The position numbers and the translations under genes were made by a program. From NCBI GenBank assembly GCA_017640785.1, contig JAEPPZ010000007.1, positions 1 to 64,000 of the forward strand: a DNA stretch of 64,000 nt, in the 5' to 3' direction. Positions within the stretch are counted from its first letter, which is position 1. Each line of letters starts with the position of its first letter. The DNA comes from Balneola sp. Lineage in GTDB: Bacteria; Bacteroidota; Rhodothermia; Balneolales; Balneolaceae. The notes beneath the pieces are model-generated. The model was not told where the DNA came from and ran no database searches. It worked only from the letters and a program-made list of their open reading frames with translations. Positions 1-64,000 of this stretch are shown here, one piece after another.

Positions 1-1
1 C

Positions 2-958
2 GGACTTTCCTTATTAAACACCCTTTTAGCAGCTTTAGGTATAGCTGTTCTTGTTTTACTGATTTCCTACTTCTTCAATTATAAGTTACAGTATAACAGA
101 CTTAACAAGCTGGAGGAAATTTCGCGTAATATTTCCAAAAAAAGGTTTGCGGAGTATCAGGATATAACAACCAATTATAGTGATGAGATTGATTACCTGG
201 TTAAACACTTTGTGAAATCAAGCCGAACTATAGAAAGAGAAATTCAACGGTTGAACAGAATTGAAAACTACAGGAAGGAATTTATTGGTGATATATCCCA
301 TGAATTAAAGACACCAATTTTTGCAATCCAGGGATTTGTAGAAACACTTTTAAACGGTGCGCTAGAAGATGAAAACGTAAACCGGGAATTCCTTAAAAAA
401 ACAATGAGGAATGTTAACAGGTTGATCTACCTGACAAAAGATTTAATGGAAATATCCAAGCTTGAAACCGGAGAGCTGAAGTCTGACATGGAGCCCTTTT
501 ACCTTTATGAAGTAATACACGATGTGATAGACAGCTTGCACCATAAGGCGGAAAAAGATGACGTGGCCTTAATATTAAATGACTTTGATAAGAATATTCA
601 GGTAAAGGCCGACAAGAATCAGATCAAACAGGTGCTCATAAACCTTATTGAGAATGGTGTTAAATACAATGTAAAGGGTGGAAAAGTAGAGATAGACCTA
701 GTGAACTTTAAAAAAGATAAGAACAGAGTTTTATTGGTTGTTAAGGATACAGGCATTGGCATAGACGAAGCTGATCTTCCAAGAGTTACTGAGAGGTTTT
801 TCAGGGTTGATAAATCAAGATCTAGAGAACGAGGTGGAACGGGGCTGGGTCTGGCGATAGTTAAACACATCATAGAGGCTCACAGAGAGCAGTTATATTT
901 TGAAAGCAAGGTAAATGAAGGCACCACTTTCAAATTTACCCTTCGTAAAGTTCATTAA
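2..958 (+). CDS. Sensor histidine kinase, 5' end outside window
   Basis: The reading frame is open from base 2, so the gene begins upstream of the window; a GTG at 212 is only an internal codon. Visible in order: a membrane segment (about bases 14-85), a linker that looks HAMP-like, a HisKA dimerisation box DISHELKTP with the phospho-accepting His codon at 299-301, an N box (NLIENGVKYN), a G1 box (DTGIGIDEADLPRV) and a G2 box (GGTGLGLAIVKHI). This is the PhoR/ResE/WalK type of membrane kinase that phosphorylates a partner response regulator in the cytoplasm. The partner is not in view and probably lies upstream. The stop is followed by 53 bases before the next gene. The signal sensed cannot be told. 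Confidence 0.93.
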   Translation, partial: GLSLLNTLLAALGIAVLVLLISYFFNYKLQYNRLNKLEEISRNISKKRFAEYQDITTNYSDEIDYLVKHFVKSSRTIEREIQRLNRIENYRKEFIGDISHELKTPIFAIQGFVETLLNGALEDENVNREFLKKTMRNVNRLIYLTKDLMEISKLETGELKSDMEPFYLYEVIHDVIDSLHHKAEKDDVALILNDFDKNIQVKADKNQIKQVLINLIENGVKYNVKGGKVEIDLVNFKKDKNRVLLVVKDTGIGIDEADLPRVTERFFRVDKSRSRERGGTGLGLAIVKHIIEAHREQLYFESKVNEGTTFKFTLRKVH

Positions 959-1011
959 GAATACAAGAATTCATACCTTAAGGTTTTACTAACAACAGAA
1001 GAGATCTTTAA

Positions 1012-2097
1012 ATGGTATATGCAGTTATAATGGCAGGTGGTTCAGGAACTCGGTTTTGGCCAAAAAGCACCAAAAAATATCCAAAACAGTTTTTGAACTT
1101 GTTTGGTGAAGGAACCATGATTCAAAACACCGCCGAACGAGTAAAAGAGTTGATTCCGCAGGAGCGGATACTCGTAGTAACAAACGATGACTATGTTGAT
1201 ATAGTAAAAGAGCAGCTTCCAAAAGTTCCCGACACAAATATAGTGGGGGAGCCGGTCGCCAAAAATACAGCTCCTTGTGTAGCTATTGCTGCTGAGCTTT
1301 TAATAAAAAAAGACCCGGAAGCAGTAATGGTAGTTCTTCCTGCAGACCACCATATTACTAATCCGGAGGAATTCAGAAGAGTTTTAAAAACCGCAATTGA
1401 AAAGGCAGAGTCAGGTGATGACTTGGTAACAATAGGTATAAAGCCCGACAGACCTGAAACAGGATTTGGCTATATCCACGCTGACAGCTCTGTTGCAGAA
1501 GAAATTGCAGGCAATACTGTAGAAAAAGTAAGAGCTTTTAAGGAGAAACCCGATTTGGTTAAAGCTCAGGAGTTTTTGGACTCAGGAGATTACTACTGGA
1601 ACAGCGGAATGTTTATTTGGAGAGCTGATACCGTTCTAAATGAAGTAAAGAACCAACTCCCAGAGATGTTTGAGTTGCTTAAATTAAATTCACAGGATTT
1701 ATACACAGATCTTCACAATGCAGCAGTAAACGAGTTTTATCAGGACTGCGAATCTATCTCAATTGATTATGGGGTGATGGAGGGGGCAAAAAGTGTTTTT
1801 GTGGTTCCCGGAGAGTTTGGCTGGAATGATGTAGGCAGCTGGACAGCGGTTTACGATCTTGCAGAAAAGAATAAAGATGGTAATGCTATTCAGGCAGTTA
1901 ACGTTACATTTGCGGGCTCACAAAAAAACCTGGTTGTTTCCGGTTCGGGAAAGATGATATCACTAGTGGGAATGGAAAATACAGCCGTTGTTGAAACAGA
2001 AGATGCCATTCTTATATGCGACCTTAATCAAGCGCAGGGAGTTAAAGAAATAGTGGAGCAAATAAAAATGAATGAAGAGCTAAAGAAATTTCTTTAA
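1012..2097 (+). CDS. manC: Mannose-1-phosphate guanylyltransferase
   Basis: Makes GDP-mannose from mannose 1-phosphate and GTP, a precursor for surface polysaccharides and glycosylation. The 361-aa product starts with the nucleotidyltransferase signature MAGGSGTRFWPKS and the following KYPKQFLNL, and carries VLPADHHI and the family segment KEKPD with YYWNSGMFIW. The length fits the single-domain form without the C-terminal isomerase domain of the bifunctional enzymes. The ATG at 1012 places the signature at residue 7, as usual. Its stop overlaps by 4 bases the tail of the convergent MBL gene. The symbol is by function; the family also includes GMP-type names. Confidence 0.93.
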   Translation: MVYAVIMAGGSGTRFWPKSTKKYPKQFLNLFGEGTMIQNTAERVKELIPQERILVVTNDDYVDIVKEQLPKVPDTNIVGEPVAKNTAPCVAIAAELLIKKDPEAVMVVLPADHHITNPEEFRRVLKTAIEKAESGDDLVTIGIKPDRPETGFGYIHADSSVAEEIAGNTVEKVRAFKEKPDLVKAQEFLDSGDYYWNSGMFIWRADTVLNEVKNQLPEMFELLKLNSQDLYTDLHNAAVNEFYQDCESISIDYGVMEGAKSVFVVPGEFGWNDVGSWTAVYDLAEKNKDGNAIQAVNVTFAGSQKNLVVSGSGKMISLVGMENTAVVETEDAILICDLNQAQGVKEIVEQIKMNEELKKFL

Positions 2098-2855
2098 TCT
2101 ATCTCAATTACTTGTTGATCATATGCTAAGTTTATATTGTCAGGAAGCTTTTTGTTTGAAGGCTCATGATCAACATAACTGTTCATGTGAATAAGGTAAC
2201 CGCGTGGAACTTCGAGTTCATTGATAAGGTCTGCGGCTTGAGGGATAGTAAGATGAGTTGGATGATCGGGTTCCCATCTTAGCCCGCTGATAACAATTAC
2301 TTTAGATCCACGAATAAGTTCTTTAGTAGATTCGGGAATTTCTTTTACATCAGTAAGGTAGCACAAGTCGTTGATCCTAAACCCCAGAATTTTCAGGTCT
2401 CCGTGAAAACAAGGAAGAGGGGTTATCTCGAGATCATTTAAATAAAAAGTTTTCGATACTTCAATCAGATCTAATGATGTAGAACCCAGATATTTATTCT
2501 TTCCAAACAGATAGTCAAAACGGGATTTTATAGATTCTATGCAAGCTTCCGAAGTGTACAGTGGAATAGAGCTTTCCTGAACATAATTGTAGGCCCTCAA
2601 ATCGTCTAATCCACTTACATGATCCATGTGTTCATGGGTTATAAGTACGCCATCAATCTTCTTTATTCTTGAACGGATGCTTTGAATTCGAAATTCCGGA
2701 CCCGCATCTATTAAAATGGAAGCACCTTCACTTTGAATCCAGGCTGAACAACGTGTACGAGTGTTTCTGGGGTCCTTAGAAAAGCGGTTAGCCCCGAAGG
2801 CTCCGGCAACCGGGACACCCATAGAAGTTCCTGTTCCAAGAAAAGTTAATTTCAT
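2094..2855 (-). CDS. MBL-fold metallo-hydrolase (PhnP-like)
   Basis: A 253-aa metallo-beta-lactamase-fold hydrolase. The metal-binding motif THEHMDHVSGLDDLR sits near residue 74, with a later CFHGD and LTDVKE in the expected order and a terminal LIHMNSY. The arrangement is that of the PhnP-like branch, which includes phosphodiesterases acting on small cyclic phosphates; the exact substrate is unknown. It is the last gene of a minus-strand operon: its ATG shares one base with the stop of the upstream 99-aa gene (TAATG), which points to translational coupling. Its 3' end overlaps the convergent manC gene by 4 bases. Confidence 0.85.
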   Translation of the reverse strand: MKLTFLGTGTSMGVPVAGAFGANRFSKDPRNTRTRCSAWIQSEGASILIDAGPEFRIQSIRSRIKKIDGVLITHEHMDHVSGLDDLRAYNYVQESSIPLYTSEACIESIKSRFDYLFGKNKYLGSTSLDLIEVSKTFYLNDLEITPLPCFHGDLKILGFRINDLCYLTDVKEIPESTKELIRGSKVIVISGLRWEPDHPTHLTIPQAADLINELEVPRGYLIHMNSYVDHEPSNKKLPDNINLAYDQQVIEID

Positions 2856-3154
2856 TATAAAAAATCCAGTTCGTCAATAGAGCTTCGTGGAGAAAGAACC
2901 AATCTTTCCCATAAAATATTCAATTCTTTTTTAACAGCAGGTTTTATATAGATGGAGCTCAAGTCAATATCGCTAAGTATCCTGGCGATAGTTCCTACCT
3001 GTGACTCGATCGGTTTGTTTTTATTAATGATGACAAGACGGTCACCTTCAATTACGCAGTTGTTTCCTCTAAATGAGCCACGTTCTTTTCTTAATGTGTA
3101 ATTACACTGTTCTAAAAGTTGTTCTAGTTCCAGAAGGAGTTTGTCGGGTTTCAA
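2855..3154 (-). CDS. Conserved hypothetical protein, 99 aa
   Basis: I do not recognise a named family. The product is a small soluble protein of 99 residues without signal peptide or membrane segment: an N-terminal amphipathic helix (KPDKLLLELEQLLEQ), then RGSFRGNNCVIEGD with the look of short beta strands, then helices. The only start in frame is a TTG at 3154, which overlaps the stop codon of the upstream outer-membrane protein gene (TTGA). At the other end its stop overlaps the ATG of the MBL hydrolase. The tight overlaps on both sides support a real gene and a shared role in this operon, but give no function. Confidence 0.7.
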   Translation of the reverse strand: MKPDKLLLELEQLLEQCNYTLRKERGSFRGNNCVIEGDRLVIINKNKPIESQVGTIARILSDIDLSSIYIKPAVKKELNILWERLVLSPRSSIDELDFL

Positions 3155-3867
3155 AGCGAAATTCCTAGTGTTATTCTATGGTATAAAAGGTCATAATCAA
3201 AATCATCTGAGTCAAGGTCGTATGAAGAGAATTTATAATCATAACCAAGGCTAATGCTACGGCTTTTAATGAGGTTTAAAAAGTTAAGACGCGCCCTAAC
3301 TAAAAGGCTCTTATTTGACCCTCCGAAAAGCCCACCTCTCGAATTACTGAAACCATAAGAAGGAACTCCTTCAATCGAGAGAGAGAGTCGCTCAGGAATT
3401 CTGGCGGAAACAAAGGCGCCGGCTCCAAAAGCAAAAACAGTTTGGCTAAAATCGTTATTCTCTTGTTCATTTTGAACATTCACAAGGCTTGAGCTTAAAC
3501 CGAAAGGAATCCCCATCTGAAATGAGCGTGTACGTACAAAAGAAAAGTGATTAAGGTAGTCTATACCAAGATTCAAATAACGTTCACTTCCAGAGGTTGT
3601 AAGTCCATTAACAAAACTTAAAGACGCACTCAGAGAAGTGTTCTCAAAGATAAAAGTCAAGGCAGGCGATTCAAAATCCAGTCTTTGCTGATTAGGCAGG
3701 TTGCCACTGTCTCCTGTATAGTTAAAATCTACCGGACTATATCCAATTCTAAAATAGTTTGAAGATGCAGGCTCTCGCTGCTCAGTCTGCCCACCTACGG
3801 AAAACATTTGAGCAGAAGCAGGGGAAAGGGCGGTTAAAAAAACTATTAAAACAAGAATATTTTTCAT
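3151..3867 (-). CDS. Exported protein, probable outer-membrane beta-barrel
   Basis: A 238-aa protein with a clear signal peptide (MKNILVLIVFLTALSPASA, cut before QMFS). The rest is made of alternating short hydrophobic and aromatic strands with Gly and Ser turns (for example FAFGAGAFVSARIPERLSLS), and it ends with a strand that closes on a Leu after alternating residues (HRITLGISL), as in outer-membrane barrels. No named domain is recognised. It is the first gene of the minus-strand operon with the 99-aa protein and the MBL hydrolase; the next start overlaps its stop. A 59-base gap with divergent glutathione peroxidase must hold both promoters. Confidence 0.7.
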   Translation of the reverse strand: MKNILVLIVFLTALSPASAQMFSVGGQTEQREPASSNYFRIGYSPVDFNYTGDSGNLPNQQRLDFESPALTFIFENTSLSASLSFVNGLTTSGSERYLNLGIDYLNHFSFVRTRSFQMGIPFGLSSSLVNVQNEQENNDFSQTVFAFGAGAFVSARIPERLSLSIEGVPSYGFSNSRGGLFGGSNKSLLVRARLNFLNLIKSRSISLGYDYKFSSYDLDSDDFDYDLLYHRITLGISL

Positions 3868-3926
3868 TGGAACTAACTTAATTAAATATACATTTAAAGG
3901 TAAACGATAAATAACGGCAATATTTC

Positions 3927-4472
3927 ATGAAAATAGGATTAATTTTTATTCTGACATTAGTATTTGGGTCAGTGCACTTCAGTTCAAATTCAATTTACGA
4001 CTTCAAGGCGGAAAACATTGATGGTAAGATGATCTCTCTGGATTCCTATGAAGGAAAAGTTATCATGATTGTAAATGTGGCTTCCAAGTGCGGATATACT
4101 CCTCAGTACGAAGGTTTACAAGCGCTATATGAGGAGTACAAAGATGAAGGTCTTGTTATATTGGGATTCCCCGCAAACAATTTTAAAGGACAAGAGCCGG
4201 GAACCGATGAGGAGATAAAACAATTCTGTACTCTCGAGTATGGTGTTGAGTTTCCAATGTTCTCAAAGGTTTCAGTAAAGGGGGATGATCAGGCGGAACT
4301 ATTTACCTATCTTACCGCTCTGGATAACCCGGATTTTAAAGGAGATATAAAATGGAATTTCGAAAAATTCCTTATCTCAAAAGAAGGAAATCTTACCCGA
4401 AGGTTCAGAAGCCAAACAAAGCCACAAAGTGATGAATTGGTGTCCGCCATCGAAAATGAGCTCTCAAAATAA
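3927..4472 (+). CDS. Glutathione peroxidase family protein, exported
   Basis: Thiol peroxidase that reduces hydroperoxides; bacterial members of this type usually use thioredoxin rather than glutathione. The catalytic Cys55 lies in the family motif NVASKCGYTPQY (Cys rather than selenocysteine), followed by FPANNFKGQEPG with the Gln of the catalytic set and KWNFEKFLI with the Trp and Asn. An N-terminal hydrophobic stretch (residues 3-17, ending near HFSSNS) suggests export to the periplasm or membrane anchoring. The 181-aa length is the family length plus this leader. It stands alone, followed by tRNA-Asp. Confidence 0.92.
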   Translation: MKIGLIFILTLVFGSVHFSSNSIYDFKAENIDGKMISLDSYEGKVIMIVNVASKCGYTPQYEGLQALYEEYKDEGLVILGFPANNFKGQEPGTDEEIKQFCTLEYGVEFPMFSKVSVKGDDQAELFTYLTALDNPDFKGDIKWNFEKFLISKEGNLTRRFRSQTKPQSDELVSAIENELSK

Positions 4473-4497
4473 ATATTAAAAAGATTTCAATAAATGG

Positions 4498-4529
4498 TTG
4501 ACTTACTTTGATAATCAACCGTATATTTA
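4498..4529 (+). promoter_or_regulatory. Putative Bacteroidota-type promoter of tRNA-Asp
   Basis: TTG at 4498-4500, a 21-base spacer, and TATATTTA at 4522-4529, close to the Bacteroidota sigma consensus TTG / TAnnTTTG. Transcription would start some 6-8 bases before the mature tRNA at 4543. Supported by pattern only. Confidence 0.4.
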
Positions 4530-4542
4530 GTGCTCTCAATTA

Positions 4543-4616
4543 GGTCCGGTAGTTCAGTTGGTTAGAACGCCTGCCTGTCACGCAGGAGGTCGAGGGTTCG
4601 AGTCCCTTCCGGATCG
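4543..4616 (+). tRNA. tRNA-Asp (anticodon GTC)
   Basis: Cloverleaf of 74 bases read by eye. The acceptor stem GGTCCGG pairs with CCGGATC (one G-T pair), the discriminator is G as expected for Asp, the anticodon stem CCTGC/GCAGG closes a 7-base loop with GTC at 4577-4579, and the T-arm carries GGTTCGAGTCC. CCA is not encoded and must be added after transcription. A strong terminator follows 4 bases later, so it is a single-gene unit. Confidence 0.97.
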
Positions 4617-4620
4617 CAAA

Positions 4621-4654
4621 CCCCTCACATAAAGTTTATGTGAGGGGTTTTTTT
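4621..4654 (+). terminator. Rho-independent terminator after tRNA-Asp
   Basis: A 12-bp perfect stem (CCCCTCACATAA with TTATGTGAGGGG) and a 3-base loop, followed by seven T residues. It ends the tRNA-Asp transcript and separates it from mnmG. Confidence 0.93.
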
Positions 4655-4693
4655 GTTTGTATATTTCAAGTCCAATAAAAGAGAAAGAGTCTC

Positions 4694-6580
4694 ATGTCTT
4701 CTATTTACCCTTCTTACGATGTGATTGTTGTTGGAGCAGGGCACGCAGGTAGCGAAGCCGCTGCCGCCGCTGCACAATTAGGATCAAAGACCTTATTGAT
4801 AACAATGAATCTGGAAGCCATTGCGAAAATGTCTTGCAACCCGGCAATGGGTGGGGTCGCAAAAGGACAGCTTGTTAGAGAGATCGACGCTCTGGGAGGA
4901 CTTTCAGGAATAGTTAGCGACGCTTCGGGCGTGCAGTTTAAAATGCTCAACAAAAGTAAGGGTCCGGCAATGTGGAGTCCGAGATGCCAAAGCGACCGGA
5001 TGCTTTATGCTCAGAAAATGAGAGAATTGTTGGAGCAAAAAGAAAATCTTTTTTTCCGACAGGACAATGTTGTTGATCTCATTTTCACTGAAGATAATAA
5101 GGTCGAGGGAGTAGTCACCCAGACGGGGCAGAAATTTTATTCTAAAAGCGTGGTTCTTACAAGTGGAACGTTCTTAAACGGATTGATTCATATTGGCGAT
5201 AGTAATTATGGAGGAGGACGATCAGGAGAAAGAGCTTCTGTTGGGATTTCCGCTGCATTAGAAAACAAGGGCTTTCTTGTAGGTAGATTAAAAACAGGAA
5301 CTCCACCCCGCGTGGATGGGCGCTCAGTAGATTATTCAGTGCTGGAAGTTCAAGAAGGTGATGAAAACCCTACTCCTTTTTCTTTTTTAACTGAAAAACT
5401 TCCTTCAAAAGAAGAACAACTGACGTGTTGGATTGGCTACACAAACGATAGTGTTCATGAGGTTCTGAAAAAGGGTTTCGATAGAAGTCCGATGTTTAAC
5501 GGAAGAATCAAGTCCACGGGGCCGCGATATTGTCCTAGTATTGAGGACAAGATCAATAGATTTGCTGATCGGGACAGGCATCAGCTTTTTCTGGAACCGG
5601 AGGGATGGAATACCTATGAAATGTATTTGAATGGCTTTTCAACATCTCTTCCGGAAGACATTCAACTGGAAGCGCTGAAAACAATACCCGGCTTTGAAAA
5701 TGTGGTAATGTTGCGTCCGGGATATGCAATTGAATACGATTATTTTCCGCCTCACCAAATCAAAAGAACGCTGGAAACAAAGCGAGTAAGCGGGTTGTAT
5801 TTTGCTGGGCAAATAAACGGGACTACTGGTTATGAAGAAGCAGCCTGCCAGGGATTGATGGCCGGTATTAACGCGGCGCTAAAAGTACAGAACAAAGAGC
5901 CGTTAATACTCAAAAGATCCGAAGCTTATATTGGGGTGCTGATCGATGATTTGATCAACAAGGGGACCGAAGAACCTTACAGAATGTTTACTTCCAGGGC
6001 TGAGCACAGAATTTTATTGAGGCAAGACAACGCTGACCTTAGACTAACTGAGATTGGCTACAAGATTGGTCTCGCAAGCAAAGGTAGACTTGACAATGTC
6101 CTCGAAAAGAAATCAGAACTGAACCGGATATTAGACATATTATCAAGCCAAACTGTTAGGCCGGAATCTTTGAACGCAAAACTGAAAGAGCTCGGAACTA
6201 CTGGCTTGAGTCAGCCGGTAAAGGCAGAAACGGTATTGGCAAGACCTCAGGTTTCTCTGTTTGATATGATGAGCGCAGACACTGAGTTGAACAGTGTGAT
6301 CGAAGAAGTAACTACGAACAACTATGTTCTTGAGCAGGCGGAGATACAGGTCAAGTACTCGGGTTACATCCAAAAAGAATTTGAAATGGTAGAAGAGTTA
6401 GCTCAGAAGGAAAACACGCCGATTCCAACTTCTTTGGACTACTCAAAAATAAAGAGCCTATCTTCTGAGGGCTTGCAAAAAATGTCAAAAATAAAACCGG
6501 AAACCATCGGGCAGGCGAGCAGAATAAGCGGGGTGTCGGCAAGTGATGTGTCTGTGCTAATGGTTTACCTTAAGGGGTGA
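4694..6580 (+). CDS. mnmG: tRNA uridine-5-carboxymethylaminomethyl(34) synthesis enzyme MnmG
   Basis: FAD enzyme that works with MnmE to install the carboxymethylaminomethyl group on U34 of certain tRNAs. The 628-aa length is the family length. Seen: the N-terminal dinucleotide-binding motif [14 protein letters not shown], the signature [32 protein letters not shown], a second signature [16 protein letters not shown]-type segment [17 protein letters not shown], and a C-terminal helical domain that contacts MnmE and tRNA. The start ATG at 4694 puts the Rossmann motif at residue 10. Its stop codon is part of the first base of a parS-like site, and rsmG follows, an arrangement often found near replication origins. 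Confidence 0.98.
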
Positions 6581-6595
6581 GTTTCACGTGGAACA
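6580..6595. promoter_or_regulatory. parS-like centromere site 1
   Basis: AGTTTCACGTGGAACA matches the reverse complement of the classical ParB binding site (TGTTCCACGTGAAACA) at 15 of 16 positions. It covers the last base of the mnmG stop and the GTG start of rsmG. ParB would load here to position the chromosome origin. The match is seen directly; the role follows from the conservation of parS across bacteria. Confidence 0.85.
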
Positions 6596-7235
6596 TTCGA
6601 TCCGTTACATAACAAAAGAAGAGCAGGGTCGAATCGGGTCTTTGTATGATGAAAACAAAGGAGAGTTGAGCGCTTATGTGGAACGGCTTCTTTGGTGGAA
6701 TTCAAAAATAAATCTTGTGAGCAGAGATGTTTCACGTGAAACTCTGGAGAAACACGTGAAGCATAGTCTGTACGTTTCCTTATTTGGGTGTTATCAGAAG
6801 AGTAGTTTTTTTATTGATACGGGTTCCGGTGGTGGCTTGCCTGGTTTGCCGCTTTCGTTGTGCTTTAAGGATAAGCGATTTGAGGTCAATGATATAGTTT
6901 CCAAGAAAGTATTTGCTGTTAATGATATGGTGTTGGGTCTGGGTCTTTCTGATCGGGTTAAGGGTCGGCAGGGAGATATACGTGAGATGGGCTGGGACGA
7001 AGAAGCGATAATTATTACAAAACACGCCTTTAAGATTGATCAGCTTTATAGTATGGTAGATGAGAAAAAATGGAGTAAGATCATTTTTCTTAAGGGGTAT
7101 GAAGAGGCGGTCGAAGAAGCGAAAACACTAAATGGCTCTTTTAAATTAAGCATAATTAAACTGGATGCTAAGTTTATGGATCCGTTTTATGAAGGGAAGG
7201 GAGTTGTAGAGCTAAGCAGAGGTGCGAATGAATAG
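6588..7235 (+). CDS. rsmG: 16S rRNA (guanine(527)-N7)-methyltransferase RsmG
   Basis: SAM-dependent methyltransferase that forms m7G527 in the 16S rRNA decoding region; loss is known to give low-level streptomycin resistance. The 215-aa product has WWNSKINLVSRD typical of the family N-terminus and the SAM-binding loop DTGSGGGLPGLPLSL near residue 82. The chosen start is GTG at 6588, 7 bases behind AAGGGGTGA; no better start precedes the conserved part. The GTG lies inside the parS-like site, and a second parS-like site lies within the gene. The stop overlaps the next gene (ATGAATAG). Confidence 0.95.
   Translation: MEHSIRYITKEEQGRIGSLYDENKGELSAYVERLLWWNSKINLVSRDVSRETLEKHVKHSLYVSLFGCYQKSSFFIDTGSGGGLPGLPLSLCFKDKRFEVNDIVSKKVFAVNDMVLGLGLSDRVKGRQGDIREMGWDEEAIIITKHAFKIDQLYSMVDEKKWSKIIFLKGYEEAVEEAKTLNGSFKLSIIKLDAKFMDPFYEGKGVVELSRGANE
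6728..6743. promoter_or_regulatory. parS-like centromere site 2 inside rsmG
   Basis: TGTTTCACGTGAAACT matches the consensus palindrome TGTTTCACGTGAAACA at 15 of 16 positions. It lies in rsmG, 148 bases from site 1, and encodes the codons for DVSRET. Two such sites this close are very unlikely by chance in AT-rich DNA. A weaker CACGTG half-site follows at about 6748-6763. Confidence 0.9.
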
Positions 7236-8166
7236 TTCTGAGAGAAGATTGAAATTAATGTTGATGCTTCAGCAGGGGAGAGATCGTAAGACTGTTCAGG
7301 AGTTCGCGGATTACTTCGGTGTGAGTAAAAGAACTATATTTAGGGATTTCAATGCCTTACAAGAAATAAATGTGCCCATTACCTGGGATAAATACAGTGG
7401 TTATGGGGTGATGCCGGGTTTTAAAATTCCACCCCTTATGTTTTCGTCTCATGAGCTGGCAACCATTATTGTGGGACTTAATTTTGTGAAATCACAGATC
7501 GATGCCAGGCTTGTAGAGGATGCAAAAGGAGTCGAAGTGAAAATAAAAAACGTGCTTCCGGATGAGTTGAAAGATTTTATGACTTCTCTACAAAAAAAGA
7601 CAGTTGTAGATCCTTATCTGAAATTTGGTTCGGAAAAAAAAGAAGGGGGAAACTGGTATAAAATAAGTAGTGCAATTTCTCAGAAAAAGAGAATACAGTT
7701 TTTATATACAGCAAAATCCGGAGAGAAGAAAATTAGAAAAGTGGACCCATATCTTTTGGTTTTTTATCAGGACCATTGGAATATGATCGGGTTTTCTCAC
7801 CTTCGTGGTGATTTCAGGAATTTTATTCTTGACAGGGTGCGTGAGATAGAAATTCTGGAAGAAGATTTTGTAGAAAAGAAGGAAATGTCCATAGAGGACT
7901 TAATTTTTAGATTTGACGGCGATCAACATAAAGTTGAGGTGTTGCTAGATAAAGAAGGATATAAGCGGTTTAAAGCGAATCTCCCCACTAAAAATTTTAA
8001 GATATTGGAAGAAAAACCCGAAAAAATTAAAGTGAGCTTCGAAATCGAAAATCTGGAATTTATAAATGTGTGGCTACTGCAGTTCGGAAAACAGGTGAAA
8101 ATTCTTGCTCCTCAGGAGTTGATTTCCAAGAGAGAGAAGCTTCTTAAGGAAATGTTGGAGCAGTAA
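7228..8166 (+). CDS. WYL-domain transcriptional regulator (DeoR/YafY-like)
   Basis: DNA-binding regulator with an N-terminal winged helix-turn-helix (about residues 5-60, RKTVQEFADYFGVSKRTIFRDFNAL) and a WYL-type ligand or nucleic-acid sensing domain in the middle (IQFLYTAKSGEKKIRKVDPY through HWNMIGFSHLRGDFRNFILDRV), followed by a C-terminal extension. WYL regulators often sense DNA damage or oligonucleotides, or silence defence genes; the target here is unknown. The ATG at 7228 overlaps the rsmG stop by 8 bases and is preferred to the GTG at 7222. In many genomes parA-parB follow rsmG; here this regulator takes that place. A terminator follows. Confidence 0.88.
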   Translation: MNSSERRLKLMLMLQQGRDRKTVQEFADYFGVSKRTIFRDFNALQEINVPITWDKYSGYGVMPGFKIPPLMFSSHELATIIVGLNFVKSQIDARLVEDAKGVEVKIKNVLPDELKDFMTSLQKKTVVDPYLKFGSEKKEGGNWYKISSAISQKKRIQFLYTAKSGEKKIRKVDPYLLVFYQDHWNMIGFSHLRGDFRNFILDRVREIEILEEDFVEKKEMSIEDLIFRFDGDQHKVEVLLDKEGYKRFKANLPTKNFKILEEKPEKIKVSFEIENLEFINVWLLQFGKQVKILAPQELISKREKLLKEMLEQ

Positions 8167-8180
8167 AATATTCAGCATAA

Positions 8181-8213
8181 AAAAAGAGGTTTCATAAAAA
8201 TGAAACCTCTTTT
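8181..8213. terminator. Bidirectional terminator between WYL regulator and gyrA
   Basis: Stem GAGGTTTCAT with ATGAAACCTC around a 4-base A loop, with an A-run on the left and a T-run on the right, so it can act on both strands. It separates two convergent transcripts. Confidence 0.85.
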
Positions 8214-8238
8214 GAAAACCCCGAAAGTAAAAGAGATT

Positions 8239-10692
8239 CTAAACCTCTTCTTCTTCCTCATTTGCCACTCGAGTCACGGCTGCGATGTTTCCTTCATCAT
8301 CTAGTCTCATAATACGAACACCCTGAGTATTTCTTCCCATAGTTCGTATTCCTGAACAACCCATTCTGATCACTTTACCTCTTTCAGTAATGATCATAAG
8401 GTCGTCCTCATCAGTGACTTCTTTAAGGGCAATAAGACTTCCGGTTTTCTTAGTAACCTTTAGTGTTATCACACCTTTACCGCCACGAGATTGTTCTCTG
8501 TAATCATCAACGAGGGACCGTTTTCCAAATCCATTCTCTGAGATGGCCAGAACAGTAGCTTCATGAGTATTGCGAATCACAACCATATCCACAACTTCAT
8601 CATCTTTGCCGAGATTCATGCCGCGAACACCGGAAGTATTTCTTCCCATTTCTCTTGCTTCAGATTCGTGGAACCTGATGGCGCGACCGTTTTTATTGGC
8701 CAGAATAATGTTGCTGTCACCATCTGTAAGTTCTGCTCCAAGAAGAGAATCACCATCCTTGATGTTAATAGCGATAATGCCATCACGTCTTGGACGGGAA
8801 TAAGCTTCCAGTGAAGTCTTTTTGATCTGTCCTTCTTTAGTAGCCATTATGATAGAGTGCTTTTTCACATACTCTTCATCATCCAAGGTTTTAACAGGGA
8901 CAAAGGCTTTAATGTGATCTTCTTTATCAATTTCAATGAGATTCACAATTGCACGACCCCGAGCAAGGCGACCTCCTTCAGGGATTTCATAAACCTTCAA
9001 CCAGTAACATTGTCCTTTTTCCGTAAAGAAGAGAATGTAATTATGGTTGGTGGCTACGAATAAATGTTCTACCCACTCCTCATCTCTGGTGGTAGTTCCT
9101 TTCATTCCTTTTCCGCCGCGACGTTGTCTTCTGTATCCGCTGACCGGCATTCTTTTGATAAAGCCTTTATTAGAAATAGTAACAACTACATCTTCATCAG
9201 CAATCATATCTTCGATATTGAAATCATCAGCGGAGTACACAACTTGTGTTCTTCGTTCATCACCATATCGCTCTTTGATATCCTGTAGCTCTGCTTTGAT
9301 GATATCAAACTGGATATCTCTATTGGCTAAAATTTCACGGAAACGTTCAATTTTGTCTACAATTTCTTGATACTCAGTATCGATCTTATCGCGTTCTAAC
9401 CCGGTAAGTTTTTGAAGGCGCATTTCCAGAATAGCTTTTGCCTGGATATCTGTTAATGCGAATTGCTTACGAAGCCCAACGTTTGCTTCCTGTGGATTTT
9501 TTGAAGCCCGAATAGTTTTAATTACTTCATCAAGATTATCAAGCGCAATTTTAAGTCCTTCTAAAATATGAGCGCGCGCTTCTGCTTGATCGAGATCATA
9601 AATCGTTCTCCGAATAACAACGTCAACGCGGTGTTCTACATAATGGAAAATTAATTCTTTAAGACCCATTACTTTAGGTCGACCTTTGACGAGAGCTAAA
9701 CTAATTACACCAAAAGTGGTTTGCATTTGGGTGTACTTATAAAGCTGATTTAAAACCACTCCTGCATTAGCAGATCTCTTAAGAATGATAACAATGCGCA
9801 TACCGTCACGATCGGACTCGTCGCGAATTTCTGAGATCTCAGTTATTTTCTCGTTATTTACAAGTTCGGCAACTTTTTGAATCAGCGTACTCTTATTTAC
9901 CTGATAAGGAATTTCGGTAATAACAATTTGTTCTCTACCGCCCCGAAGCTCTTCAGTACTAGCTCTTGCGCGCAGAGTGATCTTTCCACGACCAGTTTCG
10001 TAAGCTTCTTTTACTCCTTCATATCCATAGATAATGCCTGCGGTTGGAAAATCCGGAGCTGTAATATGCTCCATTAATTCTTTGGTTTCAATATCCTGAT
10101 TCTGGATGTAAGCGGTTATTCCATTTATAACTTCCGTCAAGTTATGTGGAGCCATGTTTGTGGCCATCCCAACAGCAATACCTGATGAACCATTTATAAG
10201 AAGGTTCGGAAGAGCCGCGGGCATAACCGTAGGTTCTTCGAGCGTATCATCAAAGTTCGATTGAAAATCTACTGTGTCTTTATTTAAATCGGTCAAAAGT
10301 TCTTCGGCAATTCTATCCATACGAACTTCTGTGTAACGCATTGCAGCTGCGGAATCACCATCAACAGAACCAAAGTTACCCTGGCCGTCAACAAGCGGAT
10401 ATCTCAAAGAGAAATCCTGAACCATTCTTACGATAGTGTCATAAACAGCAGTATCACCATGTGGGTGATACTTACCTAAAACCTCACCAACAATACGAGC
10501 ACTTTTTTTGTAGCCACGATTGTGAAGCATTCCAAGATCACTCATTCCAAACAAGGCCCTTCTGTGTACCGGCTTTAATCCGTCACGAACATCCGGAAGT
10601 GCACGAGACACAATCACCGACATCGAATAATCGATGTAGGATGATTCCATTTCGTCTTCTATAGTAATAGGTATAATTTTTTCTCTAGCCAT
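8239..10692 (-). CDS. gyrA: DNA gyrase subunit A
   Basis: Breakage-reunion subunit of gyrase (A2B2), which introduces negative supercoils. The 817-aa product has the catalytic Tyr120 in [10 protein letters not shown], the quinolone region [15 protein letters not shown] with Thr81 and Asp85 at the positions of E. coli Ser83 and Asp87 (Thr is a common wild type residue there), and the GyrA box QRRGGKG in the C-terminal beta-pinwheel that identifies gyrase rather than topoisomerase IV. The C-terminus is acidic (EEEEEV). It follows gyrB after 36 bases on the same strand, an operon. Confidence 0.98.
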
Positions 10693-10728
10693 ATCTTAAA
10701 TAATAAATTCTTTTTGTATTGTTTCGGC

Positions 10729-12687
<1,959 letters not shown>

Positions 12688-12708
12688 TTAGATGTGTAAT
12701 TTGATAGT

Positions 12709-12738
12709 CGAAAATAGTGCTTACACGGGCAAAATCAA
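12709..12738 (-). promoter_or_regulatory. Putative promoter of gyrB-gyrA
   Basis: On the minus strand TTG (12738-12736), a 19-base spacer and TATTTTCG (12716-12709), seven of eight to the Bacteroidota element pattern TAnnTTTG when the free positions are counted. Correctly placed upstream of gyrB. Pattern evidence only. Confidence 0.45.
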
Positions 12739-12818
12739 AAAAAGTGAAGAGTTATATCAAAAAAAATAGAGATTAAAATTCTGAAGCCAAATTCAACCAA
12801 ATTTTACAACCTCTTTAA

Positions 12819-12847
12819 TGTGGATAATTAAAGAAAAATGTGAATAA
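12819..12847 (-). other. Two DnaA boxes in AT-rich gyrB/rpmB gap (origin candidate)
   Basis: TGTGGATAA at 12819-12827 is the exact reverse complement of the perfect DnaA box TTATCCACA, and TGTGAATAA at 12839-12847 is the reverse complement of TTATTCACA, also within the TTATNCACA consensus. They have the same orientation and are 20 bases apart. The surrounding 280-base gap is rich in A and T runs. DnaA binding is well supported by the consensus; whether this is oriC or a DnaA-controlled promoter is open. dnaA and dnaN are not in the window. Confidence 0.6.
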
Positions 12848-12880
12848 TTCAGTTTTTTGATAAAAATACTACTAAAAACG

Positions 12881-12911
12881 TTGATGTTTGGAGAGAATAG
12901 CTCTATCTTTG
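12881..12911 (+). promoter_or_regulatory. Putative promoter of rpmB operon
   Basis: TTG at 12881-12883, a 20-base spacer and TATCTTTG at 12904-12911, a full match to the Bacteroidota TAnnTTTG element. The start of transcription would be near 12918, about 30 bases before rpmB. Confidence 0.55.
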
Positions 12912-12947
12912 GCGTCTATTTCTCAATGAAAAATCAATTATTATAAG

Positions 12948-13193
12948 ATGTCGCGAAGAGACGATATTACCGGAAAAAAAGCACTGAACGGTTACCGTTC
13001 ATCTAAGTCTAACAATAAGACTAAGCATCGCTTTAATTTGAATTTACAGAAAAGACGCTTCTACATACCAGAAGAAGATAAGTGGGTAACACTTAAGGTG
13101 TCTGCTAAAACATTACGTACTATCAATAAGAAAGGTATTACTGAAGTTTTAAAAGATGCTCGTCGTAAAGGAACCCTGTTAAAAGAGGTATAA
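12948..13193 (+). CDS. rpmB: 50S ribosomal protein L28
   Basis: Small basic ribosomal protein of 81 aa. The family features are visible: [20 protein letters not shown] at the N-terminus with the TGK segment, then [17 protein letters not shown] and a C-terminal helix [16 protein letters not shown]. First gene of a ribosomal operon with rpmG 4 bases downstream. Confidence 0.97.
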
Positions 13194-13197
13194 GAAA

Positions 13198-13362
13198 ATG
13201 GCAAAAGGAAACAGAGTTCAAGTGATTTTGGAGTGTACTGAAAAACCTGGTTCATCTAGATATGTGACCACGAAAAACAGACGTACGCAAACTGACCGCA
13301 TGGAACTAAAAAAATATAATCCTGTTTTGCGTAAGCATACAGTTCATAAAGAAATTAAATAA
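13198..13362 (+). CDS. rpmG: 50S ribosomal protein L33
   Basis: A 54-aa protein beginning [15 protein letters not shown], with YVTTKNRR and a C-terminal [17 protein letters not shown], which is the L33 pattern. Only one Cys is present, so this is the zinc-free (C-minus) paralogue type. It lies 4 bases after rpmB and 8 bases before the DUF4295 gene. Confidence 0.97.
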
Positions 13363-13370
13363 TCTGAGAC

Positions 13371-13541
13371 ATGGCTAAGAAACAAGTATTCGGTTCAGAC
13401 GCACTAGCAGCAAAAGCGGCTCAACGCCGTATGGCAAAGGTTATCATTTCTACTAAAAATGAAAACGGTAAGTACTCTTATCGTGAAGCAATGGTAGATC
13501 AGGATAACGTAAAAGACTTTATCCAAAGCAATAAGGCGTAA
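13371..13541 (+). CDS. DUF4295 family protein
   Basis: A 56-aa basic protein (MAKKQVFGSDALAAKAAQRR, then MAKVIISTKN, and a KYSYREAMV beta hairpin). Small proteins of this family sit behind rpmB-rpmG in Bacteroidota and are thought to be ribosome-associated; this is inferred from the conserved position. It ends the ribosomal operon and is followed by a terminator. Confidence 0.88.
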   Translation: MAKKQVFGSDALAAKAAQRRMAKVIISTKNENGKYSYREAMVDQDNVKDFIQSNKA

Positions 13542-13560
13542 TTACGTTAAAAAAGATTTA

Positions 13561-13598
13561 AAAGGTTACGCAAGAAAATTGTGTAACCTTTTTTTTTG
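13561..13598 (+). terminator. Terminator of rpmB-rpmG-DUF4295 operon
   Basis: Stem of AAGGTTAC-G-CAA with TTG-T-GTAACCTT (one G-T pair) and a GAAAA loop, followed by nine T residues. Confidence 0.92.
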
Positions 13599-13627
13599 CT
13601 TAATTTTAAAGGATTATTAAAAATACT

Positions 13628-14086
13628 ATGGCTTTAAAAGAACAAATTCTCGAAGACCTGAAAACAGCAATGAAAGCTAAGGACAAAGACCGTTTACAGG
13701 TTCTGCGTTCATTGAAAGCTAAACTTCAGGAAAAAGAAATAGCTGAACGAAAAGATGGAGAAGCTACTTTAACTGAAGACCAGGCAATTGCTGTTTTGAT
13801 GAAAGCGGCTAAGCAAAGAAAAGAATCCATCACCCAGTTTGAAGAGGGTAATCGTGAAGATCTTGCTGAAAAAGAAAAGGCTGAGCTAGAGATCATTGAA
13901 GAATATCTCCCGAAAATGCTTACTGAAGATGAAGTGCGTGAAGTAGTCTCAAAAAAGATTGCAGATCTTGGAGCAGAAGGTCCTCAGGATATGGGGAAAG
14001 TAATGGGGCCAATTATGGGAATGCTGAAGGGAAAAGCTGACGGCGGTCTGGTAAGCAAAGTTGTTAAAGAGGAGCTCAGCAACTAA
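13628..14086 (+). CDS. GatB/YqeY domain protein
   Basis: A 152-aa YqeY-family protein, related to the tail domain of GatB from the tRNA-dependent amidotransferase. Seen: MALKEQILEDLKTAMKAKDKDRLQVLRSLKAKLQ, EEYLPKMLTEDEV and the C-terminal DMGKVMGPIMGMLKGKADGG, all hallmarks of the family. The function of free YqeY is not well defined; tRNA binding is inferred from the GatB relationship. First gene of the unit yqeY-cvpA-tyrS-xth; its stop overlaps the cvpA start (TAATG). Confidence 0.93.
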   Translation: MALKEQILEDLKTAMKAKDKDRLQVLRSLKAKLQEKEIAERKDGEATLTEDQAIAVLMKAAKQRKESITQFEEGNREDLAEKEKAELEIIEEYLPKMLTEDEVREVVSKKIADLGAEGPQDMGKVMGPIMGMLKGKADGGLVSKVVKEELSN

Positions 14087-14646
14087 TGAATACGGTGGAC
14101 ATAATAATTGCCATCCCCGTTCTGTATTTTGGATACAAAGGTGCCGTTAATGGTTTTGTGAAGGAGATTCTCAATATTGTGGGGATTACACTAGCGATCT
14201 TTTTGACGTTCAATTACATGGATGCCTTCGGAAATATCATCGCACCGTTTTTTGAAGATACCCCGGAATATATTCCATTCGCTTCGGGAGTGATCTTGTT
14301 TCTTGGGACGCTTATTATAATCGCCGTTATTGCGTATCTCACTAAGAAATTTCTGGAAGCAGTTAAACTAGGAGCGGTCAACAGGATTGTCGGTGCTCTT
14401 TTCGGAGCGCTTAAAGCCAGTATGATCGTAAGTGCGGCTTTATTACTTATTTCCGGATTTAATGTGCCCGCTGAAGAAACAAGAGAAGATTCACTGCTTT
14501 ACGATTATATAATTCAGGTTGGGCCCGCTGCTTATGAAACCATTGCATTCATTTATCCCGGAGCGGAAGGATTTACAGAAACCATTCAGGAAAACATCAA
14601 CAAATACAATCCGGCAGAAAACCTGCCCATTTTAAAAGATAATTAA
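14086..14646 (+). CDS. CvpA family inner-membrane protein
   Basis: A 186-aa membrane protein with four hydrophobic segments (about residues 4-20, 28-44, 63-85 and 103-123) and the CvpA pattern of a short N-terminal helix followed by GYKGAVNGFVKEI. CvpA was named for colicin V production; homologues matter for envelope stability and bile or deoxycholate tolerance. It is translationally coupled to yqeY by a TAATG overlap, and tyrS starts 2 bases after its stop. Confidence 0.85.
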   Translation: MNTVDIIIAIPVLYFGYKGAVNGFVKEILNIVGITLAIFLTFNYMDAFGNIIAPFFEDTPEYIPFASGVILFLGTLIIIAVIAYLTKKFLEAVKLGAVNRIVGALFGALKASMIVSAALLLISGFNVPAEETREDSLLYDYIIQVGPAAYETIAFIYPGAEGFTETIQENINKYNPAENLPILKDN

Positions 14647-14648
14647 CA

Positions 14649-15863
14649 ATGTCATTTCCAAGTGTTGAAGAGCAATTAGCAATCATTAAAAGAGGAGCGG
14701 TTGAAATTGTTCCTGAGCAAGAGCTGATTGAAAAACTCAAGAAATCAAAGAAAGAGAATAAACCTCTAAGAGTTAAGTTAGGTGTTGATCCTACTCGTCC
14801 TGATCTGCACTTAGGTCATTCCGTGATCTTAAGAAAAATGAGACAGTTTCAGGACCTTGGCCATGAAGTTATCCTGATCATAGGTGGATTTACAGCAATG
14901 ATCGGAGATCCAACCGGGCAAAATAAAACGCGTCCACCGTTGACTATTGAAGAAGTAAATGAAAACGCCCAAACGTATATCGATCAGGCAAAAAAGATCC
15001 TGGATGAAGATAAGCTTACGTTGACCAATAATAATGATTGGTTAGGACCGATGGACTTTATGGATGTGGTTCGTCTCTCTTCGAAACTGACTGTTGCAAG
15101 AATGATCGAAAGAGATGATTTCTCAAAACGATTTGAGAATAATGAGGCGATTTCATTGCACGAATTTTTGTACCCATTAGCACAAGGGCAGGATTCTGTT
15201 TACTTGAAGTCAGATATAGAATTAGGTGGAACCGATCAGAAATTCAATTTATTAGTAGGCAGGCAGCTTCAAAAAGATGATGGTCAGGATCAGCAGGTTT
15301 GTTTGATGATGCCGTTGTTGGTTGGGACCGATGGTTCTGCTAAAATGTCTAAATCTTACGATAACTATATCGGAATAGATGAAGCTCCAAACGATATGTA
15401 CGGTAAAACTTTATCAGTGCCGGACGAGTTGATCTACACCTACTTTGAACTGGTTACTGATATTGCCATGGAAGATCTTCCTGCGATCAAAGAAAAAGCT
15501 GAAAAAGATCCGCGGAATGCTAAACATGATCTGGCGTATACTGTTGTTAGAATGTACCACGGGGAAGAAAGCGCAAAAGCAGCTAAAGATCACTTTGAGC
15601 AAACGGTGATCAATAAGCAGGTTCCGGACGACGCTCCCGAATTCGAATATAATTCCGGTGAAGAATTAAGACTTCTGGATGTCATTGGTGATACCGGTTT
15701 CTCTCCAAGTAACGGTGAAACAAAGCGTATGATGAAACAGGGTGGAATCAGCCTTGATGATGAGAAGATCAAAGACATCAATCATACCATTACGCTGGAA
15801 TCGGGTCAGGAAGTGGCTCTGAAAGTTGGAAAAAGGAATTTTGGAATCATCAAAGGGAAATAA
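14649..15863 (+). CDS. tyrS: Tyrosyl-tRNA synthetase
   Basis: Charges tRNA-Tyr. The 404-aa class I synthetase has the HIGH-type motif in DPTRPDLHLGHSVILRKMRQF (H-L-G-H), the KMSKS motif (SAKMSKSYDNYIGI near residue 233) and a C-terminal S4-like RNA-binding domain (LLDVIGDTGFSPSNGETKRM, QGGISLDDEKI). It resembles the shorter TyrZ-like bacterial form. Two bases separate it from cvpA, and xth starts directly after the stop. Confidence 0.96.
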   Translation: MSFPSVEEQLAIIKRGAVEIVPEQELIEKLKKSKKENKPLRVKLGVDPTRPDLHLGHSVILRKMRQFQDLGHEVILIIGGFTAMIGDPTGQNKTRPPLTIEEVNENAQTYIDQAKKILDEDKLTLTNNNDWLGPMDFMDVVRLSSKLTVARMIERDDFSKRFENNEAISLHEFLYPLAQGQDSVYLKSDIELGGTDQKFNLLVGRQLQKDDGQDQQVCLMMPLLVGTDGSAKMSKSYDNYIGIDEAPNDMYGKTLSVPDELIYTYFELVTDIAMEDLPAIKEKAEKDPRNAKHDLAYTVVRMYHGEESAKAAKDHFEQTVINKQVPDDAPEFEYNSGEELRLLDVIGDTGFSPSNGETKRMMKQGGISLDDEKIKDINHTITLESGQEVALKVGKRNFGIIKGK

Positions 15864-16631
15864 TTGATAAAGATAAGCTCCTACAACGTAAACGGAATAA
15901 GAGCAGCTCACCGAAAGGGTTTTATTGACTGGGTTGAAGAATCCGCTCCTGATATTATTTGCATACAGGAGTTGAGAGCAGATGAAACTCAGATTCCTAA
16001 AGAAGTAAAGGAGCTCGGATATCATCAATTCCATCATATAGCTGAGAAAAAAGGCTACTCCGGAGTATCTATTTTATCCAAAGAAAAACCACTCAACATT
16101 TTTGAAGGAGTTGGAACGGATTGGATCGATAAAGAAGGGAGAGTATTGGTTCTCGAGTTCGCCACTTTCTATGTTTGTTCTGTGTATGCTCCAAGCGGAA
16201 CAACGGGAGATATAAGACAGGACATGAAATATAAGTTTCTGGATGATTTTTATAAGTTCGGAGAGTCTTATCTCAAAAAGGGTAAAGAAATTGTCTTTTG
16301 TGGAGACTTCAATATTTGTCATGAAGCAATAGATATCCATAATCCTGAAAAGCAGAATAACACATCAGGATTTTTGCCGGAAGAAAGAAAGTGGGTCACA
16401 AGTTTTCTGGAACTTGGCTATGAAGATGTATTCAGAAACCTAAATCAAAATGTACCGGATCTGTATAGCTGGTGGAGCTATCGGGCTGCTTCGAAAGAAA
16501 GAAACAAAGGCTGGAGGATCGATTATCATTTGGCGACAAAAGGGTTGGCATCAAAAGCTGTTGAAGCAGAGATTGAAATGAAATGGGATATTTCAGATCA
16601 CGCTCCGGTTTCTGTTGTGTATGATATTTAG
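15864..16631 (+). CDS. xth: Exodeoxyribonuclease III
   Basis: AP endonuclease and 3'-5' exonuclease of base excision repair. The 255-aa product shows all family motifs: SSYNVNGIRAAHRKGFIDW, ICIQELRAD with the metal-binding Glu, FCGDFNICH with catalytic Asp and Asn, and WRIDYHLATKGL with SDHAPV carrying the catalytic His. The only start that preserves the first beta strand is TTG at 15864, immediately after the tyrS stop with no intervening base, so translation is probably coupled to tyrS. Confidence 0.94.
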   Translation: MIKISSYNVNGIRAAHRKGFIDWVEESAPDIICIQELRADETQIPKEVKELGYHQFHHIAEKKGYSGVSILSKEKPLNIFEGVGTDWIDKEGRVLVLEFATFYVCSVYAPSGTTGDIRQDMKYKFLDDFYKFGESYLKKGKEIVFCGDFNICHEAIDIHNPEKQNNTSGFLPEERKWVTSFLELGYEDVFRNLNQNVPDLYSWWSYRAASKERNKGWRIDYHLATKGLASKAVEAEIEMKWDISDHAPVSVVYDI

Positions 16632-16638
16632 TTAGCGG

Positions 16639-17775
16639 TTATCTGTTTGCTAAAGTTTTTAGGATAATTTCTTTGAACATGGCAATTCCCGTTTCGATAA
16701 TTTCATCCCGAAAATCGTAATCGGGGTTATGTAATGCAGGTGTTTTTTCTCCTGATCCTAAACCAAACATAGCTCCGGGATAGCGCTGAGTAAAGACTCC
16801 AAAATCCTCTCCGAATTTGAATGGGTGTTGCCGTTGATTCAGTTGGAACCCATTTTCTTTGGCAGACTCTTTTATTATTGTATTACAAAAAGGGTCATTT
16901 TTTGTGGCAGAAAAGTAATCGAACCAAAGCATTTCAAGTTTCAGGGAATGTTTAAGTGCCACGTCCTGAGCAATGCTTTCAATTTCCTTCATTAAAGCAT
17001 CCATTTCTTTCGGGGTCCATGTGCGGATCGTCAAATGAAGTTCTCCATCGGCCGGAGATACACCATAATCTTTCGTTCCCATTGAACTATACACGGGGGT
17101 AATCAAGGCAAAATCTTCACTATTGATATCATTGACTACAATATCATTATATCTATTGATAAGCTCAGCGAGGGCTAATGCCGGATTCAATCCATTTTCC
17201 GGTTCGGCTGCATGAGATTCTTTACCGTGAAGAGAGATGGAGACACTTTGCACAGTAGCGGTAAATTCTGAACCGGTCGTTACGATCTGATGCATTGGGA
17301 ATCCCGGAAGGTTATGAAGCGCAAAGATGTAATCAGGAATGATCTGTTCAAAGTTCTCATCAGCCAAAATACCCGGAGCACCCTCTCCTGTTTCTTCAGC
17401 CGGCTGAAAAAGGAGAACAACTCTGGCGTTTTCAAGTGAGGCATTTTGCAACCATTCGGCAAGACCTGCAACAATTACCATGTGGCCGTCATGCCCGCAT
17501 TTGTGAGATACAGAATCAGTAACGGAGCGATATTCAAAAGTATTAACTTCCTGAATAGGCAGGGCGTCTAATTCGCAACGTATCATGATCGTAGTTTCAG
17601 GGTCTCCGAAGTCATAAACAGCAGCTACTCCCGTGGTTCCAAGATCTGTAATGACCTGATCAGGTTCAAACGGTAAGAGAAAGTTTACAATACGCTGGGC
17701 GGTTTCAAATTCCAGACCGCTTAGTTCAGGAAATCTGTGTATTTCTCTTCTTAAAGCAACTAATTGTTGTATCAT
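16639..17775 (-). CDS. M20-family amidohydrolase / N-acyl-amino-acid deacylase
   Basis: A 378-aa metal-dependent amidohydrolase of the M20D (HipO/AmhX-like) group. Motifs: LRREIHRFPELSGLEFET at the N-terminus, CELDALPI, HKCGHDGHMVIVAGLAEWL with the metal-binding Cys and His, FQPAEETGEGAPGIL with the catalytic Glu pair, and SHAAEPENGLNPALAL from the dimerisation domain. Probable role is hydrolysis of N-acylated amino acids or amino-acid conjugates in the cytoplasm; the substrate cannot be read. It is convergent with xth (7-base gap) and divergent from marR. Confidence 0.9.
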   Translation of the reverse strand: MIQQLVALRREIHRFPELSGLEFETAQRIVNFLLPFEPDQVITDLGTTGVAAVYDFGDPETTIMIRCELDALPIQEVNTFEYRSVTDSVSHKCGHDGHMVIVAGLAEWLQNASLENARVVLLFQPAEETGEGAPGILADENFEQIIPDYIFALHNLPGFPMHQIVTTGSEFTATVQSVSISLHGKESHAAEPENGLNPALALAELINRYNDIVVNDINSEDFALITPVYSSMGTKDYGVSPADGELHLTIRTWTPKEMDALMKEIESIAQDVALKHSLKLEMLWFDYFSATKNDPFCNTIIKESAKENGFQLNQRQHPFKFGEDFGVFTQRYPGAMFGLGSGEKTPALHNPDYDFRDEIIETGIAMFKEIILKTLANR

Positions 17776-17872
17776 TTAAAAGATCTTTTTGTGATCGAAA
17801 TTTGCCAGGATAATTATAATGTGGGTAATTTTTAACTAAATAAGGATGCTATTAGTTCATACATTGAATATA

Positions 17873-17887
17873 TTAGCTTAACGCTAA
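17873..17887. promoter_or_regulatory. Putative operator upstream of marR
   Basis: Perfect inverted repeat TTAGC-TTAAC-GCTAA 19 bases before the marR start, with TTAACG repeated again at 17893-17898. The position in the divergent M20/marR gap suits an autoregulated MarR operator, but no binding consensus confirms it. Confidence 0.35.
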
Positions 17888-17905
17888 ACAATTTAACGTG
17901 CGTCT

Positions 17906-18355
17906 ATGCCAACACATTTTGAAGGCACCAAAGAACAAAAAAATACATTAAATACTTTCATCAAATTGATGAGAGCAACAGAAAGTCTTAATCAAAGATT
18001 GTGCAGACATTTGTCAGAAGCAAATCTTACGATAAGTCAATTTGGTGTTTTGGAAGCGTTACTTCATTTAGGTCCTCAAAATCAGAAAGAACTAGGGCAA
18101 AAGCTTTTAAAAAGCGGGGGGAATATAACATTGGTTATAGACAATCTGGAGAAGAGTGGTTTTGTAAGTAGAAAAAAAGATCAAAACGACAGAAGGGCGT
18201 TGATAGTAGAGTTAACAGCACAAGGGAAAAGTTTTATTGAAGATTTTTTTCCTAAACATCTGGATAAGATTTCTGAAGAATTCAGCGTTCTTGACGATAA
18301 AGAGAAAAAAGAACTGGGGAGACTTTGTAAGAAAATTGGAATGAAGAAAGAATAA
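17906..18355 (+). CDS. MarR family transcriptional regulator
   Basis: A 149-aa winged-helix dimeric repressor. Visible: the helical N-terminus (RATESLNQRLCRHLSEANLTISQFGVLEALLHLGP), the recognition helix region QKELGQKLLKSGGNITLVIDNLEKSGFV and the wing RKKDQNDRRALIVELTAQG, with the conserved D-R-R. Members respond to small phenolic or oxidising compounds. It is transcribed away from the M20 amidohydrolase; an inverted repeat lies just upstream. A terminator follows the stop. Confidence 0.92.
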   Translation: MPTHFEGTKEQKNTLNTFIKLMRATESLNQRLCRHLSEANLTISQFGVLEALLHLGPQNQKELGQKLLKSGGNITLVIDNLEKSGFVSRKKDQNDRRALIVELTAQGKSFIEDFFPKHLDKISEEFSVLDDKEKKELGRLCKKIGMKKE

Positions 18356-18399
18356 GTGTCGTTATAAAAGAAGAATTTTAAAACTCCATAAATCCCTCA

Positions 18400-18434
18400 G
18401 GGAGTAAGTCATGAAAAGCTTGCTCCCTTTTTTT
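18400..18434 (+). terminator. Terminator after marR
   Basis: Stem GGGAGTAAG with CTTGCTCCC (one T-G pair), loop of ten bases, then seven T residues. Confidence 0.88.
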
Positions 18435-18461
18435 ATCAATCTGTTTTTTTCTAAAGGTTCA

Positions 18462-20519
18462 TCAAAGCTGATCTTCCAGTTGCCCGATCTGATCTCTGAT
18501 CCTTGCAGCTTCCTCAAATTCCATATTCTTAGCGGCATGGAGCATTGTTTTACGTAAATGCTCGATCAGCTTTTCTTTGCTTTCAAACGTAACTTCATTC
18601 ATAGCCGGACTCGCTTTGTACTGAATACCATCGTCAGCAACTTTAATGGATTCCAGATAATCCTGCTGTGCGGCTTTTTCAGCTTCTTGCCCAAAGTCCA
18701 TGCTTTTGTTTGAGATCAAAGAAGGATCAACAAGTGGTTTCAGTTCTTTGATAATCGTTTGTGGAGTTATACCATGCTTCTCATTGTACTCCATCTGAAT
18801 TTTACGACGGCGCTCAGTTTCGTCAAGTACCTTCTGCATGCTGTCAGTGATTCTATTGGCATACATAATGGCTTTACCACCAACATTTCTTGCGGCACGA
18901 CCGACGATCTGAAAAAGAGATGTTTCAGACCTCAAAAAGCCTTCTTTGTCAGCGTCCATTATGGCAACCAAACTCAATTCAGGAATATCAATTCCTTCAC
19001 GAAGAAGATTGATACCAACAAGCACATCAAAATCACCACGGCGGAATTTATAAAGCACCTCAATTCTTTCCAGAGCATCTAATTCACTGTGCATGTAAGC
19101 CGCCGAAACGCCTACATTTTTGAGATACTCGCTGAGCTCTTCACTTAGTCGCTTAGTTAAAGTGATAACCAAAATACGTTCTTTCTTCTCAATGCGCTGC
19201 CGGATCTCTTCCATCAGATCATCGACCTGATTATCAAGAGGTCGAACTTCCAATTCCGGTTCCATCAATCCGGTTGGGCGAATCAGTTGCTCAGTAAATG
19301 CTCCTTCACTTTTTTCCAGTTCATATTTACTTGGAGTTGCACTTACAAAGATCACTTGTTTAACCAGATTTTCCCATTCGTCAAAAGTAAGAGGGCGGTT
19401 ATCCAAAGCAGAAGGAAGCCTGAATCCATGATCAACCAGCTGAACTTTTCTGGATCGGTCGCCACCATACATTGCAGAGATCTGTGGAATAGTTTGGTGA
19501 CTTTCATCTACAACGGTTAAAAAATCATCAGGGAAATAATCGAGTAAACAAAAAGGTCGCTCTCCCGGTTTTCTGGCACTTAAGTAACGGGAATAATTTT
19601 CAATTCCGGAGCAGTAACCGATCTCCTGTATCATCTCAATATCAAAAAGCGTTCGCTGCTCAATACGTTTTGCTTCCAGGAATTTTTCTTCATCAATAAG
19701 AACTTTGGTTCGCCACTGGAGCTCTTCCCGAATTTGTTTGATGGATTCTTCCAAACGGGATTTTGTAGTCACATAATGTGAAGCAGGATAGATCTTAAAT
19801 TCATTTACCGTTTCTTTGATATCACCGGTATCCACATCGAACAACTGAAGTGATTCGATCTCATCTCCCCACTGAGAGATTCGTAGTCCTTCATCAGAAT
19901 AAGCAGGGTAAACGTCGATAATATCACCGCGAACTCTGAAAGTCCCGCGCTTGAATTCATTGTCATTTCGATTGTAATGCAGATCAACCAAATCGTATAA
20001 AAGAGTATTTCTCGGAATGTTCATTCCCGTTTCCAGAGAAACGATCAGCTTAGCATATTCAGATGGAGAACCGATACCGTAAATACAACTTATAGAAGAA
20101 ACGATCACAACATCACGCCGACCTGAAAGCAAAGAACTGGTAGCGCGCAAACGCAGTCGCTGAATTTCTTCGTTGATAGAAAGATCTTTTTCAATGTATT
20201 TGTCCTGAGCCGACATATATGCTTCCGGCTGATAGTAATCGTAATAGGAAATAAAAAACTCTACACGATTGCCCGGGAAAAAATCACTTAACTCTCTGTA
20301 TAATTGAGCAGCCAGAGTTTTGTTATGACTCATCACCAAGGTTGGGCGTTGCACATTTTCAATAACACTGGCAACGGTTCTGGTCTTTCCGGACCCGGTT
20401 ATCCCCAATAAAGTTTGAAATTTATCTCCGGCATTTAACCCTTCCGTAAGCTCTTTAATTGCATTTGGTTGATCTCCGGCCGGATTAAAAGGAGACTGTA
20501 AATTAAACTCTGACATCAA
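18462..20519 (-). CDS. uvrB: Excinuclease ABC subunit B
   Basis: DNA-damage verification helicase of nucleotide excision repair; works with UvrA (also in this window, at 55.1 kb) and UvrC. The 685-aa product has Walker A GITGSGKTRTVA, the beta-hairpin YYDYYQPEAYM that probes damage, DESHQTIPQISAMYGGDRSRK, helicase motifs V-VI (GINLLREGIDIPELSLV and FLRSETSLFQIVGRAARN), and the C-terminal UVR motif (NMEFEEAARIRDQI) that binds UvrC. The start can be either Met of the initial MM. The gene stands alone. Confidence 0.98.
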   Translation of the reverse strand: MMSEFNLQSPFNPAGDQPNAIKELTEGLNAGDKFQTLLGITGSGKTRTVASVIENVQRPTLVMSHNKTLAAQLYRELSDFFPGNRVEFFISYYDYYQPEAYMSAQDKYIEKDLSINEEIQRLRLRATSSLLSGRRDVVIVSSISCIYGIGSPSEYAKLIVSLETGMNIPRNTLLYDLVDLHYNRNDNEFKRGTFRVRGDIIDVYPAYSDEGLRISQWGDEIESLQLFDVDTGDIKETVNEFKIYPASHYVTTKSRLEESIKQIREELQWRTKVLIDEEKFLEAKRIEQRTLFDIEMIQEIGYCSGIENYSRYLSARKPGERPFCLLDYFPDDFLTVVDESHQTIPQISAMYGGDRSRKVQLVDHGFRLPSALDNRPLTFDEWENLVKQVIFVSATPSKYELEKSEGAFTEQLIRPTGLMEPELEVRPLDNQVDDLMEEIRQRIEKKERILVITLTKRLSEELSEYLKNVGVSAAYMHSELDALERIEVLYKFRRGDFDVLVGINLLREGIDIPELSLVAIMDADKEGFLRSETSLFQIVGRAARNVGGKAIMYANRITDSMQKVLDETERRRKIQMEYNEKHGITPQTIIKELKPLVDPSLISNKSMDFGQEAEKAAQQDYLESIKVADDGIQYKASPAMNEVTFESKEKLIEHLRKTMLHAAKNMEFEEAARIRDQIGQLEDQL

Positions 20520-20887
20520 TGGTTATTTAAATCTTTAAGCAACACACAAGGTACGCAAAATTAGGGAGGATTCGTTCCGGGATTGGGAATAGATTTTATA
20601 ATTCAAGAGACTTTTGAAAGTAATCTATTCCGTCTTTTTGGAGGATGTCACTTTTGGCTTGACCCAAAAGTAACCAAAAGGTCAATAAGATTCTAAACTC
20701 CTCCCATCAGAAGTGACTTATAAACGTTGACAGATATCCATACTGATGGTTCGTCAAACAAAGAATCTTAGGTTTTACGATTTGTGCAGTAAAGATAGAA
20801 TTATTGATCCTAAGTCAACGAAAATAGAGTGAAGAAGTAGAGCGATCAAACTGCTATATTAGCAGCGGAAAACAAGAAAAATTCAGA
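20520..20887. repeat. Intergenic region with hairpin repeat (uvrB/tyrA)
   Basis: A 368-base gap without a credible gene. At about 20647-20694 it holds a repeat with two overlapping hairpins: ACTTTTGG with CCAAAAGT and TTGACC with GGTCAA. This CACTTTTGG-type motif resembles a dispersed intergenic repeat I associate with Bacteroidota genomes. A second dyad AATAGATT/AATCTATT flanks 20588-20631. The rest should contain the uvrB and tyrA promoters, which I cannot place with certainty. Confidence 0.4.
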
Positions 20888-22021
20888 ATGTCAGACAAAC
20901 AAAAAGTACTAGAAGGATCCCGGAAAAGGATTGATGAAATCGATGAACAGATCCTTGATCTTCTGTCGGAACGGGCAGAGGTTGTAAATGCAGTCATCAA
21001 AACTAAAGTTGAAAACCAGTTGCCGGTTTTTGTGCCGAAACGTGAAGATGAGAAATCAGCATCGTTCAAAAAAATGGCTCAAGAAAAAGGAATTGATCCT
21101 GAATGGGCGGAAGATTTTTTAAGGATGATCATGACCTCATCCCGGGACAAACAATCCCAGGATAAATTTCCGATCGCTACAGCAGAGCCCAAGCATATCT
21201 TGTATATCGGTGGTGAAGGAGGGATGGGAAAACTCTACAAAAAGATCACGAATCAAACAGGGCACAAAGCTTATTCTATCGATAAATCCAATTGGTACGA
21301 GCTGGAAGAAATAGCTCCAAAACTTGATATGGTGATCGTAACTGTTCCTATCAAAATTACGGAGCAAGTGATAGAGCGGTTGAAAGGAAGACTAACAGAA
21401 AAAACCATTCTCGCGGATTTTACCAGTAACAAATCTTCACCAATTGAAAAGATGCTGGAATGCCACGAAGGACCTGTGGTTGGTTTGCACCCCATGCATG
21501 GGCCGGATGTTCAAAACCTGAGCAAACAGTTGATGGTGGTTTGTCCCGGAAGAAATGCAGAGGAAGCAGATTGGTTTGTAGAGCAATGTGAACTTTGGGG
21601 AATGCGTGTAATTAAAGCGGACCAAAACAAGCACGATCATGTAATGCATATGGTGCAGGGACTCCGTCACTTTGTGGCGTTGCTTCACGGATCCTTTATG
21701 GAAGAATATGACCTTCGTCCTAGCGATATGCTCGAATATTCGAGTCCGATCTACAGGGCCGAAATGATGATGACAGGACGTATTTTTGCACAAAGCGCAG
21801 AGCTTTATGCAGATATAGTTTTTGCCAATGAAGAACGGCGCGATCTTCTTATGAAATTTTTTAATCACCACCAGAAACTAGCTGAATTAGTTAAGAATAA
21901 TGACCGAGAAGGTTTTATTCGTGAGTTTGAAGGCGTAACCGACTTCTTCGGAAAATTTGCGACCCAAGCGTTGAATGAAAGCGGTTATTTGATAAACAGG
22001 TTGGCGGATAGGTTTGCTTAA
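20888..22021 (+). CDS. tyrA: Bifunctional chorismate mutase / prephenate dehydrogenase
   Basis: Tyrosine biosynthesis enzyme. The 377-aa length equals that of the E. coli T-protein. An N-terminal AroQ-type chorismate mutase helix bundle (about residues 8-95: SRKRIDEIDEQILDLLSERA, VFVPKREDEK) is joined to an NAD-dependent prephenate dehydrogenase: nucleotide loop YIGGEGGMGKLYKK, DMVIVTVPIKIT, GLHPMHGPDV and HDHVMHMVQGLRHF with the conserved His. The product converts chorismate to 4-hydroxyphenylpyruvate. It is monocistronic; a dispersed repeat follows. Confidence 0.94.
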   Translation: MSDKQKVLEGSRKRIDEIDEQILDLLSERAEVVNAVIKTKVENQLPVFVPKREDEKSASFKKMAQEKGIDPEWAEDFLRMIMTSSRDKQSQDKFPIATAEPKHILYIGGEGGMGKLYKKITNQTGHKAYSIDKSNWYELEEIAPKLDMVIVTVPIKITEQVIERLKGRLTEKTILADFTSNKSSPIEKMLECHEGPVVGLHPMHGPDVQNLSKQLMVVCPGRNAEEADWFVEQCELWGMRVIKADQNKHDHVMHMVQGLRHFVALLHGSFMEEYDLRPSDMLEYSSPIYRAEMMMTGRIFAQSAELYADIVFANEERRDLLMKFFNHHQKLAELVKNNDREGFIREFEGVTDFFGKFATQALNESGYLINRLADRFA

Positions 22022-22026
22022 GTAAA

Positions 22027-22132
22027 CCCATCCCTGTCCCTTCCCTTTGAAAAGGGAAGGGAACTCAAATATCAGAAAGAATTAATTAAAGGGTTTCCCT
22101 CCCTAATCTTAGGGAGGGAACAAGGGTGGGTC
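22027..22132. repeat. Dispersed repeat family B, copy 0
   Basis: A ~105-base element with a hairpin CCCTTCCCTTTGAAAAGGGAA at the left and TCCCTCCCTAATCTTAGGGA at the right, and ends of the type ACCCATCC...GGGTGGGT that are imperfect terminal inverted repeats. Related copies are at 34151-34257, about 35098-35180 and 36784-36883. This copy is the most diverged. It has a MITE-like or REPIN-like form; no gene is inside. Confidence 0.7.
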
Positions 22133-22212
22133 TTATAGAAGAACGTTCTGCACAACTTGAAATAAGATTCGATATTTTATCTAAACAATCTCATTGAAAA
22201 CCATTTTTCCGA

Positions 22213-22755
22213 ATGTTCGAAAACAAACCCTGGATCTACGATCATGATGAACCGCTAAGCCGCTATTCTTTAGGGCAAGAAGGTAATAATCCATTGATCT
22301 GCTTCGGGGTGAATCCAAGCACAGCTGTTCCGGGAAATTTAGATCCAACGGTGGCTTCCGTTGCCAGATATGCAAAAGAAAAAGGGTACGACGGTTGGAT
22401 CATGTTCAATCTTTATCCGCAAAGAGCCACCAACCCGGATAAAATGCATAAGAACTTCCAGAAGCCTATTCACGAGAAGAACATCGCTGCAATTGCCGAT
22501 CTTTTGGCGGAGCTACCAAACGGATTAGACGTCTGGTGTGCTTGGGGAACGCTGATCGAAAAGCGAGCATATTTATCCAGATGTATGAAAGACATCGCAG
22601 AAGTCCTCAAGCAAAATAAATGCAGATGCTTTACCAGAGGAAATATTTCCAAAGCGGGTCATCCACACCACCCACTGTATCTCAGAAAAGAATCGCCAAT
22701 GGACGTGTTTGATTTAGAAAGGTATACTAAAGATGTTTTGAATGAAGGCAAATAG
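22213..22755 (+). CDS. DUF1643 domain protein
   Basis: A 180-aa protein matching DUF1643 by its pattern: RYSLGQEGNNPLICFGVNPSTA at the front, DPTVASVARYAKEKGYDGWIMFNLYPQRAT in the middle, and a C-terminal HPHHPLYL segment. The fold resembles that of uracil-DNA-glycosylase-like proteins, with a conserved N-P-S-T-A loop, but no biochemical function is established to my knowledge. It stands alone between two repeat-bearing gaps. Confidence 0.85.
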   Translation: MFENKPWIYDHDEPLSRYSLGQEGNNPLICFGVNPSTAVPGNLDPTVASVARYAKEKGYDGWIMFNLYPQRATNPDKMHKNFQKPIHEKNIAAIADLLAELPNGLDVWCAWGTLIEKRAYLSRCMKDIAEVLKQNKCRCFTRGNISKAGHPHHPLYLRKESPMDVFDLERYTKDVLNEGK

Positions 22756-22767
22756 AAACCCAAGCAA

Positions 22768-22800
22768 GGTCATCCTGAACTTGTTTCAGGATCTTTGAGG
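22768..22800. repeat. Small palindromic repeat (TCCTGAA...TTCAGGA)
   Basis: The hairpin TCCTGAACTTGTTTCAGGA is a widely dispersed extragenic repeat in many bacterial genomes. It lies 18 bases after the DUF1643 gene and may serve as a transcript end. Confidence 0.6.
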
Positions 22801-22844
22801 GGTTTCCTATATTTCAACCTTATTCAAACAAATCATCAAAGCAT

Positions 22845-23078
22845 TTATCCTTTATTCTGCCCCCTTTTGTTTTTATTACGTAGGGTCGAATCGAGATTCG
22901 CCCCTACGATTGGGTTTTTAATAAAAATTTCGATGATCCCATGGATATGATTTGGCATAACTACGAATGCATCCAATCGAACATTATCCCAAATTAATTC
23001 GGTTTTAAACCATTCATTATGCTCAACCACCCCGCATTCATTCATGCGTATTTCACCGTTGTTCATGTTTCCAAACAA
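22845..23078 (-). pseudogene. Decayed REP-associated transposase (RAYT) fragment
   Basis: A 77-codon frame that carries the core of a Y1/RAYT transposase (GEIRMNECGVVEHNEW and AFVVMPNHIHGIIEI, the latter with the HUH-type metal-binding His pair) but lacks the N-terminal strand and the whole C-terminal half with the catalytic Tyr. Its last part (IVGANLDSTLR) is a translated REP palindrome (22879-22908). It lies 34 bases behind the complete RAYT gene, so it is either an older copy or one half of a tandem pair. Confidence 0.7.
22879..22908. repeat. REP palindrome A
   Basis: A 30-base palindrome: CGTAGGG, one mismatch, CGAATC, GA, GATTCG, one mismatch, CCCTACG. It shares the GGGGCGAATC core with palindromes B and C around the RAYT gene and lies inside the decayed RAYT frame. 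Confidence 0.85.
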
Positions 23079-23112
23079 ATATTCATTTCCGACAACGAAT
23101 CAGATTCTGTAA

Positions 23113-23679
23113 TTACCTGTTTCGATAAAACCGATCTTTATTCCAATTCTTCGGATTGTTTTTGATGTATTCCCGTATGTAAAACAACGATTCTTCATTT
23201 CGGATGATGTGATCATAATAATTGCGTTGCCAGATTTTGGTCCCTGGTGTTTTACGGATTAGGTTGATTTGTTTTGCGGTATTCATTTTATACCAACCAA
23301 TAATTTTTGGAATCAACATTTTACGACGGTGATTACGATATAATTCCGGGTTTGCGTTCCTTTGTAGGGGCGATTCATGAATCGCCCCTACAAAGGGGAT
23401 TGTATTAACAATTTCAATGATAACATGAATATGATTAGGCATAACAATATGTTCATGAATAATGGTATTTGGGTATCTGGTGTCAATTTGTTTCAAATAA
23501 TCTGATGCAACCACCCCACATTCATTCATATGCATTTCACCATTGATCACATCTCCGAATAAACATTCTTTTTGGTTGGTACAAATGGTGATGAAATAAA
23601 ATCCCGGCGTGGAATAATCGTATCCCTGCAAACGCATGGATTGTCGGTTTGGCAATTTCTTCTGCTTCATCATACACAA
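23113..23679 (-). CDS. REP-associated tyrosine transposase (RAYT, IS200-like)
   Basis: A 188-aa single-strand transposase of the Y1 HUH family. The N-terminus RLQGYDYSTPGFYFITICTNQKECLFG, the His motif HIVMPNHIHVIIEI and the C-terminal WYKMNTAKQIN and IWQRNYYDHIIRNEESLFYIREYI with catalytic Tyr candidates are all as in RAYTs. These proteins cut at REP hairpins and are usually single-copy and domesticated. A perfect REP palindrome lies inside the gene (bases 23359-23396) and is translated as FVGAIHESPLQR between the two halves of the protein. The start of the frame may be M3 or M4 rather than M1. Confidence 0.92.
   Translation of the reverse strand: MCMMKQKKLPNRQSMRLQGYDYSTPGFYFITICTNQKECLFGDVINGEMHMNECGVVASDYLKQIDTRYPNTIIHEHIVMPNHIHVIIEIVNTIPFVGAIHESPLQRNANPELYRNHRRKMLIPKIIGWYKMNTAKQINLIRKTPGTKIWQRNYYDHIIRNEESLFYIREYIKNNPKNWNKDRFYRNR
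23359..23396. repeat. REP palindrome B within the RAYT gene
   Basis: A perfect 38-base palindrome with half-site CCTTTGTAGGGGCGATTCA. It is in frame with the transposase and has not disrupted it. It is the best preserved of the three REP palindromes here. Confidence 0.95.
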
Positions 23680-23764
23680 TTAGACAGGTTGAGGCCGGAT
23701 TCCTTACAAAAAATATCCACGAGGTTTTTCCAGGTGTGTTTTGCGGATGATTTATTGGGTTTGT

Positions 23765-23806
23765 ATTCCATGTGGGGGCGAATCGCGATTCCCCCCCACA
23801 TGGAAT
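23765..23806. repeat. REP palindrome C upstream of the RAYT gene
   Basis: A 42-base palindrome with half-site ATTCCATGTGGGGGCGAATC and one mismatch (G to C in the right arm). It stands 86 bases upstream of the RAYT start on the minus strand and has a different outer sequence from palindromes A and B while keeping the GGGGCGAATC core. Confidence 0.9.
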
Positions 23807-23907
23807 GTGCAATGACCACAACCGAATGTGTATAGAAATCCGGGCTCACTTTTTGTTTCCTGTTCCCAAAACCGGATATTCTTTTTCATTCCAAAATTCA
23901 TTGTTAT

Positions 23908-25215
23908 ATGATCCGATATTTATTTGTTCTCCTGATCTTCGTTTCCGCTTGTGCTCCTGATAATAAACCACCCATCGAATGGGGTGAATCACCCTGGCCG
24001 GAAATTCGAAAGGAACGCATAAATATCTTGTTGCCACAAGCCATGGAAGCAGCGGATGTTGATCTTTGGATCGTGATCTGCAGAGAAAACAATAACGACC
24101 CGATCGCTGATCACATCGGGGGAGAAAATGCAGGAGGAACGGCGGCATTTCTGTTTTACCGAGACAGCGAAGGTTTTCATTCCAAGGTATTTTCGCCATC
24201 AGGAGAATCCACGGCGCTGGATGAATTAGGCATTCACGACGAAGTGATTCCGATTGAAAGAGGGAAGTCGGCAGTAAGTATGGCGGTGGACTTTATCAAA
24301 GAAAAAGACTTTAAAACGATCGCTATAAATTCAAGTAACGGCAGCGCTCAGGCAGATGGATTGAGCTACACTCAACGAATGAATCTGGAAAACCAACTTG
24401 GTTCCGTATTTAGTGAACGATTGGTTTCCTCAGATGAACTGATCTATGAATGGCTGTCGATCAAGTTGCCGGCGGAAGTAGAGATCCTAAGAAAAGCAGC
24501 TGAACTGACGGCGGCATGGGAGCTGGAAGCCTACGAAATGATAGAACCGGGCGTGACGACCGATGCGGATGTAGCCGCTTTTCTGGATGCAAAGATGGAA
24601 GAATACGGAGTGGGCGAAGCGTGGAACCCAACCCAAAATCCGAATGTGAATTCCGGACCGGATCGTGGTCATTCTCATGCGACCGATAAAGTAATTATGG
24701 ACGGTGATGTAATTCAGACCGATTTCGGGATCAAATTATATGGTCGCTGGGTGAGTGATATCCAACGGTTTGCATATGTTCTGAAAGAGGGAGAAACCGA
24801 AGCTCCTGAAGACATTCAGTTCTATTGGGAATCTGCCAAAGCCGGAAACAGAGCCGCTTTCAATGCCATGAAGCCGGGAGCAAAAGGAGTGGAAGTAGAC
24901 GCCGCACAACGAGTGTTGATGAAAGAAAACAATTCCGAATATGTACCGTGGAGCACAGGACATCCGGTAGGATATGTAGCTCATGATGTGGGACCAAATC
25001 TGGGTGGTTCGCAGTCGCCGAGTATACGTCCGGCGGCACAAAAAGTCTTAAAAGAAGGAATGGTCTTCGCATTCGACGGCTTCCATGCCTGGACATTAGA
25101 AAAAGGTGGAGCTAAAACGATCAGCGTGGAAGAAATGGCAGTTATCACCGAAAACGGTGCAAGATTTTTGATCGCACCGCAGGAGGAGTTGGTTTTGGTG
25201 GGAGGTAAAAGGTAA
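23908..25215 (+). CDS. M24-family Xaa-Pro peptidase-like lipoprotein
   Basis: A 435-aa protein with a lipoprotein signal (MIRYLFVLLIFVSAC, lipid anchor Cys15), so it acts at the envelope. An N-terminal creatinase-like domain (about residues 25-165) is followed by a pita-bread M24 domain: metal ligands in IQTDFGIKLYGRW, the His in GHPVGYVAHDVGP, and the late Glu in FDGFHAWTLEKGGAKTISVEEM. The family includes prolidases and aminopeptidase P; one or more metal ligands differ from the textbook set, so activity is not certain. Pieces closely similar to its last ~100 bases recur at 26587-26672 and 27927-28025. Confidence 0.9.
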   Translation: MIRYLFVLLIFVSACAPDNKPPIEWGESPWPEIRKERINILLPQAMEAADVDLWIVICRENNNDPIADHIGGENAGGTAAFLFYRDSEGFHSKVFSPSGESTALDELGIHDEVIPIERGKSAVSMAVDFIKEKDFKTIAINSSNGSAQADGLSYTQRMNLENQLGSVFSERLVSSDELIYEWLSIKLPAEVEILRKAAELTAAWELEAYEMIEPGVTTDADVAAFLDAKMEEYGVGEAWNPTQNPNVNSGPDRGHSHATDKVIMDGDVIQTDFGIKLYGRWVSDIQRFAYVLKEGETEAPEDIQFYWESAKAGNRAAFNAMKPGAKGVEVDAAQRVLMKENNSEYVPWSTGHPVGYVAHDVGPNLGGSQSPSIRPAAQKVLKEGMVFAFDGFHAWTLEKGGAKTISVEEMAVITENGARFLIAPQEELVLVGGKR

Positions 25216-25222
25216 CGTTCAA

Positions 25223-26428
25223 TCAGATACTTCCCGCCGGATATAAATCAGGGAAATAATAGCCAACTACTTTAGCCGGAATATGAAATCGTATAGGAGC
25301 TTTATGTGAATCAGAAACCACCAATTCCTCCTCCAGCAGTTGTTTAATAAGAGCTGTTGCGGATCGTTCTCCTAATCCAATTAAACGGGGAACTTCACCA
25401 CGGGCTATTTCTCCGCGCATCATTACTTCAGCTAACACATACGTTGCTTCCTCCCGCAGTGGTTTTTCATCCGGAAGCATATTATCTGCGCGCATGGCAA
25501 CATAGCCTTTTATACGATTGTAAAGAGCTTCCAATGCCAGTAATTTCTTCAGATATGAAATTTGATCGTCAGCCACTTTAAACAGAAAAGTAGTAAACCC
25601 GGTGAGTGCTCGTTCCGACAGGTTGCCACGGCCATCATAATCTCCTTCTCGTTCACTATCTGCGCTGGCTAACATATTCTTATAATTCTCTGTTTTTCTG
25701 GCTAATCCTCTGGAGAGGGTCCAAAGCCCATGAGATGCTATGCCGGCCTTTCGCATAAAAGCATAAGTAAATAAGCGGGTAACCCGTCCGTTGCCATCTA
25801 AAAAAGGATGGATCCATGCTAATCGATGATGACTTGCCGCAGCTACGATCAGTTTTTTATGTCCCAGTACAGAATCGGATGTGTAGGCCTCTTCAAAATG
25901 TTTAAGAAAGCGCGGCACACTCTCCCATGTTGGAGCTATATGAGAGCCAACACTTACATTTTCCCTCCTTAACTCACCCGGAACCATAGTTATGATTGTG
26001 TTTTTGTCCGGATGTTTGATTGCTAAAAAAGATTCAGGAACACGCTCATAAAACTCTTTATGTATCCAACAGATAAACTCAGTGGAACACACATTAATGT
26101 CTTCATTTTCCTCAAAGCGATCATCTATTAATTTTTGAACTTCAATATGAGCCCGGCTTAACAGTTGCAGGCGTTTTTTTTCTTCGTCTTTGTTGTATTC
26201 TTCTTTTACTGCTTTCTCAATATCCGCCGGAGTTGTGGATTCCCCTTCTATCAGGTTAGAATAATAACTGTTGATATGCCGAAGTAAGCGCGCAATTTCT
26301 TTTCTCGTTATTGGATGAACCATTCCACCGAGCTCAGCAGCTTCCGCATACACCTTCATTGATAGATCCACAAGAGCTTTTTCTTCTTTTGGAAATAAGG
26401 GTTCCATTTGTGTTGGGCGGTTATACAT
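25223..26428 (-). CDS. Fic family protein 1
   Basis: A 401-aa Fic-domain protein that probably transfers AMP (or another nucleotide part) to a target. The active-site loop is complete: HPFLDGNGRVTR (near residue 206), with catalytic His and the phosphate-binding NGR. An upstream SNLIEG matches the inhibitory helix motif [S/T]xxxE[G/N], so it is self-inhibited (class II type). The C-terminus looks like a winged helix (GLGERSATALIKQLLEEELV). It is the first gene of the accessory island and runs opposite to the M24 gene, tail to tail with a 7-base gap. A pair of direct repeats stands upstream of its start. Confidence 0.93.
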   Translation of the reverse strand: MYNRPTQMEPLFPKEEKALVDLSMKVYAEAAELGGMVHPITRKEIARLLRHINSYYSNLIEGESTTPADIEKAVKEEYNKDEEKKRLQLLSRAHIEVQKLIDDRFEENEDINVCSTEFICWIHKEFYERVPESFLAIKHPDKNTIITMVPGELRRENVSVGSHIAPTWESVPRFLKHFEEAYTSDSVLGHKKLIVAAASHHRLAWIHPFLDGNGRVTRLFTYAFMRKAGIASHGLWTLSRGLARKTENYKNMLASADSEREGDYDGRGNLSERALTGFTTFLFKVADDQISYLKKLLALEALYNRIKGYVAMRADNMLPDEKPLREEATYVLAEVMMRGEIARGEVPRLIGLGERSATALIKQLLEEELVVSDSHKAPIRFHIPAKVVGYYFPDLYPAGSI

Positions 26429-26439
26429 CGCTACTATTA

Positions 26440-26548
26440 TGCGGGTTAAATTACGAGTTTAAAATTTGTCGTAAATATATATAAGACAGTATAATATCTT
26501 CTTTATTAATGAATAATAAAAGATAAATTTTGCGGGTTATATTGCGAG
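26440..26548 (-). promoter_or_regulatory. Direct-repeat operator candidate of Fic 1
   Basis: TGCGGGTTAAATTACGAG (26440-26457) and TGCGGGTTATATTGCGAG (26531-26548) agree at 16 of 18 positions and stand upstream of Fic 1 in an AT-rich stretch. They could be operators bound by the winged-helix tail of the Fic protein; this is an inference. Confidence 0.45.
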
Positions 26549-26586
26549 ATGCTTTACCGGTTAAAGCTCAGTAATTATCTTTGGAT

Positions 26587-26672
26587 GGAAGAGGAAAGAA
26601 ATGGTGGTGATCACCGAAAACGGTGCGGAGTATTTGATGGCTCCGCAGGAGGGGTTGGTATTGGTGGAGTGA
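26587..26672 (+). pseudogene. Remnant of an M24 peptidase 3' end, copy 2
   Basis: The frame reads EMVVITENGAEYLMAPQEGL before VLVE and a TGA stop, close to the end of the intact M24 protein (EEMAVITENGARFLIAPQEEL). No upstream part of the gene is present. It is not identical to the intact gene, which suggests it came from a diverged homologue. Confidence 0.85.
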
Positions 26673-26747
26673 GGTATCACATAGATAGTTAATTTGTGTC
26701 TCACTCATGCAACGAAAGATCTTTTGTGTTGCATATTTATTTGTTTT

Positions 26748-26790
26748 TGATACACAAACTGTTTAACGTCTTATAAGTGATACACAAACT
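26748..26790 (+). promoter_or_regulatory. Direct-repeat operator candidate of Fic 2
   Basis: TGATACACAAACT occurs twice, at 26748-26760 and 26778-26790, 30 bases (three helical turns) apart; a related inverted half-site (TTTGTGTCTCA) is near 26695. They stand just upstream of the Fic 2 start and probably form an operator or promoter-control array. A further dyad with TGCAAC arms is at about 26707-26733. Confidence 0.5.
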
Positions 26791-26807
26791 TCTTTAGGAA
26801 ATAAAGC

Positions 26808-27899
26808 GTGAAACCATTTATTCCACACGACTTACCCATTAAAAATCTGGATTGGCAAAAATTCCAACGGATTTTAGGCCCTGCGAACAGAGCTATTGCC
26901 AGATATGATGGTTTATTACAATCCATTCCAAATCCTGCTGTTCTATTATCACCATTAACTACACAAGAAGCGGTACTATCATCCAAAATTGAAGGCACTC
27001 AAGCTACTTTAGAAGAAGTATTAAAGTTTGAAGCAGATCCAAACAGAGAAACAGAACATTATCAGGATATTCGGGAAATAATAAACTACAGAAAGGCAAT
27101 GGCGTTTGCAGTAGCAGAGCTTGAAGAGCGCCCAATGAGCCTGAACTTATTGAAAAGAATGCATTCAATATTGTTGGATAGTGTGCGTGGTGAAAACAAA
27201 TCCAGAGGTGCATTCAGGAACATACAAAACTGGATAGGAAAGCCGGGTACAGCCATAGAAGAAGCGCGATATGTGCCACCGTCACCATTAAAATTAATGG
27301 AAAACCTTGACGCGTATGAAAAATACCTGCATGCTGAAGATGATGATGCCTTAGTACAAGTGGCAATAATACATGCACAGTTTGAGATCATACATCCTTT
27401 TTTAGATGGAAACGGAAGAATTGGAAGAATTTTAGTGCCACTATACCTTCATTCTAAAAATATTCTTCACCAGCCAATGTTTTATATAAGTGCTTATCTG
27501 GAAAAGCACAGAGATGAATACTATGATCACTTAAAAGCTATTAGTGATGATGGTAACTGGGAAGAATGGATACAGTTCTTTTTAAAAGCCATTGATACAC
27601 AAGCCAGGGCAAATACAGAAGAAGCACGAAGTATTCTTAACCTTTATGAACAAATGAAGCAAAAGGTTGTTGAAAGCACACATTCTCAGTATGCACTTCA
27701 GTCATTAGATGGTATTTTTACTGCACCTATTTTTTCATCTTCGGAATTCAAGAGATTTACAGGAATACCTAAAGCAAGCAGTGCACGGATTTTAAGCACT
27801 TTAAGAGATGAAGGGATCATCTCTATTTTAGAAGAAGCCAGCGGGCGTAAACCGGCAGTATATATATTCAGGGAGCTTATTGATATTGTAAATCAGTAG
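26808..27899 (+). CDS. Fic family protein 2
   Basis: A 363-aa Fic protein with a Fic_N domain. The inhibitory motif SSKIEG lies near residue 62 and the complete active site HPFLDGNGRIGR near residue 198, so the enzyme should be catalytically able and class II self-inhibited. A C-terminal winged helix (IPKASSARILSTLRDEGIISI) suggests DNA binding. It is only distantly related to Fic 1, so the two were acquired separately and are not a duplication. It is framed by two remnants of M24 3' ends, and it has its own pair of upstream repeats. Confidence 0.94.
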   Translation: MKPFIPHDLPIKNLDWQKFQRILGPANRAIARYDGLLQSIPNPAVLLSPLTTQEAVLSSKIEGTQATLEEVLKFEADPNRETEHYQDIREIINYRKAMAFAVAELEERPMSLNLLKRMHSILLDSVRGENKSRGAFRNIQNWIGKPGTAIEEARYVPPSPLKLMENLDAYEKYLHAEDDDALVQVAIIHAQFEIIHPFLDGNGRIGRILVPLYLHSKNILHQPMFYISAYLEKHRDEYYDHLKAISDDGNWEEWIQFFLKAIDTQARANTEEARSILNLYEQMKQKVVESTHSQYALQSLDGIFTAPIFSSSEFKRFTGIPKASSARILSTLRDEGIISILEEASGRKPAVYIFRELIDIVNQ

Positions 27900-27926
27900 A
27901 ACCCCGGGTTGATTAACTTAAGCAAT

Positions 27927-28025
27927 GCTAAAACGATCAGCGTGGAAGAAATGGTGGTAATTACCGAAAACGGCGCGGAGTATTTGATCGCCCCGCAGGA
28001 GGAGCTGGTTTTGGTTGGAAACTAG
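27927..28025 (+). pseudogene. Remnant of an M24 peptidase 3' end, copy 3
   Basis: The frame AKTISVEEMVVITENGAEYL, then IAPQEELVLVGN and a TAG, corresponds to the last ~33 codons of the intact M24 gene. Its first 28 bases are identical to the intact gene (25111-25138), then substitutions appear that mostly keep the protein sequence. It stands directly after Fic 2 and before the ParB-like gene. Confidence 0.88.
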
Positions 28026-28105
28026 GATCAGAACTAACTGAAAACAGTTTATAAGTTAAGTAGGGTATTTATTAAATTATTAACAATGATATAAATGTAT
28101 ATATA

Positions 28106-29200
28106 ATGAGTCCTGAAGAAGATAAAAGCATAGTTAGACTAGATCTAGATAAATTAAGATTTGATCCTGAGAATCCTCGGTTACCATATAATAATCATTC
28201 TGACTCTGAAGAAGAAATTCTGACTTGGATGCTTGATAATGGTTCAATTTTGGAGCTTATGGGATCTATTATTGAAAATGGCTTTTTCCCTGGTGAACCT
28301 CTTTTAGTATATCAACCAGAAGGAAAAAATTTTTATGAAGTAATTGAAGGCAATAGGCGCTTAGCAGCTTTAAAACTACTAAATGATCCAGCTTCTGCAC
28401 CAATTAAGAAGAATTCTATATTAGCTATACATCGTGAAAAACATAATTCAGTTGATCAAGTACCAGTAATTATTTTTACGAAACGTGATCATGTACTTGA
28501 CTATTTAGGATATAGACATATTACTGGAATAAAGGAATGGGATCCCCTACAAAAGGCGGGATATCTTGATCAGTTATTTAAAAAAGAAAGTGATGATCTT
28601 ACAACAGATGAAAAGTATTACATACTTGCAAAAAAAATTGGAAGTACTCGTGAATATGTAGGTCGATTACTTACTGGGCTAAGCATAATAAATAAATTAA
28701 GCGAAGAAGATTTTTATGAAACGGGTATATCCGATGAATCTGATATTAGTTTCTCAATACTTACTACAGCGTTATCCAATCCGGCATATGTAAGGTTTTT
28801 AAATATTTCAAGTAAAACTGACAGAACTTTAAAGGATCTCGACGAGAACAATTTAGAAGAATTGATCTCTTGGATGTTTAAAAAAGGACCGGATGGAAAA
28901 ACAAGACTTAAGGAATCAAGAAATTTGTCAAAACTAGGTAAAGTACTTGACAACGATGAAGCATTGGAATCATTTAGGGAGGGCGCAACAATAGAAGAAG
29001 CAATTCTAATGACTGATGAGCCCGACAATATATTTTTGAGCTCTTTAATGAGTACAAAAAACGAACTAATTCATGCAAAATCTTATACTCATTTACTGAA
29101 TAATCCTGATTACGGACATATCATTGAGCTAATTAAATCAATAAAAAATTTAATCAATGAGTTAGAATCTATCATTAAAGGCAAAGAATCAGGGGAATAA
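28106..29200 (+). CDS. ParB/Srx-fold N-terminal domain protein
   Basis: A 364-aa protein with an N-terminal ParB/sulfiredoxin-like domain (about residues 10-130): LDLDKLRFDPENPR opens it, LMGSIIENGFFPGEPLLVY follows, and EGNRRLAALKLL (81-92) is the nucleotide-binding ParB motif II variant. The region after residue 150 is helical (EYVGRLLTGLSIINKL, like a helix-turn-helix) and the C-terminus is a long helix. It lacks the companion ParA and the DNA is very AT-rich, so this is not chromosome segregation. It is followed after 2 bases by a nuclease-like gene and is probably co-transcribed with it. Role unknown; a CTP- or ATP-switched DNA-bound partner of the nuclease is one hypothesis. Confidence 0.85.
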   Translation: MSPEEDKSIVRLDLDKLRFDPENPRLPYNNHSDSEEEILTWMLDNGSILELMGSIIENGFFPGEPLLVYQPEGKNFYEVIEGNRRLAALKLLNDPASAPIKKNSILAIHREKHNSVDQVPVIIFTKRDHVLDYLGYRHITGIKEWDPLQKAGYLDQLFKKESDDLTTDEKYYILAKKIGSTREYVGRLLTGLSIINKLSEEDFYETGISDESDISFSILTTALSNPAYVRFLNISSKTDRTLKDLDENNLEELISWMFKKGPDGKTRLKESRNLSKLGKVLDNDEALESFREGATIEEAILMTDEPDNIFLSSLMSTKNELIHAKSYTHLLNNPDYGHIIELIKSIKNLINELESIIKGKESGE

Positions 29201-29202
29201 TT

Positions 29203-30177
29203 TTGTCAGTGAATATAGATTTTGAACCAGATATAGTTATAGAAGATGATTTTGCGATTGTTGATTTAGTTGAAATACTTTGTTTGACTAATTTAGATAA
29301 CAGTATAACAAGAAGTGATTTTTTAAATAGATATTTAAAATTAAAAGAAAGAAAATCAGTCAGCGAAAAAAATACAAGCGGATCTAAAGAACATTCCGAA
29401 ATCTCTGATAATGATTTTACTTATTCAGAAGATATTTTTAACCAACTTGAGTATAGAATAAGGCTTTACGAAGATTATTACCCGTTCAATTATGACGAGT
29501 CAAATGAAAGACTAACTGTTAAAGAGAGGTCTGTAAAAGGAGACCTGTATATTTTTTTCTTGCTCTGTGTATATCACAACTGTTTCGATGACTCAACGGA
29601 TAGAAAATTAGATGGGAAATTCGAAGAAATTTCTAAGATTGTTTTAGAGAGTTATTTAAGTAAAAATGCTGAGATACATTTATTTGGAAAAAATTCTACA
29701 CATGGTGGAAAGTTTACTCAAATCAATAAACTAAAAGAGAGGATTGTCGCATTAGCAGAGAGTTTAGATGAAGAGCCGATACTTAAAAGAATAGATGGAT
29801 TAAAAGAAACTGATACAGGAGACGGAGGGGTGGATATTGTCGCGTGGCTTCCATTTGAAGATGGAAATTATCCAGTTCCAGTTTTTCTATGCCAATGTAC
29901 AATAGGGAAAGATTGGATACGAGGTAAACATCTTGAATCTTCAGTAATTAATTTTAATTATATTGCTTTTACAGGGATTCCGTATAGTATGTTATGTATA
30001 CCACATTTATTTAGAAATTCAGAAAACAAGTGGTACAGTGATTATAGAATGGGTAGTTTTATATTAATAGATAGACACAGGTCTATGAGCCTGCTAAAAA
30101 ATTTAGACAAAATTAAGGTTGAATATAAGGAATTTGTAGATTTTATAGTTGATTACTCAGAAAAACCAATAGGGTGA
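29203..30177 (+). CDS. Putative PD-(D/E)XK-like nuclease partnered with ParB-like protein
   Basis: A 324-aa protein I cannot assign to a named family. Near the end it has GDGGVDIVAWLPFEDG (206-221) and FLCQCTIGKDW (228-238); a GxDxVD strand followed by Q-C-x(3)-K on the next strand is the layout of Mrr-like PD-(D/E)XK restriction nucleases, with D211, Q231 and K236 as candidate catalytic residues. The first 200 residues are acidic and helical with no motif I know. Start is TTG at 29203 or GTG at 29209, 2 to 8 bases after the ParB-like gene. It is convergent with the methyltransferase (25-base gap). Membership in a defence cassette is inference from motif and neighbours. Confidence 0.75.
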   Translation: MSVNIDFEPDIVIEDDFAIVDLVEILCLTNLDNSITRSDFLNRYLKLKERKSVSEKNTSGSKEHSEISDNDFTYSEDIFNQLEYRIRLYEDYYPFNYDESNERLTVKERSVKGDLYIFFLLCVYHNCFDDSTDRKLDGKFEEISKIVLESYLSKNAEIHLFGKNSTHGGKFTQINKLKERIVALAESLDEEPILKRIDGLKETDTGDGGVDIVAWLPFEDGNYPVPVFLCQCTIGKDWIRGKHLESSVINFNYIAFTGIPYSMLCIPHLFRNSENKWYSDYRMGSFILIDRHRSMSLLKNLDKIKVEYKEFVDFIVDYSEKPIG

Positions 30178-30202
30178 AATTTATAACCTATCTAATCCAT
30201 AA

Positions 30203-31252
30203 TTAATCAGCGAAGGGAGCTAGGTCAGCTTGCTTTTCAGGTATAGAATTACTGCTATCTATTTTTTCTTTTCCTTCAATAATAGATTTGATATGCTTTG
30301 CTAAATAGAATGCAAAATTAACAGGAACAGCGTTCCCAATCATTTTATATCCGGCAGCTACGCTTTGATATTTAAAAATAAAGTCATCCGGAAAAGTCTG
30401 TATTCTAGCACATTCTCTTACTGAAAGCCTTCTATAAAGATGTTCGTGACCTTCAACAAATATTCGTTTGTTTTTTCCTATTTTCTCCATTACGGGTGCT
30501 TGTGGATGAATCGGTGCGTGTCTTCCACCAGCTTGAATAGTAAATGATTGCTCATCCCACTCTCGTACCCGATTTCTAGACATATACATCGAAGAAAATC
30601 CACCTGTCATGTATTCATGATTATGAATAATGCACTCTTGATCATTTGTCTTGTTCTTTTCTTTTGCTGGGAGTGCGGTATCTTTTAAGTCCCAGATCGC
30701 ATCTTTTAGGGTTTTTGTATAATTGAGCTTTTTAGGAAAGCTTGGTAGTAAGTTCAAATTATTACGAAACCCTAAGAAAATCACCCTCTTTCTATCTTGT
30801 GAGACATTGTAGTTTTTAGCATTTAATAATTTGTAATCAGTTACATAACCAGCTCCTTGAAATAATTGGAGTATATTTTCTAGAGCTTCACTATGGCGTT
30901 TATGTAACATTCCAGAAACGTTTTCTGCTAAGAAAAACTTAGGTTGTTTATCCTTTAAAACACGAATAAATTCATGAAATAGTTTTCCTCTATTATCATT
31001 TATCCCTTTTTGAGAACCCGCTTCACTCCAGCTTTGGCAAGGGGGACCACCAATAATTCCATCGCACTCCGGTATTTCACTTGAAGGAACTTTAATAATA
31101 CTTCTAGTATCTAAATCTGTATTCTTGTGATTATAGTGATATGTATCCCAGATCTGTTTGTCATATTCATTTGCCCAAACAACATTGTATCCGGCATTTC
31201 TAAAACCCAAGTCTAATCCACCAGCACCAGAAAACAACGAAACTATATCCAT
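30203..31252 (-). CDS. DNA (cytosine-5)-methyltransferase, M.HaeIII-like
   Basis: A 349-aa m5C methyltransferase with the motifs in canonical order: I ([13 protein letters not shown], 5-17), IV ([12 protein letters not shown] with catalytic Cys72), VI (AENVSG), VIII ([11 protein letters not shown]), IX ([15 protein letters not shown]) and X ([19 protein letters not shown]). The whole sequence, including the target-recognition stretch ([30 protein letters not shown]), is close to M.HaeIII as I remember it, so GGCC is the predicted target. It is divergent from the C protein and endonuclease genes and forms a type II R-M system with them. Confidence 0.95.
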
Positions 31253-31298
31253 AAATTTTTTTTAAAGTTAATGCAAAAAAGAGTTGTATTCAAACCAT

Positions 31299-31335
31299 TA
31301 TGTAGACAGTAGTCCGTTGTACTAAAGTCTACATA
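31299..31335 (+). promoter_or_regulatory. C-box operator of the R-M system
   Basis: A 37-base dyad with perfect 9-base arms TATGTAGAC and GTCTACATA. Inside it are two smaller dyads, GAC-AGTA-GTC (left) and ACT-AA-AGT (right), as in the two-operator C-boxes bound by controller proteins. It ends 1 base before the C protein ATG at 31337, so the C-R transcript may be leaderless. The methyltransferase gene starts 46 bases to its left. Confidence 0.8.
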
Positions 31336-31336
31336 A

Positions 31337-31561
31337 ATGCAACTTAATTTAATGAATGTGAATGAATTTTTTGGAGCTAAAATTAAAGAAGAAAGACTGA
31401 AACGCAGACTTTCTCAAGAGCAACTTGCGCTTAAGGCAAATATAGATAGGACATATATTTCAGATATAGAAAGAGGGGAGAGAAAGGTCTCATTAGGAAT
31501 AGCTTACAAGCTATCTAATGCCCTAGATATTAAGCTCTATAAGTTATTAAGAGATTTATAG
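31337..31561 (+). CDS. Restriction-modification controller (C) protein, XRE family
   Basis: A helix-turn-helix protein of 74 aa (or 69 aa from the ATG at 31352, MNVNEFFG). The XRE fold is clear: FGAKIKEERLKRRLSQEQLA, then NIDRTYISDIERGERKVSLG, which is typical of C proteins that delay endonuclease expression until DNA is methylated. The C-box lies directly in front and the endonuclease gene 59 bases behind on the same strand. The autoregulatory role is inferred from this classical layout. Confidence 0.93.
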   Translation: MQLNLMNVNEFFGAKIKEERLKRRLSQEQLALKANIDRTYISDIERGERKVSLGIAYKLSNALDIKLYKLLRDL

Positions 31562-31620
31562 CTAGTAACCTATCATTGCAAGATGAATCATTTGCTTAAA
31601 AATTTAAAATAAGGAATTTC

Positions 31621-32535
31621 ATGGGGAGTAAATCGGACTCAGCTGGAAAGCTACATCAATACTATACCGCTATTTATTTAAAAGAGAAATCAAATAAAGC
31701 AACAGTAAGCTCTCCACTAGATGACATTGCTCATAGATCGAGTCACTTTAATAAATTTAGTAGCAAACCTGAGGATATAAAACCTCTTAAAAAGATAGGG
31801 TTGTTGTCCGCAGATCTCATCCAAAAAATTGTAGATGATGATATTATACATATTGACGATATAGGAGTTGGTTCTGGGGCAAGCAGCCATGATATTACAG
31901 ATGATCTAGTTATTAAAACAAAGAATAAAGGTGAAATTGGCTTTTCTCTAAAGTGTTCTAAAAATATTGGACAAATATTGTCTAAAAATATGGGAGCTAA
32001 AAGTCTTTTAGAACAATATTTTGGAGCTCCAAATGAACAAATACAGTTCAATACATATTTAGATGCAGCTCATTTAGAGTTTTTAAACAAGGCTCTTTTA
32101 AACCCTCTAGATACCATTCCGACTGCAAAAAAAGCTATCAAAAAGGACGTTAAATCGAACAAAAGAGACAAGGCTAGATTCGCTGATAAAAATTATTTTC
32201 ATATGAATGAGGCAAGAACCAAGTTTTTAGAGGGATTGAGAGACAAACTTTTCACCCTTCTTAATAATTTAAAGAATGCACAGCTAGCGAAGGCATGTAA
32301 CTTGATTCTAGATACTGGGAAGAACCATATACTTGCCGAATATAAAGTTAATGAAGAAAAGGTAGAATATATTTCGATTAACAAAAAAAACGAATCAGAT
32401 ATACAATCAATACATAAAAGAGGCAATGACTCCGTAGTTATTAACTCAGGTGATTATTCTATTGGGTTTCGTTTTAAATTTGAAAGCGGTATTACTAGCT
32501 CCATAAAACTAGTGGGAGATTACAAGAAAAATTAA
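31621..32535 (+). CDS. Type II restriction endonuclease (by context and motif)
   Basis: A 304-aa protein, not assigned by me to a named endonuclease family. DITDDLVIKTKNKGEIGFSL with KCSKN (91-115) fits a PD-(D/E)XK core, where D95 and an S-L-K (109-111) take the usual place of (D/E)XK, as in HaeIII-type enzymes that carry S-x-K. Following SKNMGAKSLLEQYFGAP and a helical DNA-binding middle are unusual. Position behind the C protein and opposite an M.HaeIII-like methyltransferase makes it the cognate endonuclease; predicted cutting at GGCC comes from the methyltransferase. AT-rich, in keeping with transfer. Confidence 0.8.
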   Translation: MGSKSDSAGKLHQYYTAIYLKEKSNKATVSSPLDDIAHRSSHFNKFSSKPEDIKPLKKIGLLSADLIQKIVDDDIIHIDDIGVGSGASSHDITDDLVIKTKNKGEIGFSLKCSKNIGQILSKNMGAKSLLEQYFGAPNEQIQFNTYLDAAHLEFLNKALLNPLDTIPTAKKAIKKDVKSNKRDKARFADKNYFHMNEARTKFLEGLRDKLFTLLNNLKNAQLAKACNLILDTGKNHILAEYKVNEEKVEYISINKKNESDIQSIHKRGNDSVVINSGDYSIGFRFKFESGITSSIKLVGDYKKN

Positions 32536-32584
32536 ATTATAGTGTTCAGTTTAAAAAAGTTATTAGAACACAGTTTATTTGCAA

Positions 32585-33610
32585 TCAACCCACCAAAATC
32601 ACCTTCCCAATATTTCTCCGTTCTTCGATGTAGTGGTGGGCTTCGCCGGCTTCTTCGAGGGAAAAGGTTTTGTCTACATGCGGTCGAACCCAGCCGGTTT
32701 CAACGCCATCCAGAATAGCTTTCATCCATAAAGCTGCTTTATCGGATTCATGCCACAGATGACCTAGATTCACACCGTACACGCCACGGTTTTTATCCAG
32801 CAGAGAAAGCGGTTTAAAGGTGGGCATTTTCAGTACCGTTTTTATGAGTTCGAACTTGGCTCTCAATCCACCGGAGGAATTTATACTGGCTACCGAAATT
32901 CCAAACATTCCCAACCGACCGGTAGAGCGAAGAGCTCTGTAGCTTTTCTTCCATTCGTCGCCGCCTAAAGGGTCGGTGATCAGTTCCACACCACGTTTAT
33001 CGGTGAGCTTCATGAGTTCATCGAACCAATCTTTGTTTCTATAATCGATGGGATGATCCAGTCCTCGTTCTTTCAGGAATTCATGCTTGCGCTCGCTTGC
33101 CGTTCCGTAAGTTGTGGCGCCAATGTGTTTGGCAATATCCAGCTGAGCTAATCCAACGCCACCGCCGGCATTGTGAATGAGTACAGATTCTTCTTTTTGG
33201 AGTCCGCCCATGGCTACCAACAACGCCCAAGCGGTTAAATAGGTAACCGGAATGGAAGCGGCTTCTTCAAAAGAAAGCGAAGCCGGTTTTTCATACACTT
33301 GTTTTTCTTTCAGCACTACTTGTTCTGCCTGACCTTTAAATCGGCATAAACCGATCACTTCTTTGCCGATCCAGCTTTTGTCAATTTCCGAACCAACTTC
33401 TGTAACGATTCCCGCTACTTCATAACCCATCACACACGGCGTTTTTGGTCCGTCGGGGTATTGTCCCTTCCGGGCGAGGATATCTGCGAAATTCAATCCG
33501 GATGCTTTTACCTGAATGAGGAGTTCGTCTTTGTTTGGAGTCAGGTCAGGCACTTCCTGAACCTGAAGGACATCATAACTTCCGGTTTTGGTATAAACGA
33601 GTTGGCGCAT
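32585..33610 (-). CDS. Zinc-type alcohol dehydrogenase-like / quinone oxidoreductase (MDR family)
   Basis: A 341-aa NADPH-dependent oxidoreductase. Seen: GroES-like N-domain (VKASGLNFADILARKGQYP, CVMGYEVAGIVTEVG) and a Rossmann domain with LIHNAGGGVGLAQLDIAKHI. The structural and catalytic zinc ligands of true alcohol dehydrogenases are absent, so it belongs to the quinone oxidoreductase/VAT1-like branch. It marks the return to ordinary chromosomal sequence after the island. The ATG follows an AT-rich leader; no operon partner. Confidence 0.9.
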   Translation of the reverse strand: MRQLVYTKTGSYDVLQVQEVPDLTPNKDELLIQVKASGLNFADILARKGQYPDGPKTPCVMGYEVAGIVTEVGSEIDKSWIGKEVIGLCRFKGQAEQVVLKEKQVYEKPASLSFEEAASIPVTYLTAWALLVAMGGLQKEESVLIHNAGGGVGLAQLDIAKHIGATTYGTASERKHEFLKERGLDHPIDYRNKDWFDELMKLTDKRGVELITDPLGGDEWKKSYRALRSTGRLGMFGISVASINSSGGLRAKFELIKTVLKMPTFKPLSLLDKNRGVYGVNLGHLWHESDKAALWMKAILDGVETGWVRPHVDKTFSLEEAGEAHHYIEERRNIGKVILVG

Positions 33611-33941
33611 GGTTTTTTAAATTGGTTTAATGGAGTGTAGGTAGTTTTAGGGAGAGGGGAAAGTTTAATATCTCCATTTGCGAGGAATCCCGAATACCGG
33701 GATGACGAATCAACCTCCCGATACGATCGATGATTTGGAGATCACTTCGCTCGCATCGGGACTCGTGAATGGGGGGCATTTTATTATAGCCACAAAAGCA
33801 CAGAAACACGAAAGTAAATTAAAGGGGTAAACCACGGAAAGTGAATCACAGAGCGCACAGAGGTTTGGGAATTGGATTAACCAAAGAGGGCACAGAGGAT
33901 TGAGATGAAGAAGCTTAACAATTCTCTGTGTTATATGTTTT
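33611..33941. repeat. Intergenic mosaic of short repeats
   Basis: No gene seen. Contains a hairpin around AATCCCGAATACCGGGATGA (near 33683), and two tandem stretches of the CACAGAG-GCACAGAGG type (about 33834-33905), an extragenic repeat that recurs at 34097, 34279, 35072, 35202, 36515, 36545 and 36908. It opens the repeat-dense zone that runs to 37.3 kb. Confidence 0.6.
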
Positions 33942-34088
33942 GACCTCTTCTGTCTTCTCCTTGGATAAGGAGAAGGACTCGTTGATGTTGTTTTGAATAT
34001 GTTTCTGAATTCCCCTCATTTATGAAGGAGGGGCGAACTGGTCAGGAAGAAGAATGTGAGTAGGAGTCGGGGAGGTTGGTGAGGGGAA
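33942..34088. repeat. Repeat family A, copy 1
   Basis: A ~147-base element starting GACCTCTTCTGTCTTCTCC, with an internal hairpin TTCTCCTTGGATAAGGAGAA, a second hairpin around CCTCATTTATGAAGGAGG, and the tail GTCGGGGAGGTTGGTGAGGG. Two further copies lie at 34341-34490 and 34914-35060 and bracket the DUF559 gene. Confidence 0.88.
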
Positions 34089-34150
34089 AGTTCATTTAAA
34101 ACCACAGAGGGTACGAAGGGTTTTTGGTAGTTCTCGGTGTTGAAAAGAAA

Positions 34151-34257
34151 CCCATTTCTGTCCCTTCCCTTCGTTGAGGGAAGGAACTTTGATATCATTA
34201 TCTGATCTGGTTTAAGCGTCTCCCTCCCTAAAGTTAGGGAGGGAACAAGGGTGGGTC
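34151..34257. repeat. Repeat family B, copy 1
   Basis: A 107-base element with two hairpins (CCCTTCCCTTCGTTGAGGGA and TCCCTCCCTAAAGTTAGGGA) and imperfect ends of the form ACCCAT...GGGTGGGT. It stands between A copies 1 and 2 and is close in sequence to the copies in the two long direct repeats further right. Confidence 0.85.
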
Positions 34258-34340
34258 AGGAAAGGCTGGGAATTGTTTTAACCACTGAGGTTTTTTGGGG
34301 TGAATGTATTTAGTCTCTGTGTTCTTTGTGGTTAGTTCAG

Positions 34341-34490
34341 GACCTCTTCTGTCTTCTCCTTGGATAAGGAGAAGGACTCGTTGTTCAAAATTGTTGAATG
34401 TGATTCTGAATTCCCCTCCTTTATGAAGGAGGGGCGAACTGGTCACGAAGAAGAATGTGAGTAGGAGTCGGGGAGGTTGGTGAGGGGAAG
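34341..34490. repeat. Repeat family A, copy 2 (left flank of DUF559)
   Basis: Nearly the same as copy 1, with the hairpin CCCCTCCTTTATGAAGGAGG intact. It ends 52 bases before the DUF559 start. Confidence 0.88.
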
Positions 34491-34542
34491 GCTAATAATT
34501 TCAGCCACTTTCTTATTTATAAAGATTTGGTTTAATTATTAT

Positions 34543-34908
34543 ATGAATATCAAAAATCCTCGACTAACATTAGATCAAAGAAGAGAGCTTAGGAGAAATC
34601 AGACTAAAGCAGAAGAAATTTTATGGAAAGAAGTTAGAGCTCGAAAACTTTGTGTAAAGTTTAGAAGACAATATGGAATAGGGCCATATATTTTAGACTT
34701 CTATGCACCGAGTATAAAATTAGCCATAGAAGTAGATGGTAGAATTCATTTAAAAAAAGAAGTTCAGATCAAAGATAGAAATAGAGATGCTTTTCTAAAT
34801 AGAAATGAAATTCGTGTTCTAAGGATCGAAAATGAGGAAATAGAAAACGAACTAGATAAGGTTTTATCTAAGATAACAATCGAACTAAAATTACTAGACA
34901 GTAAATAA
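34543..34908 (+). CDS. DUF559 domain endonuclease-like protein
   Basis: A 121-aa Vsr-like PD-(D/E)XK protein. The family pattern is complete: LRRNQTKAEEILWKEVRARKL, FRRQYGIGPYILDFYAPSIK with the catalytic Asp, LAIEVDGRIHLKKEVQIKDR with the E-x-D-G strand, then LNRNEIRVLRIENEEIE. The ATG at 34543 (MNIKNPRLT) begins where the family begins; the 22 codons before it read into the flanking repeat. The gene lies exactly between repeat A copies 2 and 3 (5 bases from stop to copy 3). DUF559 proteins are predicted nucleases with no settled role; a link to spread of the repeat is my inference. Confidence 0.9.
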   Translation: MNIKNPRLTLDQRRELRRNQTKAEEILWKEVRARKLCVKFRRQYGIGPYILDFYAPSIKLAIEVDGRIHLKKEVQIKDRNRDAFLNRNEIRVLRIENEEIENELDKVLSKITIELKLLDSK

Positions 34909-34913
34909 TACAG

Positions 34914-35060
34914 GACCTCATCTGTCTTCTCCTGCACCAGGAGAAGGACTCGTTGTTGTAAATTGTTGAATGTGATTCTGAATTCACCTCCTTATGAAGG
35001 AGGGGTGAGCTGATCAGGAAGGAGAATGTGAGTAGGAGTCGGGGAGGTCGGTGAGGCGAA
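34914..35060. repeat. Repeat family A, copy 3 (right flank of DUF559)
   Basis: Same order of parts as copies 1 and 2, with small changes (the first hairpin is altered to CTCCTGCACCAGGAG). It begins 5 bases after the DUF559 stop, so the gene is bracketed by direct repeats of one family. Confidence 0.88.
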
Positions 35061-35097
35061 AATTTATTTTAAACCACAGAGGGCACAAAGGTTTTTC

Positions 35098-35535
35098 GAG
35101 GGAAGGGAACTTTGATATTAATATCTGATCTAGTTTAAGCGTCTCCCTCCCTAAAGTTAGGGAGGGAACAAGGGTGGGTCAGGAACGGCAGGGAATTGGA
35201 TAAACCACAGAGGGCACAGAGGATTCTTTGGTGAACTAGGATGAGTTAAAGAATTGATGCGAAGATTCTAAATCTCCCTTTGAAGGGAGAACGATCGAAC
35301 ACTAGTGTGAGATCAGAGGGATGTTGTGCGGTTTCTAAGTCATTAAACAGCATAACATCCTCCTTCAAAGGAGGATTTATAAAAACCTCGTACATAAGCT
35401 AGCCTGCTTGCGCGAAGTTTCATCCCGCGTTTGGGTGGATGGGACATTTAATCGCATTAATAGGTAACCGGTCGGACTAAAGTCCTCACTGGTGAATTTG
35501 ATACTGAATGTTGGTGGAGTATCAGATCTAATCAG
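35098..35535. repeat. Long direct repeat, left copy (~440 bp)
   Basis: A composite: family B element, a CCACAGAGGGCACAGAGG motif, a block from GAATTGATGCGAAGATTC to TCCTTCAAAGGAGGATTT, then a block with the palindrome GGACTAAAGTCC. The same order recurs at 36803-37261, and long runs are identical (for example around 35285-35385 and 36985-37085). No gene inside. Confidence 0.9.
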
Positions 35536-36000
35536 GTAAACCAGCCAGGGATTTATCCCGCAGCGCTACGAGTATCTATTAAGAATGATTTTATGGGCAA
35601 GGTTGTTCGGACTAAAGTCCTCACTGGTGAACTTGATACTGAATCTTGGAAGTGATCTGGAATTGTTGAGGAAATTTAATGTTTAGAAATCCGCCACTTG
35701 CCACTTGTTGGAAGCAGGGGCGAGCTGGTGAGGAAGCTAAATAGCGGGTAAAAATCGGTCTTTGTTAGCAAGGTTGAATTGACTGAAAGGTGATTAAACA
35801 CAAGGTTTTAGGCTAATATGTAATAAGTTGATGAAATCATACTCTTGATATATAAGGACGAGTATTGAATAATCAATTTAGAAGCTTTTGACAGGTTTAG
35901 AAATATGAGCGTTTATTAAAGTTAAATAAATCTCACTACTATATGTAAGCATAAAGGGCTAAACTGTACTTTTAAATTACAATTAAAGCGAAAGTTTAAA
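35536..36000. repeat. Gap between long repeat and pilin-like gene
   Basis: No gene seen. At 35607-35646 there is another copy of the GGACTAAAGTCCTCACTGG motif. The remaining ~350 bases are AT-rich and should include the promoter of the pilin-like gene; TATAAGG near 35860 is not a clear promoter. Confidence 0.45.
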
Positions 36001-36441
36001 ATGGGACAACAACAGGTTGTATTGATACTGCTCGTGACAGTGATTGTGGGTATTGCAACAATACTTGCCATTAATACGATGTCCAATACATTGCAACAGA
36101 ACAATATTGACGTTGTTAGGGTTGATCTATCCGTAATAGCAGCTCAAATGCAGGCATATTATCAAAAACCGAGTGCCCTTGGTGGAGGGAGTAAATCCTT
36201 TGAGGGTGTCTCATTTAATACAATAGTATTTCAGGCAGACACTATAAACGCTTCCGGGTCCATGGCCCGAAATGAAAACGGAATTTATAGCATTATTTCA
36301 GCAACTACTTCGGAAGTGGTAATTATAGCTCAACCGTCTTCAGGTCCGACAATGACATTCGAGAATACTTCCAATACAGAAATAACCCAGCGCGCTACAG
36401 TAAGCCTATCAGATGTGGTAATGCGTTATGAGATCGAGTAA
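36001..36441 (+). CDS. Pilin-like single-helix membrane/secreted protein, unknown
   Basis: A 146-aa protein with a very short N-terminus (MGQQQ) and one long hydrophobic helix (about residues 6-27, VVLILLVTVIVGIATILAIN), then a polar globular part with beta-strand character. The form is that of type IV pilin-like subunits, but the Glu5 of true prepilins is missing and no prepilin peptidase is nearby, so I do not call it a pilin. It stands alone within the repeat zone, framed by the two ~440-bp direct repeats. Confidence 0.65.
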   Translation: MGQQQVVLILLVTVIVGIATILAINTMSNTLQQNNIDVVRVDLSVIAAQMQAYYQKPSALGGGSKSFEGVSFNTIVFQADTINASGSMARNENGIYSIISATTSEVVIIAQPSSGPTMTFENTSNTEITQRATVSLSDVVMRYEIE

Positions 36442-36802
36442 AGAAGGTCGTATTTGTTAGAGAGGTGTATTTGACTTGGTAGTCGCCACTGAATCACTAA
36501 ATCACGGAAAGGATAAACCACAGAGTGCACGAAGGGTTTTTGGGAATTATTTTAACCACAGAGGACACGAAGGTTTTTTGGTTTAGAATCGTGATCATAT
36601 AAATCGGAACAATTGATCTGGTCATTCCTGCGAAGGCAGGAATCTGGATCGTTATTAAGGTTACATCCTTTTAAACAATCCAGATCTCGGGCATACGCCG
36701 CGAGATGACGAGACCCACAGAGTAAACAAAGGCTGTGAGATGATGTATATTTATTCTCTGTGTTCTTTGTGGTTGAAAAGAAACCCATCCCTTCCCTTCG
36801 TT
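36442..36802. repeat. Intergenic mosaic of dispersed repeats
   Basis: No gene seen. It holds two CACAGAG-type units (about 36515-36575), a palindrome TCATTCCTGCGAAGGCAGGA (near 36623) of a kind common in many genomes, its distant partner around CTCGGGCATACGCCGCGAGA, and an inverted CACAGAG unit (CTGTGTTCTTTGTGGTT, near 36758). Confidence 0.6.
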
Positions 36803-37261
36803 GAGGGAAGGGGACTTTAATATTAATATCTGATCTGGTTTAAGCGTCTCCCACCCTAAAGTTAGGGGGGGAACAAGGGTGGGTCAGGAACAGCTGGGAA
36901 TTGGATTAACCACAGAGGGCACGAAGGGTTTTTGGTGAACAAGGGTGGGTCAGAGAATTGATGCGAAGATTCTAAATCTCCCTTTGAAGGGAGACCGATC
37001 GAACACTAGTGTGAGATCAGAGGGATGTTGTGCGGTTTCTAAGTCATTAAACAGCATAACATCCTCCTTCAAAGGAGGATTTAAAAAACCTCGTACATAA
37101 GCTAGCCTGCTTGCGCGAAGCTTCAGCACAGGTAGGGAAGGGCTTCAGCCCTGCGTTTGTGTGGATCGGGTATTTTAAATTTTATTAATAGGTGCCGGTC
37201 GGACTAAAGTCCTCTCTGGTGAACTTGATACTGAATGTTGGTGGAGTAGCAGATCTAATCA
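36803..37261. repeat. Long direct repeat, right copy (~460 bp)
   Basis: Same order of blocks as 35098-35535. It differs by point changes and by one insertion near 37123-37156 that carries a small hairpin (AGGGCTTCAGCCCT). The two copies are 1.7 kb apart in direct orientation. Confidence 0.9.
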
Positions 37262-37325
37262 AGAACATCACTTTGGGGTTTATTCCACAGCGGTGTTAGA
37301 ATTACTCAGAAAAGCAGAATACCGA

Positions 37326-37625
37326 TCAACAATCTGCTTTCTGAATTTTTCTTAAAAGGAGTAGCACAGAGTCCGGGTAATTCTCGCTTAGTTCGATCGC
37401 ATGATCTGCCGCCGCTGACACTTTATAACCGGAACTCTGACCTTGCATTACCAAGGAAGTATAAAGGTCACCCGAAATATGGGGCTCCACAAGAGTTTGA
37501 ACATCAGACCAGGCGTATTCTTTACAAGAAAAATGCCCGGAACCAGATTCGGGTTTTGTTCCTGAGCATCCAATCAGCATAAGAACCGGAATGACTAAGA
37601 AGCTTGAAAAAAATGAAGAGATCAT
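37326..37625 (-). CDS. Small putative lipoprotein
   Basis: A 99-aa protein with a lipoprotein signal (SSFLVIPVLMLIGC, anchor Cys20) and a short helical mature part (DVQTLVEPHISGDLYTSLV, AAADHAIELSENYPDSVLLLL). No named domain. It directly follows the DUF3127 gene on the same strand with no spacing (its start abuts the DUF3127 stop), so the two are probably one transcript. Confidence 0.65.
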   Translation of the reverse strand: MISSFFSSFLVIPVLMLIGCSGTKPESGSGHFSCKEYAWSDVQTLVEPHISGDLYTSLVMQGQSSGYKVSAAADHAIELSENYPDSVLLLLRKIQKADC

Positions 37626-38015
37626 TTAAAACGGAAGATCATCGTCCATATCGTCGAAGTCTTTATCTATTGTAAATCCTTCGGCGCTCGGCGGTGGAGG
37701 GGTTTGCTCCTGCTGATTTCCTGCTCCTTGTTCAACTTTCCATGCTTTTACATCGGTATACCAGTTGCCTTTGTATTCACGGCTTTGGATATCGATAGAT
37801 ACCGTAACCTCAGCATTTTGTTGAACAGCCTGTGCATCAATATTTTCTCCCCATTGAGTGATACATACTTTTCGAGGATATTTACCGGGAATTTCCAGAA
37901 TAAAATCTCTTTTTCTCCACGGACCGTTTTTGCCCTCTCCTGATTGTTCTTCTAAAATTTGTACGACTCTTCCTTGTAATTGCAGATCCATGGTATTGAT
38001 TTTTTGAGTTTTCAT
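37626..38015 (-). CDS. DUF3127 domain protein, OB-fold with SSB-like tail
   Basis: A 129-aa protein: a beta-rich core (LQGRVVQILEEQSGEGKNGP, WRKRDFILEIPGKYPRKVCI, VTVSIDIQSREYKGNWYTDV) of the DUF3127 type, a proline-rich linker, and a C-terminal acidic tail DFDDMDDDLPF. The tail has the same layout as the partner-recruiting tip of single-stranded DNA-binding protein SSB (DDDxPF), which suggests single-strand binding and recruitment of repair or replication proteins. This role is inferred. The start may be the first Met or MDLQ at residue 9. Confidence 0.85.
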   Translation of the reverse strand: MKTQKINTMDLQLQGRVVQILEEQSGEGKNGPWRKRDFILEIPGKYPRKVCITQWGENIDAQAVQQNAEVTVSIDIQSREYKGNWYTDVKAWKVEQGAGNQQEQTPPPPSAEGFTIDKDFDDMDDDLPF

Positions 38016-38148
38016 AAAGATATGGGTTTATATGGAATGATGTTAAGAAGCAGAAAACTCTTTTTTATGCAATTTGAAGGATAAAAATTAACAAGTAATA
38101 ATTTTTCGGTAGGGCTTTTAAATACTATTATTGGAAAAATTGTACCAA

Positions 38149-41100
38149 ATGTTTGTCAGGCTTTTTTTAACAGGGATCATAATAACGTGTTTTTCTATTG
38201 AATTATGGGCACAACCCACGTTCAAAAAGACTCGCTATGCCGGTGAACAGGGGCTTTCGCATAATACTGTTTTGGGCATAACCATGGATGAAAGAGGTTT
38301 TCTTTGGATAGCTACTATGGATGGGCTGAACAGATTTGACGGGTTGGAAATGAAAGTGTACAGACCTAATGAAAAAGATTCACTGTCTCTGAATGATGGT
38401 TTTATACACGGTATCCATCAGCATCAAGATGGGAAGCTTTGGGTGAGCACCCGCGACGGAGGCTTGAATATTTTTGATCCGGTTACGGAGACATTCCGAA
38501 GTATTAATGATTCGGAATTGGGACAGACTAATTTTCCTGAACATGAAATCAGCCTTTTGTATCAGGATAGCAAAAAAAATTACTGGGTAGCATTTTTTGG
38601 TCACAGTACAGGTTTGATGGACCCGGAAACAAAAATGTATTATCCCGCCAATATTGTTGATGGAGACACTGGGAAAAAAAGGACGTCTGTTAATGCTTTC
38701 CTGGAATTCGGTGATGGAAGCATGCTTTTTACATCGTTGAATGGGTTGTTTTATTTGCCGGCAGAAGAAACAGAAAAATTTCTAAATGACCCTGGATCTG
38801 ATCAGAAGATCTATGCAGTACCGATCCGTTATTCTGATTCGAACCCATCTCCAAATACAGTAAACATGAAGGTTGATTCTAGGGGAGATCTCTGGGTGAA
38901 TCTGGTTACATCGGGTTTGGAAAAAATGTCATCGGCTTATATTCCGGATTTTCTGAAAAAAAGCTTGGAAACAGGCGTGGTGAGTAACTCATCCGGAAAC
39001 TTGGTAGTGGAAAGAGATGGATTTTTAATATCGGGATATCTAAGCAACCAACTTCTTTTTGTCGAACTTGAAAATGGAGAGAAAAGTATTTCAAAGTTCG
39101 ATCAGGGAATTAATTTACAAGGGGCTACTTACATTTATGAAGATCCGAATCAAGAGCTTTGGGTATATACATGGGGAAGTGGGTTTTATAAACTTGAACA
39201 AAAAACAGGTATTACCCTCATTAATAATACGATACGTCCGGGCACATTCGAATCAAATTTTATGCTTGGATTCGAAGAAGATGAGAATGGGTTTTGGGTA
39301 GGAACGGGAGCAGAGGTTCAGTTCTATGACCTCGATAAAAAAGAGTTTACTGGACTTAACGAACGGTTATCAAACACTCAGATCTACGGGATATGGGATA
39401 TTGTAAGAGAGGAAGCGGGTATGTGGATCGTTACCGTGGAAAAGGGATTGGTGTTTATCGGAAATGAAGAATTAAAAAAGAGAAAAGCGTTAAAAGCGCA
39501 TCGGTTTACAAGTCAAAACAGCATAATTAAAAGCAAGAATCTGCATACGGTATTTAAAGACTCCAGAGGTTGGCTATGGTTGGGATATGAAGGTGAGGGC
39601 ATCCAAATAGTTAAAAATCCGAAAGCGCTGATTACACAGTCAGTTTTAAATATCACAGAGCTGACAACAGACTCAGAAAGCGAACAGCCTGATATTTCAT
39701 CGGAAAATATCCGTGAATTTTACGAAGATCGTTTTGGGAATATATGGGTGGCCACAAATGATCGTGGCTTTGACCGGATATCGATTCAAGGACAGGAAAT
39801 TATATCTGTAAGGTCATTTCAAAACGAACCCGGAAATGTAAGATCTATACCTCACAACGATGGAAGAAGCGTTTTTCAGCAAACAGATTCTACCTATTGG
39901 TTTGCCACTTATGGCGGAGGTATCGCAAAATGGAATTCTTCAACTGATATTATCACCAGATACACCACAGACGACGGGCTTCCAAATAACAGTACGTATA
40001 GTGTGATCGGAGAAAGTGAAACGCAATATATATGGACGAGTACAAATTCAGGCTTAGCCAGATTGGATACCAGAACGGGTAAATTTGATGTGCTGAGAGA
40101 AGAAGATGGATTGCAGAATAACGAGTTTAACACCGGCGCGTATTTAAAGTTAACAGATGGCAGACTCGTTTTTGGGGGAATTAACGGATTCAATATCATC
40201 GATCCGGCGGAATTAAAAAAGAATGACAGGGTTCCACCGGTTTATATCACTCGGATCAATTTGTTTGACGAATCTTTTCAGACGGATACTTCAGCCACAG
40301 TGATCAATAATATTAAATTAGCTTATAACGAGAACTTCCTTTCTTTTGAATTTGCAGCGCTCGATTTTGAAAACCCAAAACAAAATCAGTTTGCTTACAA
40401 AATGGAAGGAGTTGATGAAGATTGGGTATTTTCAGGGAACCGAAATTTTGCAGGCTATCCGAATCTGGCGCCGGGTGAATATAAATTCAAAGTAAAGGCA
40501 GCCAATAATGATGGTTTATGGAACGAAGCCGGTACAAGCATTAACATCGAAATCACCCCACCATGGTGGCAAACAGTTTGGTTTAGATCGGTTTCAGGAC
40601 TTCTGTTGTTAGCAGGGATTGTTTTCGGAGTTAGATATTTTTCTCAGAAAAGACTTCGAGAGCAGATCAGAAAAATGGAGATCGAGAACAAGCTCAGAAA
40701 TGAGAGAGAACGAATTTCTAGAGACCTTCATGATCACGTCGGGGCGCAATTGGCAAACATAATGTCCGGGCTGTCACTGGCTGATAAGTACAATCAGATC
40801 GACAATAAAGAGAAGTCTTCCTCTCTGATGAACTCGCTGCGGGGTGATGCAGAAGTAACCATCAAACAACTTAGAGACACCATTTGGGCGCTTAACCAAA
40901 ATGAGCTTAACCTGTTGAACTTCAAAGATCATCTGCAAAGCTATTTTAATAATCAGACGGCTTTTAAAGAGTCTCTTATGTTTAACTACGAGATTCTGGG
41001 AAACAAGGAAACAAAGCTGTCTTCCACGCAGGCATTGAATCTATTCAGAATAATTCAGGAAGCTTCACAGAATACACTGAAGTATGCAAATGCTGAAACC

Positions 41101-41298
41101 ATCAATATTAAATTGCATCAAAAAAACGGATCTTTATTCGTATTTATAAAAGATGACGGCTCTTTTAAAGGAGATCAAAAGACCTTTAACGGAGGGTATG
41201 GTTTCGGGAATATGGAAAAAAGAACGAAAGAATTGGGAGGTAATATCTCAGTGAATACAGAGGATGGAACTGAGATCACGGTAAACATACCGATATAG
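38149..41298 (+). CDS. Two-component regulator propeller histidine kinase
   Basis: A ~1049-aa membrane kinase. Signal peptide (MFVRLFLTGIIITCFSIELW, cut before QPTF), then a large periplasmic part of Reg_prop repeats (for example RGFLWIATMDGLNRFDG, KLWVSTRDGGLNIFDP, NIWVATNDRGFDRIS) forming beta-propellers, a Y_Y_Y domain (LSFEFAALDFENPKQNQFAY, APGEYKFKVKAANNDGLW), one membrane helix (WFRSVSGLLLLAGIVFGVRY), and a cytoplasmic HisKA_3 box RERISRDLHDHVGAQLANIM with HATPase GGYGFGNMEKRTKELGG. A TTG at 38131 is an alternative start. It is paired with the response regulator 67 bases downstream. Such kinases often sense polysaccharide breakdown products; the ligand here is unknown. Confidence 0.94.
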   Translation: MFVRLFLTGIIITCFSIELWAQPTFKKTRYAGEQGLSHNTVLGITMDERGFLWIATMDGLNRFDGLEMKVYRPNEKDSLSLNDGFIHGIHQHQDGKLWVSTRDGGLNIFDPVTETFRSINDSELGQTNFPEHEISLLYQDSKKNYWVAFFGHSTGLMDPETKMYYPANIVDGDTGKKRTSVNAFLEFGDGSMLFTSLNGLFYLPAEETEKFLNDPGSDQKIYAVPIRYSDSNPSPNTVNMKVDSRGDLWVNLVTSGLEKMSSAYIPDFLKKSLETGVVSNSSGNLVVERDGFLISGYLSNQLLFVELENGEKSISKFDQGINLQGATYIYEDPNQELWVYTWGSGFYKLEQKTGITLINNTIRPGTFESNFMLGFEEDENGFWVGTGAEVQFYDLDKKEFTGLNERLSNTQIYGIWDIVREEAGMWIVTVEKGLVFIGNEELKKRKALKAHRFTSQNSIIKSKNLHTVFKDSRGWLWLGYEGEGIQIVKNPKALITQSVLNITELTTDSESEQPDISSENIREFYEDRFGNIWVATNDRGFDRISIQGQEIISVRSFQNEPGNVRSIPHNDGRSVFQQTDSTYWFATYGGGIAKWNSSTDIITRYTTDDGLPNNSTYSVIGESETQYIWTSTNSGLARLDTRTGKFDVLREEDGLQNNEFNTGAYLKLTDGRLVFGGINGFNIIDPAELKKNDRVPPVYITRINLFDESFQTDTSATVINNIKLAYNENFLSFEFAALDFENPKQNQFAYKMEGVDEDWVFSGNRNFAGYPNLAPGEYKFKVKAANNDGLWNEAGTSINIEITPPWWQTVWFRSVSGLLLLAGIVFGVRYFSQKRLREQIRKMEIENKLRNERERISRDLHDHVGAQLANIMSGLSLADKYNQIDNKEKSSSLMNSLRGDAEVTIKQLRDTIWALNQNELNLLNFKDHLQSYFNNQTAFKESLMFNYEILGNKETKLSSTQALNLFRIIQEASQNTLKYANAETINIKLHQKNGSLFVFIKDDGSFKGDQKTFNGGYGFGNMEKRTKELGGNISVNTEDGTEITVNIPI

Positions 41299-41365
41299 AT
41301 AAATACCAAATTCGGGGTATAGCTAATAACTTCGGGATGAATGATATTTCTTCAAAAGATTGATT

Positions 41366-42055
41366 ATGGAAAGCAAAGAGCCGGGTAAAAAAATTAGGGT
41401 AGCTATTGTTGAAGATCATGACATCTTCAGAAAGAGGCTGACGGAGTTGTTGGGCTTCTATGATGAGCTGGAGTTGGTTTTTACAGCAGATTCGGGAGAG
41501 ACGTGTTTAAAACAGGTGTTTGAGTCGGAGCCGGAGAAAATGCCGGATGTAATTTTAATGGATATTGAGCTTCCGGGAATATCAGGGATAGAAACGACTT
41601 TTCAGCTTAAAGAGAAATTTGAAGAGATTGACATCATTATGTTCACAGTTTTCGAAGATGATGAGCGACTTTTTGAATCCATTCAGGTTGGAGCAACAGG
41701 ATATTTGCTGAAAGATACAGCTATAGACGAAGTGGTATCGTCTTTGAAGGAAGTAAGGGAAGGAGGATCGCCGATCACGCCTTCGATTGCAAGAAAACTG
41801 ATCAGAATGGTTTCTAAACCAAAAAAAGAGAATTCTTCCAAATCTGAACCTGAAGTAGTTCCGTTTGATCTGAGTCCGGCGGAAATTCGAATTTTGGAAC
41901 AGGTTATTGATGGTAAATCAAACAAAGAAATAGCGGAAGAGGTATTTCTGAGTCCCTGGACAGTGAAAACGCACATCAAGAACATCTATAAAAAAATGCA
42001 TGTTAATTCAAGGGCTGCCGCGGTAAGACTAGCTCTGAAAAGGGATATTGTATAA
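41366..42055 (+). CDS. NarL/LuxR-family response regulator
   Basis: A 229-aa regulator: receiver domain with the acid pocket (VAIVEDHDIF) and the phospho-acceptor Asp in PDVILMDIELPGISG, Lys of VGATGYLLKDTAIDEV, then a C-terminal LuxR helix-turn-helix (LSPAEIRILEQVIDGKSNKE, IAEEVFLSPWTVKTHIKNIY, KKMHVNSRAAAVRLAL). The ATG at 41366 is preferred to a TTG 6 bases earlier. It is the partner of the HisKA_3 kinase directly upstream. The next two genes encode secreted proteins and could be targets. Confidence 0.95.
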   Translation: MESKEPGKKIRVAIVEDHDIFRKRLTELLGFYDELELVFTADSGETCLKQVFESEPEKMPDVILMDIELPGISGIETTFQLKEKFEEIDIIMFTVFEDDERLFESIQVGATGYLLKDTAIDEVVSSLKEVREGGSPITPSIARKLIRMVSKPKKENSSKSEPEVVPFDLSPAEIRILEQVIDGKSNKEIAEEVFLSPWTVKTHIKNIYKKMHVNSRAAAVRLALKRDIV

Positions 42056-42170
42056 ACTGATTTCACGGAAAAATACTCCGTTCGGGTGATTTATTAACAA
42101 CTGATTTATAGTGAATTTTGACCGGCAGCAGTCTTTAGGTGCTGTTCACTACTAATAAATCAGGTTCAAG

Positions 42171-44297
42171 ATGAAGAAATTAACGTTACTATTTCTAGGG
42201 GTACTTTACTTTTCCTCGCCTCTTTTTGCACAAACAAAAACGATTCAAGACTGGATCGCATCACAATATTTGAATACTTCACATCAGGCGTTTGTTTATC
42301 AGGTTTCGCCCCAAATGAAGCTTGCAGATGAACAGATCATAAACGCCGGAATACAAGAAAAGAAGGCTTTTTTGGCTAAATACAATCAGCTTAAAAGAAA
42401 AGGTGCCTTTGTAAATAATCCCGATACTACATGGAGATTTGAAGAGCATAAAGCGCCGCAAGATTCTATGTACAGGCCTTCATCTTATGGTCAGCTTTGG
42501 TACGAAGGAGATGTTGCATCAGGAAATTACGTGTTCAGCAACGAGTCGTTTAGGTGGCACCCGGATAGTTTAGAATTATTCCCGGATCGGCATAATTACA
42601 GCAGGGTTTATGAGGCAGGAAATGACACTAGTGAAGCGGTTTATTTTAATAACTGGAGCAGAATACCATATTACGGAATTAGAACGGCGATTATAGAAGA
42701 GCCGTCAGGTGGTGCAGATTACGAGACTTACTCGGAGAATTTTAACCCGATTTTTGGATGGGAAAAATATGCACATGATCTCAGATATCAGGACGAAAAT
42801 GGCTGGGATACTCTGAGGGTCTCAGAAAGATATAATTCTGAAACAATGGAATATTATCCTGAATCAGAGCAAAGGTATATTTCTAATGAAAACTACAGTC
42901 TAAGCTCATATAAATCGTATAATTTTGATGGCGCGATCGGGTATTGGAGCTATGATTATACTAAGTTTGGAGAGGGTGGTAGATATATTTATCAGGTTTC
43001 AAAACAGTGGAATAGCACCGAGGAAAGATTAGTTGGAAGAGACAGCCTTCATTTTAATTATGAGAATAATGTGATTGAAGGAGAGCAATATTTCTGGGGA
43101 GATTCTCTATGGGTGGCCCAAGGTTTATACAAGACTTTTCAAAACCCAAATGACGAAACCGTTGTGGACAGCATTATAAATTACAGTGTTTATCCTGACA
43201 GTTTAGATGAAAATAATAGACCGGTAATTGATGAGGCGATCATTCGTACGGAATTTGAATATGATATTAATGGGAATCAAACAGAAGTCAGAACATATAA
43301 TCTTATTGAGGGAGTATTAAGTCTGACGAGCAGAACTGTTAGAACCTGGGAGTTAATAGGTGAATATTACGTAGTAGTCCGGCAGGATACATACTCAAGA
43401 GACTTTACTTCTGGAGAGCTTTATAGATCCGGATTTTTTGAGCGCTTTTATGATGAAGAAGGTTCAAATACAGGCGATCGAACTTTTAACCTGAATGCTG
43501 CCGGTGATACTACATATGGAAATGGAAACGAATACTTATTTCTTGATGATGGGACTCGAGTATATGTAACGTTACAATGGGATTTTAATATTAAAGAATT
43601 GGTAGTTCAATATTACAGGGCCTATCCGAATGCTCGTTTTGGTGAAGGCGGTTATATAAATCAAAGTACATACCTAGACTTAAGAACTAATAGCGGAACC
43701 AGAAGTATAAACGTAGGGGGAAATTATCCGGGTGTATTTAATGATGGACCTATACCAATTACGGTAGGTGATACATTATCCTTTTTTGTAAGTGCGTTGA
43801 ATATGGATTTCTCAAAACCGGATGTAGAAATTACAAATATGCCAACAACCGCAACTTTTGATCCTGAAACCAGAAAATTCTGGTGGGTGGTAGATGAAGA
43901 GCAACCCGGACCAATGACTTATACAGCGACCAACAAAAACGGAAGTTCAGAGGCTGTGGTATACTTCGCAAATGTTGAAGCAGCAAATGATGACAGCAAC
44001 CCGGTTTCAAACGAAGAGGATGATTTCAATCCGAAAGAATTCACATTAGAACAAAACTATCCGAATCCATTTAACCCTAGTACAAATATCAGTTTCAATT
44101 TACCTCAAGCTTCTGAGGTGAGTTTGAAAGTGTATAATATGCTTGGGCAGGAAGTGGCGACTTTGATAAATGAAAGGCTTGGAGCCGGAGCTCAAACCGT
44201 GGCCTTCGATGCAAGCAATCTTTCAAGCGGAATGTATATCTACAGAATACAAGCAGGTACTTTCAGCAAAACAAAAAAGATGATGCTGATCAAGTAA
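42171..44297 (+). CDS. T9SS type A sorting domain protein, unknown
   Basis: A 708-aa secreted protein. Signal peptide [20 protein letters not shown]; a long central part rich in Tyr, Trp, Asn and Asp with YD-like turns ([16 protein letters not shown]) of unknown fold; an Ig-like or putative-Ig stretch before the end ([20 protein letters not shown]); and the C-terminal sorting domain starting [15 protein letters not shown] and closing with KTKKMMLIK. It should pass the outer membrane by the type IX system and be attached or released. No enzymatic motif was seen. A 115-base gap separates it from the response regulator. Confidence 0.9.
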
Positions 44298-44320
44298 TTC
44301 AGTGTTACAATAACTTTAAC

Positions 44321-44353
44321 AAGGCAAAATGAATATCTCATTTTGCCTTTTTT
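44321..44353 (+). terminator. Terminator after first T9SS cargo gene
   Basis: A 12-base perfect stem AAGGCAAAATGA with TCATTTTGCCTT and a 5-base loop, followed by T residues. Confidence 0.92.
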
Positions 44354-44392
44354 ACAAACAAAAAATCAAACCTTTTTAACAAACATTCATCA

Positions 44393-45823
44393 ATGAAAAA
44401 GCTGCTACCAGTTAAAGCAACATTATTATTTTTTCTTTTATCTTCATCTTTATTTGCTCAGGATCTTAGGTGGGTGAGTAGTGCAGGATATGATAGTCTT
44501 GGATTTACAGGAACATTTAGCTCATTAAGCAAAATTATGGTCGTTAATGAGCGACTGTTTGTCACCATAAATAAAAGTTCCAATTTCGACCAATTTCTAT
44601 ACTCTGATGACAATGGAGTAAACTGGCAGGAAAGCGGACTCAGTCCGGCTATTTTTTTTCCGGTTGTATTAGCATCAGGGCAAAGTGACTCTATGTATGC
44701 ATATGGATTGACAACAAGTTTTGCTTTAGGAATTGCCAAAAGCACAGATTTGGGAGAAAACTGGGAAGCTATTCCAATACAAGCAGGTGTTTCTGGAAAC
44801 TTTGAGTTTTTTGTTCATAATTCAGGGGATTTATTAATGGCAGGCCGTAGTGCTGATATAATTCTATCAAAAGACGGTGGTGAAAACTGGGTTAAAAAGA
44901 ACAGTATCAACGAAAACGATCAAGTAGAAAACATTAGAAATTTATTTAGTTTCGGCGATTACTTTTTTGCACATGGAAGAAACTCTAATAGCACTAGTGA
45001 AAAAGGACTTTATAGAATGCACAAGGAAGACAGTACCTGGGTATTTTTGGGAGATACAACAAATGTGAAAGATGATAATAATTACTTTCATGACAATGAC
45101 ATTGTATACGATGAAGAAAACCAAAGAATGATTATGCTTTGGGAGAATCCGTTTCAATCAGGAGGAGATGATGACGATATCATGCTTGCCTATTCTGATA
45201 ATTTTGGAGAGAACTGGATATATAAAACTAAAGCAGATATTGGTGATCCAATTGAATCTGGTGAATATGAAGAACTGGCCATAAAAGGCGAAAAACTGAT
45301 GATCATTGTAAAGGATGGAGTACAAACAGGAGGAAACAGAGTTATAGCTGTTGATAAGGAACTTTCCGGTTCCGGGTATGTGAATACTACTGCGGATTTT
45401 GAAGGCACAGAAGATGAGAAAAGAATACGCTTACTAAAAGCGAATTCAACAGCCGCGTTTGGATATCGGGAATTGAGAGATCCATACCGTAAAATGTTAT
45501 TCACTTATCCGGAGCAAACCGGTTCAACGGTATCAAATGAAGAAGAAGGCGCAACGCCGGAACAATTCACATTAGAGCAAAATTACCCTAACCCATTCAA
45601 TCCAAGTACAAATATCAGTTTCAATTTACCTCAAGCTTCTGATGTGAGTTTGAAAGTGTATAATATGCTTGGGCAGGAAGTTGCAACTTTGGTAAATGAA
45701 AGGCTTGGAGCAGGAACGCAAACGGTGAACTTCGATGCAAGTGATCTTTCAAGTGGAATGTACATCTACAGAATACAAGCGGGCACTTTCAGCCAAACTA
45801 AAAAAATGATGCTGATCAAATAA
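44393..45823 (+). CDS. T9SS cargo protein with Asp-box (BNR-like) beta-propeller
   Basis: A 476-aa secreted protein. Signal peptide [22 protein letters not shown]; then at least four Asp-box motifs of the form S-x-D-x-G-x-x-W ([32 protein letters not shown]), which mark a sortilin- or sialidase-like propeller; the last ~85 residues are the type IX sorting domain ([15 protein letters not shown] to KMMLIK). Substrate or binding partner unknown. The sorting-domain DNA is nearly identical to that of the preceding gene, including a ~38-base exact run. Confidence 0.92.
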
Positions 45824-45850
45824 CAGTTTATAATTGAGGGATCAATGGTT

Positions 45851-45886
45851 AAAAAGGATCAGGTTAAGATATCTGATCCTTTTTTA
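45851..45886. terminator. Terminator between convergent genes
   Basis: Stem AAGGATCAG with CTGATCCTT, preceded by A residues and followed by T residues, so it may serve both strands; it touches the end of the minus-strand VOC gene. Confidence 0.85.
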
Positions 45887-46948
45887 TTTCATTCGATTAA
45901 ACTTTAGCCCTGAAATAACCCAGTTTGGGAGTTTTTTTTCCGGATCTCTTTTTGTCATATCTATAAACCACCCCAATTTTTTCATGATGGGGACTTTATG
46001 TGTTTCCACAAACTCAATAAGAGTTCCGTCCGGATCTTCAATGTAAGTAAAACGTCCGGCTGCCTCTCCCATATCAAAACTTTCAGCACTATCTACAGTA
46101 AATGGGAATCCCTTGGCTACACATTCTCTTTTTAAAGCATCCATGCCTTGCACATCAAAACAAAGATGTATAAATCCAATATCTCCCCAATATCTGTCTT
46201 CAAATATTTTTTTAGGATTTCGTCGCCCATCTTCACTTTGAATGAGTTCTATCTCAGTTGGACCAAACATTTTACTGAAGCCACCTTTTCTGGGTTGAGA
46301 ATGTCTGAGTAACACTCTTCGAAATTTAGTCTGCCCGGAAGGCAGCCCATTCATATCTTCAAAAATGTCCGTTTCATCGTAAACAACTTCATCATACCCA
46401 AGAATATCAGAATATAATGTTCTGGCTTTATCTATATCAGAAGAGCCAATGACAGCACCGGAAACACCTCCGGTAAGCCGACGTTCTTTCGTTTTAAACC
46501 AACTAAGACCTTTAACTACATTAAAAATGTTTCCATTAAGATCTTCAACAAAAAAATTAAGATCTCCCGAAGGATTTTCTTTTAATGGAGTAAGAACTTT
46601 CAACCCGGCTGCAGTAAACTGTTCATATGATTTGGCGACATCGTAAGATTTGATCTTACAGCAGTTTATACCAAGGTCACCCATTTGCAATTCAAAATCA
46701 GCGGCAACAGGTTCACGGCTTGTGTATTGCCAGATCTCAAACCCACCACCACCACGCATATTTAAGGTAAGGATCGCGGTTCTGTCATGAGGTTTTCCTC
46801 CGGTGTAAGGTAACATCAGGTCTGCAGTAGCAGAATCTTCAAATACTTTGATGTCCATACCAAAATAATTCTTATACCATTCGGTGGCTTCATGTACATC
46901 AGAATTTCCGATTCCAATTTGCTGAATTCCGGCGATTACTTTTTTCAT
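45884..46948 (-). CDS. VOC (glyoxalase/dioxygenase fold) family protein, two domains
   Basis: A 354-aa protein with two vicinal-oxygen-chelate domains. The first begins IQQIGIGNSDVHEATEWYKN with FFVEDLNGNIFNVVKG near residue 135; the second starts GGVSGAVIGSSDIDKARTLY and ends with YIEDPDGTLIEFVETHKVPI. The paired layout recalls extradiol dioxygenases and 4-hydroxyphenylpyruvate dioxygenase, but the metal ligands of those enzymes are not all in place, so substrate and reaction are unknown. It is followed by no operon partner; tlpA lies upstream on the same strand 27 bases away. Confidence 0.85.
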   Translation of the reverse strand: MKKVIAGIQQIGIGNSDVHEATEWYKNYFGMDIKVFEDSATADLMLPYTGGKPHDRTAILTLNMRGGGGFEIWQYTSREPVAADFELQMGDLGINCCKIKSYDVAKSYEQFTAAGLKVLTPLKENPSGDLNFFVEDLNGNIFNVVKGLSWFKTKERRLTGGVSGAVIGSSDIDKARTLYSDILGYDEVVYDETDIFEDMNGLPSGQTKFRRVLLRHSQPRKGGFSKMFGPTEIELIQSEDGRRNPKKIFEDRYWGDIGFIHLCFDVQGMDALKRECVAKGFPFTVDSAESFDMGEAAGRFTYIEDPDGTLIEFVETHKVPIMKKLGWFIDMTKRDPEKKLPNWVISGLKFNRMK

Positions 46949-46975
46949 AATAGTTTTAAAGGAGCTTTTATTTGA

Positions 46976-47575
46976 TTAGAAACTACGAAGAAATTCTTTG
47001 AACCCCGAAGTGTTATAGTCGGCCATGCCTCTTCTTTCAGTCACAATTTTACCATCGGGCGAAATCACATAAGTTGTTGGTACTACGGATGAACTATATG
47101 TACCGGGTTTTCTGCCATTCAGGAAGTAAACCGGAAAAGTATATTCTTTTCTTTCAAGGTAGCTTCGCGCTTTTTGATGATCTTCATCCAGTGATACCAT
47201 CACAAACTTAATATCATCACTTTCTACGGATTCGTAAAGAGCTTGAATATTGGGCATTTCAGCAATGCAAGGAGGGCACCATGTAGCCCAAAAATTCAGA
47301 AAGATAGTTTTGCCTTCAAACTCTTCTAATGTTGATTCGTTCCCATCCAAGGAAAGCAGAGGAAGGTTATAATTTGCAGCCCGGTACTGGTTTTCAGGAA
47401 GTTCTGTATCCGGAGTCATCAAGCCGCTCCATAACAGAACGCGTTGTAGGTTTCCGATAACAGGAACGTGTAATCCGGAAAAGTACAATATCCCGATGAC
47501 GCCCAGAATGCAGCCCCATTCAATAAGCTCTCGCTTAAATGATCGCTGTTTTTTTGATGATGTTTCGTTTTGCAT
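46976..47575 (-). CDS. TlpA-family thioredoxin-like protein, membrane anchored
   Basis: A 199-aa thiol-disulfide protein on the periplasmic side. One N-terminal membrane anchor (CILGVIGILYFSGLHVPVIG), then a thioredoxin fold with the redox motif WATWCPPCIAEMP near residue 95 and the cis-Pro segment SSVVPTTYVIS. Likely reduces disulfides for cytochrome maturation or keeps envelope proteins reduced. It precedes the VOC gene by 27 bases and follows the OmpA gene after a terminator. Confidence 0.93.
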   Translation of the reverse strand: MQNETSSKKQRSFKRELIEWGCILGVIGILYFSGLHVPVIGNLQRVLLWSGLMTPDTELPENQYRAANYNLPLLSLDGNESTLEEFEGKTIFLNFWATWCPPCIAEMPNIQALYESVESDDIKFVMVSLDEDHQKARSYLERKEYTFPVYFLNGRKPGTYSSSVVPTTYVISPDGKIVTERRGMADYNTSGFKEFLRSF

Positions 47576-47587
47576 AGTTTATAAAAT

Positions 47588-47624
47588 AAAAAAGCCCTGA
47601 ACAAAAGATTGATCAGGGCTTAAA
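47588..47624 (-). terminator. Terminator after ompA-family gene (minus strand)
   Basis: Stem AAGCCCTGA with TCAGGGCTT (12-base loop), followed on the minus strand by a T-run. It separates the OmpA gene from tlpA. Confidence 0.88.
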
Positions 47625-47639
47625 GGTAGAAATTAAATT

Positions 47640-49106
47640 CTACTTATAAGAAATGTTTAGCTCTACTCTGCGATTTTTTAAACGACCGTTGGCAGTATCA
47701 TTAGTAGTGATCGGTCTTGTTTCACCATAACCAACAGCTTTGATTCTGGAAGCGCTTATGCCACCGTTTACAAGATGTTGCTTTACGGCTTCAGCGCGTA
47801 ATCTGGAAAGCTCTAAATTATAGTCATTATTTCCGCGGTTGTCGGTATGGCCTTCAATACTCAATCTCAGATCATCATCTTCACTCATTATTTTAACAAG
47901 TTCATCAAGATCATCCAAAGAAGTTGGGTCAATATTTGCGGAATTTGTAGCAAACAATAGGTTTTGGAAGATAACATCAAGCTTTCGTTTTACTTCAGCG
48001 TTTACTTCCGGGCAGCCTTTATTCGGCTTAATTCCCTTTAAAGCCGGGCAATCATCTTCTTTATCAATGATGCCGTCGCCATCGCTGTCAGGGCATCCGC
48101 CAAATTTAGCAGTTCCGGCAAAAGCAGGGCAAAGATCTACTGAATTTTTAATACCATCACCGTCATCATCAGGGCAGCCATCAGTAGCTGATGTTCCTCT
48201 TACTTCAGGACAAAGGTCTTCTCCGTCAGGAATCTTGTCGCCATCTTTATCTGCACATCCTTGAAACTCGAGAGAACCTGCAATATTTGGGCAAGCATCT
48301 TCGAAGTCTACAATCGAATCTCCATCTGAATCTGCACAACCACGGTTTTCAGCCGCACCAGCTACATCAGGACAAAGATCTTGAGAATTAATAATGCCGT
48401 CACCATCATTGTCAGGACAGCCGTTGCTCGCAGCACTTCCCGGAATTTTGGGGCAAGCATCAACTTTATCTTTTACACCATCTTTGTCGCTGTCTTTAGG
48501 GGCCGAAAGACGGAATTTTAAGCCAATTGAATGGATCACAAAATCATCATGATCTTTAGAGTCTCTGTTAAACTCCCCATCAAGGCGATCTGTAAGGGTT
48601 CTGTTATAAGTTGATTTAAGCTCTAAAACCGCTCCTTCAGAAACCGGAACCTCAAATCCTGCTTGAATAGGGACTACCTGGTATAATTCATCGCTTATGG
48701 AATTATTCTTTCCAAAAAAATACGAAACACCATAACCGGCACCTATAAATGGCCGAACAAAGGCATCCTTTTTGAAAATTATATCATTAGCAAAGTTGAA
48801 ATCTATCATAAGATTATTGCTCAAAAATAATTTTCGAAATCCCGGGTCCATATTGTCTGTATCCAAAGAACCGTAATTGAACTCGTAATTTAGATCAAAG
48901 GTGTTATTCAAATAGCGATGTATCCCGAGCCCAACAGAAACGTCTTCATAGACTTCGGTTTTAAAAATTTCATTGGTAAAATCCCCGTCATATTGATGTG
49001 TTCCAATATTTAAGGAGATCCAGGTTTTACTGTCGCTGTTTTGACCATATACCCCAAATGAAGTGATTCCAATCATTAAGAGGAATAGTAGTATCGTTCG
49101 TTTCAT
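47640..49106 (-). CDS. OmpA family outer-membrane protein with TSP3 repeats
   Basis: A 488-aa envelope protein: signal peptide (MKRTILLFLLMIGITSFGVYG), an eight-strand barrel-like N-part (about residues 25-200), five to six thrombospondin type 3 calcium-binding repeats (DKDGVKDKVDACPKIPG, DGDGIINSQDLCPD, DGDSIVDFEDACPN, DGDKIPDGEDLCPE, DGDGIKNSVDLCPA, DGDGIIDKEDDCPA) and a C-terminal OmpA-like peptidoglycan-binding domain (IEGHTDNRGNNDYNLELSRL, RAEAVKQHLVNGG). It ties the outer membrane to the cell wall. The terminator follows. Confidence 0.95.
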   Translation of the reverse strand: MKRTILLFLLMIGITSFGVYGQNSDSKTWISLNIGTHQYDGDFTNEIFKTEVYEDVSVGLGIHRYLNNTFDLNYEFNYGSLDTDNMDPGFRKLFLSNNLMIDFNFANDIIFKKDAFVRPFIGAGYGVSYFFGKNNSISDELYQVVPIQAGFEVPVSEGAVLELKSTYNRTLTDRLDGEFNRDSKDHDDFVIHSIGLKFRLSAPKDSDKDGVKDKVDACPKIPGSAASNGCPDNDGDGIINSQDLCPDVAGAAENRGCADSDGDSIVDFEDACPNIAGSLEFQGCADKDGDKIPDGEDLCPEVRGTSATDGCPDDDGDGIKNSVDLCPAFAGTAKFGGCPDSDGDGIIDKEDDCPALKGIKPNKGCPEVNAEVKRKLDVIFQNLLFATNSANIDPTSLDDLDELVKIMSEDDDLRLSIEGHTDNRGNNDYNLELSRLRAEAVKQHLVNGGISASRIKAVGYGETRPITTNDTANGRLKNRRVELNISYK

Positions 49107-49203
49107 ATTGTAATCCGCTTGTTAATTTTCTTGGATTACACTAAAGGTAGGTGTTAAAGTTCCGAAATTACCGTTTAGATTTTTTAATTAAAGACTTCTA
49201 AAG

Positions 49204-49872
49204 TTAAATAAAAGAGGATATTTCACTCAGACTTTTCTTCTTGATATCAGGAACTTTAACGTCGTCAGCGGGATAGCCAACAACTAATAACAAAAATGGT
49301 TTTTCATTTTCAGGCCTGCTCATTACTTCATTCAGAAAACCCATAGGACTTGGAGTATGAGTAAGTGTAGCTAATCCTGCATTATGCAGTGCAGTGATCA
49401 GCATTCCGGTTGCGATACCAACAGACTCTTTCACGTAATAATTTTTCTCTTTGTTTCCTTCTTCATCTAAAGCATAACTCTCTGAGAAAATTCCTATCAA
49501 GTAGGGAGCCTCTTCCAAAAAGGGTTTGTGTTCATCAGTGTCAAATTGCTCCAGGTCATCCAGCCAGTCTTGAGGTGCGCGCCTGTGGTAAAACTCGTGT
49601 TCTTCATCTTCAGCTGCATCACGGAGTTGCTTCTTTATATCTGCTGATTCAACTACAGCAAAGTGCCAGGGTTGTTTGTTTGCGCCGTTGGGAGCTGTTC
49701 CCGCTGCAAGAATGCAGTTTTCGATAATTTCTCTTGGAACACTTCTGGAAGAAAAGTCCCGAACCGTTCTTCTTCTCTTTAGATCTTCATAAAAACTTAT
49801 AGCCCTTTCTTTCATTTCTTCAACGGGATATTCTTTATAATCTTTATGAGGCAAAAACTGGTACTTATTCAT
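49204..49872 (-). CDS. Nitroreductase family protein
   Basis: A 222-aa FMN-dependent oxidoreductase. The FMN-binding start [18 protein letters not shown] and [21 protein letters not shown] are typical; the C-terminal [10 protein letters not shown] closes the fold. Members reduce nitro compounds, quinones or flavins with NAD(P)H; the substrate is not clear. It is monocistronic. Confidence 0.92.
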
Positions 49873-49974
49873 TGTGTCTTATCGGAATTTTAAGATTTAA
49901 TTGATGGTACGGATTATAGATGACAGAGAAAGTAAAGTTTTAATAACAGAAGTAAGCTTGACTTGATCTGAAGT

Positions 49975-52113
49975 TTAATTAGCGGTAATTCTTGAATAAA
50001 CGAAATTTCTCCATTCTTTCAACTCGGTTAGTCGTTCAGAATATCTTGCTCTGAGAGGGAGCTTGTCGATTGAGCTTATCATTAGATCAGCATCACCAAT
50101 AGATTGATTTGGTACAAGCCAAAGAATCATTTCTTCATAAATATCAAACCAGTCGGCGTTTAAAGGCTCTTTAGACATAAAAAAGGTAGCAGTCGGCAGA
50201 TAGGAATCTATAATTCCAAGCTCTATTGCTTTAGCCGTTGTCATCATTTTAACAGGAGTGTTTAGCGTGTCGAGATCGCTAGCCAAAGGTATCTTATTTT
50301 TATATCGCGCTGTCAAAAAAGCACTCCAATTCAAAGAGTCAGCTCTGAGTTCGTAAGAGTACTTAAAATTGCGAGCATCGGAAGAGTCAAGCCGAGGCTT
50401 TAATTCCATTAGCTTGTTGTTAGCTGAAGAGATGTCACCATTAAGAAACAGCGCATCTGCATTTAAGATCTGCAAACTCAGAAGAGTGTCAGAAGAATCA
50501 AATGCATACAAAGCAGTGGCATAATTTCTGTGCAAAAGTTGTTCCCTGAGCCAGTCTCTTTTTATAAGTTTATTATCGGGATTGAGCTCGTAAAGCTGTT
50601 CAATAGCTTTTAAAGCTTTGGCAGAATCTTGATTTGAAACATGGAAATTATATTCGTCCCATAACTGCTGTTCTTCAGTAAATGCGTGAGGACAATGTTT
50701 TTGAAATAAAGATCTTCTACTGAAAATGAATTCTGAAATCTGTTTATCAACTGAGTCAATTTCTACGGTATTTAAATGCTGATGCCAGCCATCAACCAGT
50801 TCTTCAAAGGATACAGGATAAGAGCTTTCAAAATTATTGGCGGGATACGCCTTTTTAAAATACTCAACAGGATAATTGTTCAGTAGAAATTGCACAAAAG
50901 AACCCGCGGTGGTATAGCTGATGGAAGAAGCAGAACTATAGAAACCTGAATTGGAAAGAGCGTTTTTCATTTGTTCTGGAGAAGGATATGGGGATTCAGC
51001 AGAAATTATCTGGTCTAAAGTTGACTCGGGTGAAGCGTCTTTTGCTATGGCTTCAGCAATTCCTTCTATCATGCCGATGCTCCAACTTCCATTAAAAAGG
51101 GAATTCCCAAACTGTTTAGATATAACATGAACCAGTTCGTGTTTCAGAACTCCATCAAGATGTTGTTTGGCAATGTGAAGCTGATCCTGAGCTAACCAAA
51201 TTGGTACATAACTGGTGAACTTTGCACCAACCAGTTTTTTCTTCTGCCAGGAATTTGCATAAATATAACTCTCTATTTTTCTGCCTTCAGGCCAATCTAT
51301 TTCCAGAACGTCGATGATCTGTTGAAAATGAAATTCATGACGAAGAGCCCAATATTCCATTTCCTGATCAGTGAAGTTGTTTTCATCAAAGTAAAGATCA
51401 AAGTGTGTCGTTTGATAATGAGCGGAAAGTTCTTCTTTGAGGGTTTCGCGCGGAGTAATAATTCCCATCTCGTCCAGATTCAGATAGCTGAATAACAGAC
51501 ATCCCAAAGCTAAAAAAGTGACGATCTTATTTTGAGTGGTTTCTGACCAGTTAGGAAGGATCCACAGCAGGATGATCCATAGAATTGTGATCCATCGAAA
51601 GAAAAGCAGACTTTCGCTAACCTGAAGAGCTTCATCATAAATAGGACCCGGCCAAGTACCCCACACATGATTGAAAAAATAGACTTGAGGAAGAGTGAAA
51701 AACTCGATCATCCAAACACCGAGACTGCAAAGTAAAAGTATCAGAAAAGAAAAAACCGCCGGTATCGGAGCGTTCATTATTCTGCATAACCGACCTATGG
51801 ACGCTCCAAAAAACACACTTGGTGCCGGAAGTAAAACCCAAAATGCAAATCCGTCAAAAGTTAAACAGCCGGTAATGAGCGAAGAAATAAACAAAGGAAC
51901 GGCAATGATGTAAATATAGCCCATTATGCCTATGGCTAAACGAAATGAAAGTCCTTCGTCTTTAGTTTTTGCCAGAATAATTGCGGACAGAAAGGAACCA
52001 ATAATGGAGGCAAGAAAAGCAGATTCAAAATGGAGATCTCTTAACAGTGGGAATAAAAGTAAAAGCGCGCCCAGAGCAAGAGGAAGAAGTATTTTGAGAT
52101 AACGCCGTTTCAC
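49975..52113 (-). CDS. Multi-pass membrane protein with HExxH metallopeptidase-like domain
   Basis: A 712-aa protein. About the first 215 residues form seven or so membrane helices (for example ILLPLALGALLLLFPLL, FWVLLPAPSVFFGASIG). The remainder is extracytoplasmic: GVLKHELVHVISKQFGN gives an HExxH zinc motif at about residue 323, and MIEGIAEAIAKD supplies a candidate third ligand Glu, as in the peptidase MA-like group. A TPR-like helical tail follows (EQLYELNPDNKLIKRDW, QILNADALFLNGDISSANNK). The substrate is unknown. It is followed upstream by DoxX on the same strand (3-base gap). Confidence 0.75.
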   Translation of the reverse strand: MKRRYLKILLPLALGALLLLFPLLRDLHFESAFLASIIGSFLSAIILAKTKDEGLSFRLAIGIMGYIYIIAVPLFISSLITGCLTFDGFAFWVLLPAPSVFFGASIGRLCRIMNAPIPAVFSFLILLLCSLGVWMIEFFTLPQVYFFNHVWGTWPGPIYDEALQVSESLLFFRWITILWIILLWILPNWSETTQNKIVTFLALGCLLFSYLNLDEMGIITPRETLKEELSAHYQTTHFDLYFDENNFTDQEMEYWALRHEFHFQQIIDVLEIDWPEGRKIESYIYANSWQKKKLVGAKFTSYVPIWLAQDQLHIAKQHLDGVLKHELVHVISKQFGNSLFNGSWSIGMIEGIAEAIAKDASPESTLDQIISAESPYPSPEQMKNALSNSGFYSSASSISYTTAGSFVQFLLNNYPVEYFKKAYPANNFESSYPVSFEELVDGWHQHLNTVEIDSVDKQISEFIFSRRSLFQKHCPHAFTEEQQLWDEYNFHVSNQDSAKALKAIEQLYELNPDNKLIKRDWLREQLLHRNYATALYAFDSSDTLLSLQILNADALFLNGDISSANNKLMELKPRLDSSDARNFKYSYELRADSLNWSAFLTARYKNKIPLASDLDTLNTPVKMMTTAKAIELGIIDSYLPTATFFMSKEPLNADWFDIYEEMILWLVPNQSIGDADLMISSIDKLPLRARYSERLTELKEWRNFVYSRITAN

Positions 52114-52116
52114 AAC

Positions 52117-52425
52117 CTAACCAATTTTGAGTTCAGCTGACCAATACACCCAATAAATGAGAACAAACTGTAATGGGAGACGAAGCAAAGTGAAACAAGT
52201 ATATAAAGTCCAGCCCTGCTTTTGATAAGCTTTTAAGAACATATCAATATTTGCCGGAAAAACGGCGACGAGTAACAGGATCAACCCCCAAGCCGCATAT
52301 GTTTTCGTAAAAGGAATCAAAACCCCAATTCCTCCTAATACTTCGGCAACCCCACTCCAAAACACCATTGCTTTGTGGTTTGGTATGTAATCAGGCATAA
52401 TTCTTAAAAAGAATCCCGGATTCAC
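52117..52425 (-). CDS. DoxX-like membrane protein, start uncertain
   Basis: DoxX family: MPDYIPNHKAMVFWSGVAEV, GGIGVLIPFTKTYAAWGLIL and LLVAVFPANIDMFLKAY. The first usable start in frame is GTG at 52425, giving 102 aa, but the frame is open upstream to about 52507 and encodes the missing first helix (HTIIIGILFIGIGIYHF) of the family with no ATG, GTG or TTG. An ATG in another frame at 52515-52513 may be the original start, so a small frameshift or a non-standard start is likely. Role of DoxX proteins in redox or thiosulfate metabolism is not settled. Confidence 0.75.
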   Translation of the reverse strand: MNPGFFLRIMPDYIPNHKAMVFWSGVAEVLGGIGVLIPFTKTYAAWGLILLLVAVFPANIDMFLKAYQKQGWTLYTCFTLLRLPLQFVLIYWVYWSAELKIG

Positions 52426-52642
52426 AAAATGGTAAATACCAATGCCGATGAATAGAATACCAATTATTATAGTATGGGAAGATGGAGAAATAGTAGTCGG
52501 GTTTGTTAATATTGTGGATGATACTCATTCAAAAGCATCATCGCTGTAACTTTTTTCTAAATCACGAGTCTAACAGCTGCGGTATTGAAACATCAATGAA
52601 TGATAACCGTACGGAGTTCAGAACAAAAATCGGAGTTTGAAA

Positions 52643-53593
52643 ATGGACAGAGCAAAAAGATTTAAATTACAAGTTGCAGTATCGATGGTGTTCACATTTG
52701 TGATCATGCTTACTGCGGTTAAGATGGGTTGGGCACAATCATCAGATGATGCATACAAAATTGAACGTTTTGCAGTAAATGATGGCGTTAAGATCAATGT
52801 AGAAACTTCCGGCGGAAGTATTGATGTGATCGGCAAAGATACAGACGAAGTAACCGTTGAAATGTATGTGCGCAAAAGAAACAGGTATGTGCAGGCTAAT
52901 GACGAAGATCTGAAAGGATGGGAAATTGAGATATCAGAGCGAAATAATACCGTAACAGCACATGCCAAAAGAGAGAATTCAAGAAACTGGAACTGGAACA
53001 GAAACACTCCTTCAATTTCATTTGTGGTTTATGCACCGGTTAGATCTACGAGTGATGTAAGAACCTCGGGTGGAAGCATTGAGTTAATAAATTTAGAAGG
53101 AAGCCAAACAGGAAGGACCAGCGGCGGCTCCATTGTTGCAGAGGATATTCGCGGAGAAGTGAATATCAGAACATCCGGAGGCTCTATAACTCTTAGTGAG
53201 ATCGTAGGAACAACGGAAGCCAGAACCAGCGGCGGAAGAATACGAGCTGAAAATGTTGATGGTAACCTTGACGTAAAAACATCAGGTGGAAGTATTTCAT
53301 TAGAAGGAATCTCAGGAAGTGTTGATGCAAGCACCAGCGGTGGATCAATAAATGCGGAAGTAACAAATCCGAATGATTTTATTAACCTGAGAACCAGCGG
53401 TGGAAGCATTACCGTAACCGTTCCTGAAGAAAAAGGTTATGATCTGGACTTAGACGGGAACAGAGTACGTGCTGAATTGAAGAATTTTACAGGAGAATAT
53501 GAAAGAGACGAAGTAAAAGGATCTGTAAACGGAGGAGGAATTAGAATTAAAGCTAAAACTTCCGGAGGTTCTATTCGTCTTAATTACAAATAA
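52643..53593 (+). CDS. DUF4097 family beta-repeat protein, exported
   Basis: A 316-aa exported protein: signal peptide of MDRAKRFKLQVAVSMVFTFV type ending in WAQ, then a strand-rich body with nine units carrying TSGGSI (once TSGGRI) at spacings of about 15-25 residues, the mark of DUF4097 parallel beta structures. The family often appears near anti-sigma factors and putative adhesins, with unknown role. ATG at 52643 is preferred to a TTG 6 bases before it. It is monocistronic with a terminator behind. Confidence 0.88.
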   Translation: MDRAKRFKLQVAVSMVFTFVIMLTAVKMGWAQSSDDAYKIERFAVNDGVKINVETSGGSIDVIGKDTDEVTVEMYVRKRNRYVQANDEDLKGWEIEISERNNTVTAHAKRENSRNWNWNRNTPSISFVVYAPVRSTSDVRTSGGSIELINLEGSQTGRTSGGSIVAEDIRGEVNIRTSGGSITLSEIVGTTEARTSGGRIRAENVDGNLDVKTSGGSISLEGISGSVDASTSGGSINAEVTNPNDFINLRTSGGSITVTVPEEKGYDLDLDGNRVRAELKNFTGEYERDEVKGSVNGGGIRIKAKTSGGSIRLNYK

Positions 53594-53625
53594 AGCTTTT
53601 TTCATATCATACTATTGTTAGTTAT

Positions 53626-53658
53626 AAAAGGTGAGGGTGGATAGTCCTCACCTTTTTT
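53626..53658 (+). terminator. Terminator after DUF4097 gene
   Basis: Stem AAAGGTGAGG with CCTCACCTTT and a 9-base loop, followed by T residues; it stands against the end of the convergent amidohydrolase gene. Confidence 0.9.
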
Positions 53659-53660
53659 AT

Positions 53661-54968
53661 TTACTTCAATTTATAGATAACGCCACTTTTCATTACAAAA
53701 GTAATATTCTTTAGTTCGCTGATGTCTTCAAGTGGATTTTTATCGACAGCAATAATATCAGCTGATTTTCCCTCTTCAATGGAGCCTATCTGATCTCTCA
53801 TTCCTAAAAGTTCTGCAGCATTAAGAGTTGCTGTTTTGATGGCGTGACTTTCGCTCATTCCGTAATCAACCATGATCTCAAACTCGCGGGCATTTTCGCC
53901 GTGTTTGCTGACTCCGGAATCTGTGCCGAAAGCAATATTAACTCCGCCTTTTAGCGCGCGCTTAAAAGAAGCTTCTACAACAGGAACTACTGTATTTATT
54001 TTATCAACGATGGCCGGAGGGATTTGATCGTTTACCATCAGTTCATCCCTAACAGAAATTCCTGCTAACAGCGTTGGAACTAACCAGGCATCGTTTTCTA
54101 AGAATAACTTTACAGATTCGTCATCTAAATAAGAACCGTGATCGATTGAACTTACACCGGCACGTAAAGCCGCATTTATTCCATCTGCAGCGTGAGCATG
54201 AGCGGCCACTTTTCGGCCCAAACTATTTGCAGCTTCCACTATGGATTTCATTTCTTCATCGGTAAGTTGCTGATTCAGACCTGCTGCTGTATTACTTAAA
54301 ACACCACCGGTTGCCGTAATTTTAATGACTCCGGCGCCTTGTTTTACTCTGGCACGAACAGCTCTTCTGCAATCATCTGCGCCATCACAAATGCCGACAT
54401 TTTCATCCAGTTCAAGTATTTCTGTTCTGTAACCATGTGAATCTCCATGGCCTCCGGTAGCAGAAATTGCGCCTCCCGAATATATAATTCTTGGACCGGC
54501 AATAAGACCCTTAGCTGTAGCTCTTTGTAAAGCACCGATCAGTTCAGCATCAGCGCCAAGATTTCGGACAGTAGTGAATCCGGCGTGTAATGTTCTCTCT
54601 AAATAAGGCAAAGATTTGAAAGCCAGATCCTGCTCATTCATTGTTGTCCATTCGTGCGGATTCGCATCCGGATCACGCTCCCCGGTCAGATGTGTGTGCA
54701 TATCAATAAAGCCGGGCATCACAAATTTGTCTTTCAAATCGGTTACTTCAGCATCATCAAAACCTAATTCTGATGAAGACTTAAAGCCCGAATGAACGCT
54801 TTCGATCACCCCGTTTTTAATAACGACCGTTTGATTTGATAAAGGCTTTTCGCCGGGAATAGCCAAAAGAGAGCCGGCATGAATGATCTTTATGTTGTCT
54901 TGAGCTGAAATTGAAGCAGAGAAGGTCAGCACCAAAAGAAAAAGGAAAAGAGATTTTATATATGACAT
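53661..54968 (-). CDS. Exported amidohydrolase (Xaa-Pro dipeptidase-like)
   Basis: A 435-aa metal-dependent amidohydrolase with signal peptide (SLFLFLLVLTFSASISA). Motifs: metal-binding GFIDMHTHLTGE, the Lys-type segment GAGVIKITATGGVLSNTAAG, His pair in AAHAHAADGINAALRAGVSS with SIDHG, and FGTDSGV with the catalytic Asp. The group includes periplasmic prolidase-like enzymes and imidazolonepropionase relatives. The true substrate is unknown; a peptide or cyclic amide is likely. Convergent with the DUF4097 gene. Confidence 0.92.
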   Translation of the reverse strand: MSYIKSLFLFLLVLTFSASISAQDNIKIIHAGSLLAIPGEKPLSNQTVVIKNGVIESVHSGFKSSSELGFDDAEVTDLKDKFVMPGFIDMHTHLTGERDPDANPHEWTTMNEQDLAFKSLPYLERTLHAGFTTVRNLGADAELIGALQRATAKGLIAGPRIIYSGGAISATGGHGDSHGYRTEILELDENVGICDGADDCRRAVRARVKQGAGVIKITATGGVLSNTAAGLNQQLTDEEMKSIVEAANSLGRKVAAHAHAADGINAALRAGVSSIDHGSYLDDESVKLFLENDAWLVPTLLAGISVRDELMVNDQIPPAIVDKINTVVPVVEASFKRALKGGVNIAFGTDSGVSKHGENAREFEIMVDYGMSESHAIKTATLNAAELLGMRDQIGSIEEGKSADIIAVDKNPLEDISELKNITFVMKSGVIYKLK

Positions 54969-55135
54969 AATTGGGAGTTAGATTTTCTGAATTAAAGAAT
55001 GTATTGAAAGTGAGGGAGATCAAGAAATAAAAAGCCGGAGATTGAAATCTAATATCAAAAACTTTTGTTGAGAACGATGCCCAAACAAATGAATCAAAAC
55101 ATTATATTGAAGGTTCGATTTTAATAACGGAGAAT

Positions 55136-57943
55136 ATGTCCACAAAAGAAACGGCTACTGTTGAAGCAAAAGAGGAAGCGCTGGAACGACCAATTATAAT
55201 AAAAGGCGCGAGGACTCATAATCTCAAGAATATAGATGTAGAAATTCCGAGGAATAAGCTCACGGTGATAACAGGGGTTTCGGGTTCAGGAAAATCGAGC
55301 CTGGCCTTTGATACCATTTATGCGGAAGGTCAGCGACGTTATGTGGAAAGTCTTTCCAGCTACGCCAGACAGTTTCTGGAAAGAATGGATAAGCCGGATG
55401 TCGATTTTATGCAGGGGATTTCTCCGGCAATGGCCATTCAGCAAAAAACCACTTCGAGCAATCCGCGTTCAACTGTTGGAACAACAACCGAGATCTATGA
55501 TTATTTAAGACTGCTGTTTGCCCGAATTGGAAAAACAATTTCTCCGGTATCCGGAAATCAGGTCAAAAAAGACACTCCGAAAACCGTTATTGAAGAGGTC
55601 CTTAAGCTGATGGAAGAAGGAGACCGGTTTTATGTTCTTTATCCGATTCCTCAGCACGAAAAAAAGAAACTGGACGAAGAGCTGAAGGTTTTAAAGGAAA
55701 AAGGTTTTAGTAGACTTCTGAATATCAAAGACGAAAGCATAATAGACCTGACCGATGGCGACATCGACACAAAAAAGATCAAAAGAAAAGAGTTCAGGGT
55801 TCTTGTAGATCGCTTGATCCTTAAAGATGATGAAGCAACCATCACAAGGATAGCCGGATCGCTGGAAACAGCTTTTCAAAACGGAAGCGGAAGGTTATCC
55901 ATTAAAAAAAGAAATGGTGATGAATTTCCATTCAGCGAACGATTTGAGTTGGATGGAATTGAGTTTACAGAGCCAACGCCGCAAATGTTTTCATTTAACA
56001 ATCCATTTGGAGCTTGTCCGAAGTGCGAAGGTTTTGGAAAAGTATCAGGCATAGATGAAGATCTTGTGATCCCGGATCATGAAAAGACGATCCGAAACGG
56101 AGCCATCGCACCGTTTACAACTCAGAAGTTTAGTACCCATCTCAGAGATCTGATAAAGGTAGCGTCGGAAGAAAAATTTTCAATTGATACTCCTTATTCA
56201 GAGTTGCCGAAAGAGGTGAAGAGTATAATTTGGAAAGGAAAAGGAAACTATATCGGAATCTGGAACTTTTTCGATACAGTGAAAGATCAGGCGTATAAGG
56301 TTCATATGCGTGTGTTGTATTCCCGCTATCGTGGATATAGTCGATGCCCGGAATGTGAGGGATATCGGGTAAGAAAAGATGCACAGTACGTGAAAGTTGG
56401 TGGAATGCATTCCGGAGAAGTGTCTGAACTGACCATCGGACATGCCAAAGACTATTTTGAAGGACTTGAACTAACAGAATTTGAGCAAGGAGTAGCAGGA
56501 CAGATCCTATACGAGATCAGAAAAAGATTGAAATATCTGGATGAAGTGGGGTTGGATTACCTCACACTGGATCGACTTGCAAATACTTTGAGTGGCGGTG
56601 AGTCACAAAGAATTAGCTTAGCGAATGCTTTGGGCAGTTCGTTGATCGGCAGTATGTACGTCTTGGATGAACCAACAATTGGTTTGCACCCCAGAGATAA
56701 CGATCGGTTGATCAAAATTCTGGAATCTCTGAGAGATATTGGAAACACAGTTCTGGTTGTGGAACATGATCCGGAAATGATGAAGGCAGCCGATAACGTA
56801 ATTGATATCGGACCTTTTGCAGGTGTTCATGGTGGAGAAGTAGTATTTGAAGGCAACTTTGAAAATCTTCTTAAATCGGATACGCTTACCGGAAAATTTC
56901 TGAGCGGGAGAAAGCAAATTGAAGTTCCGAAAAAGCGCAGAAAAGGAAACGGAAGGTCTATAAAGGTTGAAGGAGCCAGCGAGCACAATCTCAAAAATGT
57001 AGACGTAGAATTTCCTTTGGGAAAGATGGTGGTAGTAACCGGCGTTTCAGGATCAGGGAAGTCTACATTGGTACACGATACGGTTTATGCCGGCATCCAA
57101 AAGCATATAGGTTCTTATAACCAGAAAGTGGGACGGTTCAAAGATCTGTCCGGAATGGCAAGCGTTCACAATTTAGAAATGGTGGACCAAAGTCCGATCG
57201 GTCGTTCTTCCAGATCAAACCCTGCAACTTATACCAAAGCGTTTGATGGAATTCGGGATGTGTTTTCGAACACTCGTCAGGCAAAAATAATGGGCTACAC
57301 TCCGGGACATTTCTCATTTAATGTACCGGGCGGTAGATGCGAAAACTGTCAGGGCGAAGGGATTCAGAAAATAGAGATGCAGTTTATGGCTGATATCGAA
57401 CTTGTTTGCGAAGTTTGTAACGGCGCTCGTTTCCGTAAGGATGTATTAGCTGTAAAATACCGAGGTAAGAGTATTCATGACGTACTTGAAATGCCAATTT
57501 CTGAAGCTATCGAATTTTTTGTGGATGAAACCACGATCATAAATAAATTACAGCCGCTAGAAGATGTTGGATTAGGGTATTTAAACCTGGGACAAAGTGC
57601 TACTACACTCTCCGGGGGAGAGGCTCAGCGTGTGAAATTGGCCAGATTCCTAACCAAACAAAGTTCCGAACACACCATTTACTTTTTTGATGAACCTACG
57701 ACAGGATTGCACTTTGAAGATGTAGCAAAACTTTTGGAAGCATTTAATGAATTGGTTAATTCAGGACACTCTGTAATAATCATTGAACACAATCTGGATA
57801 TAATAAAATGCGCTGACTGGATCATCGACGTTGGTCCGGAAGGCGGTTTTGCAGGCGGACAAATTGTAGCAGAGGGAACACCTGAAGACATTGCAAAAGT
57901 GAAAGAGAGCTATACAGGGCAGTATTTGAAGGAATATTTATAG
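55136..57943 (+). CDS. uvrA: Excinuclease ABC subunit A
   Basis: Damage-sensing ATPase of nucleotide excision repair, partner of the UvrB in this window. The 935-aa length is standard. Two ABC modules: Walker [15 protein letters not shown] and [14 protein letters not shown], signatures [18 protein letters not shown] and [15 protein letters not shown], and two zinc modules with [20 protein letters not shown] and [19 protein letters not shown]. Start ATG 55136. The gene is monocistronic; a run of AT-rich DNA with no clear promoter lies upstream. Confidence 0.98.
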
Positions 57944-57973
57944 AAAAATGATAGCGGAATCCAAAGTGTAATT

Positions 57974-59164
57974 TCACTGATCATACGGAATATACCTTTC
58001 CCACTTCCAGGGCGTGTACACATCGCCAATAGTAATTTCTAAAAGCTCTTTAAAGATTCCTTCTGCGTTATCGCTGTTGCTCATAATAATGACACCTGTT
58101 TTTTGTTCGGGAAACATAATTGAATAGTGTTCCCAGCCCTGATCACTTCCTTCTTTAAAAGCACCGTAACCATAAGGAGATTTGAGGAGTCCCCAACCCA
58201 TTCCGTAACTTAATTCGATATCATCATTTTCGTCTGTATCCTGCCAGACCTCTACTCCAAATTGTGCTTTGGAGCTAATTCTTAGCGATGGATTGAACAT
58301 CAATTGAGCGAGTTCGGAGTCACTTGAAGCTTCTCGCAATATATGTCCAAAGAATTTTGCGTAGTCATCAGGAGTGGTTTCCATAGAGCCTGCTGCTCCG
58401 GCTTCATCTTCGGTATCTTTGGGAATAACTTCGCGTTCAGAGCTATGTCCATTAACAAAAACTCCTTCAAAACGCTCTTGCCAAACATAACTGGTCATTG
58501 TCATCCCGAGAGGACCAAAGATTCTTTCTTGGGCAAGTTCCTCCAAGCCTTTTCCCGTTACCTTTTCGATAGCGTATTGTAAAAGCATCATGCCTTCTCC
58601 CGAGTAGCTGAATCGAGCACCCGGATCAAAGAAAAAGTGAATTTTTCCATTTCTGTCAAAATCGAAAGACTTATCTAACCAGCGCCAATTCGGAAATCCC
58701 GTGGAATGGTTCAGGCACATTCTCGCGGTAATATCTTTATAGCGGTCATCTCCGGAAAGGTTAGCAAATCCGCGCCATTCTTTTTCAAATTCCAGATCGG
58801 GAATGGGTACATCAAAATATTCCTGAAGCGGAGTGTCAAGGTCAATAGTGCCGTCAAGAACGAGATCAGCTGCTAAATAACCAAAAACAGCTTTGCTGAA
58901 AGATGCTCCATAAAAGATCTGGTCTGTTGTTAGTGTATCTTTAGTTTCATAGTTAGCATAGCCAAACCCTTTTTGATAGGCTATTTCATTATCGTTGAAA
59001 ATAGTAACTGCTAATCCCGCTACCCCTGCCTCATCTATCAGAGTTTGAATACGTTGGGTAAGATCTTTTTCTGTAATAGTGTTTCCATCAATATGCTCGA
59101 TTTTGTCTTGAGAGCAACTGCTGAATAAGATCAGAATAGAAAGAAAGAGTAGAGAATATGTCAT
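57974..59164 (-). CDS. Serine beta-lactamase-like lipoprotein (penicillin-binding fold)
   Basis: A 396-aa protein with lipoprotein signal (SLLFLSILILFSSC, anchor Cys17). Class C beta-lactamase/DD-peptidase motifs: GASFSKAVFGYLAADL with the S-x-x-K of the nucleophile Ser, and YSGEGMMLLQYAIEKVTGK with the Tyr of the YxN motif in altered form. Members act as esterases or peptidases at the envelope rather than as antibiotic resistance enzymes in most genomes. Convergent with uvrA. Confidence 0.88.
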   Translation of the reverse strand: MTYSLLFLSILILFSSCSQDKIEHIDGNTITEKDLTQRIQTLIDEAGVAGLAVTIFNDNEIAYQKGFGYANYETKDTLTTDQIFYGASFSKAVFGYLAADLVLDGTIDLDTPLQEYFDVPIPDLEFEKEWRGFANLSGDDRYKDITARMCLNHSTGFPNWRWLDKSFDFDRNGKIHFFFDPGARFSYSGEGMMLLQYAIEKVTGKGLEELAQERIFGPLGMTMTSYVWQERFEGVFVNGHSSEREVIPKDTEDEAGAAGSMETTPDDYAKFFGHILREASSDSELAQLMFNPSLRISSKAQFGVEVWQDTDENDDIELSYGMGWGLLKSPYGYGAFKEGSDQGWEHYSIMFPEQKTGVIIMSNSDNAEGIFKELLEITIGDVYTPWKWERYIPYDQ

Positions 59165-59318
59165 TATAAAATCTATGAAAGTTATGGTCCCTTTCGTTTA
59201 AAAGATCATGATGTTTCAAAAAGAGAAAATACTCTCCGTCAGGCCTTAGAATAGAATATGGAACCATCTTTGCGGGATGGAGTTGGAATAGTGGTAACAA
59301 ATAATCAAAAAACCTGAT

Positions 59319-59909
59319 ATGAAAACTATTCAAAGATTTTGTTCTCTATTTATCATTCTAATTTTAACAGTTGGGTTGTCATCACAATCTAAAGCTCAAT
59401 CTTTACCTGAATTTGGTGTAAAAGGAGGATTAAACTATTCGACCTTTAATGATACAGAAGACGTAGAATACAAAACCGGATTCCTGATCGGTGGGTATGC
59501 AAATTTTAAAATTCCAATGAGTCCTGTCTCTGTACAACCGGAGGTTTTATATGCCCAATATGGAGCGGATGTTGAAGATTCAGATGCAAGCTTTGTAGTT
59601 AACTATGTGCAAGTACCGGTATTATTAAAGTTTGGATTTGAAACTCCTGCAGCTAAACCAAATGTTTATTTTGGTCCATATATGAGTTTCAACACAAAGG
59701 CAGAAATAGAAAATGATGACGGATCTCTAAACTTAGAAGATAATGCTAAAGACACTGAATTCGGTGTAGTTGTTGGAGCAGGAGTAGATGTTAGTAAAAT
59801 AAGACTTGGTTTGAGATATACAGCCGGCTTAAGCAATGTAGCTGAAGATGATTTTAATGATTCAGCTAAAAACGGAGCAATAGCTCTTACGATGGGTATC
59901 GCATTCTAA
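59319..59909 (+). CDS. Outer-membrane beta-barrel protein 1
   Basis: A 196-aa protein with a signal peptide (MKTIQRFCSLFIILILTVGL, mature part starting near QSLPEFGVKGG). Strands alternate in the outer-membrane barrel style (VVGAGVDVSKIRLGLRYTAGL) and the chain ends in Phe (LTMGIAF), the typical signal for barrel assembly. It belongs to the PorT-like or OmpX-like small porins common in Bacteroidota. A terminator follows. Confidence 0.88.
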   Translation: MKTIQRFCSLFIILILTVGLSSQSKAQSLPEFGVKGGLNYSTFNDTEDVEYKTGFLIGGYANFKIPMSPVSVQPEVLYAQYGADVEDSDASFVVNYVQVPVLLKFGFETPAAKPNVYFGPYMSFNTKAEIENDDGSLNLEDNAKDTEFGVVVGAGVDVSKIRLGLRYTAGLSNVAEDDFNDSAKNGAIALTMGIAF

Positions 59910-59928
59910 AAGATAAATTCCCTATTAT

Positions 59929-59961
59929 AAAGCAGTTTCAAATTCTGGAACTGCTTTTTTT
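59929..59961 (+). terminator. Terminator after barrel protein 1
   Basis: Stem AAGCAGTTTCA with TGGAACTGCTT (one T-G pair) and a 5-base loop, followed by seven T residues. Confidence 0.88.
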
Positions 59962-59975
59962 ATGTGATTTATTTT

Positions 59976-60704
59976 ATGCAGAAATTTCTAATCGTTTTCT
60001 TATTAATAGGTATATCATCTGAGTTTTCATACGCCCAACAAAACCGTTTTGGGATGAAGTCCGGAGTTGCGCTTTCAAGCATGTCGCATCAGCAAACGGA
60101 AATCGGTGCAGCAAATATAGAATGGGGAGGCAAGTCTTCATATCAAACGGGAGTGTTTTACAACAGGAGACTTAAAAATTCATTGCTATCCTTTCAGATA
60201 GAGGTTGATTATAAAAAGCTTGGCACGGTATTCAGAATAAATGATATTGACCCGAGAGTATCGTCTTCTGCAAAAGCGAATTACGAATTCGAACATGTTG
60301 GTTTTTCCATATTGCCGCGGATCGATCTTTTTCCGGATTATAAAATTAATCCCAATTTCATGATTGGTGGTATCATGGAGATTAAAACGAACTCAGAGCT
60401 AATATTTACATCAAATATACCCGATCCGGACAGATCGCTGGATAACTTCTTTTTTGGTGGAGATATAAATGAACACACCGAAGACTTTCTATTCGGTTAT
60501 GTAATGGCAGGAGGAGTGGAATTTGCAACAAAGCCTGTGATCATAACTCTTGAAAGCAGATACACTTCTTTATTTACATCGGTTTTTAATGAAAGTGTAG
60601 AACAAATGCCGCTAAATCAACAAACATCTATTCTAAAAATAATGGAAGACAGCAGACACAATTATTTTAGTTTTCTAATTGGCTTCAACTTTTATTTTGA
60701 TTAG
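59976..60704 (+). CDS. Outer-membrane beta-barrel protein 2
   Basis: A 242-aa protein: signal peptide MQKFLIVFLLIGISSEFSYA, then barrel-type strands (FSILPRIDLFPDYKINPNFM, EDFLFGYVMAGGVEFATKPV) and a terminal aromatic strand (FSFLIGFNFYFD). The ATG at 59976 is preferred to a GTG at 59964 because it gives a standard signal peptide. Distant similarity in layout with the preceding barrel gene; function unknown. Confidence 0.82.
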   Translation: MQKFLIVFLLIGISSEFSYAQQNRFGMKSGVALSSMSHQQTEIGAANIEWGGKSSYQTGVFYNRRLKNSLLSFQIEVDYKKLGTVFRINDIDPRVSSSAKANYEFEHVGFSILPRIDLFPDYKINPNFMIGGIMEIKTNSELIFTSNIPDPDRSLDNFFFGGDINEHTEDFLFGYVMAGGVEFATKPVIITLESRYTSLFTSVFNESVEQMPLNQQTSILKIMEDSRHNYFSFLIGFNFYFD

Positions 60705-60749
60705 TTATTACTGAAGACGTAAACTCTATCTAATTCATCAAAAGACGTC

Positions 60750-62297
60750 ATGTTTGGCCGGCTACTTGCTTTAAATTGGAAAATTTTTGTTTCAAACCTC
60801 AACAGGTTCCAGCTGTTGCTGTTGATAGGTTATATCATGTTTTTAGGGATCATGACAGTTAATCTGGTGGGTACAGCGATTGTTGTGATTCTTTTGGATA
60901 CCGATCCTTGGATGAAAACACAGATTCCTTGGCTCACTCCCGAGATCTATACTTTTCTGCTCTTAGTTTTTGCAAACTCCTATTGGGTTATGCACTTCTC
61001 TTTCACAAACCTAAGACTATTAAACATTACAGAAAACAGAAAGTTGCTCGGTTTTGGGTTCCCCTTGAAAAGACTTTCACGATATTTGATGATCATCGGA
61101 TTTTGTCATCCTGTGAATATCATATACAATTTTACCTGGCTTGTGTTTTTGATGATTCAGGTTTCTCACTTTTATCAAGTGTTGATCGGAGTGGCTGCAA
61201 TTATCTTTAATTATGTACTGATCTACTCTATTAAACACCGATTCATTAAGATCGTAGAGAGAAGATTTATCGGAGTTGTAGTAGGCTTTTTGTTTCTGAT
61301 CTTCGGTCTTTTTCAGGCAGTATCTCTCTTTGCAGAAAACTCACAAGAGATATTTATTCAAATTGTGCCAAGAGTAGAAACATTAAATACAGTTTTATCT
61401 TGGAGTCCGGGTGGCTTACTTATACAGGCCATAAATGTTGAATACGGATGGACAACAGCAGCTATAATTTTCGGTTTTCTGGTTCTGTTAATAGGTCTGA
61501 TTTTAGTTGATCACTTTCGGAAAACCTGTGAAGGGTTAATAAATCCAACGATCAGAAAAGCGGAGCAACAAACAAGCAAGTTATGGACCTTCTTGAGACG
61601 GGTGATGGGGGTAAATGCTGGAAAGTATTATTACTACGTGATGATTCACCCCTATAATAAATTACAATTGCTTACGCTGGCAGTTGTGCCGGTTGTTTAT
61701 GTTCCCATTCTGCTTCAGGTAAAATATACTGCAGCTCAAACTATATTAATTCCGACTATACTCGCAGGAATTCCGGTAGCGCTGCTCGCAATGGGGATGG
61801 CAAATATGTATGGGTACGAAAACAGGGAGTTACTTATGCACTTACAGTTCCCAATTAAACTGGAAAAACAACTGAAGGAAAGATTTTTAGGTGTGATCAT
61901 ATTTCCGCTGATGGTTTTTTATATAATCACAATTTTTGAATTATTATTAATTCCTCAAATAGTGGGTGTGTATAAGATATTTGTTGCAAACACCTTCTTT
62001 TTTCTCTGTTTTATGGTGCTTTTTATTTGGAGTTCCTATTACCAATATCAAAAAGCGACATATTCCTCAATGAGTTATAAACACCCTATTATACCTCAAA
62101 AAGTAACTTTTGTAATCACATTTGTGATTTTTTCAATGGGCTATCTCATTTTTGTACCATTAGAAAATCTGGAATGGTACAGAATTACAATTATGAGCGT
62201 GGTTATTGTTGTAATAGGAGTTTACCTTTGGAGACATATGAGTTTTCTTGTAAATCTGTTCAAAAAGCAGATATTGAAAAGACTTTGGACTGAATAA
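60750..62297 (+). CDS. Multi-pass membrane protein, probable ABC-2-type permease
   Basis: A 515-aa membrane protein with about ten to twelve hydrophobic helices (for example LLLIGYIMFLGIMTVNLVGT, FLFLIFGLFQAVSLF, ITFVIFSMGYLIFVPL). The two halves with a cytoplasmic stretch in the middle (KAEQQTSKLWTFLRRVMGVN) look like an export permease. Its partner ATPase is the gene at 63193, with lgt in between. The substrate is not known. Confidence 0.75.
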   Translation: MFGRLLALNWKIFVSNLNRFQLLLLIGYIMFLGIMTVNLVGTAIVVILLDTDPWMKTQIPWLTPEIYTFLLLVFANSYWVMHFSFTNLRLLNITENRKLLGFGFPLKRLSRYLMIIGFCHPVNIIYNFTWLVFLMIQVSHFYQVLIGVAAIIFNYVLIYSIKHRFIKIVERRFIGVVVGFLFLIFGLFQAVSLFAENSQEIFIQIVPRVETLNTVLSWSPGGLLIQAINVEYGWTTAAIIFGFLVLLIGLILVDHFRKTCEGLINPTIRKAEQQTSKLWTFLRRVMGVNAGKYYYYVMIHPYNKLQLLTLAVVPVVYVPILLQVKYTAAQTILIPTILAGIPVALLAMGMANMYGYENRELLMHLQFPIKLEKQLKERFLGVIIFPLMVFYIITIFELLLIPQIVGVYKIFVANTFFFLCFMVLFIWSSYYQYQKATYSSMSYKHPIIPQKVTFVITFVIFSMGYLIFVPLENLEWYRITIMSVVIVVIGVYLWRHMSFLVNLFKKQILKRLWTE

Positions 62298-62325
62298 CAT
62301 TATCTAATAGCACACTATTTTACTT

Positions 62326-63192
62326 ATGCTTCCTATACATCTTGATCTTGGCTTTACTCAGATCTATTTCTATGAAGGAATATACTTCCTGATCTCCATT
62401 GTACTTGGTATATGGTGGGCAAAAGTCCGTGTTGAAAAATACGGCGGGAAAGTGGAAAAATTTGAAGGTTTGGTAGTCTGGTCTATTGTAGGGGCTTTAA
62501 TAGGAGCCCGGCTTTCTCATTATGTTTTTTGGCAATCAGATGTGTTCTTCGAAAATCCGGGAGTAATTTTTAGTCCGACCGGAGCGGGAAACAGCATCAC
62601 CGGAGGTTTGGTCGGGGGGATGTTCGGCGGCTACTTCTATGTGAAACGCAACAACATGAATTACTGGGAATACTTTTCTCTGGTTTCGCCGGGAGTGTTA
62701 TTAGGACAGGCTGTTGGTAGAATAGGATGTTTTCTGAACGGAGATGCTTACGGAACCGCAACAAATTCATTTCTTGGCGTTCAATTCCCCCGCTATGCAA
62801 CTACCATCCCTAGCTTTGAAACGGAATACAGGCTTTCAAGTCCGTCATGGGAATCAACTACAGGTTTACCGGGACAGACAGAAACGTTAAGCGCGCCTGT
62901 ACATCCCACCCAGCTGTACGAAATGTTTGGTGATTTTGTATTGATATTGATTATTCTTTGGGTGTTTAAAAAGATCTGGGATACGGATAAAAAATCTCCG
63001 CTTATTTTCTTTATTCATACAGGTGGATATTCCTTATTGAGATTTGGGCTGGAATATATCCGTGCGGACAAAGAAGGAGTTACTATGTTTGGAATGAGTA
63101 ATCTGCAAATGGCATTATTGCTTTACGGTTTATTTACTATTGGTTATGCCACAAAATATTATCTCAATAAAAGAGCTAAAAAAGGGACGTAA
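62326..63192 (+). CDS. lgt: Prolipoprotein diacylglyceryl transferase
   Basis: Transfers diacylglycerol to the lipobox Cys, the first step of lipoprotein maturation. The 288-aa integral membrane enzyme has seven helices, the Lgt signature region GQAVGRIGCFLNGDAYG, the His-Gly type YLLIVG-position covered by ITGGLVGGMFGGY, and HPTQLYEMFGDFVLI. Fits with the many lipoproteins in the window. It is 28 bases after the permease and its stop abuts the ATPase start. Confidence 0.93.
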   Translation: MLPIHLDLGFTQIYFYEGIYFLISIVLGIWWAKVRVEKYGGKVEKFEGLVVWSIVGALIGARLSHYVFWQSDVFFENPGVIFSPTGAGNSITGGLVGGMFGGYFYVKRNNMNYWEYFSLVSPGVLLGQAVGRIGCFLNGDAYGTATNSFLGVQFPRYATTIPSFETEYRLSSPSWESTTGLPGQTETLSAPVHPTQLYEMFGDFVLILIILWVFKKIWDTDKKSPLIFFIHTGGYSLLRFGLEYIRADKEGVTMFGMSNLQMALLLYGLFTIGYATKYYLNKRAKKGT

Positions 63193-63951
63193 ATGAGTGA
63201 AGCCATTTCAATAAGAGGCCTGATAAAGAGCTATGACGATAACATTGTTCTGAAAGAACTGGATCTTAGCATTCCAAAAGGTTCTATTTTTGGATTGATC
63301 GGACCCAACGGCGCAGGAAAAAGTACGCTGATTGGAGTTCTTACAGGATTGTTGTCTTTTGATGAAGGATACATCACCATAGATGAAATGCGCTTTATAG
63401 ATGAGAACGAAGAAGCAATAAAGAAGGAAATAGCGTCCGTTCTTCAGCCACCATTATTGTTCGAACAGTTTACAAGTATCGAATTCATTGAGTATGTATG
63501 CGAAATTTATGAAATCGAGAAAAAGGGCTTGATCGAAAAAGCTTATTCTTTAATGGATTTTTTTGAGATCAAAGATTTTGCAAAGACAAAGATCCATAAA
63601 CTTTCCTCCGGTAGTCGTAAAAAACTCGCTTTTGTCACGGCTGTTTTAACAGAGCCTGTAGTTTTGTTGCTGGATGAGCCTTTTGAGGCTGTGGATGTAA
63701 TTTCTATTGAAAGAATGAAAACGGTCCTGCGCAAGCTGAAAGATAAAGGCGTAACCGTGATCATAACGAGTCATATTCTGGAAGTTGTTGAAAACCTTTG
63801 TGATGATATTGCAATACTACATCAGGGAAGAATTATAGCCTACCTGGATTCCATTAGTAGAAAAAGCCTGAAAGAACACTCAACACTTCAGGAGATCTTT
63901 TCGGAGTATGTGAAAGTGGAAGGCAAAGACGATATTGTGGATTGGTTGTAG
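63193..63951 (+). CDS. ABC transporter ATP-binding protein
   Basis: A 252-aa ABC ATPase: Walker A GPNGAGKSTL (near residue 37), Q-loop region ASVLQPPLLFEQ, signature LSSGSRKKLAF, Walker B VVLLLDEPFEAVD and the switch His in ITSHILEVVE. Probably drives the permease at 60750, with lgt in the same transcript (TAAATG junction). The substrate is unknown. Confidence 0.95.
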   Translation: MSEAISIRGLIKSYDDNIVLKELDLSIPKGSIFGLIGPNGAGKSTLIGVLTGLLSFDEGYITIDEMRFIDENEEAIKKEIASVLQPPLLFEQFTSIEFIEYVCEIYEIEKKGLIEKAYSLMDFFEIKDFAKTKIHKLSSGSRKKLAFVTAVLTEPVVLLLDEPFEAVDVISIERMKTVLRKLKDKGVTVIITSHILEVVENLCDDIAILHQGRIIAYLDSISRKSLKEHSTLQEIFSEYVKVEGKDDIVDWL

Positions 63952-63957
63952 AGTATA

Positions 63958-64000
63958 GTAAGAGATAAGACCTAAGATGTAAGATTTGAGACATAAGATT
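63958..64000 (+). repeat. Degenerate TAAGA-type short tandem repeat at window end
   Basis: The last ~43 bases read as loose repeats of (A)TAAGA-C/T units (GAGATAAGACCTAAGATGTA and so on). Such degenerate tandem stretches occur between genes in many Bacteroidota. It is cut by the end of the window. Confidence 0.4.

Follow-up and report, generated by a model that had tools for sequence, protein, structure and literature searches.

PD-lambda-5 is a validated anti-phage system of E. coli prophages (PADLOC PD-Lambda-5_A and PD-Lambda-5_B) that its discoverers described as a compact 'RM+Abi' system, and the same work gives the name P2 defence hotspot #1 to the interval bounded by the portal gene and replication gene A (PMC9519451). 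HEPN genes occur in operons with ParB and methylase genes (PMC3710099), an arrangement that fits PD-lambda-5 and not the pair of genes considered here, which encode a ParB-like protein and a putative partner nuclease, X. The accessible part of PMC10853773 lists other nucleases at the restriction position of Dnd systems, the ParB-X pair not being among them, and neither this part nor that of PMC12839542 links the pair directly to DndFGH, BREX or the named Dnd nucleases. A term search of a survey of ParB folds (PMC12704722) yielded no description of the pair. PADLOC, Pfam, NCBIfam and the papers found hold no name for X or the pair; subscription papers and preprints lay mostly outside this search, so that a name may exist. 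The initial annotation had proposed an undescribed pair, which holds for the libraries and papers searched but not for the ParB part, as PD-Lambda-5_A is a known relative.

The window, i.e. the whole stretch of 64,000 nt of Balneola sp. DNA that was analysed, contains the following features:

27927-28019, + strand: degenerate copy of an M24 peptidase gene's 3' end, marking the upstream edge of the module
28106-29200, + strand: ParB-like gene (364 aa, ATG start; ORF call)
28346-28360, + strand: nucleotide-box motif E81-G-N-R84-R85 of the ParB-like protein (R85 invariant, R84 in 98%)
29203-30177, + strand: gene of X, the putative partner nuclease (324 aa, TTG start; ORF call)
29833-29835, + strand: D211 of X, invariant, predicted metal ligand
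29893-29895, + strand: Q231 of X, invariant, predicted active site
29926-29928, + strand: K242 of X, invariant, predicted catalytic lysine
30203-31252, - strand: C5-cytosine DNA methylase, proposed modification partner (M.HaeIII homologue, 1dct, 2e-134)
31621-32535, + strand: type II restriction endonuclease (REase)-like protein (PDLC03444, 4.6e-18), divergent from the methylase

The genes of the pair lie 2 nt apart on the same strand and are AT-rich, GC dropping from ~0.40 to 0.31, so that the two ORFs are found as initially described. Along its entire length the ParB-like protein matches phrog_3694 (5e-98), and X matches phrog_3984 (3e-34), both labelled 'unknown function', and because both proteins match phrog families the pair was taken as genuine and not as a product of chance. 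The reported lack of ParA was confirmed by a Pfam scan of the six island genes and, by eye, for the other ORFs of 20-42 kb. Of the features of a ParABS partition system, the ParB NTPase fold with a CTP-type motif is thus present in the model and the neighbouring ParA gene absent.

The model of the ParB-like protein (pLDDT 93.7, pTM 0.87, from a 90-row alignment) predicts a ParB/Srx NTPase fold, a KorB/Noc-like helical DNA-binding region and C-terminal helices. KorB (8qa9) was a structural match with a Z of 10.6 over 201 aligned residues, and Noc and CTP-bound ParB matched as well, which upholds the ParB/Srx domain first read from the sequence; residues 81-92 are EGNRRLAALKLL. Residues ~10-160 match PD-Lambda-5_A in PADLOC (3e-26). 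Searches against the PDB with phmmer returned only noise for either protein. The PADLOC model PDC-M38A also matched the ParB-like protein, most of its other matches being to its second half; this identity was dropped, as the frames matched by that half encode AAA/OLD-like ATPases instead of X.

X was modelled with similar quality (pLDDT 90.8, pTM 0.90, 90-row alignment) and is predicted to consist of an N-terminal winged helix (~12-126) and a C-terminal PD-(D/E)XK-like domain (~110-300). Residues 12-126 resemble the FOXN1 wing or winged helix (Z 4.7), and the top structural rows are mostly PD-(D/E)XK nucleases, the best being MspJI (Z 7.3, 151 residues), with FokI (Z 6.3), BspD6I, EcoT38I, NgoMIV, Shedu, BsaWI and SdaI as further rows. 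Foldseek gave no match below 0.001. Since these Z values are moderate, the fold call leans on the agreement among rows and on the invariance of D211, Q231 and K242. The structure check therefore agrees with the proposed PD-(D/E)XK fold in the sense of 'PD-(D/E)XK-like'. In all 90 relatives R85, Y116, D211, Q231, K242, R291 and R293 are invariant, and D21 and E24 are kept in 98%. The motif GDGGVDIVAW occupies residues 206-215 and QC-x(3)-K residues 231-236; of the latter, which the initial annotation had singled out, Q231 stands as invariant but K236 varies among the relatives, so that the catalytic lysine is most likely K242, judged by conservation. An Mrr-like core is not supported, and X was rejected as an Mrr-like type IV nuclease: Pfam gives no match, to the Mrr family or otherwise, and the Q-x-K motif is absent, the residues after Q231 being C-T and the lysine kept in all relatives being K242. 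Nothing in Pfam or NCBIfam reached a curated cut-off with X, and PADLOC gave no match at all.

The distribution of the pair was surveyed in 80 bacterial and 80 viral loci, plus phage and plasmid records, using alignment-based scans; single-protein scans of viral contigs had given no matches, and alignments were needed. X directly followed ParB on the same strand in 168 of 170 loci, so the adjacency that had been proposed holds across genomes. A C5 methylase lay within 400 nt of the pair in 122 of 160 loci (75/80 viral, 47/80 genome), and within 5 kb in a further 2 viral and 7 genome loci. The five viral loci without a close C5 gene comprise two with C5 at less than 5 kb, two that end at the contig end and one without a full pair. 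With 0-10 C5 genes per genome (11 genomes checked), this adjacency is far above chance. Usually, the methylase is convergent and lies 0-10 nt after X. Other modification genes take this role in a minority of loci: dndCDE lies directly upstream of the pair in five genome loci (L029, L037, L057, L067, L072) and by eye in L069, with DndE confirmed by Pfam, and a D12 N6-adenine methylase adjoins the pair in L008 and L205 as well as, in a form truncated by the end of the locus, in L178 and L179. About 11 of the 80 genome loci have room for a modification gene and none within 5 kb; most of their genomes encode C5 methylases elsewhere. A quick ParB tree, in which L007 and L180 carry a long-branch warning, places the D12 pairs in a single minor clade, the only one with this methylase, and requires two or more switches among the three partner types.

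A free-standing cassette of two genes, as first envisaged, is consequently not what was found: a DNA-modification gene accompanies the pair, in the window the methylase convergent with X at 25 nt. The defence setting inferred from a neighbouring restriction-modification (R-M) system holds, but the methylase that had been taken for a neighbour is central. One locus (L073, 5284-9038) has a full GmrSD protein whose end overlaps the ParB gene start, with a dndC-like gene 3 kb away. In another (L182, 123-3479), a stop codon breaks X and leaves ParB and the C5 methylase open, which is as expected if a restriction arm decays first.

The divergence of the three genes was compared across 96 non-redundant loci. 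Distances correlated closely between ParB and X (r = 0.91) and poorly between ParB and methylase (0.32), and median identities were 35% for ParB, 25% for X and 61% for the methylase. R-M systems normally show this contrast, the methylase being conserved and the restriction enzyme divergent. The same was evident from two E. coli P2-prophage alleles, 33.8% identical in ParB, 25.6% in X and 97.8% in the methylase. The triad was present in 139 of 5,426 complete E. coli genomes (2.6%; 103 with one allele and 36 with the other), and no E. coli genome was found to carry the methylase without the pair. In P2-like prophages the triad is flanked by the portal gene and replication gene A, and in P2-like phages the pair alone stands beside the methylase, with no other REase. 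Methylase specificity was considered as a trait that follows the pair, but pairs only ~30% alike adjoin near-identical methylases, and the idea was discarded.

The similarity of the window methylase to M.HaeIII spans its full length including the target-recognition region (1dct, residues 1-324), and because the homology runs end to end its predicted specificity is GGCC. Together with the divergent REase it forms a complete HaeIII-like R-M unit (30203-32535), and this REase is the ordinary restriction partner of the methylase and lies outside the core pair; its family is rare, with members in 2 of 394 genomes of the phylum, and lacks a Pfam model. A unit with the same divergent REase (53% identical) and a methylase 63-65% identical, without the ParB-X pair, was found in genome G088, and its methylase is the nearest relative found of the window methylase, compared with 50-52% for pair-linked ones. 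Four Bacteroidota-type pairs with methylases of the same clade at 50-52% (L012, L016, L018, L022) lack that REase. The window thus appears to combine two GGCC-type systems around one methylase, which probably serves both the ParB-X pair and the REase. A second case of the pair beside a complete R-M system is L017 (5868-9091), where a NaeI REase (3.7e-104) lies directly upstream of the pair and a C5 methylase nearby. As the window methylase is nearer to the pair-free unit and has its own REase, and given L017 with NaeI, the pair could be an add-on to complete R-M systems.

The surroundings of the pair are variable. Three copies of the M24 peptidase gene's 3' end are present, one behind each inserted module (25111-25203, 26577-26669 and 27927-28019), which looks like repeated insertion at the end of this gene, with no integrase visible. 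The repeats recur in two genomes of the same genus (G159, G038), where different cargo follows them, and a third (G026) has a single copy. Same-genus genomes with the same flanks carry a DUF3427 helicase with HNH, RhuM, a C5 methylase or a Schlafen-type helicase, and because such other cargo lies between the same flanking genes the site is, on comparative gene content, an exchange hotspot. It lies between the peptidase and a quinone oxidoreductase gene (25215-32585), and the corresponding loci of relatives (L230-L234) hold RhuM, Fic, DUF3427 helicase/PLD, HNH, NUDIX, or a C5 methylase with a Vsr-like gene. Genome G061, in which no close peptidase copy was found, has such defence genes on the far side of the oxidoreductase. 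Further upstream (22880-23800), a small transposase-like ORF (23113-23679) flanked by palindromes resembles a RAYT/REP element.

I consider that the ParB-X pair probably forms, with the methylase, a three-gene R-M system in which it is the restriction arm. This is based on the gene pairing, the folds, the conserved putative active site, the association with modification genes and the faster divergence of the pair relative to the methylase. As in type II-like R-M, the methylase gene is linked and a nuclease-fold subunit has a conserved putative active site. From these observations I infer cleavage that depends on a missing mark, gating by NTP and a subunit that reads sequence: the methylase (in the window 30203-31252, predicted GGCC) would mark self DNA, the ParB-like subunit would bind NTP and DNA and, with X, sense unmarked DNA, and X would cut such DNA via its PD-(D/E)XK-like domain. 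Against a restriction arm count the moderate fold matches of X (best Z 7.3), the ~11 of 80 genome loci without a modification gene within 5 kb, the signs in the window and L017 that the pair could be an add-on, and the fact that one arm would have to serve GGCC, D12 and phosphorothioate marks alike. Tentatively, the ParB NTP switch may act as a licensing subunit, with one module working on 5-methylcytosine, D12 N6-methyladenine and phosphorothioate self-marks; if so, the three marks imply that a missing or disturbed mark is read via the partner's site or complex and not as one fixed modified base.

The same evidence bears on other readings. The pair may be a suicide (abortive-infection) guard on R-M that remains silent as long as the methylase is active and, once a phage blocks or overwhelms modification, cuts DNA and so kills the cell; the 'RM+Abi' label of PD-lambda-5, its closest ParB relative (PMC9519451), and the presence of the pair in the window and L017 next to R-M with its own REase point this way, but no other REase lies beside the P2-like phage methylase, only the pair, and the partner domain of PD-lambda-5 is an unrelated C-terminal domain and not a PD-(D/E)XK nuclease, so that a guard seems rather unlikely. 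A type IV-like enzyme cutting modified invader DNA (5mC, 6mA, phosphorothioate) would agree with MspJI, which is modification-dependent, as the best structural match of X, and with the action of the ParB-fold proteins GmrSD/BrxU and SspE on modified DNA (PMC10952713). Such an enzyme would, however, adjoin the very enzymes that put those marks on the cell's own genome, and in X a winged helix but no SRA-like domain was seen, which makes this reading very improbable.

Hardly credible is a role in partition or prophage maintenance, in which an orphan ParB, assisted by a protein that processes DNA, would adjoin methylases merely through shared variable loci. The true ParB fold and the frequency of the pair in prophages would suit it, but the neighbourhood has no ParA, the position is specific (most loci have the methylase at 0-10 nt from X), the pair evolves fast beside a conserved methylase, and chromosomal copies adjoin dnd genes.

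The restriction-arm reading concerns a widespread system, found in many phyla, in P2-like phages and in 2.6% of complete E. coli genomes, whose triad is currently annotated as 'ParB domain protein, hypothetical protein, methylase'. Should it be true, ParB-type NTP switches license restriction too, and a pair beside which 5mC, D12 methylation and phosphorothioation replace one another would be a means of asking how the absence of a mark is recognised by a restriction enzyme. The Wphi prophage of E. coli W, a laboratory strain, offers a ready test case for the triad.

Compared with known systems, the pair shares with PD-lambda-5 a homologous ParB domain (hhalign 99.9%, 222 columns), an adjoining methylase, the P2-like prophage setting and, in some pairs, a D12 methylase like PD-Lambda-5_B (L205). 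In contrast, PD-Lambda-5_A is a single protein, the C-terminal part of which bears no relation to X (hhalign 0.2%) and closes with a conserved histidine region, HEPN-like by eye, and its methylase is D12 (at loci matching PD-Lambda-5_A, the adjacent D12 methylase is PADLOC PD-Lambda-5_B, 2e-118), whereas ParB-X pairs usually have a C5 methylase and keep ParB and nuclease as separate proteins. Membership was therefore rejected, as the ParB domain is shared but a homologous fused C-terminal domain is missing and the window methylase is C5 and not D12; on sequence comparison, the pair is a cousin of PD-lambda-5 and not a member. One genome (G138) holds a hybrid locus in which a D12 methylase, ParB and X (L205, 465-3407) converge on a PD-Lambda-5_A gene (L194, 1480-2967), a ParB-X pair and PD-Lambda-5_A thus lying around one methylase.

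GmrSD, BrxU and SspE (DUF262) likewise couple a ParB/Srx-type NTPase domain to a nuclease, with the motif DGQQR as against EGNRR in the ParB-like protein, but theirs is an HNH/DUF1524 nuclease on the same chain, modification-dependent and without a partner methylase. Membership of GmrSD was rejected, since Pfam GmrSD_N scored 14.9 bits on the ParB-like protein against a cut-off of 33.2 and the fold of X differs from DUF1524/HNH. The minority of pairs directly downstream of dndCDE occupy the place of the Dnd nucleases, as do the Dnd restriction modules (DndFGH, wHTH-SRA-HNH, DndI), to which no sequence relation was found. Among solved structures MspJI comes closest in fold to the nuclease domain of X, but it cuts 5mC DNA as a single chain, whereas X is paired obligately with ParB and carries a winged helix at its N-terminus. 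With the type II systems HaeIII and BspRI (GGCC), finally, the window shares an M.HaeIII homologue, a compact layout of methylase and nuclease, and a fast-evolving restriction arm, unlike them in that the proposed ParB-X arm consists of two proteins, one of them a ParB NTPase.
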